Below, one piece after another: positions 1 to 41,301 of a stretch of 41,301 nucleotides of DNA. Origin of the DNA: a virus; IMG/VR virus record IMGVR_UViG_3300034061_006687, positions 1 to 41,301 of that record, one strand, 5' to 3'. A model generated the notes under the pieces. It saw nothing but the letters and a program-made list of their open reading frames with translations. It ran no database searches and was not told the DNA's origin. Position 1 is the first letter of the stretch. Each line of letters begins with the position of its first letter. The translations under genes were made by a program, and so were the position numbers.

Positions 1-601
1 ATTCGGCGACCGCTTGCAGGAATGCTGGAATCTTCCCAGCCACCCGCTCCTCGAAATACTCGGCCGCGACGCGCCAAGTGTGGCCGGGTTCGATTTGCTT
101 GCGGGCGATGAGGAACGCCTCCACCTCCCGCTCCTTCCCGGCAAACGCCGCGGCAAAATCCTCCAGCCGGTCGCGGTCCCGCAAAGTATCGTTAATCGAT
201 ACCGGCTCGACCGAAACCGGCGCCGGCAGGGCTTGCAGCTCCGCATTCACCGACTCAATCCGCGAATCGTAAACCGTCACCCGCTGCGGCTGGAATTCGC
301 CCACCTCTTCGGGCGTATACATGCCATTCAGCACCGCTGGGAAAACCGCCCGCACACCTTCGGAGATCACACGCGCCCGCAACATCTGGCGCGGATAGCT
401 TTTCCAGTTGTCCTTCCCGCCCAGCCCAGCCGCCTTGGCCCGGGCCATGTCCCAGTCGATGCGGAGGCTGCCGCCCTGCGGGTGCGAAAAGGTGGCTGAG
501 ACCTGTTCGTTCGTGTGGTCATGCCACTCCACCCGCCCGCCGGCCTGCTGGAACCTCGCCAGCATCGCGTCCGACTTGAGCGCCGCCCTGCCCTGGATGA
601 T
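1..601. repeat. Left copy of 601-bp terminal direct repeat
   Basis: This stretch aligns without gaps to 40701-41301. I count 37 mismatches (about 94% identity). The first 127 bases and the last 80 are identical, and differences cluster in between. The constant offset of 40700 means that joining the ends gives a circle of about 40.7 kb. The reading frame through the repeat stays open across the join. Population variation around a circular molecule, split by an assembler, explains this best. A true diverged terminal duplication cannot be excluded from one sequence. Confidence 0.9.
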
Positions 602-766
602 GTGGTAGTCGCTGGCCACCGAGCCCGGATGCCTGCCCTCCGCCTGCGCCACCAACATCAAGGCCAATGCTTGATCCGCCGTCTTGACTCCGAAGAGTCC
701 GCTCTTGGCGAGTGCTGTCGCCATGGTTTGCATGTCCCCAACTGGGACGAGTTGTGTGTTGCTCAT
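1..766 (-). CDS. Putative RecT-like single-strand annealing protein (5' part; runs off left edge)
   Basis: The ATG at 766 follows a purine-rich GAGGAATAAT leader and opens a frame that leaves the window at base 1. Joined to the right copy it continues to a TGA at 40663, giving 267 residues. The N-terminus reads MSNTQLVPVGDMQTMATALA, followed by a helical stretch (QALALMLVAQAEGRHP) and a compact core (RAALKSDAMLARFQQAGG, then a tryptophan-rich WKSYPRQMLRARVISEG). This pattern recurs in phage proteins encoded next to RecB-like nucleases. The neighbour downstream is such a nuclease, with an SSB-like protein close by, so I infer a strand-annealing recombinase. I cannot confirm RecT-fold membership without a profile search. 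Confidence 0.6.
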   Translation of the reverse strand, partial: MSNTQLVPVGDMQTMATALAKSGLFGVKTADQALALMLVAQAEGRHPGSVASDYHIIQGRAALKSDAMLARFQQAGGRVEWHDHTNEQVSATFSHPQGGSLRIDWDMARAKAAGLGGKDNWKSYPRQMLRARVISEGVRAVFPAVLNGMYTPEEVGEFQPQRVTVYDSRIESVNAELQALPAPVSVEPVSINDTLRDRDRLEDFAAAFAGKEREVEAFLIARKQIEPGHTWRVAAEYFEERVAGKIPAFLQAVAE

Positions 767-769
767 AGA

Positions 770-1206
770 TTATTCCTCTTGAGTTGTTTCTTGGGAAAAC
801 TGCCGCCCGATTGGACGGTGATGGGAGCCGTGCCGTGCTGAGCACTGCCCAGCCACGCCATGCCGCGCCGGGTCATGTCGCGCCTCACTTCTGCACTCAA
901 AAAAGAATGCAGTGTGTGAAGCCTCGCCTTGCCGGACCTTGCCAGGCCAATCCGCGCCGGGTCCGGCAATGCCTTGCCTCGCCGCAAACTGCTGCCCCCC
1001 TAAGAAGGAAGCAGTGTGTTTGCCAGGCCGCGCCCCACCCAGCATCGCCTTGCCCGACCAAGCATCGCCTGGCCAAGCCGGGGCTTGCCTCACTGCAGCG
1101 GGGTCGTGCCCCGCTGTGTGTAAAGCCGCGCCATGGCATGCCTGGCCAGTCCGAGCCCTTGCCAGCCCTACCCCTCCTCGCCACGATAAAATCTCAAGCC
1201 CGCTCG
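770..1206 (-). repeat. Array of three hairpin modules embedded in GCC-rich short repeats
   Basis: No conventional gene is evident in this 437-bp gap. Three modules about 100 bp apart each contain a hairpin: around 882-921 (CTGCA/TGCAG core), 977-1028 (ACTGCT/AGCAGT core) and 1083-1128 (AGCGGGG/CCCCGCT core). Each hairpin is followed on the plus strand by TGTGT(G/T)(A/T)A-like bases and then GCC. Between hairpins the sequence is a degenerate series of GCC-containing words about five bases apart. A 146-codon minus-strand frame spans 1210-770 with an ATGA overlap to the upstream gene. However, a five-base periodicity suppresses stops in several frames, so I treat coding as unproven. A transcript of the recombination operon would contain all three hairpins. 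Confidence 0.7.
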
Positions 1207-1680
1207 TCATGCCGCCTCCTTCATGAGCCGCAGGGCTTTTTTGAGGGTCGGCACCTGTCGAGACATCAAAGCCGTCCGCACTGCGAGCCGCTCCAGCGTG
1301 GCCTCATGTTTGCGACGCTCCTCCTCGGTGAGCACATCCAGCCGGGTGTTTGTCCCGAGGATCACTCCCTTTTGCAGGGCGATCTTGGCTTGGTGCTGGA
1401 AGTTCTCCATCACGCGGGTGTTCGCCGCCGCATCCACAATGACGAACTGGTGCCCCTTCTGCCCTCGGCCCGAAAGATAAACACCGTTCCCAAGTAAGGC
1501 TGTGCGGATTTGCGAAAGCGCCAACCCAAAAGCCATGGTGTCCCGCTTCTCCTTGAGCCGAGTCTCGAAAAACTCGGCCTCGTAGGTTTTGCCGTAGTCC
1601 ACGCCCTCGCGGATCATTTCCTCGTAGCAGTTCTTCCACAGCGGAAGACGCACGACTTCGGGTTGGGTTTCGTCTTCCAT
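1207..1680 (-). CDS. Conserved-looking phage protein of unknown function, 157 aa
   Basis: The ATG at 1680 is preceded by GGAGG seven bases upstream, inside the end of the previous gene. That decides against the longer frame reaching 1722. The protein starts MEDETQPEVVRLPLWKNCYE. It contains a charged middle (EFFETRLKEKRDTMAFGLAL), a glycine-rich turn (GNGVYLSGRGQKGHQF) and a helical basic C-terminus. No membrane segment or catalytic motif is evident. It sits second to last in the early operon, upstream of the hairpin array and the RecT-like gene, so a role in early regulation or DNA metabolism is only a guess from position. Confidence 0.75.
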   Translation of the reverse strand: MEDETQPEVVRLPLWKNCYEEMIREGVDYGKTYEAEFFETRLKEKRDTMAFGLALSQIRTALLGNGVYLSGRGQKGHQFVIVDAAANTRVMENFQHQAKIALQKGVILGTNTRLDVLTEEERRKHEATLERLAVRTALMSRQVPTLKKALRLMKEAA

Positions 1681-1682
1681 AA

Positions 1683-2258
1683 TCACGCCTCCACAAGGAA
1701 CCGGCCAAACTTCGGTCTCCAATCGCCCAGCCCGATCAACGCCCCCGCATCCTGCATGGCCTTGGTCAGGCTCTTGGGATTCACGATGCTCTCGTCAAAT
1801 TCGATGGGGAACTGGATTGACCATCCGGTCGGCACCATTGGGCGGATGCGAATGATCCGGCTCTTCTGCACCGCCACGCCCTTGCGAAGAGTGAACCGCG
1901 GATCCGCGTAGAGTTTTTCCTTGTCGCGGGGGCCATCATATTTGAGCGCCACATGCGGCACCGCGCAAAAGACCGCCGCCTGGACATCCTTGCCGATGCG
2001 CGATTTTTGCGCCCCGAGTTGGATGCACCTCTCGATGTTGTCCGAGGGCACGATCAACCCATCGGCCTCATCCCAATACAGGCCCGCCTCCCACTCCAGC
2101 CGGTCGCGTTCCTCATAGTCGGCATCCGTCAGTTTTTTACTGCCCTTGCTGGTAATTTCCTTGATGCGACGCACCAAAGGATTCGTCGGATCGGCCATAA
2201 GGCCGTTGTGCATGACGAGCGGTCTGATGCCCGTCCATTTTACTTCGATTGTTTTCAT
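1683..2258 (-). CDS. Phage protein with glycine-rich C-terminal loop, possibly RAMP-like, 191 aa
   Basis: The protein begins MKTIEVKWTGIRPLVMHNG, has a loop with DPTNPLVRRIKEIT, then LYWDEADGLIVPSDNIERCI. It ends with GALIGLGDWRPKFGRFLVEA. The hydrophobic first strand, the I-P-x-x-N-I-E segment and the final G-x-G-D-W-R-P-x-F-G-R-F motif resemble a group of phage early proteins. They also loosely resemble the ferredoxin-like RAMP fold of Cas7/Cas5 proteins. The function of the phage group is unknown to me. The upstream leader contains a G9 tract and a GGGGAG element about 14 bases before the ATG. Its stop lies two bases from the next start, so the two genes are translationally linked. Confidence 0.8.
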   Translation of the reverse strand: MKTIEVKWTGIRPLVMHNGLMADPTNPLVRRIKEITSKGSKKLTDADYEERDRLEWEAGLYWDEADGLIVPSDNIERCIQLGAQKSRIGKDVQAAVFCAVPHVALKYDGPRDKEKLYADPRFTLRKGVAVQKSRIIRIRPMVPTGWSIQFPIEFDESIVNPKSLTKAMQDAGALIGLGDWRPKFGRFLVEA

Positions 2259-2282
2259 GTGTGTGTTGATGCTCCCCGGGGG

Positions 2283-2293
2283 GGGGTGATCAG
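2283..2293. promoter_or_regulatory. GGGGTGATCAG motif, candidate operator half-site
   Basis: This motif lies between the genes ending at 2290 and starting at 2258. It repeats the core of the palindrome GGGTGATCACCC at 3150-3161 and resembles GGGGTGACCAG at 33394-33404. On the minus strand all three read (C/G)TG(A/G)TCACCC and lie upstream of minus-strand start codons. A shared regulator is inferred; none is identified. Confidence 0.35.
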
Positions 2294-2451
2294 TCCGCGT
2301 CGCGAAACTCCCGCCAACGCCGCCGCCTCTCGTCCTCCCGCTCCTCCTCCCGCCGAATGCGGTGCCAGACCGATGCCTGGCCCGCCCAGTAGGCGAGGAC
2401 GATGGAGACGAAGACGAGGCATGCGAGGGCGATGGCTTCCGGCGCGTTCAT
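2290..2451 (-). CDS. Small single-span membrane protein, 53 aa
   Basis: The ATG at 2451 overlaps the previous stop by four bases (ATGA). The sequence starts MNAPEAIALACLVFVSIVLA with one transmembrane helix. An arginine/glutamate-rich tail follows (RREEEREDERRRRWREF), which would face the cytoplasm by the positive-inside rule. Such single-span early proteins can act in superinfection exclusion or host takeover. Nothing in the sequence decides this. Confidence 0.65.
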   Translation of the reverse strand: MNAPEAIALACLVFVSIVLAYWAGQASVWHRIRREEEREDERRRRWREFRDAD

Positions 2452-2609
2452 CCTCGGATTTGGTAGGTGCGCTTGTGGCGCCGGTTGAACCACTGCTGCA
2501 CATAGCGCCGCTCCCGCGCCTTGCGGATCCGGTGCTCAATCGCGCCGTGGAAAAACCAGACCAGCAGCCCGACAAGGGCGAACCCGATGGCAAAGTCCGA
2601 GGCCGTCAT
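2448..2609 (-). CDS. Small single-span membrane protein, 53 aa
   Basis: It is read from an ATG at 2609 that overlaps the preceding stop (ATGA) to a TGA overlapping the next ATG. It starts MTASDFAIGFALVGLLVWFF, a hydrophobic helix of about 17 residues. A very basic tail follows (HRIRKARERRYVQQWFNRRH). The layout resembles the next gene (one helix plus charged tail), so the two may form a pair. Function unknown. Confidence 0.65.
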   Translation of the reverse strand: MTASDFAIGFALVGLLVWFFHGAIEHRIRKARERRYVQQWFNRRHKRTYQIRG

Positions 2610-2758
2610 TTAGACCCCCATTCGCGCCTGACATAGTGCGGCCACAGGTTGTGCTTGTTCTGAAATTGAAGCTCCGCATCCATGCGGCTCTTCGCCCAAA
2701 AGTAATCCCCAAGGATGCCGAACAAAGGGTCGGTGCTCTGGCAGAAATACAGACTCAT
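2606..2758 (-). CDS. Small hypothetical protein, 50 aa
   Basis: It is linked to both neighbours by ATGA overlaps. It starts MSLYFCQSTDPLFGILGDYF and is rich in aromatic residues (Tyr, Phe, Trp). No known motif is visible. The overlaps and the lack of any gap argue that it is translated despite its size. Confidence 0.6.
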   Translation of the reverse strand: MSLYFCQSTDPLFGILGDYFWAKSRMDAELQFQNKHNLWPHYVRREWGSK

Positions 2759-2928
2759 TGCAGCACCCCCTTCTCCACCGCCGCATCGAGTTCCGAGACC
2801 CGCAGCAGCGTTGCGCCGCCGAGCTTGTAGAATTTGAGGATGCCCGCACCCTTCAGCGCATACAGTGTCGTCACCGACACGCTCAGGTATTGGGCGGCCT
2901 CTTTAGGTTTCAAATAACCAGGCTTCAT
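2755..2928 (-). CDS. Excisionase-like / MerR-type HTH protein, 57 aa
   Basis: It starts MKPGYLKPKEAAQYLSVSVT. The pattern L-K-P-K-E-A-A-Q-Y-L-S-V-S-V-T-T-L-Y is the typical helix-turn-helix of the HTH_17 / excisionase family, followed by a wing (FYKLGGATLLRVSELDAAV). The length is normal for the family. It lies 1.5 kb from the integrase on the opposite strand and overlaps both neighbours by ATGA. It is the best candidate for a recombination directionality factor. A purely transcriptional role is equally compatible with the fold. Confidence 0.75.
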   Translation of the reverse strand: MKPGYLKPKEAAQYLSVSVTTLYALKGAGILKFYKLGGATLLRVSELDAAVEKGVLQ

Positions 2929-3095
2929 TTTTTACTACCCCTTTTGGTTTTGGTTTCCCGCTCGGCCATTCGGCCAACGGCCTGCGCGACCAAGCGGCTG
3001 ATTGGAACTCCCGCTGCCGCCCTGCTTTTGGTTTTCAGAAACCCGTAGATTTCTTCCGGCAGACTCACGGAGATTTTGACGAATGCGCCTTGCAT
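2925..3095 (-). CDS. Ribbon-helix-helix regulator, 56 aa (leftward)
   Basis: It starts MQGAFVKISVSLPEEIYGFL. The strand VKISVSLP followed by two helices (EEIYGFLKTKSRAA, then SRLVAQAVGRMAE) is the CopG/Arc ribbon-helix-helix layout. The tail is basic. It is the first gene of the leftward early operon, and a GGTGCTACTGG repeat lies one base before its ATG. No Shine-Dalgarno is obvious, so binding there could block both transcription and translation. Its partner is the divergent gene at 3267, which has the same fold class. Confidence 0.75.
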   Translation of the reverse strand: MQGAFVKISVSLPEEIYGFLKTKSRAAAGVPISRLVAQAVGRMAERETKTKRGSKK

Positions 3096-3266
3096 TGGTG
3101 CTACTGGATAAACCGCGGTGCTACCGAGTAAAGAAAAACTTTTTCAATAGGGTGATCACCCCATGCATTTTTCTATTGACACGCCCATGAATACTGGCGC
3201 GGCGGGCGAAAATATTTTTTAGATATTTTTTGCTTTGGTGGTAAAAGGTGCTACTGGTGGGATTGT
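3096..3266. promoter_or_regulatory. Divergent control region between two RHH genes
   Basis: This A+T-rich 171-bp gap separates two divergent ribbon-helix-helix genes. GGTGCTAC(T/C) occurs three times, all in the same orientation: 3097-3107, 3117-3125 and 3247-3257. The first and last copies are the full 11-mer GGTGCTACTGG and each abuts one of the two start codons. Between them is a perfect 12-bp palindrome, GGGTGATCACCC (3150-3161), flanked by the inverted pair CAATAG (3145-3150) and CTATTG (3173-3178). A TTGACA box lies at 3176-3181 but I see no well-spaced -10. The layout is that of a genetic switch. Confidence 0.65.
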
Positions 3267-3617
3267 ATGAAACCCAAAAAAGGAGCAGCGAAAGTAAATA
3301 TTTCGATGCCCAAAGAGCTGTTCGACTACCTCAAAAAAGAGGTCGAAGAACACAACGCGAAACCAGAAAATCTGCATTGCCCCACTGACTTTTCCAAGAT
3401 GGTGCAAAAGGCCATTTGGGCAATGATGGCTGAAGAACGGGCAACCGTCCTGCCCGGACAAGCCATGCCCGACCGCATCATCTTGAACAACGACTCGGGA
3501 AATGCACCGGCCCAGCCTCACTCTGGGCGGAATATCATCGAGCCGTCCGAAACCTCCGTTGGTGGATACTCAACAGCCAGGAGCACGACCTACCGGAAAA
3601 CTGGGAAGGCGAAATAA
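3267..3617 (+). CDS. Ribbon-helix-helix-like regulator with long tail, 116 aa (rightward)
   Basis: It starts MKPKKGAAKVNISMPKELFD. The strand KVNISMPKELF, a helix (DYLKKEVEEH), a loop with a cysteine, and a second helix (DFSKMVQKAIWAMM) fit a ribbon-helix-helix domain of about 60 residues. The remaining half is polar and probably disordered, and contains the pentapeptide GQAMP. It is divergent from the other RHH gene and shares its GGTGCTACTGG site, which here overlaps the ribosome-binding region. It could be the lysogeny repressor, with the leftward RHH protein as antagonist. That assignment is inference. Confidence 0.7.
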   Translation: MKPKKGAAKVNISMPKELFDYLKKEVEEHNAKPENLHCPTDFSKMVQKAIWAMMAEERATVLPGQAMPDRIILNNDSGNAPAQPHSGRNIIEPSETSVGGYSTARSTTYRKTGKAK

Positions 3618-3633
3618 TCGACCTCACATTGCC

Positions 3634-4215
3634 ATGGCTATCATCAAATGGTTCGGCTGGCTCACCCTCGCCATCCTCTGCGCCTCGGCAGTCGCCAGTC
3701 GCGTCGAAGGAGGGTGGGCGTGGTTGTGGGTGTTCGCCGCTTTCTACGCCCCTTGGGGTCTCCGCGCCGCCATCCGCCGAGAACGGCACGAAGCCGGAAA
3801 CCAACGCTTCTGGTCTTTTATCATTCTCCTCTGCCTCCTCGCCCTGTTCACCAGCGGCTGCGCCACCGCCGAACGCGAAGCCGCCCGCAAAGCCAAGTTT
3901 GACGCCGAGTGGGCCGCCAACTTCACCGACCGAAAAGTCACCATCCACTCCGCCCCCAGCGGCGCCATTGTGGACTTGAACGGCGATGTCATCGGCACCA
4001 CCCCGTTCACCTACGACCTCAAACGCTGCTACCGCGGCAGCTGGCCGGCGAACGGCCACATCATCCAAGTCCTCCGCGCCCGCTGGCTCGACGGCATGGC
4101 CCTGCTCGAGCCCTTCCCCACCACCTCCACGCCCCCTGAGACCGTTTTATTCATGCACCCCCACGCGACCCAATACATGCAAAGCGCCGCCGCCCCCACC
4201 ATCAGCCAGAGGTAG
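3634..4215 (+). CDS. Membrane/lipobox protein with PEGA-like domain, 193 aa
   Basis: I chose the ATG at 3634 because hydrophobic sequence starts there (MAIIKWFGWLTLAILCASAV). There are two N-terminal hydrophobic stretches, a third (FWSFIILLCLLALFTSGC) ending in a lipobox-like SGC, a charged linker, and a segment VTIHSAPSGAIVDLNGDVIG. That segment has the V-x-x-x-P-x-G-A-x-V-x-x-x-G pattern of PEGA surface domains. Lying between a putative repressor and the integrase, it is well placed to be expressed in the lysogen. Lysogenic conversion or superinfection exclusion is plausible. The internal lipobox is unusual; two fused genes cannot be ruled out. Confidence 0.7.
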   Translation: MAIIKWFGWLTLAILCASAVASRVEGGWAWLWVFAAFYAPWGLRAAIRRERHEAGNQRFWSFIILLCLLALFTSGCATAEREAARKAKFDAEWAANFTDRKVTIHSAPSGAIVDLNGDVIGTTPFTYDLKRCYRGSWPANGHIIQVLRARWLDGMALLEPFPTTSTPPETVLFMHPHATQYMQSAAAPTISQR

Positions 4216-4253
4216 TGGCACAAAACTGGCACCAACGCGCCACTTAGTGCCAC
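4214..4253. promoter_or_regulatory. Left integrase arm-type repeats
   Basis: Copies of a TGGCAC word lie at 4214-4221 (AGTGGCAC), 4226-4232 (CTGGCAC) and, inverted, at 4246-4253 (AGTGCCAC). A GCCACT at 4239-4244 may be a partial copy. The same words in the same order recur on the right side of the att core. Flanking inverted and direct repeats of this kind are where tyrosine integrases bind with their N-terminal arm domain. Confidence 0.6.
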
Positions 4254-4263
4254 TTTCAGTAGG

Positions 4264-4297
4264 TAAAAAGGTGGGTTCGAATCCCACCCCCTCCGCA
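4264..4297 (+). other. attP: Candidate attP core: 3' end of a tRNA gene (Ser-type)
   Basis: Bases 4271-4287 fold as a tRNA T-arm (GTGGG, loop TTCGAAT, CCCAC). They are followed by CCCCTCC, a seven-base acceptor 3' strand, then G (the discriminator typical of tRNA-Ser) and CA. No matching 5' half lies upstream, so this is a tRNA fragment and not a tRNA gene. It sits between two sets of arm-like repeats and 143 bp upstream of the integrase start, the classical position of attP. Integration would rebuild the host tRNA 3' end. The exact crossover cannot be read from this sequence. Confidence 0.75.
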
Positions 4298-4401
4298 TTT
4301 TGGAATGGTTCGGAAAAGATTGGAAAAAGACCGCAGAGCCTTTGTTTATGCGGGTTGGCGGGAGGTTTGTAGAATCCGAAAAAAATCGGCAAAAATTAAA
4401 A

Positions 4402-4430
4402 AGTGGCACTGACTGGCACTGCAGTGCCAT
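4402..4430. promoter_or_regulatory. Right integrase arm-type repeats, overlapping the integrase leader
   Basis: AGTGGCACT (4402-4410), CTGGCACT (4413-4420) and inverted AGTGCCAT (4423-4430) repeat the order and polarity of the left set. The last copy ends ten bases before the integrase ATG. Integrase or a co-factor bound here could therefore also repress its own gene. Confidence 0.6.
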
Positions 4431-4439
4431 TTTATTGCA

Positions 4440-5447
4440 ATGGACGCGCAAAAGCTCATTCCTCAATTCAACCGCAAACGGAACCGCTGGGTGATCGATG
4501 TGCCGGCGTCTTTGAATGGGGGGAAGCGATTGAGGAAGTTTTTTGCGTCCCAGGAGGAGGCGAATCGGGAGCATGCGAAGATGGTGTTTGGGTTGTCGCA
4601 CCAAGGGGTGTTGCCGTCACAGGTGGCGAAGGGGGATCGGTTGGTGGATTTTGTGGGGTTGTTCTTGGCGAAGAAGTCGGTGGAGGTGGAGCCGGTGACT
4701 TTGCGCCAGTTGAAGTGGGCGCTGAATATGCTGGTGGAGCGGGCGGGGCTGGGGGGGCTGGAGGAGTTGGATGCGGCGGCGGCGCGGCATTGGGTGGATC
4801 ACCTGCCGCTTGAGACTCGGGGCCGGTTCAATGTGTTTGCGGTGTGCAGAGACTTTTTCAACTGGCCGACGGTGCGGGAGCGGGTGCCGGTAAATCCGTT
4901 CTCGGATGCTCCGCCAAAGAAGGACAAGGGGGCGCGGCTGGAGATTCTGACTCCGGCGCAGATGCAGAAGCTGATGGCGGCGGAGTGGCCGGCGTGGTTC
5001 CGGGCTTGGTTGGTGGCGGGGGGATTCGCGGGGATGCGGACTCGGGAGATTTTTGCGGTGGACTATTCGGCGATTGATTGGGACTACGAGGAGATCACGA
5101 TCCGCACGGAGGATTCGAAGCAGGGATGGGCGGCGCGGCCGCGGAACATCACGATCCAGCCGGCGTTCAAGCGGCACATGCCGACGGGGAAGGGGCTGCT
5201 GGTGGCGGGGTGGAGCAAGAAAAAATGGGAGCCCATGGCGAAGGAGGCGTGCTGGTTGATCGGCGTGGAGGAGGGCGTGTGGCCGTCAAACTGCCTGCGG
5301 CATTCGTTCGCGAGCTACCACCTGGCGCACTTCCGCGATGCGGCGAAGACGGCGTTTGAGATGGGGCACACCAGTCCGGCGTTGCTCTACCAGACCTACG
5401 CGAATTGCGTGACCCGGCGCGAGGCTGAAAAGTGGTGGGCGGTGTAG
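4440..5447 (+). CDS. int: Tyrosine-type site-specific integrase, 335 aa
   Basis: It catalyses recombination between attP and the bacterial tRNA site. The N-terminal third carries a basic arm-binding region (FNRKRNRW) and a SAM-like core-binding helix set. The catalytic domain has Arg200 in GGFAGMRTREI, the second Arg287 in SNCLRHSFASY, the MGH box at 308-310 and the nucleophile candidate Tyr320 in LLYQTYAN. The usual first His of HxxR is Asn284 here. The C-terminus (TRREAEKWWAV) recalls integrases I associate with Verrucomicrobiota, from memory only. The gene is followed six bases later by the convergent giant virion gene. Length is normal for the family. Confidence 0.93.
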   Translation: MDAQKLIPQFNRKRNRWVIDVPASLNGGKRLRKFFASQEEANREHAKMVFGLSHQGVLPSQVAKGDRLVDFVGLFLAKKSVEVEPVTLRQLKWALNMLVERAGLGGLEELDAAAARHWVDHLPLETRGRFNVFAVCRDFFNWPTVRERVPVNPFSDAPPKKDKGARLEILTPAQMQKLMAAEWPAWFRAWLVAGGFAGMRTREIFAVDYSAIDWDYEEITIRTEDSKQGWAARPRNITIQPAFKRHMPTGKGLLVAGWSKKKWEPMAKEACWLIGVEEGVWPSNCLRHSFASYHLAHFRDAAKTAFEMGHTSPALLYQTYANCVTRREAEKWWAV

Positions 5448-5457
5448 CCGAGGCTAC
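5444..5457. terminator. Short palindrome at convergent gene ends
   Basis: GTAGCCGAGGCTAC forms a five-pair stem with a four-base loop. It contains the TAG stop of the integrase on one strand (5445-5447) and the TAG stop of the giant virion gene on the other (5454-5456). There is no T-run, so any termination would be weak; it may simply separate convergent transcripts. Confidence 0.35.
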
Positions 5458-8400
5458 GGCATGGCTTGGCCGGGGGTGGCGGTTGATGGCGCGGCTTGCG
5501 GCTGTTTTGCCACATAATACCAGTCTGGATTTACTGATTTGAAAACCTCCTCAATCTGCGAATCCAGCAATCGGGAATCATTGAATTGATCCGAAACCAC
5601 CTTGGCTACTTCTTTTCCATTTAAAGTCAGAGAATACTCGTAGAGTCTTTTGAAGTCTTTGGATGCCGGGTCTAAATAATCATTGAATTCCAAAACCCAG
5701 TCGTTGCCGTTTGCGTCAGTAAAATTGTGATTGGAATAAGGAGAATTCTTGTCATCCAACCAGGGCCACCCTTTTGAAGCCTCTTTTTTTAGACTGGATT
5801 CTGCCGCCTGCAAAACTTGAGGTTGATTGCGAAGCTCAAATTCAATAAGTGGCAGATCATCTAAATTGTTTTCTTTTAAAACCTGTTCACGGTTTCTTGA
5901 AGAAATCTCATCGTTGATTGAAACAAATTCGGGCGAATCTATAATTTCGATGTCTTTTTCTTTTATGTCTCCAAGATAGAAAATTTCGTTATCGTCTTGG
6001 ATTAGTTTGGTGCTGGCATCAAACAATGGCTCGGATTCACCGCCTGCAATCTGTCTCGCAAAATCTTTTTTATCTCCAACCACTCGATGCACGCCGGTTA
6101 TTTTTGCGCGGGACTGAATGACCTTGTTAAGTTCTTTTCCATAAACCGCAGCTTCATACCCATTTTTAGTTCCTACCAAAAACGCCTTGAACTCCCTTGG
6201 CAAAGCACGGCCCATTTCATGGTCGCTAATAACCATTCCGTCTTGATATTGGGCCCATCCTTCTTCTCCAAAAATGTCAAATATAACATCGTCAGACACT
6301 GCCTTAATGGTCGCTTGATTTTTTGGGAATTGAATCAAGGCGTCAAAAATTTCTTTGGGCGTGCTACTAAAGTTGGTATCGATTGCAAAGCCTGCTTTGG
6401 CCGCATTAGCAGCGTTATTGGCAAGCACTTTGTCAAAAATAGGAACCAACTCTTCTGACAACATTGTTGCCTCATAAATTGCATCCTGTATTAGCCGACC
6501 GCCAGGATTGCGTTCTGCATCTTTTTTGCCGTATCGTTTGACTAAAATGTTTTGCAGGCGTTTTGTTTCATCTTTTGCCTTTTTTGCCTTTTGAGCAAAA
6601 TCCTCTCCAGCTATTGTTTTGTTCAACTCAAACAATTCAGCATCATTTCCTGCTCGCTTAGCCTCTTGATAACTTTTTAATCCAACCGCATCCGGCATGG
6701 CTTGGCCTTTAGGCGCCGGCAGGTCTCTTGACAAGTCGGGGAGCGGGGTGGGGATTTCGGGGAGGAGGTTGCCGTTGGCTTTGTCGTAGTCGAAGTGGAA
6801 GCCGGTGCGGCCGGTGCCGGTGGCGGCGTCGAGGCGGTCGAGGCGGAATTGTTTGATGGCGGAGCTGGGGCCGGCGATTTTGCCGCTGAAGGGGTTTGCG
6901 CCCTTGTTCACATTGGTGGCGATGCCGATGAGGGAGTTGATGGCGTCGCGGCGTTGCTCGCCGATTTTGTTGCTGCCGGGGAGGTCTTGGCGGTGGTTTT
7001 CCATCCACTGCTTGAGGTCGGCTTCGATGGCTTTGAGGTCGTTGTTGTAGAGGCGGCCGAGGGTGGGGTCTCCGGCGTTGATGGCTTTGAGGGCGCGGTT
7101 GCGGAATTGGGTGAGGTCGAGGACGGAGGTGAGGAGGTTGCCTTTGGATGTCAGTTCCCAGCCCCAGGGGATGACTTCGCGGGTGATGGCTTCGAGGTTG
7201 CCGAGGTTGCGGACGCGGAAGCTGCCGGAGTCGCCGGTGCCGATGCTGTGGTAGCGGACCATGAGGGATTCGCCATTGGCTGCGGCGGTCTCGAGCTGGC
7301 GGGCGAAGGTGCGCTGGTGCTGGGCGAAGCCGTTGAGGAAGTCGAATTGCTGGGGGAGTGTGCGGCCGCGGACGGTGACTCGGCCATCGGCGGTTTTTTT
7401 GGGGCCGAGGTTGGGGTCTGTGGCGGGGAGGAGCTTGGAGCCGACGAGGGCTTTTACCTGCTGCTGGCGTTTGGCGGTCTCGGCGTTGATGTCGCGTTGG
7501 TCGCGGAGGATGGCTTGGCCGGTGGCGGGATCGATGCGGGCGAATTCGTTGGCGAGGACGCCGCCGCCGTAGTCGTGGAAGGTGACGAGGGGGTTGTTGA
7601 CGAGGTCTTGCGGGCGGGCGGTGGGGGCGACCCGGACGCCGCGGGCTTTGGTTTGGTCGGGGTGGTTGATCCAGTTGCGGTAGTTGTTCAGATACTGGCC
7701 GACTTGTTTTTTGAGAACTGGGTCGGTGTCGAGGATGGGGTTGGTTTTGAAGAGGGGGTCGGGCTGGCCGGTGACGGGGTCGATGCGGACGCCGGAGATG
7801 GAGAGGGCGTTTGCCTGGGCGCCGAGGATGCCTTCCATGCTGCCGAGCCAGGAGCCTTCGGCGGGGAGGTTGCGGCGGATGGCGGCGAAGTCCATGGATT
7901 GACTGGCTTGGCGGAAGTCTTCGGCGAAGATTTCGTCGCGGGCCCAGTCGAGGGGGTCGGTGTCGCCGCGGAGGAGGCCGGATTGGCCGAGTTCGTCCAT
8001 CTTGGCTTGGATGGCGTCTTGGGAGATGGCGAGGTTTTGCCCGGGGAACTTGGCGGCGTTTTCGTTCTGGATGAGTGTGGTGGCGTATTCGCGGGCGCGG
8101 GCTTCGACTCCGGCTTGGGTGTAGCGGCGGGTGGTGAAGGCGCGGATGGAGTCAGCCTGCATGCCGCCGAGGGCGCCGGACTTGATGAGGGCGTGGCCGA
8201 GTTCGTGGGGAACGATGCCTTCGCGTTTGGCGTCGAGGTTGATGAAGATGCGGGCTTTTTCGCCGGGGGCGGCTTGGACATGGAGGCCGGCGGCTCCGGT
8301 TCCGCCGAGGGCTTTGGTGTTGAGGTCGAAGTCGGTTTTGTTGAGCGGGACAAATTCCACCTTGTCGCGGAAGAAGCCTTGCATGGAGGCGAGGTCGCCG

Positions 8401-10136
8401 AGCTGCTGGGGGGAGTAGGTCTGGGCGAATTTGCCGACATCTCCGCCGGCGAGTTCGACATCGATGAGCATGCGGGCGATGTCGGAGGAGCGGGCTTCGG
8501 CGCGGCGTTGTTTGAGGCCGGTGAAGCGGCTGGCGGCTCCGCCTGCGGCACCGAATGCGGCTCCCATGCCGAGCATGTTGCCGGCGGCTTGTTCCTCTTC
8601 GGCATTGAGGGCGAGGGCGACGAAGGGGGCGTTGGCGGCGGCGCCTTTGATGGCTCCACCGGCTACAGCAGAGGCTCCGCGGACGCCTTGGACGATGGCG
8701 GGATTGGCGAGGGAGTCAGCGATGGCGCGGGTTTGCGGGCCGAAACGGGGATCGGCGGCGATGCGTGCCGGGGTGCTTTCAATGGCCCGGAAGCGGGTGG
8801 GATTTTCGAGGACCTCGCGGACGGGAGAGAGTTCTGGGAAGGCGTTGAGCTTGGTGGCGACTGATGCCTGAGCGACGGCGTCAAGGCCATCAGCGGGATC
8901 GGCGGCGATGCGGAGGGCGACGCTGGTGGGGCCTGCGACTTTCTGGACGGTGCGGAGTGTGCCAACGCCGCCTTTGTATAAAAGGTAGGCGCCGCCGAGA
9001 ACCTTGGCGACATCCTGCACCTGAGAGAGGACGGGCACATCTGTATCCATGCCGAATGCGGCACCGCCGACACCCCCGGCTGCGGCCCATTTGGCAATCT
9101 TGGTTTGGTTCTCTGGTGAGAGGCGGGTGCCTTTTTCGATGATGGACTGGAGGCGTGCGGCGCCTGCTTCTGCGGCATCCGCGCCGGCGCCTGCGGTTTT
9201 TTCAAAGATGCGGGCAGTGCGGGAACCGCCTGCTTTGGCGAGTCGTGAGAGGCCGAGGGATTTGGCGCCTGCGCTAAATGGCACGGCCATGGTGGCGACA
9301 TTGGTGGCTTCCAGCAGACCGCCGGCGATGTCTGATGTGGCCTGCATGGGCTGCTCCATCTGGTTGCGACCAGTGACGAGGCTGGTGATGAATTCGGTGG
9401 GTGCGGCGGTATTGGCGACCCATTCCTCAAGCTCTGCCTGGCGGGTGCGTTCGGCGAGGAAGCGGTCAAATTCGTCGTCCTTCAAATCCTCCTCGGTGGC
9501 GGGACGGATTTTGCGTCCTTGGTCGATAGCCTCAAGTTGCTTGGCGGCGAGAAACGCGGCGTCGTCCATGCCGGCGCCGGTCTGTCCGTAAATAAACTCT
9601 CCGGTGTCTTCGTAGCGGCCTATGGGGTCCGAGGCATTAGCTTGGCGGAGCCAGCGGGCGACATCGTTGGTATTGCGCCAAGATTTTTTCGCCGTGGCGA
9701 TCATGGTGGCTGGCGAGCGGGCGAGGAAATCGCCGGGATCGTCAACAAGTTCATTAGCCATTTCGCCGAGCGTCTGAATGAATGCACCGGCGCCAGTGGC
9801 GGCATAATCAAGGAGGCCCGGGAGTTTTCCTTCGGCCTTGAGGCGGGCTTTGGCGTCCTTGGCTTCAAAGAATTCTTCGCGGTTCGGAATGTAGGTGGGA
9901 TCGTCAAAGACAGAAGCGACGAGCTTTTGATCCAGTTCGTCGGGGGTGAAGGAATTTGCCTCTTCGTAGAGATCAAGTTCCTCGGCGGTGTATTCGCGGG
10001 CGGAGTCGAGCTGCGCGATAGGCCCCATGGCAAGCGGCGTGGCAGGCGGTTGTGCAGGCGATGAAGGTGCCGCGGCATCCTGCGCCTCCATGGCGTCGAG
10101 TTCTTCGGGAGATAATTCCCTATTGAGCTGGAGCAT
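5454..10136 (-). CDS. Giant internal virion / ejected protein with HELGH metallopeptidase motif, 1560 aa
   Basis: This is the last gene of the virion operon. An N-terminal acidic, helical region is followed by an Ala/Gly-rich hydrophobic middle (about residues 270-580). A zinc-metallopeptidase signature HELGHA starts near residue 644. Long mixed helical regions reach about residue 1140. Podoviruses usually encode such giant proteins here; they are ejected with the DNA and may open the envelope or carry effector domains. From about residue 1143 (below base 6707) the DNA becomes clearly A+T-richer and the protein changes character. This segment starts at a GQAMP peptide and the protein ends with the same peptide. 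The start overlaps the upstream stop by 17 bases. The protease function is inferred from the motif alone. Confidence 0.8.
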   Translation of the reverse strand: MLQLNRELSPEELDAMEAQDAAAPSSPAQPPATPLAMGPIAQLDSAREYTAEELDLYEEANSFTPDELDQKLVASVFDDPTYIPNREEFFEAKDAKARLKAEGKLPGLLDYAATGAGAFIQTLGEMANELVDDPGDFLARSPATMIATAKKSWRNTNDVARWLRQANASDPIGRYEDTGEFIYGQTGAGMDDAAFLAAKQLEAIDQGRKIRPATEEDLKDDEFDRFLAERTRQAELEEWVANTAAPTEFITSLVTGRNQMEQPMQATSDIAGGLLEATNVATMAVPFSAGAKSLGLSRLAKAGGSRTARIFEKTAGAGADAAEAGAARLQSIIEKGTRLSPENQTKIAKWAAAGGVGGAAFGMDTDVPVLSQVQDVAKVLGGAYLLYKGGVGTLRTVQKVAGPTSVALRIAADPADGLDAVAQASVATKLNAFPELSPVREVLENPTRFRAIESTPARIAADPRFGPQTRAIADSLANPAIVQGVRGASAVAGGAIKGAAANAPFVALALNAEEEQAAGNMLGMGAAFGAAGGAASRFTGLKQRRAEARSSDIARMLIDVELAGGDVGKFAQTYSPQQLGDLASMQGFFRDKVEFVPLNKTDFDLNTKALGGTGAAGLHVQAAPGEKARIFINLDAKREGIVPHELGHALIKSGALGGMQADSIRAFTTRRYTQAGVEARAREYATTLIQNENAAKFPGQNLAISQDAIQAKMDELGQSGLLRGDTDPLDWARDEIFAEDFRQASQSMDFAAIRRNLPAEGSWLGSMEGILGAQANALSISGVRIDPVTGQPDPLFKTNPILDTDPVLKKQVGQYLNNYRNWINHPDQTKARGVRVAPTARPQDLVNNPLVTFHDYGGGVLANEFARIDPATGQAILRDQRDINAETAKRQQQVKALVGSKLLPATDPNLGPKKTADGRVTVRGRTLPQQFDFLNGFAQHQRTFARQLETAAANGESLMVRYHSIGTGDSGSFRVRNLGNLEAITREVIPWGWELTSKGNLLTSVLDLTQFRNRALKAINAGDPTLGRLYNNDLKAIEADLKQWMENHRQDLPGSNKIGEQRRDAINSLIGIATNVNKGANPFSGKIAGPSSAIKQFRLDRLDAATGTGRTGFHFDYDKANGNLLPEIPTPLPDLSRDLPAPKGQAMPDAVGLKSYQEAKRAGNDAELFELNKTIAGEDFAQKAKKAKDETKRLQNILVKRYGKKDAERNPGGRLIQDAIYEATMLSEELVPIFDKVLANNAANAAKAGFAIDTNFSSTPKEIFDALIQFPKNQATIKAVSDDVIFDIFGEEGWAQYQDGMVISDHEMGRALPREFKAFLVGTKNGYEAAVYGKELNKVIQSRAKITGVHRVVGDKKDFARQIAGGESEPLFDASTKLIQDDNEIFYLGDIKEKDIEIIDSPEFVSINDEISSRNREQVLKENNLDDLPLIEFELRNQPQVLQAAESSLKKEASKGWPWLDDKNSPYSNHNFTDANGNDWVLEFNDYLDPASKDFKRLYEYSLTLNGKEVAKVVSDQFNDSRLLDSQIEEVFKSVNPDWYYVAKQPQAAPSTATPGQAMP
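5457..6707. repeat. A+T-rich module bounded by 15-bp direct repeats
   Basis: CGGCATGGCTTGGCC occurs at 5457-5471 and again at 6693-6707. The roughly 1.22 kb between the copies is markedly richer in A+T than the rest of the gene. Both copies are in the same frame and encode GQAMP. A close relative (GGGCATGGCTTGTCC, reverse strand) sits at 3459-3475 inside the rightward RHH gene and again encodes GQAMP. Module replacement or insertion by recombination at the short repeat is the simplest reading. Confidence 0.6.
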
Positions 10137-10959
10137 ATTTTCCGGTTTGGGGATTTAGTTTCCAGAGTTGGCCGCGGATGATGCGTTCGGCGGGGAGTGA
10201 GGGAGCGGCCTGCTGGGCGGCCTGGGGAGCGGGTGCGGAGTCGCCGAGGCCGGCGGAGAGCATGCGGCGGGAGCGTTCGAAGTAGTTGCGCCAGACGGGT
10301 GCTGGGTCGTCGATTTTCGGGAACATGTCCTCGAGGAATTTGCGCTCGTCGTTGGTGAGGGGCTTCACATACTTCGCGGCGTCGAGGACATCGTTTTTGG
10401 TGGTGTTCGCGAGTTCGAAGCGTTTGGCGTAAATTTCTGGGTTGAAGAATTTGTCTCTGACTTGTGCCGCAGGAGCGAGCGGGCCGACGAGATTGTCGAG
10501 GTCAGGCTCGAGTTTGTTGATGGACTCGATGGCGCTGGAGATGCGGGTGCGGGCCGCGGCGGATTCGTTGGCTTTGGACCGGGCTTCGGCTTGGGCGGCG
10601 GCGAGGTCCATCTGGGCCTTTGCGGCTTCGGCTTGGGCTTTGGGGGTAGATTGCTCGGTTTCCATTTTCTGGATTTCCATGAGGCGGTTGGCGAGGACTT
10701 CTTGCGATGGGAGCACACCTTGGATTTTGCCGTTGGGGAAAAACTCGTGGATGAGTTTTTTGAGCGCCTTGGGCTTGGCGTCGAACTCCTCCTGCGTGGC
10801 GGCGCTGAGAACAGAATAATCAAAGCCGACGCCTTTGGATTGAGGGGGCGGCAATGGTTCGGGCTGGGGGATTTCAGCAACCGGGGCGCTGAAGTTGTTG
10901 AGGTCTTCCGCAGAAGGCGCAAGCGGCAACTGCGGGTCTTCGTATGGAGGGTAGTTCAT
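10120..10959 (-). CDS. Virion-associated helical protein, 279 aa
   Basis: The start is the ATG at 10959, overlapping the previous stop (ATGA). It begins MNYPPYEDPQLPLAPSAEDL. It has a proline-rich N-terminus, then a long alanine/lysine/glutamate helix likely to form a coiled coil (residues about 90-150). The C-terminus ends with LWKLNPQTGKYAPAQ, a short beta-like motif also seen at the ends of phage internal proteins. Position between two internal-protein candidates suggests a minor virion or ejection protein. No enzymatic motif is visible. Confidence 0.7.
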   Translation of the reverse strand: MNYPPYEDPQLPLAPSAEDLNNFSAPVAEIPQPEPLPPPQSKGVGFDYSVLSAATQEEFDAKPKALKKLIHEFFPNGKIQGVLPSQEVLANRLMEIQKMETEQSTPKAQAEAAKAQMDLAAAQAEARSKANESAAARTRISSAIESINKLEPDLDNLVGPLAPAAQVRDKFFNPEIYAKRFELANTTKNDVLDAAKYVKPLTNDERKFLEDMFPKIDDPAPVWRNYFERSRRMLSAGLGDSAPAPQAAQQAAPSLPAERIIRGQLWKLNPQTGKYAPAQ

Positions 10960-11438
10960 TGAGGGTTGGTATTGATAGTGCCGAAATAGACGGGAGGTTT
11001 TTGAGTGGAAGTCCCGGTGGAGGGCATGGGGACTTGATTGGGAGGAACCTGGCGGGCGGCGGCTTGGTTGGCGGCGTTTTGTCCGATGCGCGATATGGAG
11101 TTGCTGTATTGGGTGTTGATCATCCACTTTTTTAGATCGTCATCAAAAATGCTCTCGGCGGTGGAAACATAGGCTTGGCGCTTGCCAAGGGGCATGGTGT
11201 CGAATTTTTCAATGGTTTCTTGGGTGAAAAGCGGAGTGCCGTCGGATTTTTTGAGGCCCTTGAGCATGTCAAACTTGGCATTGATGCCGTCGGATGCGAT
11301 GCGGTTTTCTTGGGACTTTGCGTAGGCGTCGCCGAGGTTGGCGAGGGCGTTGGAGAGGGTTTCCTGTTGCTGGGCGGCTTGCTCGGCTTGCATCTGCCGG
11401 TTGTTCATTTCGATCTGCCAAAATTGTGCGGGTGTCAT
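10956..11438 (-). CDS. Small glutamine-rich virion protein, 160 aa
   Basis: It starts MTPAQFWQIEMNNRQMQAEQ. The N-terminal half is a predicted amphipathic helix with many Gln and Ala; the C-terminus is proline-rich and probably extended. Its stop overlaps the next ATG. The leader before its ATG is C/A-rich without a Shine-Dalgarno. Its neighbours are ejection-type proteins, so a virion or assembly role is inferred from context. Confidence 0.7.
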   Translation of the reverse strand: MTPAQFWQIEMNNRQMQAEQAAQQQETLSNALANLGDAYAKSQENRIASDGINAKFDMLKGLKKSDGTPLFTQETIEKFDTMPLGKRQAYVSTAESIFDDDLKKWMINTQYSNSISRIGQNAANQAAARQVPPNQVPMPSTGTSTQKPPVYFGTINTNPQ

Positions 11439-11471
11439 GGTAGTGGTGGGTTGGGGTTGTGGGTTTTGTAA

Positions 11472-12749
11472 TTAAGAACTTAAAGCGGCAGCGCCGCCGC
11501 CAACAACGGCTCCGCCAGCAATTGCATAGGGATTGCCTGTAACTGCCATTGCGCCTGCGCCGCTCAAAGCTCCCATTCCAATGTTTCCAAGCGTGCTTAA
11601 CATTCCACCTCCTCCGCTGCTAAATTGACCGCCGGTGTAGATGGGTTGGACTTGGCCGGTGATGGCGCCGAGTTGGCCGAGGGCGGGCTGGGTCATGTTG
11701 GCGTAGGGGGAGCCGACTCCGGCGAGCATCATTCTGGGGTTGGTGGACATGCTGAAGTTGTAGATGTCTTGGCGGGTGCCGAGCTGGCGGGCGCGTTCCG
11801 CGTCAGCGAGGGAGGAGGATTGACCGAGGAGGCCGAGGTTGTAGCGGTCGGTATCGGCCAAGATGGCGGAGTTGGTCTGGCGGCGGGCGAGGTCTTGCGT
11901 TTGGATGCCGCTGGCAAAGGCGAGGTTTTCGGCTTCGCGTTGGCGGGAGAAACGGTCGCGGTTAAGGAGTTCGGCGGCGGCGGCGGATGCTCCGGTGCCG
12001 AGACCGCGTGCGGCGTAGCTGGCGCGGGATTGCTGGATGGCGTCGCGCTCGGCTTCTGCGGAGAGGTTGCCTCCTTGATTTGCTTTTTGCAGAGCCGTAG
12101 CCATGAGGCTGTCGCCGAGGGCTCCGGCTTCTGTGGTGCGGGCGGTGGTGCCTTTGCCAAGGGCGGCTTGGAGGCGGTTGTATTCGGCGGTTGAAGCGAT
12201 GGAATCTTGGGCGCTTTGGATTAACTGGTCGCGTTGGGCGAATTCGTTTTTGAAAGCGGATTTAAGGTCGGCGAGTGGGTTGATGTCTTTGACGCCTGCG
12301 AGCTGCTTGTCGTATTTCGCGTCAATCGCGGCGAGGCGTTGGTCGTATTTTGCCTGGTCGAATGTTTTGGCTTTTTCCTGCTTGGTTTTCCACTTATTGA
12401 GCTTTTGTATATCGTCTTGCTTATTGATCCGAATGTCATCCCGGGCGGCTTGGCGGAGGGTGCTTTTGGGGTCGGTCAAAAGATCAACGCCGTAGAGAGT
12501 GTTTAGGGCGGATTGGTCTCGGGAGGTTGCCCCGAGGACGCTGGCGACTTCGGGGGCGTAATTGATGAGTTGTTCAATCTGGCCTTTGCTTAATTGCAAT
12601 GACTTGCCGACATTAAGTTTTGGTTCTTTGGCTCCTCCTCCTCCACCGCCTCCATACATGCCCAGCAACGGCAAAAGGACGAGTGGGTTGAAATTTGAAA
12701 AATCAAGCCCGGAGGCGATGAAGTTTAGAAGTGTATCGAAGATGCTCAT
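11472..12749 (-). CDS. Internal virion (ejection) protein candidate, 425 aa
   Basis: It starts MSIFDTLLNFIASGLDFSNF. The N-terminal 35 residues are hydrophobic. A Gly7 run follows and then a long helical, glutamine/alanine-rich body (residues about 60-330). The C-terminus is strongly glycine/alanine-rich and hydrophobic (GNIGMGALSGAGAMAV). Amphipathic or membrane-active ends around a helical body are typical of podovirus ejection proteins that form a trans-envelope channel. Position next to the giant metallopeptidase-like protein supports this. Family assignment would need a structural search. Confidence 0.7.
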   Translation of the reverse strand: MSIFDTLLNFIASGLDFSNFNPLVLLPLLGMYGGGGGGGAKEPKLNVGKSLQLSKGQIEQLINYAPEVASVLGATSRDQSALNTLYGVDLLTDPKSTLRQAARDDIRINKQDDIQKLNKWKTKQEKAKTFDQAKYDQRLAAIDAKYDKQLAGVKDINPLADLKSAFKNEFAQRDQLIQSAQDSIASTAEYNRLQAALGKGTTARTTEAGALGDSLMATALQKANQGGNLSAEAERDAIQQSRASYAARGLGTGASAAAAELLNRDRFSRQREAENLAFASGIQTQDLARRQTNSAILADTDRYNLGLLGQSSSLADAERARQLGTRQDIYNFSMSTNPRMMLAGVGSPYANMTQPALGQLGAITGQVQPIYTGGQFSSGGGGMLSTLGNIGMGALSGAGAMAVTGNPYAIAGGAVVGGGAAALSS

Positions 12750-12750
12750 T

Positions 12751-13203
12751 TTATTGGTGGGTGGTGGTGGGTTTGGGTGAGGAATCGGAATCGTATTGGC
12801 GGACGATGGGGCTTACGGCCCGCATGTGGTCCCAGCCGCCGGTGAGGTAGGCGACATGGAGAAAGATGTCGATTTCACCGCAGCGGACGGCAGGGGATTT
12901 GATTTCGTCTCCGTCGATCCAGCGGTTGCACGCGGAGAGGATGAGTGGGAACAATGTGGCGGAATGCCGTAAGTAAAAAGGATTCAGCGAAAGGGCTGTG
13001 ACAAAATTTGCCAAGGACTTTGAAACATCGGCAACGGTGGGGGCTTTATCGCCATCCACCAAGTCGTCGATGACATGCTCGAAATTCCAAAATGCCCACA
13101 TCCACTGAAAGGCGTGTGGGTCGCCATTGGCGACTTGTGCCAAGATGGATTTGGCAAGTGGGTTTTCGGATTGCTCTTCTGGCTTGTCGCAGTAGGCGCT
13201 CAT
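12751..13203 (-). CDS. Hypothetical phage protein, 150 aa
   Basis: It starts MSAYCDKPEEQSENPLAKSI. It is an acidic, aromatic-rich helical protein (FQWMWAFWNFEHVIDDLVDG) with a conserved-looking WIDGDEIKSPAVRCGEIDIF segment. No membrane helix or known catalytic motif is seen. Its ATG overlaps the stop of the preceding small gene (ATGA). A role as chaperone or minor structural protein for the neighbouring tail or ejection proteins is possible but unproven. Confidence 0.7.
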   Translation of the reverse strand: MSAYCDKPEEQSENPLAKSILAQVANGDPHAFQWMWAFWNFEHVIDDLVDGDKAPTVADVSKSLANFVTALSLNPFYLRHSATLFPLILSACNRWIDGDEIKSPAVRCGEIDIFLHVAYLTGGWDHMRAVSPIVRQYDSDSSPKPTTTHQ

Positions 13204-13361
13204 TCTTTTGTCTGCTGTTCCAAAATCTCCTTCGGCTCCGCCACCTCGATAGATGCCATGAGGTCATTGAGTTTTCCTGCTGCGTATTCCACAAGCATCC
13301 GGTTCCCGCTCACGCGGGCGGCGGCATAGGCTTCGATTAGTTCGGCGAGTTGCTGTTTCAT
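13200..13361 (-). CDS. Small helical protein, 53 aa
   Basis: It starts MKQQLAELIEAYAAARVSGN and is entirely helical by eye, ending EILEQQTKE. It begins one base after the tail-fibre stop and overlaps the next gene by ATGA, which supports translation. It may be a partner of the 150-residue protein that follows. Function unknown. Confidence 0.6.
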   Translation of the reverse strand: MKQQLAELIEAYAAARVSGNRMLVEYAAGKLNDLMASIEVAEPKEILEQQTKE

Positions 13362-13362
13362 G

Positions 13363-14157
13363 TTAGCTTCCGATCAGTCCGTGCGCTGTTAGGTCGTCAA
13401 TCAGCGCATGGACGCGCTCGGCCAGTTGCGCGGTTGTCACGGAGCTGGTCGCAAATGTCGTGCGCGTGGCCGGTCCGGTAGGAGCTGCCCATCCAGTTCT
13501 TCGGTTTGTGACAACCTGAGTGGCATCAACGCGCAACACACCTGTTACATTTGCATCGCCGTTGACATCCAGATGGTAGGCTGGCGATGTTGTTCCAATG
13601 CCGACCCGGCCAGTATTGGTAAGTCGCATGCGCTCGACGCCGCCTTCTACCAAGGCGATGGAATCGGTAGTAGGTCTTGTGAAACCTGTATTGGTATCGC
13701 CCGTGAATGAATAGCCAGGGGAGGTAGATGTGCCTGCGTTGGCAAGAACCTGTCCTGTGGTGGTTATGTTTTGCGTGCCGAAGTTCGGAGAAACTTTTGT
13801 TCCAGCAATGGCGGCGGTGGCAGAGATGTCAGCATTGACGATTACACCAGATCCGATGGCTGTGACTCCGGTGTTACTGATCGTGACATCACCGCTTAGT
13901 GCCGTGGCCGTGGGCACATTGCTGGCGTTACCGAGGAGGACTTGACCGGCGGGAATGCTGGCGAGCTTGGAAAGGGCGATGGCGGCGGAGGCGTTGATTT
14001 TGGAGTCGGTAATTCCTCCATCAGCTAACTTTGTTCCGGCTATTGCTGCCGTGGAGCTGATGTCGGCGTTGACGATGTTGGAGACGGTGCGGGCATCGTT
14101 GAGGCGGGTGGGGGTGACGGTGTCGCCGGAGGAGAAGGTGTATGCGTAGGAGGCCAT
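13363..14157 (-). CDS. Tail fibre protein, 264 aa
   Basis: It starts MASYAYTFSSGDTVTPTRLN, a short adaptor-like N-terminus. The repeat VNADISSTAAIAGTKL occurs twice, a pattern of fibrous beta-rich shafts. Near the C-terminus GGVERMRLTNTGRVGIGTTS followed by YHLDVNGDANVTG is the motif typical of phage fibre tips. The final 30 residues form a helix that could trimerise. The leader contains four 7-8 bp A-rich repeats (14163-14193). Confidence 0.85.
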   Translation of the reverse strand: MASYAYTFSSGDTVTPTRLNDARTVSNIVNADISSTAAIAGTKLADGGITDSKINASAAIALSKLASIPAGQVLLGNASNVPTATALSGDVTISNTGVTAIGSGVIVNADISATAAIAGTKVSPNFGTQNITTTGQVLANAGTSTSPGYSFTGDTNTGFTRPTTDSIALVEGGVERMRLTNTGRVGIGTTSPAYHLDVNGDANVTGVLRVDATQVVTNRRTGWAAPTGPATRTTFATSSVTTAQLAERVHALIDDLTAHGLIGS

Positions 14158-14162
14158 TTTTT

Positions 14163-14193
14163 AGTTTTCAGTTTTCAGAGTTCAGTTTTCAGT
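14163..14193. repeat. 31-bp leader repeat upstream of tail fibre gene
   Basis: Four units of AGTTTTCAG type (one varied to AGAGTTCAG) fill the gap between two genes. They end five bases before the fibre start codon on the minus strand. The same 31-bp framework, with A in place of C or G at the variable bases, lies at 21743-21773 upstream of another tail gene. No Shine-Dalgarno is present, so the unit may act as an A-rich translation enhancer. Confidence 0.6.
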
Positions 14194-16540
14194 TGAGCGT
14201 GCGGGTTTCGGTGGGGTCGAAGTTTGAGATTACGGCTTCGGCGCTGATTTGGCGGAGGATGGGGCGTCCGGCGGTGGTGCGGAATCGGAGGTCAAGGGCG
14301 GTGGCTTTGCAGCGCAGTGGGGCTTTTAGCGTGTAGTCTTCTTGCTGGCCGGTGGAGTTGGTGAGGGAGGCGATCTGGAAATCGGAGTCGAAGTCGGTGG
14401 TGACGGCATCGAGGGTGCAGGCGGCTCCGGCGGGGAGGACGAGGCTGGCTTTGGAACGGGTGAGGCGTTTGGCGTTGAGGCTGCCCCAGCCGTAGCGGCG
14501 GGTGAGGAGGGTGCTGCCTTGGTAGTTGGTGCTGATGCCGCTTTGGGTGTCGTCCGCGCCGGACTCGTATTCGTCGAGGAGGAAGATGCCGCCGGGGCGG
14601 TTGACGATGAAGAGGCGGCGCTGGGTGCCGTAATCGGTGACGAGGAGGTTTTGGATTTCGAAGCCGAAGGTATCCAGGTATTCCCACTGCTGGTTGAGCA
14701 TGTTGTAGGAAAGGAGGATGTGGATGCCTTGTCCTGCTGGGGTGGCGCTGGCGGAGCGGGTGATCGACAGGTAGTAGCGGTTATTGAAATAGATGGCGGA
14801 GGATTTGTGGGCGTGGACTGGGTCGATCTGTAAGAGGAAGTCGGCGATGGGGTCAGAGAGGGGCATGGTGTTGCCGCGCAGCTTGAGGTCGAATTGGTTG
14901 TCCAATCGGTAAACGCCGGAGTCGCTGAGGAAAAAGACGAACACGCCTGCGGTGGCGATGGATCGCGGGGCGAGGCAGCCGATCTCGTTGGTGAGGAGTT
15001 GCAGGCGGGAGGCAACGGGGTCGAGCGAGACGCCATCGACATCCATGACGGCGGTGGCGAGGTAGATGGATTTGCGCCCGAAGATGAGGGCTTGGCCTTC
15101 GGCGTAAGGGTGGATGGCGACGATGTGGTCATTCGAGCCTTGGTTGGCGCGGAAGGATTTCAGCAAAGGATCGTAGGTCTCGGCGTCGAGGACATCGGAG
15201 ACGAGGATTTCGTCGCGGCCCCGGGCGAGGAGGGTTTGGTTGTTGATGTAGGCGGCGACGGAACCGGCGGGCATGCGGCTGAATGAGACTCCGGCGGGGT
15301 GCTGGCCTGTGCCTACGCGGGTGAAGGAGAGGGAGGAGGGGTTGCCATCCCAGACGAGGGTGGGCAGGACGCGCTGGGCGAGGAGGGTATTGCCGGTGAA
15401 GAAATTGGAAACATCGGGCACGGCCCAGGCGGTGTGGACGCCGGATTGTGTGCCGGAGGTGGTATTGATGGCGGTGCCGCCAATGGTGCTGGCGACTTGG
15501 AAGGTATTCGCGGCGGCGGCGACGACATAATACCGGGTGCCTGCGACGAGGGCGGTGGGCAGGGCTCCGGTGGTGGTGAATTGGATGGCTTGGCCGTTGG
15601 AGAGGTTGTGATTATTCCAAGTGACGACGCCGGGGTTGGCACTGGTGATAGTGACGGTGGATGTGGCATCCAGCGTGGAGGCGAAGGTGAAGGTGTTGGG
15701 GTCGGTGGAGGTGATAGTGTGGTCGGCATTGTGCGCGGCGGCGCTGGACCCGGTAATGCGGACGACATCGTTCGTGCTGTAACCGTGGGCGTTGAGGGTG
15801 ACGGTGGTGGTGCCGCCTGTCTGCGTGACGCTGGTGGGGCGCTTGTATGTGAGGGAGGGCCGGTGGCGGTGGAGGTAGAGCTTGTCGAAGGCTTGCAGGA
15901 CGGTGATCTCGTCGTCGGGCTCGGTGGTGTCGGTATTCGGGAAGCCGATGGTGGCGATGATACCGGCGGGGGGTTCTTTCCAGAGATAGGCGGAGGAGGA
16001 GGTGACGAGGACGACGAGTTCGGAGGCGTTGTCGTAGCGGGGGGAGGAATAGACGCCGCTGGCAAAGATGCCGCCCGAGTAGGTGGTGGAGACGATGGGG
16101 CCTTTGTTGGCAAGGAGGGTGCCGGTGGCGTTGGCCGCCGGGGTGTTCAGCATCGTGTAGGTGAAAGTGGTGGCATTCGTCACGGTGATGATAAAATCGC
16201 CGTTGTAGAGGGCTTCAGAGGCTCCACGGATGTTGACTTTGTTGGTGCTGGAATATCCGTGCGCGGGGGTGGTGGTCACGGTGGCGGTGGTGCCGGAGAA
16301 GGTGATGGAGGAAATGACGACATCGTTGGCCAGGGCGAAGGGAACGGTGAGGGGCGTGTCGCCTGCGGCGATGCCGGAGGTGAGGAGCTTCGCGCCTTTG
16401 CGGGTTTGGGCGACGCCTCGGTCGAGTCGCATGTTTTCGACATATTGGACCATGCCCGGCTGGAGTTGCAGCGGGTTCAAACGAGAGGCCATGCCGAGGA
16501 ATCCGGCGTCGCCTTCGATGATGGTTTGGTCGTCGGGCAT
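14189..16540 (-). CDS. Tail nozzle-like protein (T7 gp12 type), 783 aa
   Basis: It starts MPDDQTIIEGDAGFLGMASR, then LNPLQLQPGMVQYVENMRLD, the opening typical of podovirus nozzle/tail tubular B proteins. Three internal copies of a beta domain carry the pattern G-T-T-A/T-T-V-T-x-x-x-H-G-Y-x-T-N-D/K-V (around residues 80, 235 and 295), probably decorative inserts. The C-terminal half has the repeated W/F strands of a beta-propeller. Length matches T7 gp12 (about 790). It would close the short tail and guide DNA exit. Confidence 0.7.
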   Translation of the reverse strand: MPDDQTIIEGDAGFLGMASRLNPLQLQPGMVQYVENMRLDRGVAQTRKGAKLLTSGIAAGDTPLTVPFALANDVVISSITFSGTTATVTTTPAHGYSSTNKVNIRGASEALYNGDFIITVTNATTFTYTMLNTPAANATGTLLANKGPIVSTTYSGGIFASGVYSSPRYDNASELVVLVTSSSAYLWKEPPAGIIATIGFPNTDTTEPDDEITVLQAFDKLYLHRHRPSLTYKRPTSVTQTGGTTTVTLNAHGYSTNDVVRITGSSAAAHNADHTITSTDPNTFTFASTLDATSTVTITSANPGVVTWNNHNLSNGQAIQFTTTGALPTALVAGTRYYVVAAAANTFQVASTIGGTAINTTSGTQSGVHTAWAVPDVSNFFTGNTLLAQRVLPTLVWDGNPSSLSFTRVGTGQHPAGVSFSRMPAGSVAAYINNQTLLARGRDEILVSDVLDAETYDPLLKSFRANQGSNDHIVAIHPYAEGQALIFGRKSIYLATAVMDVDGVSLDPVASRLQLLTNEIGCLAPRSIATAGVFVFFLSDSGVYRLDNQFDLKLRGNTMPLSDPIADFLLQIDPVHAHKSSAIYFNNRYYLSITRSASATPAGQGIHILLSYNMLNQQWEYLDTFGFEIQNLLVTDYGTQRRLFIVNRPGGIFLLDEYESGADDTQSGISTNYQGSTLLTRRYGWGSLNAKRLTRSKASLVLPAGAACTLDAVTTDFDSDFQIASLTNSTGQQEDYTLKAPLRCKATALDLRFRTTAGRPILRQISAEAVISNFDPTETRTLN

Positions 16541-16554
16541 CTACTTCTATAATA

Positions 16555-16956
16555 TCACCGGCCTAAAATGCTGCGGATGGCGGCGGTGCTGAGGCGGCGG
16601 CGGTTGTTGGTGCTAAAGAGGTCGCGGATGGCTCCGGCGGTTTTGTTGGGGTATTCGGCGATCTTTTGGCGAACCTTGGGCAACAGGTCGTCGGGGATGC
16701 CGGGGATGCTGGGGGTGGCGGGAGTGGGCTTGGTGCCAGGTTTGATTTGGCGGTAGCCGGTGATGTAGAGAAGCTGGCGGCTGCCTTCCTGGTAGTAAGG
16801 GAAGTTTTGTTTTTCGACCAATCCTTCACGGTGCGCGGCGGCGAGGATTTTGGGGACTTCGGCGATTTCGCAGTCGAGGTCGGCGGCGATTTCGTCGGGC
16901 GAACTCCAACCGGGCGGGAGGGAGTTGGTGCGTTTGGCGATGGTTTTCCAGGTCAT
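16555..16956 (-). CDS. Winged-helix-like protein, 133 aa
   Basis: It starts MTWKTIAKRTNSLPPGWSSP. The N-terminal part SSPDEIAADLDCEIAEVPKI, then LAAAHREGLVEKQNF and an aromatic wing (YITGYRQI), reads as a winged helix. After a proline/threonine linker a second helical unit follows (KVRQKIAEYPNKTAGAIRDL). Its ATG overlaps the phosphoesterase stop. A DNA-binding protein among tail and lysis genes is odd; it may partner the phosphoesterase. Confidence 0.65.
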   Translation of the reverse strand: MTWKTIAKRTNSLPPGWSSPDEIAADLDCEIAEVPKILAAAHREGLVEKQNFPYYQEGSRQLLYITGYRQIKPGTKPTPATPSIPGIPDDLLPKVRQKIAEYPNKTAGAIRDLFSTNNRRRLSTAAIRSILGR

Positions 16957-17960
16957 AGGTAAATGGGGGCGGTCATGGTGCGGCCGCGTTTCTTATCCAG
17001 CAAAAAGTATGTCTGGAGTGGGGGTTCGAAGCTCGCCTTGATGCTGAGGGCGAATGCGTTATACCCTACGAGACTTCCGTTGCAGAGCCAGTTTGAGTTC
17101 TGTTGATAACGGTGCCAGTGGCCGAAGATGTCGAGGTCGGCGCGGTTGGGGCTCTTGTTCCATGCGGCGATGGCTTTGTTGACGCCGATGCTGATGTCGC
17201 CGACGCCGCCGTTGTATTTCAAGGCATCTCCGTGGTGGAACCGGATGTTGCGGCCATAGACTGACATGAAGTTGAAATACTGGTCGGCGATTTGGAATTC
17301 GATTTGCTGGTCTCCGGCGAGGCGTCCTTCGAGGATGCGGTAGAGGAGCCATTCGTAGGAGTGCTTGGCTCCGGTGGCGTGGCGAGGTTTGACTGTTGTT
17401 CTGCCGTGGTTGCCGTAGCTGGTGGGGATGAGGATCCGCTTGAAATGGGGCTTGAGTGTGGCGAGGCCGGACAGGAGCCGCTCTTGGAGCCAGAGGAGGG
17501 TTTCGGTGGGGGTTTTGGAGTTGGTCTCGGCGAGTTCCTCATGAATCATTCCTGTGAGCAAATCTCCTCCGAGCCAAAGGATGAGGTCGTCGATCTTGGC
17601 TCCGTGGCGTTCGATCTCGGTGAGGCGGGCGATGGTGGCGAAGAATTTTTCGATGCGGGATTTTGCGATGTTGAGGTTGTATTGGTTGAGACCGTTGACG
17701 GAGGTGGATTCGACGGTTTCCTCAACATGCCAATCGCTGGCCATGGCGATGGCTACGGCTTCGGCTTTGTCTGTCATGGACACTTCCAAGGGACGCGGGC
17801 GGATTTTGGATTTGCCCAGGGAGAGGGCGATGCCGAGCTGCTGCTCGAGATCGGCGACGGTGTGCTGGTATTGCTGGATTTTGGCTTTGAGCGAATCGAC
17901 TTCGCTTTTGTGGGCGGTGGCGGCTTGCTCGCGGGCGATGGCGGACCAGGATGTTTTCAT
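16953..17960 (-). CDS. Calcineurin-like metallophosphoesterase, 335 aa
   Basis: The ATG at 17960 starts MKTSWSAIAREQAATAHKSE. A coiled-coil N-terminus of about 60 residues precedes a metallophosphoesterase core. Metal-binding motifs appear in order: SDWHVEE, LGGDLLTG, YGNHGR, RFHHGD and FGHWHRYQ. Together these supply the Asp, Asn and His ligands of a two-metal centre. Substrates of phage members include DNA ends, RNA and small phosphodiesters. The helical N-terminus suggests oligomerisation. It is placed between the lysis cassette and the winged-helix protein, unlike most podovirus virion operons. Confidence 0.85.
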   Translation of the reverse strand: MKTSWSAIAREQAATAHKSEVDSLKAKIQQYQHTVADLEQQLGIALSLGKSKIRPRPLEVSMTDKAEAVAIAMASDWHVEETVESTSVNGLNQYNLNIAKSRIEKFFATIARLTEIERHGAKIDDLILWLGGDLLTGMIHEELAETNSKTPTETLLWLQERLLSGLATLKPHFKRILIPTSYGNHGRTTVKPRHATGAKHSYEWLLYRILEGRLAGDQQIEFQIADQYFNFMSVYGRNIRFHHGDALKYNGGVGDISIGVNKAIAAWNKSPNRADLDIFGHWHRYQQNSNWLCNGSLVGYNAFALSIKASFEPPLQTYFLLDKKRGRTMTAPIYL

Positions 17961-17965
17961 GTGGG

Positions 17966-18208
17966 TTAGGCTTCCTCCTCTTCGTCTTCTTCTTCGTCTT
18001 CCTCGCATGGCCAGAGGATTTCGGAGGCGTCGTTGGCGAGGGATTTGGCGGCGTAGTCGTTGCCGAATTTGAATTCGGAATGGTAGGTGGTGCCTTCGGC
18101 GTCCCATGAGACGACGCAGACGCCGTGCTCAAAGTGCTCGGCGAGGAGGGCGCGGGCTTGCTTGAGGATGGCTTCGCGGTCTGCGGGGGCTTTGGGCTTT
18201 TTGCTCAT
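17966..18208 (-). CDS. Small acidic-tail protein, 80 aa
   Basis: It starts MSKKPKAPADREAILKQARA. The middle forms a beta-like unit (HGVCVVSWDAEGTTYHSEFK). The end is nearly all Glu/Asp (CEEDEEEDEEEEA), a DNA-mimic-like or chaperone-like tail. It overlaps the endolysin stop (ATGA). Function unknown; an inhibitor role is possible. Confidence 0.65.
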   Translation of the reverse strand: MSKKPKAPADREAILKQARALLAEHFEHGVCVVSWDAEGTTYHSEFKFGNDYAAKSLANDASEILWPCEEDEEEDEEEEA

Positions 18209-18804
18209 GCGAAGATGTCTTTGCCTGCGGCGACTCTCTGGCGCATTTGGGCGAGGGTGAGGCCGGTGGGGAGTTCAAAGTGGGGAGTGTCTTTGAAGCT
18301 CTTGAAATCGCCGCCCCACACGATGCCGAGGCTTCGGGCGGCTTGGCCGATCTCGGTGTAGATGGGCGAGGCGGTGAGGTAGCGTTTGCTTTTGAAGAGG
18401 CCGATGTCCCAGGCTGTGCCGAAATTGTGATTGGAAAATCCGGCGCGGGCGTTGGTGACTTTGGGGCCGGGGGCGGTGCGGCCTTTGGCGTAGAGTGCAG
18501 ATTGTTCGGAATAGCTGCGGAGGCCGCTGATGATTTTGACCACTACGCCGTGCTGGCGTGCGATGGAGGTGGCGAGGACCATGAATTCGCGGGCGCGGGG
18601 CTGGACGCGGGGGTGGAGCGTGGAGATGTTGCGCTCGGTGCGGGGGTCGAGGGCGGCTGCGGAGCTAATGGCTGGGGTGGGCTGGGGGGCCGTCTGGGAC
18701 GACGGCGCTCCTATGGCGGGCGCGGGCGGCTTGGGGGCGGGGGGCTGAGGGGCCGTCGGGGACGACGGCGTTCCTAATAATCGGCTGAGCCAGCGCAGGA
18801 TCAT
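18205..18804 (-). CDS. Endolysin: M15-type peptidase, 199 aa
   Basis: It starts MILRWLSRLLGTPSSPTAPQ. A proline-rich linker (residues about 12-50) precedes the catalytic domain. Motifs are SGLRSYSEQSALYAKGR, FSNHNFGTAWDIGLF and WGGDFKSFKDTPHFELP, which supply the zinc-binding His, Asp and His of M15C peptidases. These cut peptide cross-links in peptidoglycan. The hydrophobic start could be a membrane or signal-arrest anchor. It overlaps the holin-like gene by ATGA. Two REP-like hairpins encode the repeated A-P-S-S-x-T-A-P-Q-P linker. Confidence 0.9.
   Translation of the reverse strand: MILRWLSRLLGTPSSPTAPQPPAPKPPAPAIGAPSSQTAPQPTPAISSAAALDPRTERNISTLHPRVQPRAREFMVLATSIARQHGVVVKIISGLRSYSEQSALYAKGRTAPGPKVTNARAGFSNHNFGTAWDIGLFKSKRYLTASPIYTEIGQAARSLGIVWGGDFKSFKDTPHFELPTGLTLAQMRQRVAAGKDIFA
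18689..18769. repeat. Two copies of an 18-bp GC-rich hairpin inside the endolysin gene
   Basis: GCCGTCTGGGACGACGGC (18689-18706) and GCCGTCGGGGACGACGGC (18752-18769) each form a six-pair stem. Both are followed by CG(C/T)TCCTA-like bases. The repeated DNA explains the duplicated proline-rich linker. The hairpins look like REP elements of GC-rich bacteria that have entered the gene in frame. Confidence 0.55.
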
Positions 18805-18974
18805 TTGCCTTTGCGAAACACGTTTATTGCGCCGACGACGGCGAGCGTGGCGCTGATGATCGCCTCTTGATGCGACGGACTTAGCTGGAGACCAAAGGCG
18901 GCGGCCAAAAAGATTGCGCCGCGGAGGGTTGAGGACTCGGAGAGTCTGGCGAGTGCGTAGTCGAGGATTTTCAT
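18801..18974 (-). CDS. Holin-like membrane protein, 57 aa
   Basis: It starts MKILDYALARLSESSTLRGA. Two hydrophobic helices (GAIFLAAAFGLQL and AIISATLAVVGAINVF) are joined by a short polar turn with PSHQE, and the C-terminus is basic (RKGK). This is the class II holin layout, and the S-S-T-x-R-G start resembles known phage holins. It lies directly before the endolysin with an ATGA overlap. It would form the inner-membrane lesion that releases endolysin. Confidence 0.75.
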   Translation of the reverse strand: MKILDYALARLSESSTLRGAIFLAAAFGLQLSPSHQEAIISATLAVVGAINVFRKGK

Positions 18975-19186
18975 TTGTCTTTTAGGGTTTTGGACTCGAT
19001 CAGTTTTCTGAATGCGTAGTCGGTTTCGTGGGTGCTCTGGAGGGGGTTGGTTTTTGGATAGTATTGGACGGCGATTGAGACCTTGAGGTCGCCGAGGGCG
19101 CCGCGGGATTCGCCGAAGGGCGGGATGGGGACTGTGACGCACCCGGGGAGGAGCGTGAGGGCGAGGAGGGCGGCGAGGGGTTTCAT
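18971..19186 (-). CDS. Small lipoprotein, possible outer-membrane spanin, 71 aa
   Basis: It starts MKPLAALLALTLLPGCVTVP. The signal peptide ends in a lipobox (LLPGC), so the mature protein begins at Cys16. The remaining 56 residues are polar with a helical end (FRKLIESKTLKDK). A lipoprotein inside the lysis cassette suggests an o-spanin-type role in outer-membrane disruption and a Gram-negative host. No embedded Rz gene is evident, so this is uncertain. ATGA overlaps join both neighbours. Confidence 0.7.
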   Translation of the reverse strand: MKPLAALLALTLLPGCVTVPIPPFGESRGALGDLKVSIAVQYYPKTNPLQSTHETDYAFRKLIESKTLKDK

Positions 19187-19371
19187 TTTTTAAGGTCGCG
19201 CCAGACTTTGAGGAGGGCGAGGAGGGCGGCGAGGAGGCCGACTCCGGCGCTGGCGACTCGGAGGCCGCTTTCGAGGGCGGGGAGGGTGCTGACGACCGCG
19301 CCGCCTACCCCGGCGGCTGCGCCGAGGAGGCCGGTGAGGGCGGTTTTGAAGGTGGCGAGGTGCTGGTCCAT
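19183..19371 (-). CDS. Holin-like two-helix membrane protein, 62 aa
   Basis: It starts MDQHLATFKTALTGLLGAAA. The ATG overlaps the TAA stop of the upstream fibre gene. Two glycine/alanine-rich hydrophobic helices (LTGLLGAAAGVGGAVVSTL and VASAGVGLLAALLALL) and a basic tail (KVWRDLKK) suggest a holin or antiholin. With the 57-residue protein two genes downstream, it may form a holin/antiholin pair. Confidence 0.65.
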   Translation of the reverse strand: MDQHLATFKTALTGLLGAAAGVGGAVVSTLPALESGLRVASAGVGLLAALLALLKVWRDLKK

Positions 19372-21056
19372 TAGCTGAGGGCGGCGGCGAGTTGGGAGCC
19401 GGTCGTGGCGACGGTGCTGCACTGGGCGAGGCGGTCGGTGTTGAGGGCGGAGACTTTGGCGAGTTCGGCGGTCAATTCCGTGCGGACGGCGGTGGCGACG
19501 GTGGACGCGCTTGGGGCAGTGACTCCGGCGATGGCGGCTTCGAGGAGGCTTTGGTCGGCGGGGTCGCTGGGGAGGGCGTCGGTTTTGGCTTTGATGGCGG
19601 TGATGTCGCTATTGGCCGGGGCGGTGTAGCTGGCGGAGGCGAGGCGGCTGGAGACGGTGGCGTCGAGGCGGCCGAGTTCGGTGGATAGCTCGGTGCGGAC
19701 CTGGCTGGCGATGGTGGTGGCGCTGGGGACGCTGGGGGCGTTGGTGAGGGTGTCTACCGTGCCGCCGGTGATGGTGCGGGTGGCGTGCGACCAGATGTCG
19801 GCTGGCGTGACGCTGGCGGGGGCGTTGGTGAGGTTGGTGACGGTAGCGAGCGTGCCGGATGGGGCGAGGCGGGAGGAGATGGCGGCGTCGATGCGGCCCA
19901 ATTCAACGGAAAGCTCGGATCGGATGGCGGCGGGGGTGAGGACTGCGGTGCCGGTGGTCGCATCCACGGGGACGCCGAGGGCGACTGATCCGGCGGCTGG
20001 GACGGCACATGATCCGGTCAACGCGCCGCTGGCGTAGCTCACGCCGTCGCGGACATCGGTGGCGGCGGGCATTTGGCCCGTGGTGGCGTCCACCAGAGTT
20101 TTTGCGGAGCCTGCATCCACATAGTTGAAGACGGCGGCGTTGGTGGAGACTTTCTTGAGCCGGATGCCGGTTCCGCTGGTGGGCGACATGCCGTAATCGC
20201 CGTATTCGAGTTCTTGGATTTCAATGACGCCAAGGCCCGCATTGTTTGCACCGACTGCTGCGGCGAGACCGGAAGTGTTTCCGGGACCGTAGGCGGTTCC
20301 TTTTGCTCGCTGCAAATTAACGGTTCCTGTGGAGGCATTATGAATTCCATGCGCTCCGACAGCAGTTCCCCCAACAGAGATTCCAATTACGCTCGCAATA
20401 CCTGTTGATCCATTTTGAATTCCATAGGATTGAGCAATGCTTCCACCAAAAACATTGCCTGTTAAATTCACGGTTCCGCCAGCAGTATTGTTTGCTCCAT
20501 TGTTAAGCCCAGCCCCGCCCCCGGTTGCATTTCCAGTAATACTTAATACTCCTGTTGATGCATTATTTGCCCCATATGCCGTGTTACTTCTTAAAGAACC
20601 TCCTCCAACTACATTTCCAGTAATATTTAATGTTCCAATCGAAGAATTATTTGCACCCATTGATGTTTGGCCCGGATCACTTGCTGCAGAACAATTTCCT
20701 GTTATGTTTAGTGTTCCAGAAGAAGTGTTTGCAGCGGCAACGGCTCCATTCACTGTTCCGCCCGTGCAATTCCCCACAATATACCCAACCGCAGGCGAGG
20801 CGGCGGTGAACTGGACGACATTGCGGTTGGTGGTGGTAGATTTGGCGGTGACATTGGCCGTGAGCGTGACACCGTCGTTGAGCGTGAAAATGCCGGTGCC
20901 TGCGTTGGAGACTTCATCGCAGGTCGTATTGACGTCGATGGTGATCGTGTGCCCTGTGCTGGCGCGGGCTTCGTCTCCGACTGTCGGGACAACACCGCCT
21001 GTCCATGTCGCGCCTGCCGAGAAATTGCCGCTGGCTGCGGAGGTAATGAGGGCCAT
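19371..21056 (-). CDS. Tail fibre/spike with Asn/Gly-rich repeat domain, 561 aa
   Basis: It starts MALITSAASGNFSAGATWTG, an adaptor followed by beta strands. From about residue 89 to 272 there are repeated units of the type G-A-N-N-x-S-x-G-x-L-N-I-T-G-N, which read like a beta-helix or beta-roll. The DNA there (20240-20790) is clearly A+T-richer than its flanks. The C-terminal third has three copies of E-L-S-x-E-L-G-R-(I/L)-D-A-x-(I/V)-S-S-R-L-A, likely trimeric coiled coil. It probably recognises a surface carbohydrate. The repeat module may have been acquired separately. Confidence 0.75.
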   Translation of the reverse strand: MALITSAASGNFSAGATWTGGVVPTVGDEARASTGHTITIDVNTTCDEVSNAGTGIFTLNDGVTLTANVTAKSTTTNRNVVQFTAASPAVGYIVGNCTGGTVNGAVAAANTSSGTLNITGNCSAASDPGQTSMGANNSSIGTLNITGNVVGGGSLRSNTAYGANNASTGVLSITGNATGGGAGLNNGANNTAGGTVNLTGNVFGGSIAQSYGIQNGSTGIASVIGISVGGTAVGAHGIHNASTGTVNLQRAKGTAYGPGNTSGLAAAVGANNAGLGVIEIQELEYGDYGMSPTSGTGIRLKKVSTNAAVFNYVDAGSAKTLVDATTGQMPAATDVRDGVSYASGALTGSCAVPAAGSVALGVPVDATTGTAVLTPAAIRSELSVELGRIDAAISSRLAPSGTLATVTNLTNAPASVTPADIWSHATRTITGGTVDTLTNAPSVPSATTIASQVRTELSTELGRLDATVSSRLASASYTAPANSDITAIKAKTDALPSDPADQSLLEAAIAGVTAPSASTVATAVRTELTAELAKVSALNTDRLAQCSTVATTGSQLAAALS

Positions 21057-21059
21057 GGC

Positions 21060-21362
21060 TTAGAGTCCTTTCGCGGCGAGGAGGGTTTGGAGTGCGGTCT
21101 GGATCGCGGCGACGGCGGCTTGCTCGGCGGGGTCGGCGACTTCGGAGAGGTGGCCGCGAAGGAGGCCGATGGCTGCGGAGTCGGCGGTTTCAACCGAGGC
21201 GGGGGCTTCGTCGGTGGCGGGGACGAGGCGCGTGGGGACCAATCGCATGGCGATGCTGGCGTCTTGCGAGCCGTCGGCTTTGTAGGTGCCGGTGATGGCG
21301 AGGTTGAGGCTGAAGCGGTCGTAGGTTTTGCCGTCGATTTGGAGTGGTGTGGATGCGGTCAT
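21060..21362 (-). CDS. Small tail-associated protein, 100 aa
   Basis: It starts MTASTPLQIDGKTYDRFSLN. The first half is beta-rich (LNLAITGTYKADGSQDASIA), the second half helical and alanine-rich. It sits between fibre genes, with a C/A-rich leader without Shine-Dalgarno. A fibre chaperone or adaptor role is inferred from position only. Confidence 0.65.
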   Translation of the reverse strand: MTASTPLQIDGKTYDRFSLNLAITGTYKADGSQDASIAMRLVPTRLVPATDEAPASVETADSAAIGLLRGHLSEVADPAEQAAVAAIQTALQTLLAAKGL

Positions 21363-21380
21363 GGCGTTTGGTTTTTGGGG

Positions 21381-21737
21381 TTAGGAGTAGGAAAGATTTG
21401 TTTTGTTCGACCAGGCCCCGACGGCGCTGGTTTCGGCGGTGACATCGCCTGCGGCATTGGTGACGATTTTGTAGATGGTCCAGGCGGTGGCGTCTTCGGC
21501 GGGGCCGGAGGCGGGGTAGTCGGTCCAGGAGAGGCGGCCGATGTAGAGGGTGGTGCCGGAGACGGCGTGGAGGAAAATGGCGGCTCCGGGGCCGGAGACG
21601 AGGGGGAAGACTTCGCCGGTGTGGTCTTTGCTGTAGAGGCGGCGGTCGGCGAGGTTCAAGGCGAGTTCGCCGGTGGCGATCTGAGCGCCGGTGGGGATGC
21701 GGCCTGCGACCGTGGTGCGTTTGACCTTGAGGACCAT
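21381..21737 (-). CDS. Tail fibre-family protein, 118 aa
   Basis: It starts MVLKVKRTTVAGRIPTGAQI. The pattern K-R-x-x-x-x-G-R-I-P-x-x-x-Q-I-A-T-G-E-L-A-L-N-x-A-D-R-R-L-Y is the common N-terminal beta motif of phage fibre proteins. The next fibre gene (22639) starts with the same pattern. The rest is a small beta domain. It may be a short fibre or a cap on the longer coiled-coil fibre. A 31-bp A-rich repeat precedes the start. Confidence 0.75.
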   Translation of the reverse strand: MVLKVKRTTVAGRIPTGAQIATGELALNLADRRLYSKDHTGEVFPLVSGPGAAIFLHAVSGTTLYIGRLSWTDYPASGPAEDATAWTIYKIVTNAAGDVTAETSAVGAWSNKTNLSYS

Positions 21738-21742
21738 GGAGA

Positions 21743-21773
21743 AGTTTTAAGTTTTAAGAATTAAGTTTTAAGT
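21743..21773. repeat. 31-bp leader repeat upstream of tail gene
   Basis: Four AGTTTTAAG-type units (one AGAATTAAG) end six bases before the start codon at 21737. It matches 14163-14193 base for base except that C or G at the variable positions is A here. Two unrelated tail genes thus share the same leader framework. Confidence 0.6.
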
Positions 21774-21838
21774 GGGGCGGCCCTGGGCGGCGGCGCGGGT
21801 TGGGACCGCGCTGCCGCTTTGAGGGGGATGGGGGGCGA

Positions 21839-22639
21839 TCAGAAGGTGCCGCCGTCGATCTCGGTCTCGAGCGCGGTGACGCGGGAGGTGAGAGCTGTGG
21901 CTGCGGATTCGATGGTGCCTGCGCGGGTCTCGAGGGTGTCGATGTCGCTCTCGGCTGTGCTGACGCGGGTGGTCAGGGCTGTGGCGGCGGACTCGATGGC
22001 GTTGATGTCGGACTCGGCTGTGGAGACGCGGGTGGTGAGGGCCGTGGCGGCGCTCTCAATGGTGCCTGCACGGGTCTCAAGGGCGTCGATGTCGCCTTCG
22101 GCTGTGGTGACGCGGCCTGCGAGGGTGGAGGCGGCTCCTTCGATGCTGGTGGCGCGGGTTTCGAGGGCGTTGATGTCGGACTCTGCGGTGTCGAGGCGGC
22201 TGTCGAGGGCGCTGTCGGCGGCTTCGAGGGCTGTGACGGCGCTGCTGAGGTTGCTGGAGGCGCTGTTGGCGAGGGTGGTGATGGCTCCGTTCAGCGTGCT
22301 GTCTGCCGATTGGAAGGCCGAGACAACTTCCGTGAGGGAGTCGAGGGCTGCGCCGTCCACATTGCTGAGGACATTGTCGATGCGTGTGCCGAGGGCGGCT
22401 TCCGCTGCGGTGGCGCGGGAGGTTTCCGAGCTGATGCTGCTGTTCAGCGTGGAGACTTCGGAGGAGAGGTCGGCGTTCGTGGCGAAGTGGCCTTCACCGG
22501 CGAGGGCTACGATGCCGGAGTCGAGGCCGATGTAGAGTTTGTCGTCAACCTTGTTGTAGGCGAGTTCGCCGACGGCGAGGCTGGACGGGGCACCGGCTGA
22601 ACCGGTCAGGCGGCGTTTGATGCGGAGGGTGTTGGGCAT
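21839..22639 (-). CDS. Tail fibre with long coiled-coil shaft, 266 aa
   Basis: It starts MPNTLRIKRRLTGSAGAPSS, then LAVGELAYNKVDDKLYIG, the fibre N-terminal motif shared with the 21737 gene. From about residue 55 to the end the protein is a heptad-rich coiled coil. It has tandem repeats of the type E-S-A-A-T-A-L-T-T-R-V-S-T-A-E-S-D-I. The repeat count may vary between relatives by recombination. No receptor-binding tip is seen, so a separate protein may cap it. Confidence 0.8.
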   Translation of the reverse strand: MPNTLRIKRRLTGSAGAPSSLAVGELAYNKVDDKLYIGLDSGIVALAGEGHFATNADLSSEVSTLNSSISSETSRATAAEAALGTRIDNVLSNVDGAALDSLTEVVSAFQSADSTLNGAITTLANSASSNLSSAVTALEAADSALDSRLDTAESDINALETRATSIEGAASTLAGRVTTAEGDIDALETRAGTIESAATALTTRVSTAESDINAIESAATALTTRVSTAESDIDTLETRAGTIESAATALTSRVTALETEIDGGTF

Positions 22640-22678
22640 GGTGTTTTGGGGGGTGTTTGGGTTTACTGCGGGTTCATC

Positions 22679-22951
22679 CTAAAACTCACCGCCGTCCGTG
22701 TCGGACGAGATGGGCTTGTAGGAAAGGGTGTCCACATCCCAGCGGTGCGGGATGTTGGTATCTGCGGGAAAGTAAATGCGGGCGACGGTGCCGGGGTTCG
22801 GGAAATCGGCGACGGAGTCGAAGCGTTGCACATCGTCGAAATCGTCGGGGATGAGGGCTCCGGCGAGTTGGCCGCTGGAGTTGAGCTGCGCCACCTGGGC
22901 GGTGGTCGAGATCATGTTTCCAGTGAGGGGATCGAACGAAACTTGCGACAT
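22679..22951 (-). CDS. Small tail/neck protein, 90 aa
   Basis: It starts MSQVSFDPLTGNMISTTAQV. It contains a fibre-like linker (QLNSSGQLAGALIPDDFDDV) and a beta segment (GTVARIYFPADTNIPHRWDV). It begins two bases after the previous stop. Probably a virion component between connector and fibre. Function unproven. Confidence 0.65.
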   Translation of the reverse strand: MSQVSFDPLTGNMISTTAQVAQLNSSGQLAGALIPDDFDDVQRFDSVADFPNPGTVARIYFPADTNIPHRWDVDTLSYKPISSDTDGGEF

Positions 22952-22953
22952 GG

Positions 22954-23241
22954 TTACGCGAATGGGGGATACTGAACGAAGGAGGTTTGGAGCTGGGCGT
23001 TGTCTGTCGTGGGAACGCCGCCGAAATAGGTCATGCGGATGCGGGCGACTGCGGTTCCGGCGAAGGAGTATTCGGTGTAATTGGTGTTGTTCGTGGCACC
23101 GACTTTGAAGACTTCAAACTTGTCGTAGAGAGGAACTGGAAATCCGGTGGTGACTCGCAGAGCCCCATCTGATGTGGCTTGGACGGGTTGCACGATGCCA
23201 GCAGAGGAGCGGGCGGCGATTTGGACGGTGGGGTTGCTCAT
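22954..23241 (-). CDS. Small beta-rich virion protein, 95 aa
   Basis: It starts MSNPTVQIAARSSAGIVQPV. A beta-sandwich-like sequence (GALRVTTGFPVPLYDKFEVF ... TEYSFAGTAVARIRMTYFGG) fills the whole protein. Possibly a head decoration or neck protein. The leader is A/C-rich with no Shine-Dalgarno. Confidence 0.65.
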   Translation of the reverse strand: MSNPTVQIAARSSAGIVQPVQATSDGALRVTTGFPVPLYDKFEVFKVGATNNTNYTEYSFAGTAVARIRMTYFGGVPTTDNAQLQTSFVQYPPFA

Positions 23242-23279
23242 GGGGTTACTTTTATTATCGGGTAGGGTGTCAAGGGGGG

Positions 23280-24221
23280 TTATTGGAACTGCGCGGAGTA
23301 GCGGCGGATCTCGCCTTTGCGGAGCCAGGCGTCGTCCATGGCGCGGAGGAGGATGCCTTCGGCGCGGGTGGTGAGGTAGGCGGCTTTGGTTTCTTGGCCG
23401 GTCTGCTCGAAGAGGATGGCGGCGAGGGCGGAGGTTTTTATGTAGTCGCCGAGGAAGAAGGGGATGGATTGGCGAATCCAGAAGGCTGGGGCGGTGGGGG
23501 AGTTGCCGGTGGTGGCTTGGGCGGCGCGGTAGCAGTCGCCGGTGGGGGGGTGGTAAACGAGTTCGCCGGTGGCGTAGGTGGCGGAGGAGTCGTAGGTGGC
23601 GATGGTGAATTCGGGGGCGGGCTGGGCGAAGCGGACCCAGACATTGCCGCCGTGGTAGCCGGTATCGGTGATGATGAGGCGGTCGGCGGTGGTGCTGAAT
23701 TTGAGGGATTGGGCGGCGGTGGTGTCGGGGTTGGAGGCGTAGACGGCTTCGACGGTGCCGATGGGGTGGGTGCCGGGGCTGTAGAGGAGGATGTAGGGGA
23801 GTTCGGCGGGGGCGTTTTGGGAATCCTCGATGTAGGTGGCGGTGAGGCGGTCGTCCCACCGGACATTGAGGGCGGTGTCGATATTGAGGGCGGCACCGGC
23901 GGCGTTGGTGGTGATGCGTTTGATGCGCCAGATAGGTTGGTCGAAGGGGGTGCCTTCGATGGCGCGGCCGATGTAGGAGATGGTGCCGGAGTAGTCGGAC
24001 TCGTAGGTGTAGCCGCCTTCGACGAAGCCGGAGCCGAGGACGATGCGTTCCTCGGTGTGGTGGATTTCGGGCCAATCAAAGAAGTTCCAGGCTTCGTGGA
24101 TGGCTTCCTGCACATAGTCCATGACCAGCGCCCCGCGATGCGCGTTCTCAGGCAGGGTGGGATCAATCCCGGCCCTGGCCGTGACGGCATCGAGGAGTTG
24201 CTGGAGGCGGACGGTTTTCAA
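23280..24221 (-). CDS. Head-tail connector candidate (paralogue 2), 313 aa
   Basis: The start is a TTG at 24221, three bases after the upstream TAA. It is supported because MKTVRLQQLLDAVTARAGID lines up residue for residue with the start of the neighbouring paralogue (MRAVTFQSVLDGAAARIGLD). A helical N-terminal unit (DYVQEAIHEAWNFFDWPEI) is followed by beta strands. An inserted segment, DSSATYATGELVYHPPTGDC then YRAAQ, resembles a carbohydrate-binding module of type 5/12. The helical C-terminus matches connector proteins. It likely joins portal to tail. Confidence 0.7.
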   Translation of the reverse strand: MKTVRLQQLLDAVTARAGIDPTLPENAHRGALVMDYVQEAIHEAWNFFDWPEIHHTEERIVLGSGFVEGGYTYESDYSGTISYIGRAIEGTPFDQPIWRIKRITTNAAGAALNIDTALNVRWDDRLTATYIEDSQNAPAELPYILLYSPGTHPIGTVEAVYASNPDTTAAQSLKFSTTADRLIITDTGYHGGNVWVRFAQPAPEFTIATYDSSATYATGELVYHPPTGDCYRAAQATTGNSPTAPAFWIRQSIPFFLGDYIKTSALAAILFEQTGQETKAAYLTTRAEGILLRAMDDAWLRKGEIRRYSAQFQ

Positions 24222-24224
24222 GGG

Positions 24225-25070
24225 TTACTGGCGGGGGGCTTTGTCAAGTGCGCTGGCGATGGGGCTGGAAGCGGCGCGCTGCATGGGAGTGCTCGGGAAG
24301 AGGTCGCGGCGCGTGCCCTGCAAGCGGGTCTGGCCCTGCTTGAGCTCGATGATGTCGATCTCCTTTTGGAGCGCATCGACGGCCATGCCGTCCATGTAGG
24401 CGGCTTTATCAAACTGACCGTCTTCGCGGAGGGCGTCGGCGGCAGAGGCGAATTTGACATACTCGCTGAGGACGCGAGGGAACGGCTCGGCGTTGCTGGA
24501 GGTGTTGAAGAGGGTCGGGCGGATGGTGAACTCCACAAAGACCTCGTTGGGCGTGGCATTTGTGAACTGTGTGGGGCCGATGATCGCGCCACTGTCCGTG
24601 ACCCAGAAGTTGACGCGCTCGGCGTAGCGGACGACGCGGGGGTCTTGGCGGTAGATGTGCAGGATTTCGCCGATGGGCGTGGCGGCGGTGGTGGGGGAGG
24701 TGGCGGTGAAGGTCTGGTCGAAGTCGATGGAGCGCACGAAATCGGTGAGGGTGGCGGCGGAGGTCCAGGTGGCGGTGACGGTGGGGAGGGTGCCGACTGC
24801 TCCTGCGTCGGTCTTGCGGTAGTATTGGCCGAGGTAGAAAACTTCCGCGCCGACGGCGTAGGTAGCGGCGTTATCGAAGGTGGGGCGGAACTGGCGCTTC
24901 TCGATGGCGGAGAGTTCGGGCCATTTGTAGGCTTCCCACGCAAAGCGGATGCGCGTGTTGATGTATTCGGTGAGGGCGCTCGCGGTGGAGGGCTGGATGG
25001 TCTGTGTGGGGTCGAGCCCGATGCGGGCGGCGGCTCCGTCGAGGACGGACTGGAAAGTGACGGCTCTCAT
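24225..25070 (-). CDS. Head-tail connector candidate (paralogue 1), 281 aa
   Basis: It starts MRAVTFQSVLDGAAARIGLD. The architecture mirrors the next gene: N-terminal helices (LTEYINTRIRFAWEAYKWPEL), beta core, a module with DNAATYAVGAEVFYLGQYYR (again CBM5/12-like), and a C-terminal helix pair. The tandem arrangement directly after the portal points to an adaptor ring, with the two proteins possibly forming mixed or stacked rings. The terminal 30 residues are polar and extended. Confidence 0.7.
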   Translation of the reverse strand: MRAVTFQSVLDGAAARIGLDPTQTIQPSTASALTEYINTRIRFAWEAYKWPELSAIEKRQFRPTFDNAATYAVGAEVFYLGQYYRKTDAGAVGTLPTVTATWTSAATLTDFVRSIDFDQTFTATSPTTAATPIGEILHIYRQDPRVVRYAERVNFWVTDSGAIIGPTQFTNATPNEVFVEFTIRPTLFNTSSNAEPFPRVLSEYVKFASAADALREDGQFDKAAYMDGMAVDALQKEIDIIELKQGQTRLQGTRRDLFPSTPMQRAASSPIASALDKAPRQ

Positions 25071-25076
25071 AATGGG

Positions 25077-27161
25077 TTATTGGGGGGTGGGTTGTTGTTG
25101 CTGGGCGAGTTTCTGGAGGGCGGGCTGGGCGCCGACGCGGCCGATCTGGGCGTTTTGTTGTTGCTGGAGGGCGAATTGGAACGCCTGCATGCGGGCGTCG
25201 AGCATGGCTTTGAAGATTTCGTCTTGCTGGTAGCGTTGTTGCAGGGCGGGGTTGGCCTGGACGATGCCTTGGAGGGTTTGCAGGCGGAGCTGGGCGTTTT
25301 GGCCGGATTCTTTGAGGGGGGGCTCGGTGCCGGCGGCGATTTTTGTGAACTGGACTTGCTCGTCGTCGATTTCTTGCTGGGCGGCGGCTTCGACATCTTT
25401 GATGAGGAATTCGGCCATGTTGGGGTCGATGGCGGAGAAAAGGAATCGGACGAGGCCGACGCGGTCTACGACGCCCATGACATCGAGGGGGAGGAGTTCT
25501 ATGAGGCCCTTGATTTTGACTTCGAGGGCTTCGGAATCGAAGGTGCGGGCGTCGAAGTCGAGGCGGAGATCGAATTTTCCTTGGATTTCCTGGCGGGAGG
25601 CGCGGAAGGGCATGGGCATGCCGCCGCTGACTCTCACGAATTGAATGTCGTCGAGGTATTGCTGGCAGAGTTGGAAGGTCTGGCCGAGGATAAGCGAGAG
25701 GTCGGCGAGCCAGGTGTCAACGAGGTCTTGCTGGGCGAGGAGCGAACGCTGCTGGGCGAGGTCTGCCCGGGGGATGCCGAAATACTCGTCAACATCGCGG
25801 CGGGTGGCGGCTTCGATCTCGATGGTGGCGTTGTCTTGGACTGGCGGGGCCATCCAACTGAATTCGTTGGGCCTGCGCTCGGGGAGTTGCTTGGCGGGGC
25901 CGAGGACGATGTCCAATTTTCCGCGATTCGCGGGCACTTTGAGGGGAGGAAGGATCGTCAAGGACGCCCGATCACTGCGGAAGTCGCGCTGGGTTTTGAT
26001 TTCCTGCTGGTGGGTGCTCAGAAGCTCGGGGACGCCGCGGGATTCGATGAGGGGGCGGCTGGTGCGCTCGAGGGGGAGCTCGACAAAGGGATACATGCCG
26101 TGCTCGTAGTTCATGGGTTCGGACTTGGCGGCGCGGTCCACGACGCTCGGCTGGATGTGGGTGCAGATGACCTCCATGGCGCCGATGTCTTCGTTCCATT
26201 TTTTCTGGTAGACGCGCCAGACTTCGATGAGGTCGCGGTCGTCGGAGAGCAGGATGGTATCGGTCATCCGGTGGAGGTTGCGGGCGTTCCGGCGGTAGAC
26301 GCCTTTGTGCTTCACGGCTTCCTCGATCCACTTGGGGTCGTAGCCTTCGGTGACTTCGCGCTCGCGGAGTTCGTCCTCGCGGAGGAGTTCGCGGCAGGCG
26401 ATGAAGGGGGCGCGTTGGAGGTCGTAAGTGCTCGGGGGGAAAACGATGTCCTCCCAAGGCTCGTAGGCTTGCCAGTCGGGGAGGTTTTCGAAGATGTAGG
26501 GGGAGTCGTAGGAGAATTCGCCAGTCTCGCGGAGCTTGCGGACATTGGCGACGGTGCCTTGCCCGGGGAGGAGCATGTCCATCTGACGGGCGACGGCTTC
26601 TTCTTGGGTGGGGTCGAGGATGGCCTCAATGATGAGGGCGATCTGGGGGTCGCCGGTCTCGGCGAAGGTTTGCTGGAGGGAGTCGAGGCGAAAGGTGAGG
26701 ACTTCGTTGCGGGTGGTGCGGCGCCAGAAGACGCCCATCACGGCGAGGCCGTAGGTTTCGCGGATATTGGCGGCGAGTTCGATCTCGCGCTTGGTCATGG
26801 CGGCGCAGTGGGAGTTGAGGAGCCACTTGATGACGGTCTCGACCTTGCGGCCGGCCTGCATGTCGGTGGTCTCGGTGGGGACGATGGACATGCGGCTTTT
26901 GGCGTAGGCCGACTTGAGCATGCGGACCCGCTCGTTGATGACCATGTCGCTCAAGCGTATGCGACTATCTGTCGCCCCATCCCACGGGAATGCGGGCTTG
27001 CCGAGGTTGGCGGAGTATTTGCGGCCGGAGTCGTCCTGGCCGGCCCAGAGGCAGTAGCGGAGGTTGTAGTTGAGGTTTTTCCGGGTCCAGTAGTTGGCGG
27101 CGTCGGTCTCGGCCTGTTCGACAAGGCCGATGAGTTCGGAAATGGTCTCGTCAGTTTGCAT
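25077..27161 (-). CDS. Portal protein, 694 aa
   Basis: It starts MQTDETISELIGLVEQAETD. The 694-residue length, the early W-D-G-A-T-D-S-R-I segment, and the central wing (YEPWEDIVFPPSTYDLQRAP) are typical of podovirus portals. So is a late helical region with P-R-A-D-L-A-Q-Q-R-S. The last 60 residues are glutamine-rich and helical, as in barrel-forming portal ends. It forms the dodecameric ring at one capsid vertex through which DNA is packaged. It overlaps the upstream small gene by 11 bases. Confidence 0.88.
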   Translation of the reverse strand: MQTDETISELIGLVEQAETDAANYWTRKNLNYNLRYCLWAGQDDSGRKYSANLGKPAFPWDGATDSRIRLSDMVINERVRMLKSAYAKSRMSIVPTETTDMQAGRKVETVIKWLLNSHCAAMTKREIELAANIRETYGLAVMGVFWRRTTRNEVLTFRLDSLQQTFAETGDPQIALIIEAILDPTQEEAVARQMDMLLPGQGTVANVRKLRETGEFSYDSPYIFENLPDWQAYEPWEDIVFPPSTYDLQRAPFIACRELLREDELREREVTEGYDPKWIEEAVKHKGVYRRNARNLHRMTDTILLSDDRDLIEVWRVYQKKWNEDIGAMEVICTHIQPSVVDRAAKSEPMNYEHGMYPFVELPLERTSRPLIESRGVPELLSTHQQEIKTQRDFRSDRASLTILPPLKVPANRGKLDIVLGPAKQLPERRPNEFSWMAPPVQDNATIEIEAATRRDVDEYFGIPRADLAQQRSLLAQQDLVDTWLADLSLILGQTFQLCQQYLDDIQFVRVSGGMPMPFRASRQEIQGKFDLRLDFDARTFDSEALEVKIKGLIELLPLDVMGVVDRVGLVRFLFSAIDPNMAEFLIKDVEAAAQQEIDDEQVQFTKIAAGTEPPLKESGQNAQLRLQTLQGIVQANPALQQRYQQDEIFKAMLDARMQAFQFALQQQQNAQIGRVGAQPALQKLAQQQQPTPQ

Positions 27162-27495
27162 TGGCGAGGCCGGGGTTCACGACGGTAGTGGTGGATGTGG
27201 ACTGGACGCGAACATGGGGGTTCGCTTTGGCGAATTCCTCGCGGAAGGCCTTGTCCTTCCAGCAGCCGGGGAGTTCGCGGTCCCAATACATGTAGGAGTC
27301 AAAATCGATGGACATGGTGTGCTGCCCGAGCCCTTCGACACTGCGGCGGGCCTCGGCGAGGCGGTCGCTGGCGGCTTTGATGCGGCGCTGGCGCATCTCG
27401 GAGGTGACCATCTTGGCGTGCCAGCCGACACGGAGTTCCTCTGTGACGAGGGGGGCGAGATCGCCGAGGTCGGATTCGAGTTCTGAGGCGTCCAA
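27151..27495 (-). CDS. Small protein between capsid and portal, 114 aa
   Basis: The start is a TTG at 27495 (MDASELESDLGDLAPLVTEE) preceded by an A6-plus-CCACCACC leader, similar to other late leaders here. The protein is helical with many Arg/Glu, then a WDRELPGCWKDKAFREEF segment and a threonine/serine-rich tail. Position suggests a head-assembly or neck protein. If TTG is not used, the first ATG (residue about 29) would leave an 86-residue product. Confidence 0.65.
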   Translation of the reverse strand: MDASELESDLGDLAPLVTEELRVGWHAKMVTSEMRQRRIKAASDRLAEARRSVEGLGQHTMSIDFDSYMYWDRELPGCWKDKAFREEFAKANPHVRVQSTSTTTVVNPGLANAN

Positions 27496-27535
27496 GGTGG
27501 TGGTGGTTTTTTAGACTGGAAATTGGCCCGCATTT

Positions 27536-27594
27536 GGGAGGAGCGCCGGAGTTCCGGGGAGTGTGGCGCTCCTCCCTTGCCTTGCGGGGGGAGG
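27536..27594 (-). terminator. Nested/alternative hairpins downstream of the capsid gene
   Basis: GGGAGGAGCGCC (27536-27547) and GGCGCTCCTCCC (27565-27576) form a perfect 12-bp stem around an inner CCGG/CCGG stem. The right arm can instead pair with a G-run ending at 27594 (CCTCCC ... GGGGGAGG). The two structures exclude each other. There is no T-run on the minus strand, so it is more likely an RNA stability or attenuation element that raises capsid mRNA relative to downstream genes. The core also resembles a bacterial REP palindrome. Confidence 0.5.
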
Positions 27595-27599
27595 CTTTA

Positions 27600-28616
27600 T
27601 CAGGCAGTAGGTGCGAACTTGCCGAGAGCCAGGGGGCTCTTGACACAGAGGGCGCAGATCGCGTCCACGATGCCGCGGGGACCACCGCCGCGGTCTTCCA
27701 GTTCTTGGAAGCGGGGCTTGCGGTTGTAGCGGAGTTCGACCATGTCCATGTCGAGGACATAGCCGCGGCCGTTCTGGACGGCGGCTGCGTTGGTGGTGGC
27801 GTCGGCGGCGAGGAACAGGCTGGGGATCAGCTCAAGGGTGCCGAAGTCGCCCTCGAAGATGTCAACAGTGCTGACGATCTTGTTCTCGTCCTTCTGGTTC
27901 AACACGCGGATCGCAGAGGCGACATTCGTGCTGCCGAATTGGGTGCGTGTGAACGAGGTGAACTGGCGCTTGAGCGCCGGGCCGCAGACGAGGCTGTAGG
28001 TCGCAACCTTGCCGGTCTGGGAGTAGATGCTCTGGAGCATGTCCTGGATGTGGTTCTCGATGAGCGATGCGGTCGCAGTTGCGTTGATCGAGCCGGTGGG
28101 CGTGCGGTAGGAGGCGTTGACCGGGAGGTCGGATTGCGCTCCGTTTTGGATCCAACGGCCGAGACCGCGGGTCAGGTAGGCATTGGAGCCGGACTGCTCG
28201 CGGGACTCTTGGTCCGAGCAGAAGGTGGCTTCCATGTCGCGCTTGAGCATTTCAAGGGATTTCGTGACGGCGCGGGCCATTTCGCGGCGTTTTCCTACGC
28301 CTGCAACCTCGGAGACATGCTGGGCGAGATCGTCTACTGACGGAACGCGCCTAAACTTCTGGATACGAGCGTTTAGAAGCACGCGAGCGGCTGCTTGGTC
28401 TTCAAAGTCGGAGTTTGTGACATCCGAGGTGGAAAGGACGCCAGCGAGCGTAGGGTTGCCGAAGGAATCTGCTTGCCATTGTGTTAGCGGATTAATGGGC
28501 TCGGACCCTTTACGGGCCATCGAAACTACGGGGCAGGTTTTTGCATCAACGACCGCGATGAGGTCGCTGAGGTCCTGGCGGATGCCAGTTTGGGAGGTGA
28601 TGAGTGTAGCGGGCAT
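27600..28616 (-). CDS. Major capsid protein (SU10-like / DUF5309 type), 338 aa
   Basis: It starts MPATLITSQTGIRQDLSDLI. The sequence has TQWQADSFGNPTLAGVLSTS, a helix-rich spine (EMARAVTKSLEMLKRDMEAT) and a C-terminal ELEDRGGGPRGIVDAICALC segment. These fit the HK97-fold capsid proteins called SU10-like (DUF5309). Its position between scaffold and portal, with a strong hairpin right after it, agrees. Family call is from memory of sequence pattern. Confidence 0.8.
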   Translation of the reverse strand: MPATLITSQTGIRQDLSDLIAVVDAKTCPVVSMARKGSEPINPLTQWQADSFGNPTLAGVLSTSDVTNSDFEDQAAARVLLNARIQKFRRVPSVDDLAQHVSEVAGVGKRREMARAVTKSLEMLKRDMEATFCSDQESREQSGSNAYLTRGLGRWIQNGAQSDLPVNASYRTPTGSINATATASLIENHIQDMLQSIYSQTGKVATYSLVCGPALKRQFTSFTRTQFGSTNVASAIRVLNQKDENKIVSTVDIFEGDFGTLELIPSLFLAADATTNAAAVQNGRGYVLDMDMVELRYNRKPRFQELEDRGGGPRGIVDAICALCVKSPLALGKFAPTA

Positions 28617-28638
28617 GTTCTTGGTGGGGGGGTGGTGA

Positions 28639-29673
28639 CTACAGGGCTCCTTCTAAGAAGGCGGCGATGTCGTCGGTTTTTAGATTTGCTCCACGCTCGA
28701 AAATCGATTTCGAGGCGGCGCGGGTTTGGATGTCGCGGGCAGGAACTTTCGAACCTTTGGCGGCAGACGGGACGGATGGGGTTGATTTCTCGGGTTTGGC
28801 GACGGGTTTTTCGGATTTCTTGGCGGCTTCAAGGCGGGCGAAGCGCATTTGCTGGCCGGCGATAGCGTCGCCGATGACGAGTTCGAGGTTGGGCATCCCG
28901 CGAAGGGCCGGGAAGGATTTGAGGGTCTCGCGGAGGATTTGCTGCTCCTGGCTGCCGGCTTGGAAAAGCTGCGGGTAGGCGGCTTTGGCCTCTGGCAGGA
29001 CGGTCTGGCGCTGGGCGATCCACTGCTGGCGCTTGGGAGCGTGCTCGGTGAGGACTTCGTCGGCGTTTGCCAGGTATTGGCGCACCTGGGCGGGCTCGTA
29101 GTAGACTTCTTCGCCTTTGGCGTTGGTCACGGTGCCGCCTTCGAGGTGTTCGAGGGCCCATCGGCGGACTTTTTTGGCGGTGCTGATGCGTTCTTCGAGT
29201 TGCTCGGGGGATTCCACATCGGCGAGCGGGTCGGCCGGCGTGGGGGCGAGGGTGACGGGGGGCGTGGAGTCGAGCTTGGTGCGGAGGTCGGAAAGTTCGG
29301 CCTCGAGTTGCTCGGCTTTTTCCTCGGCTTCGCGGCGCTTGGCCGTGATTTTGTCGATGCGCTTGAGGAGTTTCTCCTGCGTGGCGCTCGGCGTTTCCTC
29401 TTTTTCGTCATCGGCGGCTTCGGATTCCTCGTCTTCGGACTTTTCGTCCTCGGACTCGGTCTCTTGGCCGTCGGTTTGTTCCTGAGAAGGATCGGTTTCC
29501 GCTGAGGGGTCTGAATCTGCTGCGGTTTCGGGCTCGTTTTCGGGCTCGGCCGCGGCTTTTTCGGGTTTTTCCTGCGGTGTCTGCTCTACCGGCTCAAGGT
29601 CAAAGCCGATTTCGGCGGCGATGTCGCTGAGTGTGAGCGTGTCTGCTGTTTGGGGTTCTGGGGTTTGCGTCAT
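28639..29673 (-). CDS. Scaffolding protein candidate, 344 aa
   Basis: I chose the ATG at 29673 (MTQTPEPQTADTLTLSDIAA). The first third is extremely acidic (ESEDEKSEDEESEAADDEKE). A long coiled coil follows (KLLKRIDKITAKRREAEEKA). A helical C-terminus ends with KTDDIAAFLEGAL. Acidic plus coiled-coil proteins directly upstream of the capsid gene are usually scaffolds that direct procapsid assembly and leave before DNA filling. No protease motif is visible. Confidence 0.8.
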   Translation of the reverse strand: MTQTPEPQTADTLTLSDIAAEIGFDLEPVEQTPQEKPEKAAAEPENEPETAADSDPSAETDPSQEQTDGQETESEDEKSEDEESEAADDEKEETPSATQEKLLKRIDKITAKRREAEEKAEQLEAELSDLRTKLDSTPPVTLAPTPADPLADVESPEQLEERISTAKKVRRWALEHLEGGTVTNAKGEEVYYEPAQVRQYLANADEVLTEHAPKRQQWIAQRQTVLPEAKAAYPQLFQAGSQEQQILRETLKSFPALRGMPNLELVIGDAIAGQQMRFARLEAAKKSEKPVAKPEKSTPSVPSAAKGSKVPARDIQTRAASKSIFERGANLKTDDIAAFLEGAL

Positions 29674-29780
29674 GGTATCCACCAAGTGGGTCAGTGCGGG
29701 ATTAAGGACCGGCACAGTGGGTCCTTGATTCCAAAGTGCCTGACGCAAACGGGGTTCGTCACGGGGGTGCCGCCCAAATC

Positions 29781-29820
29781 AACAGAAACCAACAGAAATC
29801 AACAGAAACCAACCGAAAAA
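29781..29820. repeat. Four tandem 10-bp AACAGAAA(C/T)C repeats
   Basis: The unit AACAGAAACC/AACAGAAATC repeats three times with a fourth diverged copy (AACCGAAAAA). Ten-base phasing places each copy on the same helix face. The array lies between the leader terminator and the first structural gene, 108 bp before its start, and could be an activator-binding site. Confidence 0.5.
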
Positions 29821-29844
29821 ACCTGCCTTTCAGTGCATTAAAAA

Positions 29845-29880
29845 GCCCTGCATATTTCTTGATCAAAGAATATGCAGGGC
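29845..29880 (-). terminator. Strong intrinsic terminator, effective leftward
   Basis: GCCCTGCATATT at 29845-29856 pairs with AATATGCAGGGC at 29869-29880, a perfect 12-bp stem whose TCTTGATCAAAG loop can add a few pairs. On the minus strand the hairpin is followed at once by TTTTTAA, a proper U-tract. On the plus strand it is followed by GAAAAAA, so leftward termination is favoured. It separates the packaging block from the virion block. Confidence 0.85.
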
Positions 29881-30045
29881 GAAAAAATGGTCCGATGGGG
29901 GCCAGGTCGCTCGGTTGCTGGATGCGCTTCCCCGGAAACCACCCGAAGGTGCCAGGTAAGGGTCTCGGCAACTCTTTCGAGCGCCTACACACCCGCCTCC
30001 AGCTACGACTTAGTAGCGGGCCGCCCTCGCTGCCCCACCGGAAAG
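29845..30045 (-). ncRNA. Candidate structured leader/small RNA between promoter and terminator
   Basis: No gene fits this GC-rich stretch. Read on the minus strand it contains a hairpin with CCCGC/GCGGG and inner GCTAC/GTAGC stems. It also has a GGCGCTC-GAAA-GAGTTGCC hairpin with a GAAA loop and a CACC-TTCG-GGTG hairpin with a UUCG tetraloop. It ends at the terminator 29880-29845. An extended -10 promoter starts about six bases upstream. The unit could be a stand-alone RNA of about 200 nt or an antitermination leader for late genes. It does not match a structured RNA I recognise. Confidence 0.5.
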
Positions 30046-30048
30046 ATC

Positions 30049-30057
30049 AGTATAGCA
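30049..30057 (-). promoter_or_regulatory. Extended -10 promoter, leftward
   Basis: On the minus strand TGCTATACT matches TGnTATAAT with one mismatch. No good -35 lies 16-18 bases upstream, as is usual for extended -10 promoters. Transcription would start near 30042, enter the structured leader and meet the terminator at 29880. The element overlaps the last codons of the upstream gene. Confidence 0.55.
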
Positions 30058-30059
30058 TA

Positions 30060-30341
30060 TCAGCCCTGCTTGCTCGCCTCTTCGATGGATTGGAGGAGGT
30101 CGGCGCGGAAGGCGGTGAGGGCGTCGAGGGCGCCGGCGCAGTGGGCGAGCGTGCCGGGGTTCTGGGCGGTCTGGATGGCACGGACGAGTTCGGTGGCGTC
30201 GTCGATGTGGTCGTCGAGCCGCTGGAGGATGCCTTGGACGGCGAGGGGTTTGATCCCGGGCATGCAGAGGGCGGATTTGAGGTCGTCCTCGTTGAGGCGC
30301 TCGGGGGTCATGTAGCGGATGGTTTTTTTGATGGTGATCAT
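30060..30341 (-). CDS. Small helical protein, 93 aa
   Basis: It starts MITIKKTIRYMTPERLNEDD. Mostly helical and acidic in the middle (LQRLDDHIDDATELVRAIQT). It overlaps the upstream stop by ATGA. It is the last gene of the packaging block, just before the late leader. Function unknown; a packaging or assembly accessory role is possible. Confidence 0.7.
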   Translation of the reverse strand: MITIKKTIRYMTPERLNEDDLKSALCMPGIKPLAVQGILQRLDDHIDDATELVRAIQTAQNPGTLAHCAGALDALTAFRADLLQSIEEASKQG

Positions 30342-30727
30342 TTGTTTGATAGTAAATTGCGGATGAGGTTGTATACCGATCTGTGCCTAAGAGCTTTTTT
30401 TGTATGCGTTTTGGCAGATTTAAATAAAATTTCTTTGTAATGTTTTGCAGAGCATTTAGGACACTCTATTTGCTGGCCGTGGCAGCGTTCATCGTCAAAG
30501 CATTTAGAGTGCTCCTCTAAGTATTCAGCTTCATTGCCTCTATCGGTGCACGATTGCGCTGCTCTTTCTGCTCGTCGCGCATCTGTGTCCAATCGCATTA
30601 AAATAGAAGTTGCTTCTGATGGGTCTTCTGGTCGCGGAATTTTAAATCCACACTCTGGGCAATGATTGTAACGAACGGCTAATATTTTCCCGCAGCACTT
30701 GAATCTGTTGTATCCGTATTGTTGCAT
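30338..30727 (-). CDS. Zinc-ribbon protein, A+T-rich gene, 129 aa
   Basis: It starts MQQYGYNRFKCCGKILAVRY. Two zinc-binding clusters are visible: C-C-G-K ... C-P-E-C-G-F near the N-terminus, and C-F-D-D-E-R-C ... C-P-K-C near residue 90. The C-terminus is basic (KSAKTHTKKALRHRSV). The gene is much richer in A+T than its neighbours, suggesting recent acquisition. Ribbons of this type bind nucleic acid or RNA polymerase. Lying directly before the late promoter, it could be a late regulator; this is inference. Confidence 0.7.
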   Translation of the reverse strand: MQQYGYNRFKCCGKILAVRYNHCPECGFKIPRPEDPSEATSILMRLDTDARRAERAAQSCTDRGNEAEYLEEHSKCFDDERCHGQQIECPKCSAKHYKEILFKSAKTHTKKALRHRSVYNLIRNLLSNK

Positions 30728-30730
30728 GTT

Positions 30731-30934
30731 TTATTGGAGTTGGAATTCGCGGCGGATGACGGTGAGGCTGAAGGTGTGGCGCATGCCGGGGGGCGAGGGG
30801 ATGGGGCGCAGGAGGCCGGCGTCGAGGTAGGTCCTGTAGGTCTGCTCGGTGATGCCGAGGAGGTCGAGGACATCGCGCTTGCGGAGGGCGTTAGTAGCAG
30901 CCGCCGCCGGTGACCTGGAGCTTGCCGGCGACAT
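30731..30934 (-). CDS. MerR/HTH_17-type DNA-binding protein, 67 aa
   Basis: The nearest in-frame start is the ATG at 30934, within the end of the terminase gene (44-base overlap). The core L-R-K-R-D-V-L-D-L-L-G-I-T-E-Q-T-Y-R-T-Y is a helix-turn-helix, followed by a wing (GLLRPIPSPPGMRHTFSL). The first 16 residues are low complexity because they lie in the overlap. It may regulate late transcription or take part in packaging as a small DNA-binding factor. Confidence 0.65.
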   Translation of the reverse strand: MSPASSRSPAAAATNALRKRDVLDLLGITEQTYRTYLDAGLLRPIPSPPGMRHTFSLTVIRREFQLQ

Positions 30935-32492
30935 CGTCGACTCCGCTGGCGAGGAGGTAGCGGAGGCAGTCGATGGGGTCTTTGCTGGCGCCCTTGGGGC
31001 CGTCTTTGCCGGTCCATTCTTTGAGGGCCCAGATGGTATTGGTGCAGCGGGCGCTGATGTAGAGGTGCGGTGCGTTTTCATGGTCGATGGGTTTTTGGTC
31101 GTCGTAGTAGAGGTGGTCGTTGATAAAGGCGATGCCCTCGGCGATGTTCTCGGCGGGGCAACTGCGGAAGGGCATGCCTTTTTCGGCAAGGTCTTCGAGG
31201 AGGGTGGTGGCGGTCTCGCGGGTGCCGACGACCACCGTGTTCCCGTAGCGGGAGTCGATCCAGCGTTCGAAAACCTCCACGCCGTCGATGGCCTCGATGC
31301 GCTGGATTTCCTGGATGTAGGTCTCGAGCCCGAAACCCATGGGGGTCTGGCCTTCGCCGGGTTCGCCGTCGGATTTTTTGCCCGAGGAAATGGCCCAGGT
31401 GCCGGGGTAGCCGAAGCCGGGGATGTATTCGTCCTCCTGCGGCCATTCGCGGTAAATCCACTTGCGGCCGGCGGCATCGACCTTTGCCCAGATCATGAAC
31501 CAGGGCTTCGTGCCTGCGGGATCGCAGAAGTGGTAGACGGTTCCCGTGGTGGGAACTTTATCGGGCGGGACGACATGCACGCCTTCGCGGAACCGCGGGA
31601 AACAGGTGGCGGTGGCTTTGACGGGGACGCCGTAGGCGCGGCAGAGGATTTTCTCGCGGGGCTGGCGGTCGAGCTCGACCTTCATGCGGTCGTAGCCGGC
31701 CCAGGGGTTGAGTTTTGTGTGGAAAAAATAAATCGCGGCTCGGCGGGTGGTGCATTGCTGGGAGACGGGGACCAACTCAAAGCCGGTGCCGGATTTGTCG
31801 GGGAGGAGTTCGGCGGGGACTTCTTCGAGGGTCTTGGCGCCTTGGAGGTATTGTTTGACCGTGGGCGAGTAGCCTTCGACCGGTGTGAAGGTGACGACGA
31901 GGATGCCGTTGCGGTCGAGGAGGCGGAATCGGATGGTTTCAAGCCAGTCGAGAGGGACAAGCTCGTCGCACCACGCTATGTCGATCTCGCCGCCTTCAAT
32001 CGTGCTGATGTCCTGGGAGTAGTTGCGGAACCAGCACTGGCTTTTGTTCGGGAGGACAAAGGTGTTTTCGGAAAAACCGTTTTTCTGGGTGTAGCTGATG
32101 TTCGTGATGCGGTCGCGCTTGGCCGTGCGGAGGTCCTTCGGCATGAAATTCCACAGGATCGGCTGCTGCATTGACACGGAGTTGTCGTTGGTCTGCTGGA
32201 AGCACCAGGCGCGGCTCTCGGGCTTGTCGATCAAGGTCCGCATGACGAGCTTGCCGGCCCATGTCGATTTGCCGGAGCGGTTGCCGCCGAGGACCAAGAT
32301 GTCCTTGTATTTCCTCGCCAACTCTTCCGCCCGCGCCCAGTGGTCGGGCTCGTAGCCGTAGGCAATCGGGTCGTCCTTCTCCAAGGCGATCCGGTGCTCG
32401 CGCTCGGCGAGGAGGCGCTTGGCGCCCTCGAAGTCGGCCTGGAACTGCTGGGGCGTGATAAACGGCAGGAGCGGGTGGTAGCTTTGCGTCAT
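30891..32492 (-). CDS. terL: Terminase large subunit, 533 aa
   Basis: It starts MTQSYHPLLPFITPQQFQAD. The packaging ATPase has Walker A GGNRSGKST at residues 69-77 and Walker B IDIAWCDE at about 170-177, with a coupling TFTPVEG motif near 200. The C-terminal RNase H-like nuclease region begins with FCDPAGTKPWF near residue 330, with further acids in WIDSRYGNTV. It cuts concatemeric or circular DNA and pumps it into the capsid through the portal. It overlaps the previous gene by ATGA. Confidence 0.93.
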   Translation of the reverse strand: MTQSYHPLLPFITPQQFQADFEGAKRLLAEREHRIALEKDDPIAYGYEPDHWARAEELARKYKDILVLGGNRSGKSTWAGKLVMRTLIDKPESRAWCFQQTNDNSVSMQQPILWNFMPKDLRTAKRDRITNISYTQKNGFSENTFVLPNKSQCWFRNYSQDISTIEGGEIDIAWCDELVPLDWLETIRFRLLDRNGILVVTFTPVEGYSPTVKQYLQGAKTLEEVPAELLPDKSGTGFELVPVSQQCTTRRAAIYFFHTKLNPWAGYDRMKVELDRQPREKILCRAYGVPVKATATCFPRFREGVHVVPPDKVPTTGTVYHFCDPAGTKPWFMIWAKVDAAGRKWIYREWPQEDEYIPGFGYPGTWAISSGKKSDGEPGEGQTPMGFGLETYIQEIQRIEAIDGVEVFERWIDSRYGNTVVVGTRETATTLLEDLAEKGMPFRSCPAENIAEGIAFINDHLYYDDQKPIDHENAPHLYISARCTNTIWALKEWTGKDGPKGASKDPIDCLRYLLASGVDDVAGKLQVTGGGCY

Positions 32493-32749
32493 TCGGGGTC
32501 TTTGGTGAAGGCGGATGTCTCGCGTAAAGTCTTGCGAAGGGCGCGGATGACGGCCTGGGCTTCAAGGAGCTGGTCGTTGACGGCGGCGAGTTGCTTTTGA
32601 AGGTCGCGGTTTTCGGCAAGGAGGGTGTCGCGGGTGCGGAGCAGCCGAGCGAAATTGTCGTCACCGGCTTCGCAACGGGGGCAATCAGTCGTAGGCAAAT
32701 TCCGGGCGTTGTTTAGGTCGCGCAGCGGGTTGTCTTCGATGGTGTTCAT
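32489..32749 (-). CDS. Small coiled-coil protein with CxxC, 86 aa
   Basis: It starts MNTIEDNPLRDLNNARNLPT. A C-P-R-C pair near residue 23 is followed by a long heptad-type helix (TRDTLLAENRDLQKQLAAVN). Translationally linked on both sides by ATGA overlaps and directly upstream of terL. It may support terminase assembly; unproven. Confidence 0.7.
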   Translation of the reverse strand: MNTIEDNPLRDLNNARNLPTTDCPRCEAGDDNFARLLRTRDTLLAENRDLQKQLAAVNDQLLEAQAVIRALRKTLRETSAFTKDPE

Positions 32750-32988
32750 TTGCAGATTTTGTCGATGGCTTGTTTGATTTCGTAAAACATGAAGGACACA
32801 ATCACCTTGTGTGCTTCTTTGCTGGGCAGTTGACGATTGACTTCCCGTTCCCAGTTCCACCGGTCCCGATAGGATTTGATGGTTTCCGGGTCGAAGGGGT
32901 CCGGAAGTCCGTGGCTGGCAATGATGGAATCCAGTTCCTTTCTTGGCAGGATGTTGTCATTTTTGCGGGGCCGTGGTTTGGGCTTCAT
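32746..32988 (-). CDS. Small basic protein, 80 aa
   Basis: It starts MKPKPRPRKNDNILPRKELD. Basic N-terminus, then a globular aromatic region (FDPETIKSYRDRWNWEREVN) and a C-terminal helix. ATGA overlaps join it to both neighbours. No family recognised; the basic start suggests nucleic-acid contact. Confidence 0.65.
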   Translation of the reverse strand: MKPKPRPRKNDNILPRKELDSIIASHGLPDPFDPETIKSYRDRWNWEREVNRQLPSKEAHKVIVSFMFYEIKQAIDKICK

Positions 32989-33116
32989 CGCACCGCCCCT
33001 CCCCCGCACAACGGACACACATCGAACCTCGGCGCCGCCGCCTCCCGCGCCGCGGCCACCACCGCCACAGCAAAGACCAGCACCGCCAATCCCAAAACAA
33101 TGTGCGCCGGTTTCAC
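32985..33116 (-). CDS. Small membrane protein with CxxC, 43 aa, GTG start
   Basis: The GTG at 33116 overlaps the previous TGA (GTGA). It starts MKPAHIVLGLAVLVFAVAVV, one transmembrane helix, and ends with DVCPLCGGGAVR, a possible zinc or thiol motif. Position in a packaging operon gives no hint of function. Size and overlaps make it plausible but not certain. Confidence 0.55.
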   Translation of the reverse strand: MKPAHIVLGLAVLVFAVAVVAAAREAAAPRFDVCPLCGGGAVR

Positions 33117-33379
33117 TCCTGCCCTCCTCGCAGCAGGGCGTTCGTCTTCGGCTTGGCGTCCACATACACGCCCTCCCCCACCCGCTCCACCATCAGCTTT
33201 TCGTTCGCCCGGTAGAACCGGTTGTCCCGCACTTGGACCATCAGGGTTTCCTCCTCGCCCATGTCCACGATCATCAACCGCGTGTTCCGCGGCTGCCTCA
33301 CTCGCGCCACCCTCGCCGGCTTCGGCCATTCGGGCGCTGTCTTCTCTTTTGTAGTTGCTTTGCTCTGCGGTTTTTTCAT
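33113..33379 (-). CDS. Small basic protein with beta core, 88 aa
   Basis: The ATG at 33379 starts MKKPQSKATTKEKTAPEWPK. A lysine-rich N-terminus precedes a beta unit (NTRLMIVDMGEEETLMVQVR then RFYRANEKLMVERV). The leader includes the GGGGTGACCAG motif 14-24 bases upstream of the ATG. Function unknown. Confidence 0.65.
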   Translation of the reverse strand: MKKPQSKATTKEKTAPEWPKPARVARVRQPRNTRLMIVDMGEEETLMVQVRDNRFYRANEKLMVERVGEGVYVDAKPKTNALLRGGQE

Positions 33380-33534
33380 AAAAAATTTCCGATGGGGTGA
33401 CCAGTGGGGGGAAAAATTGGAAACCCACAACGGCACCCCCCTCCCCCCCGGGGGTGGGTCATAACATGAGATAATCTACCAAATGAATAGTTGTGGCAAG
33501 GGGTGCTGTTGTTCATTTGCAGGGGTTTACGCAA
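33380..33534. promoter_or_regulatory. Intergenic region with G-tracts and GGGGTGACCAG motif
   Basis: There is no gene in these 155 bases. The plus strand has CCCCCCTCCCCCCCGGGGG near 33435-33460, so the minus strand carries G7 and G6 runs with quadruplex potential and a GC palindrome. GGGGTGACCAG lies at 33394-33404. The remainder is A+T-rich. It separates the small-terminase candidate from the packaging genes and may hold a promoter I cannot place. Confidence 0.4.
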
Positions 33535-34329
33535 TTACTCATTATCAGTCTCAACATCAGGGTCGTCCTCTTGAGAATCGGGGGCATTTTTTAGGGGGAG
33601 CGGAGCAGGTTTTGACTCGGGCGACTGCGGGGCTGGACTGGTCTCCACGGGGGTAAACTCACCCTCGATGACTGGCATCTTCGGGATGCTGTTGATGAGC
33701 TCCTCGTAGGACATGGCGTCGATCTTCGCCTTGATGTTGATGGCGATCTGGGCTGGGCCTTCGGAGTCCTTGACCTTGTCGTGGGCGATGCCGGCGGCGA
33801 GGATGCGGTCGGAGGGGCGGAGCTTTCGGAGGGCCTCGGGGTCTTGGAATGTATCGATGACGGAGTCCTGAGCGAGACGGCGGATGGTGCGCCACTTGTC
33901 CACGCTGACCTCTTTGTCCTTGTCTTTTGTTTTGGGGTGGTTCGCGATGATGCGTGTGACGACTTCCTGCTGTGTCCCGAGTCGTTCTTGGATGTTTCTG
34001 GTAGTTAGACCCGCAAGATAGAGCTCGGCGACGATGTCGCAGAGGTTGGCCATGTCGGTGGAGAGCTTGGACCAGTCGATGTCCGGGGATGTCTCCTTGG
34101 CTTCGGCTTGGGCCTTCTCGATCTTGGAACGGCCGGCAGAGTTGACGGCGCGGATTTTGTTTTCCTCGTTGCGGGATTCCTTCCAGGCAACGGCCTCGTC
34201 GAATGTCTGGGGGCAGCCCACCTCGAACCACTGGGTGGCGGTTTGAGGCGCCACATTGAAATGAGCGGCGAGCCGGACGGCGCAGGCCCAGGGTGTTTCG
34301 AGCTTCTTGACTTTGCGGGTGGGTTTCAT
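33535..34329 (-). CDS. Terminase small subunit candidate (HTH, Nu1-like), 264 aa
   Basis: I chose the ATG at 34329 (MKPTRKVKKLETPWACAVRL). The N-terminal unit ACAVRLAAHFNVAPQTATQW followed by EVGCPQTFDEAVAWKE is the Nu1-type helix-turn-helix that binds phage packaging sites. A second HTH-like unit (LAGLTTRNIQERLGTQQEVV), a helical oligomerisation region and a disordered acidic tail follow. The gene starts 21 bases from the TGGACA site array, so it could also recognise those sites as a cos/pac or autoregulatory element. Confidence 0.65.
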   Translation of the reverse strand: MKPTRKVKKLETPWACAVRLAAHFNVAPQTATQWFEVGCPQTFDEAVAWKESRNEENKIRAVNSAGRSKIEKAQAEAKETSPDIDWSKLSTDMANLCDIVAELYLAGLTTRNIQERLGTQQEVVTRIIANHPKTKDKDKEVSVDKWRTIRRLAQDSVIDTFQDPEALRKLRPSDRILAAGIAHDKVKDSEGPAQIAINIKAKIDAMSYEELINSIPKMPVIEGEFTPVETSPAPQSPESKPAPLPLKNAPDSQEDDPDVETDNE

Positions 34330-34349
34330 GGGATTTCCAGAATTCAGAA

Positions 34350-34509
34350 TTGTTGGACAAACTTGGGGGCATGGGGTGAAGTCCAACCAATCGATGTTTG
34401 TCCAGAATCATCCCCCTTTAGGGGGATTTCTGGACAACGATTGTTGGACAAACCCTGCCGTGTCCAAAAATCGATTTCTGGACACATTTCTGGACAATTG
34501 TTGGACAAG
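34350..34509. promoter_or_regulatory. Array of about eight TGGACA sites: candidate origin iterons or operator
   Basis: TTGGACA or CTGGACA occurs at about 34353, 34430, 34444, 34478, 34490 and 34501 on the plus strand. The inverse TGTCCA occurs at 34399 and 34461. Several are in longer words TTTCTGGACA and TTGTTGGACAA. A hairpin TCCCCC-TTTA-GGGGGA lies in the middle (34411-34426). The stretch is A+T-rich compared with its surroundings and fits between the helicase stop and the small-terminase start. Iterons next to a replication helicase, a packaging site, or an operator are all possible. Confidence 0.65.
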
Positions 34510-35994
34510 TTAATTTGAGCGGAGGGCGTCATAGATTTTCGATTTGGAGATGCCGTATTTCTTCTTCATGGCGGAGATAAAGGCGCCCATTGGTCCTGTG
34601 TGTGCGGCGTGCTCGGCCTTGAGTTGGATGAGGTCGGCAGCGGACAGAGAATGCTTGCGGCCGGCATGGCCCTTGGCGCCCGCGGGCTGCTCTTCCTCGT
34701 CGAGCTTGCCCGCTTCCCAATGCAGCCCCTGCTCGGCGTGTTGGAGGACGAGGGTGGTGACCGGCAGGCGGTGCTCGTCCACCACACCGGCGCGACCGCC
34801 GCGCTTGGCCAGCAAGAGCTTGAAGGTGCCTTCCTCTTTGGTCGTCTGGAGCACAGCGATAGCACGCGCCCAGTTGGTCAGTTCGCTGGATCCCAGCCCG
34901 ATATAGGCGTAGTCATTCGCGTTCCAATGCGCCCGGGCCTTGCTGTCACTCTGCGGCTTGCCGGTGTGGTGGCTCCACACCCACGCAAAGCCATTTTCAA
35001 AAGCGATGGGATTCAGCACACCGCGCAGGAACCTGCTCGCCACCGACTGCTGCGAAATATCATCCCCCACAAACGAGAGCAGCGGATCTCCAAAGACAAG
35101 GTCCACCGACCGCTCCCGCACCAGGTCCCGCACCACCGCGCCGAATTCCTCGCCCGCGGCCGCCGTCACCCGCACGAACTCCAGATTCTCGTTGAGCATC
35201 CGCAACGCCTCGTCCTGCGGCATGCCCGAGTGCGCCACCACATACGACATCACCCCCTGCACGATCTCCGCCATGTCGCCCTCGTCGTTCTCCGCCTGTA
35301 TGTAGAGACTCTTGAGCGGCCTCGCCGGCTTGATCCCGAAAAATGGCAACCCCAGCGCCCAGGTCATCGCCGCCTGCACTGTGAGCGACGACTTGCCCAC
35401 GCCCGACTGACCCACCAGCAGCAGCTGCCCGCCCTTGCACACCCACCTGTTCCCCAGCAGCGTGCTCGGATCCGCCTTCGGCTCGAAAGCGAAGAGCCCC
35501 TTGATCGTGTGCCGCTCCACGCCCGAACCCCTCACCGCCCGCAGCTTCTGGAGCGCCTTCGCCGCCTCTTCCGGCGCCACCTGCCCATCCACCAGCGCCT
35601 GCCCTATCTTCGTCGCCTTCCGCGCCGCCGCAGCCTCCGCGATGTCACTTAAAAACTCGCCGATGATCTGCCCGCCCTGCGGATTGTATTGCAGGGCGTC
35701 ATTCCCCAGCAGCAGCTCATCCCGCCAGTCCGGCTTGCCGGCGTCCTTCGCCACCCGTCCCGCCAGTTCCAGCCAATAGCTGTTCTTCTCCACCTCCTCG
35801 AGGATCGTCACCACCGAGACCGGGCGCCCGCGGTGCCGCAGGTTCAGCGCCGCCGCATAGAAGATCCCGTGCAGCGTCGAGGTGAATGTCTCCGGCTCGA
35901 TCACCGCCTCGTTCGGCACCCCATCGAACCCGCGGGCTCCGATGTAGCCCACGACGGCGCTTTCCTTTTCCGGGTGCGAGAGTTTGGCGGTCAT
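34510..35994 (-). CDS. RepA/DnaB-like replicative helicase-type ATPase, 494 aa
   Basis: It starts MTAKLSHPEKESAVVGYIGA. The N-terminal 130 residues are helical and resemble the DnaB N-domain (FTSTLHGIFYAAALNLRHRG, VVTILEEVEK). The RecA-type core has Walker A GQSGVGKSS at 195-203, a strand SLYIQAENDEGDMAE and Walker B DLVFGDP at about 298-304. A WSHHTGKP segment near 345 fits the RepA family. The C-terminus adds an HTH-like end (KKYGISKSKIYDALRS). It would unwind the origin and recruit host polymerase; no phage polymerase is seen. Confidence 0.85.
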   Translation of the reverse strand: MTAKLSHPEKESAVVGYIGARGFDGVPNEAVIEPETFTSTLHGIFYAAALNLRHRGRPVSVVTILEEVEKNSYWLELAGRVAKDAGKPDWRDELLLGNDALQYNPQGGQIIGEFLSDIAEAAAARKATKIGQALVDGQVAPEEAAKALQKLRAVRGSGVERHTIKGLFAFEPKADPSTLLGNRWVCKGGQLLLVGQSGVGKSSLTVQAAMTWALGLPFFGIKPARPLKSLYIQAENDEGDMAEIVQGVMSYVVAHSGMPQDEALRMLNENLEFVRVTAAAGEEFGAVVRDLVRERSVDLVFGDPLLSFVGDDISQQSVASRFLRGVLNPIAFENGFAWVWSHHTGKPQSDSKARAHWNANDYAYIGLGSSELTNWARAIAVLQTTKEEGTFKLLLAKRGGRAGVVDEHRLPVTTLVLQHAEQGLHWEAGKLDEEEQPAGAKGHAGRKHSLSAADLIQLKAEHAAHTGPMGAFISAMKKKYGISKSKIYDALRSN

Positions 35995-36028
35995 TCTTAT
36001 TCCGTCGATTTCGATGGGTTTAAAATCC

Positions 36029-36304
36029 TCACCCCTGCTCCACTACCCCGTCTTGCAGTCGTTCCAGGGCATCCTTCGCCATTCGCAACGCCCGCGCCTT
36101 GTCCGAAGACCACCCCAGCAAGTGGAACACTGTGCCGAACGCCTTGGTGCTCTCATCCCCCACGACCACTCGCCCCGCATACACCGGCCGGCGCAGGCTG
36201 CGGAGCGTCTCGATTCCGTATTGGAACCTCAAAAACTCATTCTCGCACTCGGGGTTGTGCCGCTCGACGAGCTGCACCTTCTGTTTCTTTTTGTTGGTTT
36301 TCAT
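36029..36304 (-). CDS. Small hypothetical protein, 91 aa
   Basis: It starts MKTNKKKQKVQLVERHNPEC. Lysine-rich N-terminus, then a mixed region (LRFQYGIETLRSLRRPVYAG) and a helical end. The ATG overlaps the methyltransferase stop. No family recognised. Confidence 0.7.
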   Translation of the reverse strand: MKTNKKKQKVQLVERHNPECENEFLRFQYGIETLRSLRRPVYAGRVVVGDESTKAFGTVFHLLGWSSDKARALRMAKDALERLQDGVVEQG

Positions 36305-37707
36305 GTGTTTGTCAGTTCTTCTATTAAAACGCGAAAAGCTCGCTCTGCTGTTGCTGGCACGACTCCGTTGCCGAGGAGTCGCAGTTCGTCGGTTCGATTG
36401 TCACAGGAGACGCACAGCTCGGCATAACCCAGCCCACCGGCAGGCCCATAAGGGTCTCCACCCAGCGGGGGTTCAATTTGCCCGCCATGTTCATTTTGGT
36501 CAGTTGTGCAGGGATCGTTTTGTGGGTCGTTGAATCTTGGTTGATGTTGTGGCCGTCTTGAAGTTGCGGCGTTGCCCACGCTTTCGGAGTCGCACCAACT
36601 TGATTCTGTAGGTAGATTTGCGTCGAGGTGTTCTGGTTCTTCTCCTCTGCTACGGACGGGGTGCGCCATTGCTTCTCCTTCGCATGAACAAACTCGCCCA
36701 ATGTTGCTTGTCCGCTGGCCATCCTCTTGATGTTGCTGTCCGCATCGGGACTGCTCTTCCAGTCGCAAGCTCTCGGCGTTGGAAATTGCTCCTGCATCAC
36801 CGCAATCGGTAGGGGTCGATGTAAATTGATCCCCTCCGCAGCTTTCCTGATCCTCCTCGCCTCCCAAGTCCCCAAAGACTCGCTCACCATTCCATCCAGG
36901 CTTCTTGCTGTCGGCCACAACCCTTGGCGGCTCCCATCCGTGCTGGGGTTCGCCGGGGCGGCTTGGCCATACTTGGTCATTGCATGGTGCAGGCTCACCC
37001 CGTGGAACCCGCCCTGCTCCAGATTGTTGTCCTTGCGTAACACAACCCCATCCCTGTGGTTCGATGTGTCCGGCGTCGGCCAGTTCGCCGCATCCTGCGT
37101 CACCACCGCGCAGAGGTAGCCCTTGCCCAGCATGTGGTCGTGACTCTTGGAGCCAATCGGCCCAGTGTCCTTGTATTCGCTGGCTCTTATCGTAGGCCAG
37201 GATGAAGACCCGCTTGCGCTGGTGCGGTGCGCCGACTTCAGCCGCGCTGAATATTCCCCACGCCGCTTTATAACCGATTGATTCCAGCTCTCCAATGACT
37301 TCTCGGAGTCCGAGGGAGATGTGGCCTTCGACATTTTCGAAGAAGCAAATGCGGGGTTGAAGAAGTCGAATTCCGTCTGCGATAAATGGCCAGAGGTGGC
37401 GAGGGTCGTCTGTGCCGAGGCGCTTTCCGGCTGCGCTGAATGGCTGGCAGGGATAGCCCCCAGTGAGGATGTCCACGCGGTCACGAAACTCTGACCATGG
37501 GAAGGATTTAAGATCCGTCCAGATAGGTGCCGGGTCCATGAGTCCCGCTTCCATTTTTGCGACCAGGTTCGCGCAGGCGAAGGCTTCGATCTCGCAAAGA
37601 GCGACCGTGCGCAGATTTCGGATAACTCGGTGCAGTCCAAGCTCAATGCCGCCGTATCCGGCACATAGGCCGATGTGTGTAATTGGCGCGGGAGTATCCA
37701 CATTCAC
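36301..37707 (-). CDS. DNA cytosine-5 methyltransferase, 468 aa, GTG start
   Basis: The GTG at 37707 overlaps the resolvase stop (GTGA). Motif I is HIGLCAGYGGIELGL (residues 11-25), motif IV with the catalytic cysteine is GGYPCQPFS (Cys87), motif VI ENVEGH, motif VIII QRKRVF, and motif X RLLGNGVVPATAERAF at the end. It transfers methyl groups from SAM to cytosine, probably protecting phage DNA. Between motifs VIII and X lies a long variable region (about residues 190-430) with spaced L-A-D-A, V-A-D-S, I-S-N-A, M-A-H-P and V-G-N-A. A second frame is open through almost the whole gene. Confidence 0.9.
   Translation of the reverse strand: MNVDTPAPITHIGLCAGYGGIELGLHRVIRNLRTVALCEIEAFACANLVAKMEAGLMDPAPIWTDLKSFPWSEFRDRVDILTGGYPCQPFSAAGKRLGTDDPRHLWPFIADGIRLLQPRICFFENVEGHISLGLREVIGELESIGYKAAWGIFSAAEVGAPHQRKRVFILAYDKSQRIQGHWADWLQESRPHAGQGLPLRGGDAGCGELADAGHIEPQGWGCVTQGQQSGAGRVPRGEPAPCNDQVWPSRPGEPQHGWEPPRVVADSKKPGWNGERVFGDLGGEEDQESCGGDQFTSTPTDCGDAGAISNAESLRLEEQSRCGQQHQEDGQRTSNIGRVCSCEGEAMAHPVRSRGEEPEHLDANLPTESSWCDSESVGNAATSRRPQHQPRFNDPQNDPCTTDQNEHGGQIEPPLGGDPYGPAGGLGYAELCVSCDNRTDELRLLGNGVVPATAERAFRVLIEELTNT
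36324..37703 (-). CDS. Long overlapping frame (+1) inside the methyltransferase gene, 459 codons
   Basis: The ATG at 37703 is four bases after the methyltransferase GTG and the frame stays open for 1380 bases. Its C-terminal two-thirds contain spaced S-W-P-T-I, N-W-P-T-P, L-W-P-T-A, F-P-T-P, W-R-T-P and W-A-T-P motifs, and then KLNPRWVETLMGLPVGW. From memory, the W-P-T-P series and the L-N-P-x-W-V-E-x-L-M-G block occur in phage cytosine methyltransferases in the main frame. So this frame is unlikely to be a chance shadow. It is either a true overlapping gene or the trace of an ancestral frame switch. Confidence 0.4.
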   Translation of the reverse strand: MWILPRQLHTSAYVPDTAALSLDCTELSEICARSLFARSKPSPARTWSQKWKRDSWTRHLSGRILNPSHGQSFVTAWTSSLGAIPASHSAQPESASAQTTLATSGHLSQTEFDFFNPAFASSKMSKATSPSDSEKSLESWNQSVIKRRGEYSARLKSAHRTSASGSSSWPTIRASEYKDTGPIGSKSHDHMLGKGYLCAVVTQDAANWPTPDTSNHRDGVVLRKDNNLEQGGFHGVSLHHAMTKYGQAAPANPSTDGSRQGLWPTARSLDGMVSESLGTWEARRIRKAAEGINLHRPLPIAVMQEQFPTPRACDWKSSPDADSNIKRMASGQATLGEFVHAKEKQWRTPSVAEEKNQNTSTQIYLQNQVGATPKAWATPQLQDGHNINQDSTTHKTIPAQLTKMNMAGKLNPRWVETLMGLPVGWVMPSCASPVTIEPTNCDSSATESCQQQQSELFAF

Positions 37708-38153
37708 CTTTCCTCCCTCACGACCTTGTCCATCGCATAAACCCCCACAGCCAACGCCGCCCACAGGTGGCTCTTCATGCCGTAGGTCGGCCCCGGGTTC
37801 TTCTTCGTCCCCTGCGGCCCGAGGCGGTCGATCAGCGCCTGCCGCACATTGGCATCCTTCGCCCGCGGGCTGTGGCACAGGTGGAGCTTCACATCCCTCC
37901 GGTAGACGAGCTGCACCGGCTGGCGGGCGATCTCAGCGAAGCGCCCGATCCACACGCAGGTTTCGAAAACCTCCCTGCCCACCGCCATGCCGTAGCTGGC
38001 AATCATCTCACAGGCGCACAAATCATACTCCCGCCCGATCAGCACCTGGCGGATGTCCGCATTCGGCCAATGGGCGGCATCGATCACTCGAGCACCGTCC
38101 CACAGGACAAACGCCGAATCCGTAGTTCCAGGGTCGATGGCGAGGATCGTCAT
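37704..38153 (-). CDS. RuvC-like Holliday junction resolvase, 149 aa
   Basis: It starts MTILAIDPGTTDSAFVLWDG. The first Asp in AIDPGTT, a Glu in CACEMIASYG, and acidic residues in KDANVRQALIDRL plus the C-terminal helix HLWAALAVGVYAMDKV reproduce the RNase H-fold resolvase layout. It would cut branched recombination or replication intermediates before packaging. ATGA and GTGA overlaps couple it to both neighbours in the recombination operon. Confidence 0.85.
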   Translation of the reverse strand: MTILAIDPGTTDSAFVLWDGARVIDAAHWPNADIRQVLIGREYDLCACEMIASYGMAVGREVFETCVWIGRFAEIARQPVQLVYRRDVKLHLCHSPRAKDANVRQALIDRLGPQGTKKNPGPTYGMKSHLWAALAVGVYAMDKVVREER

Positions 38154-38392
38154 GCCATCTCCTTCAGCGCCTTCTGCGCCCGCGCCATCCGGCGCAAGTA
38201 TTCCACATTCTCGTCAATCCCCTTGTCCATCGGCGGCCGGCAATACGGCAGCACGGCCTCCAGCGCCTCGTAGAGTTCCTCCCGCTCGGCACAGGTGGGC
38301 CCAATGCCCGGGTGGTCCTGCCACTCCACATCACAGGCGGGACACCTAAACGGCGCGGCCTTCAAAGCGGTGAGCATATCCACAATCTTCAT
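38150..38392 (-). CDS. Small zinc-finger-like protein, 80 aa
   Basis: The ATG at 38392 overlaps the previous stop. It starts MKIVDMLTALKAAPFRCPAC. C-P-A-C and a later single Cys (PTCAERE) could hold zinc. The rest is helical (YEALEAVLPYCRPPMDKGID). Unknown accessory of the recombination module. Confidence 0.7.
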   Translation of the reverse strand: MKIVDMLTALKAAPFRCPACDVEWQDHPGIGPTCAEREELYEALEAVLPYCRPPMDKGIDENVEYLRRMARAQKALKEMA

Positions 38393-38673
38393 GCCAACTC
38401 CGGCAGCCGGCGCTCCTGCCGCCATTCCAGCACCAAGTCCCGCACCCGCTCGAGCGTGTATTGGCACGCCGTCACCTTGCGTCTTTCGAAATGATTGGTG
38501 CTGTCGTTGTAAACCTCGGCCTGCCACTCATGCAGTTGCCCGCCGTGGTGGTTCAACTCGCTGCGGATTTCAGACAACAGGTTGTCAATCAACAGCAGCG
38601 CATCCAACCCCGCGAGGGCATAGGAATGCTCGTGCATCTCTTCCGGCAGTTCGTATTTGAGGATCGCCTTCAC
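38389..38673 (-). CDS. Early phage protein of a common unnamed family, 94 aa
   Basis: It starts MKAILKYELPEEMHEHSYAL. The opening strand L-K-Y-E-L-P-E-E followed by a long helix (LLLIDNLLSEIRSELNHH) and a terminal amphipathic helix (LERVRDLVLEWRQERR) recurs in many phage replication operons. I know no function for it. Confidence 0.7.
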   Translation of the reverse strand: MKAILKYELPEEMHEHSYALAGLDALLLIDNLLSEIRSELNHHGGQLHEWQAEVYNDSTNHFERRKVTACQYTLERVRDLVLEWRQERRLPELA

Positions 38674-38676
38674 AGG

Positions 38677-39165
38677 TCAGAACGGGATGTCGTCGCCGTC
38701 CTCGGTTTTGGTCTTCATGGCCGGCGCCGGCGCGGTCCCGCGGATGGCGGCGAGCTTCTTGTCCCAACCGGCCACCTCGTCCTCCTCCACATCCGCCTTC
38801 TTGCTCGGCGGGTTGATCCACTTCGCCTTGTAGCGGGTCTCACCGTTGTATTCCTCGGCGGTGACCGTCACCGAGACGAGCGCCCCGGCCCAACTCACCT
38901 TGCCGGCAAAGAGGGCGTCGAATGTCCAGCCCAGCCCGAAGAGTTCGTTGAGCGTCTTGAATGTCCGCTCCTCGGCGGCCTCGGTCAGGTATCCCTGCCA
39001 GACCACCTCGCGGTCCTTCTGCGGCCCCTCGTCGGTGATGATGAGCGGCACGCGGATGAACTGCTTGCCCGAGCTGGTTTCTCCCAGCCACCCGTTGCCG
39101 GGTTGCTTGACTTTCGCGAGGTATTTCCCCTCGGCGTTGACATACTGCTTTTCTGGTTTGTTCAT
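38677..39165 (-). CDS. Single-stranded DNA-binding protein candidate (DUF669-like), 162 aa
   Basis: It starts MNKPEKQYVNAEGKYLAKVK. A beta-rich body (GKQFIRVPLIITDEG ... GALVSVTVTAEEYNGETRYK) is compatible with an OB fold. The C-terminus is acidic and ends DGDDIPF, the tail by which SSB proteins recruit partners. It lies downstream of the annealing protein and nuclease, as expected for a Red-like recombination module. The leader AATAATCTATGA is identical to that of the RecT-like gene. Confidence 0.8.
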   Translation of the reverse strand: MNKPEKQYVNAEGKYLAKVKQPGNGWLGETSSGKQFIRVPLIITDEGPQKDREVVWQGYLTEAAEERTFKTLNELFGLGWTFDALFAGKVSWAGALVSVTVTAEEYNGETRYKAKWINPPSKKADVEEDEVAGWDKKLAAIRGTAPAPAMKTKTEDGDDIPF

Positions 39166-39168
39166 AGA

Positions 39169-39447
39169 TTATTTCTGGTTTTGAATTCGCTCATGGCAAA
39201 GTTTCGAAAAGATTTTAAAAGAATCTTCAAATCGTTTGTTTTGAATTTTATCTAAAACTTTTTTGCTTGGCATAATGCCATTTTCAATATCTCCGGCCGC
39301 TATCCTTATTCGCGCCGCCATGCTGCGCTCTTCGCCCTTTGCTATGGTTCTCAGTGCTTCAGCGACCAACCACCTTGCCCGTGTTTTATCGTCAGGCAGC
39401 ATTCTTGGATCGCCGGAAAGACCTGAATTGAAGTATGATCTATCCAT
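39169..39447 (-). CDS. Small hypothetical protein, A+T-richer 3' half, 92 aa
   Basis: The ATG at 39447 overlaps the nuclease stop. It starts MDRSYFNSGLSGDPRMLPDD. Helical (ARWLVAEALRTIAKGEERSM) with a lysine-rich end (DSFKIFSKLCHERIQNQK). The lower-GC 3' half differs from the neighbours. Function unknown. Confidence 0.7.
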   Translation of the reverse strand: MDRSYFNSGLSGDPRMLPDDKTRARWLVAEALRTIAKGEERSMAARIRIAAGDIENGIMPSKKVLDKIQNKRFEDSFKIFSKLCHERIQNQK

Positions 39448-40507
39448 TGAGTGCCTTCTGTTTCTTGCGGTCTTGCAGGAGCCGTGTGGTCGGTTTGCCC
39501 ACGCGGATGTGTGAAGTGAGGGGTTGGACGCCGAGCGAACCCGCCCAGGCTGCAAATTTGGCCGAACCCATTTTCCCGCCCATCGCCTCGATGAGTCCCT
39601 CCAGCGGCGCCGAGGCTTCCTTGGCCACATAGAGAATCCCGTCCGCGTCGTAGTATTCGCTCGGCGCGGTCTTTGAGAGTTTCCAACCCGGCACCTGTTC
39701 GCCGGCTTCCAGCATCTCGCGGATTTTTTCCAAAGCAGGCTCGGCGATTTCCTTCTCCACCGCCTTCCACTGCGCCGCGAATTCGGCCAGCATGCGGAGG
39801 TCGCCGAAAAGTCTCTCCCGCATCTCCGAGAGAGTCGCACGCGGGGTGTAGACCACCGCCAACCCATCCTCCACCGGCTTCACCACCGCAGGGCAGGTAT
39901 CCTTGCGGGCGCACCAGTCGCAGTAGTCACACGCCCGCGGCTGCGAGTTCGGATCCCGCACCTCGGCCAGCACGGTCTCAATCGCCCGCTTCGCCTCGGC
40001 GTATTCGAAGATGTAGCTGACGACCTTCTTGTGGTCCGTGTAGACCACATGGCCGGTCCAATCTTGGGCAAAGGTCCGCTCCATGCAGGCGAGGGCGTAG
40101 GCGGCGAGTTGGTGGTAGTAGTCGCGGAGCTGGCCGGTCTTGATGTCAGCCACCCACTGCAACTTCCGGTTGAGCACATCCGCCGTCCCCACATGGCTGA
40201 TGCCCGGCGTATGCATGGCCAGGTATTCCTCCCGCGTCTCCAGCTCCCCCGTCATCTTGTAGCTCTGCAACAGGGCGACCGCCCACTCCGCCGGCCCCTT
40301 GTCCTCCGGTGTCAAGCCCTCCAGCAGGGAGCGGTCGCCCTCCAATGCCCTGCGGATCGCCGCATCCATCCGCGTTCCCCTCTCCGCCGCCGGACCCACC
40401 GGCCCCGACTTCGGAAGATACTTCGGGCACGCCGCCAGTTTCGGCAGTGTGCTGTGGCGAATGACGGGCTTTCCCGTATCGGCCGAATTTTCTTTTGCGT
40501 GGTGCAT
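39440..40507 (-). CDS. RecB/Cas4-like Fe-S exonuclease (DUF2800-like), 355 aa
   Basis: The ATG at 40507 starts MHHAKENSADTGKPVIRHST. A cysteine near the N-terminus (LAACPKYL) and a C-terminal C-x2-C-x2-C-x5-C cluster (CDYCDWCARKDTC) would hold a 4Fe-4S cluster. In between, GTADVL and VADIKTGQ supply the PD-(D/E)XK catalytic acids and lysine. Such nucleases resect double-strand ends to feed a RecT-type protein; the annealing-protein gene is immediately upstream. A longer TTG start at 40540 is possible but would overlap the previous gene more. Confidence 0.85.
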   Translation of the reverse strand: MHHAKENSADTGKPVIRHSTLPKLAACPKYLPKSGPVGPAAERGTRMDAAIRRALEGDRSLLEGLTPEDKGPAEWAVALLQSYKMTGELETREEYLAMHTPGISHVGTADVLNRKLQWVADIKTGQLRDYYHQLAAYALACMERTFAQDWTGHVVYTDHKKVVSYIFEYAEAKRAIETVLAEVRDPNSQPRACDYCDWCARKDTCPAVVKPVEDGLAVVYTPRATLSEMRERLFGDLRMLAEFAAQWKAVEKEIAEPALEKIREMLEAGEQVPGWKLSKTAPSEYYDADGILYVAKEASAPLEGLIEAMGGKMGSAKFAAWAGSLGVQPLTSHIRVGKPTTRLLQDRKKQKALNG

Positions 40508-40661
40508 ATTTTTTAAGTGCTGTGTTGAGTGCCGTGTCAAACTCCCGCAGGCTCGGAAAACCGAACCCCGTGCGGGCGTCGGCGAAGGTCAGGGGTTGGA
40601 GCCGCAGGGCATAGCTGCCGTCCGGCATCTGCCGCACAAACGCCTCCAAATCCCCGTCCAT
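40146..40661 (-). CDS. Small protein with doubtful 3' end, overlaps the nuclease gene
   Basis: The ATG at 40661 follows the RecT-like stop directly. The first 60 residues (MDGDLEAFVRQMPDGSYALR ... LNTALKKYAPRKRKFG) look protein-like. Beyond that the frame runs on to 40146 inside the nuclease gene with a glycine-rich composition typical of an out-of-frame shadow. Either a short real gene has lost its stop, an indel separates its true end, or the overlap is genuine. I trust only 40508-40661. Confidence 0.45.
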   Translation of the reverse strand: MDGDLEAFVRQMPDGSYALRLQPLTFADARTGFGFPSLREFDTALNTALKKYAPRKRKFGRYGKARHSPQHTAETGGVPEVSSEVGAGGSGGGEGNADGCGDPQGIGGRPLPAGGLDTGGQGAGGVGGRPVAELQDDGGAGDAGGIPGHAYAGHQPCGDGGCAQPEVAVGG

Positions 40662-40662
40662 G

Positions 40663-41301
40663 TCAGGCGGCCTTCGCCTCCGGTTGCTGCTGTTTGCTGA
40701 ATTCGGCGACCGCTTGCAGGAATGCTGGAATCTTCCCAGCCACCCGCTCCTCGAAATACTCGGCCGCGACGCGCCAAGTGTGGCCGGGTTCGATTTGCTT
40801 GCGGGCGATGAGGAACGCCTCCACCTCTGCTTCCTTCCCGGCAAACGCCGCCGCAAAATCCTCCAGCCGGTCGCGGTCCCGCAAAGTATCGTTAATCGAT
40901 ACCGGCTCGGCTGAAACCGGCGCCGGCAGGGCTTGCAGCTCCGCATTCACCGACTCAATCCGCGAGTCGTAAACCGTCACCCGCTGCGGCGAGAATTCCT
41001 GCACCTCTTCCGGCGCATACATGCCATTCAAAACCGCGGGGAAAACCGCCCGCACCCCTTCGCTGATGACCCTCGCCCGCAGCATCTGGCGCGGGTAGCT
41101 TTTCCAGTTGTCCTTCCCGCCCAGCCCAGCCGTTTTTGCCCGGGCCATGTCCCAGTCGATGCGGAGGCTGCCGCCCTGCGGGTGCGAAAAGGTCGCGCTC
41201 ACCGATTCGTTCGTGTGGTCGTGCCACTCCACCCGCCCGCCGGCCTGCTGGAACCTCGCCAGCATCGCGTCCGACTTGAGCGCCGCCCTGCCCTGGATGA
41301 T
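40663..41301 (-). CDS. RecT-like protein, second (right-edge) copy, 5' end outside the window
   Basis: This is the right repeat copy of the gene at 1-766. The stop is TGA at 40663 and the frame is open to the window edge. Most mismatches to the left copy are silent or conservative. Changed residues include ESVSATF versus EQVSATF and the stretch after MYAPEEV. If the molecule is circular, this and the left copy are two alleles of one gene. If not, it would be a truncated tandem duplicate. Function as for the left copy. Confidence 0.6.
   Translation of the reverse strand: MIQGRAALKSDAMLARFQQAGGRVEWHDHTNESVSATFSHPQGGSLRIDWDMARAKTAGLGGKDNWKSYPRQMLRARVISEGVRAVFPAVLNGMYAPEEVQEFSPQRVTVYDSRIESVNAELQALPAPVSAEPVSINDTLRDRDRLEDFAAAFAGKEAEVEAFLIARKQIEPGHTWRVAAEYFEERVAGKIPAFLQAVAEFSKQQQPEAKAA
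40701..41301. repeat. Right copy of 601-bp terminal direct repeat
   Basis: It matches bases 1-601 without gaps at about 94% identity. It lies wholly within the RecT-like gene. Mismatches fall in short clusters (for example near 40828-40831, 40991-41040 and 41194-41204) rather than evenly, as expected from recombination between related alleles. Confidence 0.9.

Follow-up and report, generated by a model that had tools for sequence, protein, structure and literature searches.

The Closest Described Systems

VIPR (Viral Interference Programmable Repeat) is a phage-encoded system described in a 2026 preprint, in a version that is not peer reviewed (PMC13142463). According to that preprint, VIPR combines a phage RAMP protein with vrRNAs, each made of 9–16 YNNGG repeats and a structured tail, and the GGY motif is kept in all of the vrRNAs presented there. 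The NN letters are described as reading double-stranded DNA with one base skipped, rival phages and satellites are named as the targets in nature, and the system may be assisted by an accessory gene, vap (PMC13142463). VIPR has been proposed as a viral forerunner of CRISPR.

Two other systems invite comparison. The backbone proteins of class 1 CRISPR-Cas effectors (Csm3/Cas7) have a RAMP fold, and their subunits polymerize on a guide RNA. The trp RNA-binding attenuation protein (TRAP) binds GAG/UAG sites in cis, with triplets that lie about two free bases apart and hence recur with a five-base period. The TRAP protein is unrelated to Vipr, however, and the likeness is an analogy only; TRAP-like ring binding, a reading prompted by the five-base period of the locus described here, was dropped on the homology to Vipr.

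The locus lies in an IMG/VR virus record (IMGVR_UViG_3300034061_006687) of 41,301 nucleotides, all of which was analysed and is referred to below as the window. It carries a gene of the Vipr family, GGY/NN repeats, and folded tails that covary, inserted together as a block, and the repeat region very probably encodes the guide RNAs of a phage VIPR system. The protein, the number of repeats, the tail, the order of the genes, and the presence in a phage all agree with VIPR. The phages concerned are well outside those of E. coli and Pseudomonas that have been studied so far.

The vipr Gene and Its Small Partner

The minus-strand operon runs from a small gene (2290–2493) through a 191-aa gene (1683–2258) and a 171-aa gene (1207–1722) to the array and then to a recT-like gene that starts at 766. 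The identity of the system was reached through a PDB sequence match of the 191-aa protein. As a single sequence, it matches PDB 36pp_D, “SUSP1 Vipr protein”, over residues 1–190 (E 6.4e-32), and its family profile matches the same entry with E 9.5e-72; it also belongs to phrog_4652 (E 9e-50). An AlphaFold2 model (pLDDT 92.4) has the RAMP fold, with the best Foldseek matches to Csm3/Cas7 of CRISPR effectors, and residues G176, G178, P182, G185, and R186, close to the C terminus, are invariant, in keeping with the glycine-rich loop expected of a Vipr protein. Comparison of the gene with its counterpart at locus L065 gave a pN of 0.071 and a pS of 0.756, values by which vipr is judged to be under strong purifying selection. 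PADLOC, Pfam, and NCBIfam, run on the 191-aa and 171-aa proteins, returned nothing meaningful.

The small partner gene (1207–1680, minus strand) occupies the vap position and is kept beside vipr in relatives. Its open reading frame opens at a TTG at 1722 (171 aa), and the ATG at 1680 is the likelier start. The matches of the partner protein model (pLDDT 84) are at best weak and winged-helix-like. Homology to SUSP1-type vap1 is weak and tentative: for the link to a vap1 homologue of that type, an iterated search of small size gave E 8.7e-6 and hhalign a probability of 14%.

The window and the SUSP1 VIPR share a homologous Vipr, a small partner gene, and several GGY/NN vrRNAs, each with a structured tail, and both are encoded by phages. 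They differ in that the Vipr of the window has diverged far from that of SUSP1 (it shares 35% identity with the near-identical relative in wV8) and in that the GGY motif is looser in the window. The tail of the SUSP1 clade is reported as a pseudoknot in the preprint, whereas the window has two-tier hairpins with an ACA/NA loop; the same text places one SUSP1 guide upstream and three downstream, whereas all four guides of the window sit downstream of both cassette genes. Compared with class 1 CRISPR-Cas, the window lacks a repeat–spacer array, its period is five rather than six bases, and its guide letters are gapped.

The Pentamer Array

Read on the minus strand, positions 1182 to 795 consist of four back-to-back units, each with a run of pentamers followed by a folded tail. 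Every unit is built of 12–14 five-base steps with GGC (or a triplet one base off) in front and two free bases behind. The GGCNN repeats number 12, 14, 13, and 12 per unit, 51 in total, which is within the range of 9–16 given in PMC13142463. The repeats of vrRNA 1 (1123–1182, minus strand; 12 units) have the NN letters GA GG AG TG AG TC CT CA AT AT GC TT, and those of vrRNA 2 (1020–1089, minus strand; 14 units) read AA CC TT CA GA TT CG AA GA TG GG GC CT AA. The letters are GA AA AT CG CC GC TT CT AA CC AA GA TT in vrRNA 3 (919–983, minus strand; 13 units) and GC AT CC GC AT GT TG AG TC AC AC TC in vrRNA 4 (825–884, minus strand; 12 units).

The initial annotation had noted a five-base rhythm of GCC words, and the rhythm is real: the pattern GCCNNGCCNNGCCNNGCC, with up to one mismatch, has 21 matches in the window, 16 of them within 842–1157, while 100 shuffles gave a mean of 1.8 matches and a maximum of 9. 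That several frames are free of stops was also seen correctly and is a by-product of the repeat, since GGCNN yields a stop solely as TAG when NN is TA, and TA is missing from all 51 NN of the array.

The GGY motif is strict in 37 of the 51 pentamers, against a median of 93% across related loci. The remaining 14 are one base off, which leaves the strict share among the lowest seen; similarly loose arrays occur at loci L111, L113, and L125.

A CRISPR-like array, in which direct repeats tens of bases long alternate with unique spacers, was also looked for at the locus, and five-base units and covarying hairpins were found instead. A blastn search of INPHARED with the array gave no match, and the exact array pattern was found twice in 84,980 cellular genomes, both times within ordinary genes.

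Hairpin Tails and Covariation

The tails of vrRNA 1 (1087–1126), vrRNA 2 (984–1023), and vrRNA 3 (882–922), all on the minus strand, are two-tier hairpins with the layout GC-NN(N)-AC / ACA / stem-loop-stem / NA / GT-...-GC. Their outer stems have 7, 6, and 7 bp, an ACA/NA internal loop follows, and the inner stem has about eight pairs; the stem sequences differ, while the frame around them (ACACAC..GC ... GC..NAGT) is constant. Three hairpin modules with different stems in one frame had been recognized before this analysis, and their folds do beat shuffles (z −2.9, −2.6, and −5.0). The count of three holds for the two-tier units, and a fourth unit at 795–884, with a different hairpin, had been overlooked. 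Likewise, the constant frame was rightly seen, and its flank, taken as TGTGT-type bases followed by GCC, is corrected to GGC-NN(N)-ACACAC-N-GC on the functional minus strand, which is the operon strand.

The tail of vrRNA 4 (795–824, minus strand) belongs to a different class, a simple hairpin that reads CATCACCGTCC-AATC-GGGCGGCAGTTTT, and the end of the unit is spelled CATCACCGTCC-AATC-GGGCGG-CAGTTTT. Its fold also exceeds shuffles (z −2.35), and last-in-array tails that resemble it are present at L071–L073, L092, L112, and L129.

A covariance analysis over related phages, as suggested in the initial annotation, was run on 32 distinct two-tier tails. Paired cells amounted to 99.1% against 78.4% in shuffled alignments, changes on both sides of a pair were counted in 83 cells against 21.4, and the covariation score was 0.580 against 0.188 when shuffled and at most 0.117 when slid. 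Tail ends in the alignment were picked by outer-arm pairing, which somewhat favours the outer stem; the inner stem, not selected by pairing, was 99.6% paired in the same 32 tails. Many of the tail pairs take G-U forms. The covariation, together with the constant orientation to the adjacent gene and the lack of a conserved protein frame, bears out the earlier suggestion of selection on RNA structure. Rfam returned nothing at gathering scores in the window and nothing at E values up to 1 in 760–1220; a riboswitch or other known RNA was rejected on this result.

The looseness of the repeats can be read in two ways: as tolerance of loose repeats by Vipr, or as partial decay of the window array. 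The first would fit a distinct VIPR subtype, defined for this clade by two-tier tails with ACA/NA loops, a mixture of two tail classes in one array, and a Vipr that tolerates non-strict GGY. Such a subtype is a tentative proposal, and the odds are somewhat against it; if it is true, repeat recognition is looser than reported. The second, a VIPR locus in which the proteins are intact while the repeats are losing GGY and some guides are dead, would account for the 14 deviating pentamers and the low strict share. The tails, however, have kept their structure and pair well, purifying selection on vipr is strong, and the similarly loose arrays at L111, L113, and L125 indicate that looseness may be tolerated. 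Decay is regarded as unlikely.

Boundaries, Neighbours, and Linkage

The VIPR cassette (768–2289, minus strand) is present in the window and absent from close relatives. Records L002 and L003 are 92–94% identical to the window on both sides of the block; identity ends at window position 2290 and restarts at 767, and some 10 bp separate the two matching stretches. Because these two records miss everything between the matching flanks, the two genes and the array can be treated as one 1.5-kb block that is gained or lost together, and by this alignment 768–2289 is a moron-like insertion and not a recT leader. The locus presents a complete VIPR system in a phage cassette with clean boundaries and adds a strongly covarying tail class.

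The recT-like gene (2–766, minus strand; PF03837, E 1.8e-5; phrog_561, E 2.3e-29) has a 3′ end that runs off the window edge. The RecT proteins of L002 and L003 are 95–96% identical to that of the window, and both records keep recT without the two genes or the array; on this comparison, recT is a neighbour only, outside the system. Its position could still suggest that the array is a cis-acting leader RNA regulating recT, since recT comes next on the same strand and 28 bases separate the end of the last tail from the recT start. That reading is very improbable, given relatives that carry recT without the array, arrays that elsewhere precede other genes or flank the 171-aa gene on both sides, and the lack of an Rfam family match. 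A search for the module beside annealing-protein genes, which the initial annotation had suggested along with a link to recT or recombination, found the array in 0 of 63 recT relatives, and that link is not supported. The gene to which the array belongs is instead the one at 1683–2258, two places upstream. An element specific to recT was likewise rejected, as it is missing in the closest RecT relatives.

Searches of IMG/VR with the 171-aa protein, the array patterns, and the 191-aa protein recovered the same combination repeatedly. At a strict threshold, 38 of 42 loci have the array next to the 191-aa gene and on the coding strand of that gene, and inspection shows looser arrays at the other four; the vipr-locus and relative sets overlap and include near-duplicates. 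In the vipr-bearing loci examined, GGC stands on the vipr coding strand. This constancy and the many G-U pairs, as RNA would show, disfavour a DNA element, whether a recombination hot spot or a protein-binding DNA array, in place of transcribed guides. Repetitive DNA adjoining a recombination gene in a mobile cassette would suit such an element, and its probability is nevertheless rated lower still than that of a leader. The earlier idea of a protein-binding array came close in that Vipr would be expected to bind the RNA. The 146-codon frame at 770–1210, offered as an alternative, is open as a consequence of the repeat, has no Pfam match, and is hypervariable at NN between relatives while the tails covary as RNA, so a coding gene there can be dismissed with near certainty.

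Proposed Mechanism and Guide Letters

By analogy with the SUSP1 work (PMC13142463), the VIPR array of the window is proposed to be transcribed and processed, and its products to target DNA and repress competitors. On that model, the transcript of the array would be cleaved to give four vrRNAs, each about 100 nt long, and Vipr subunits would line up on each vrRNA with one GGY per subunit. The NN letters would pair with double-stranded DNA and leave every third target base, the codon wobble, unread; an example of a predicted decoded target is GANAANATNCGNCCNGCNTTNCTNAANCCNAANGA. Binding would repress the target genes of a competing phage, satellite, or prophage, and would be made stronger by the partner protein (Vap).

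In the NN letters of 200 related guides, codon positions 1–2 fit best (KL 0.046 sense, 0.066 antisense; 0.094–0.157 in the other phases), and the sense arrangement was the best in 466 of 500 bootstraps. This signal belongs to the pool of related guides, the four window guides being individually too short to show it. TA occurs among the NN of the related guides at 0.55 of expectation. Moreover, L134 and L137 have an NN run in common that is shifted by three units (6/6), and L123 and L132 have one shifted by two units (10/10), a pattern that supports the tiling of one target by guides of different phages. Common guides could be due to descent among related phages; the shifts and the different array slots speak against simple copying. 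Both NN usage and tiling support a gapped code in the family, and they are tests of that code independent of known targets. The overlapping guides of L123, L128, L132, L134, L137, and L138 spell GG CC TG TT TA GC AC RT AG CC CC TG AA GT GG GA, and a search of IMG/VR with one shared guide gave no target above chance.

Exact searches of all IMG/VR contigs with 8-unit cores of vrRNA 2 and vrRNA 3 gave extension at only about chance level. The four window guides, with up to three mismatches, had no matches or 3-mismatch matches judged to be chance in 348 genomes of one phylum, and no target in 30 related phage records. A terminase relative at 38% is present in a genome of the searched phylum; the phage host itself is uncertain. 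A test of the skip rule over 1.27 Mb of locus DNA gave no discrimination, the amount of DNA being too small.

Related Loci and the Carrier Phage

The gene pair and GGC/GGT pentamers are also found in Pseudomonas phage LESphi2, Mycobacterium phage LittleE, and Escherichia phage wV8. In Gordonia phage Trine, the gene pair is present as well, and pentamer runs lie inside the annotated partner gene. In wV8 (L149:3700–3900 and 5090–5300), the annotated DR_4 repeats belong to GGT-NN arrays that flank the vipr gene pair. The gene pair and arrays of LittleE (L147:3986–5460) oppose the direction of transcription and have tail genes on either side, in the manner of an inserted cassette. Between the pentamer runs of LittleE (L147:3759–3796 and 5358–5395) and Trine (L148:4579–4854) stand look-alikes of the tRNA T-arm (GGTTCGAGTCC and GGTTCGACTCC), and ARAGORN calls one odd tRNA in Trine. 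These elements of the actinophage arrays could be RNase P-type sites at which the guide array is processed.

A shorter, diverged Vipr-like protein of 186 aa, 28–29% identical to the window Vipr, precedes arrays with the same tail class at L067, L069, L078, L082, L084, L091, L093, and L098; the 171-aa partner was not found beside its gene. In two cellular genomes of the phylum scanned for targets (L183, minus strand; L185:1947–2250), a phrog_4652 gene occurs with GGC pentamer runs nearby, and these loci are possible prophage VIPRs.

The carrier is a virus record with an integrase and a terminase. PHROGs matches include the integrase (4440–5447), a phage exonuclease (16953–18107), the terminase large subunit (30891–32492), and a DNA methyltransferase (36324–37703), and with this gene content the record resembles a temperate tailed phage. 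Further tandem repeats of the window are a 10/20-bp AAACCAACAG array at 29776–29818 and 63/84-bp repeats at 21929–22227 that overlap long open frames.
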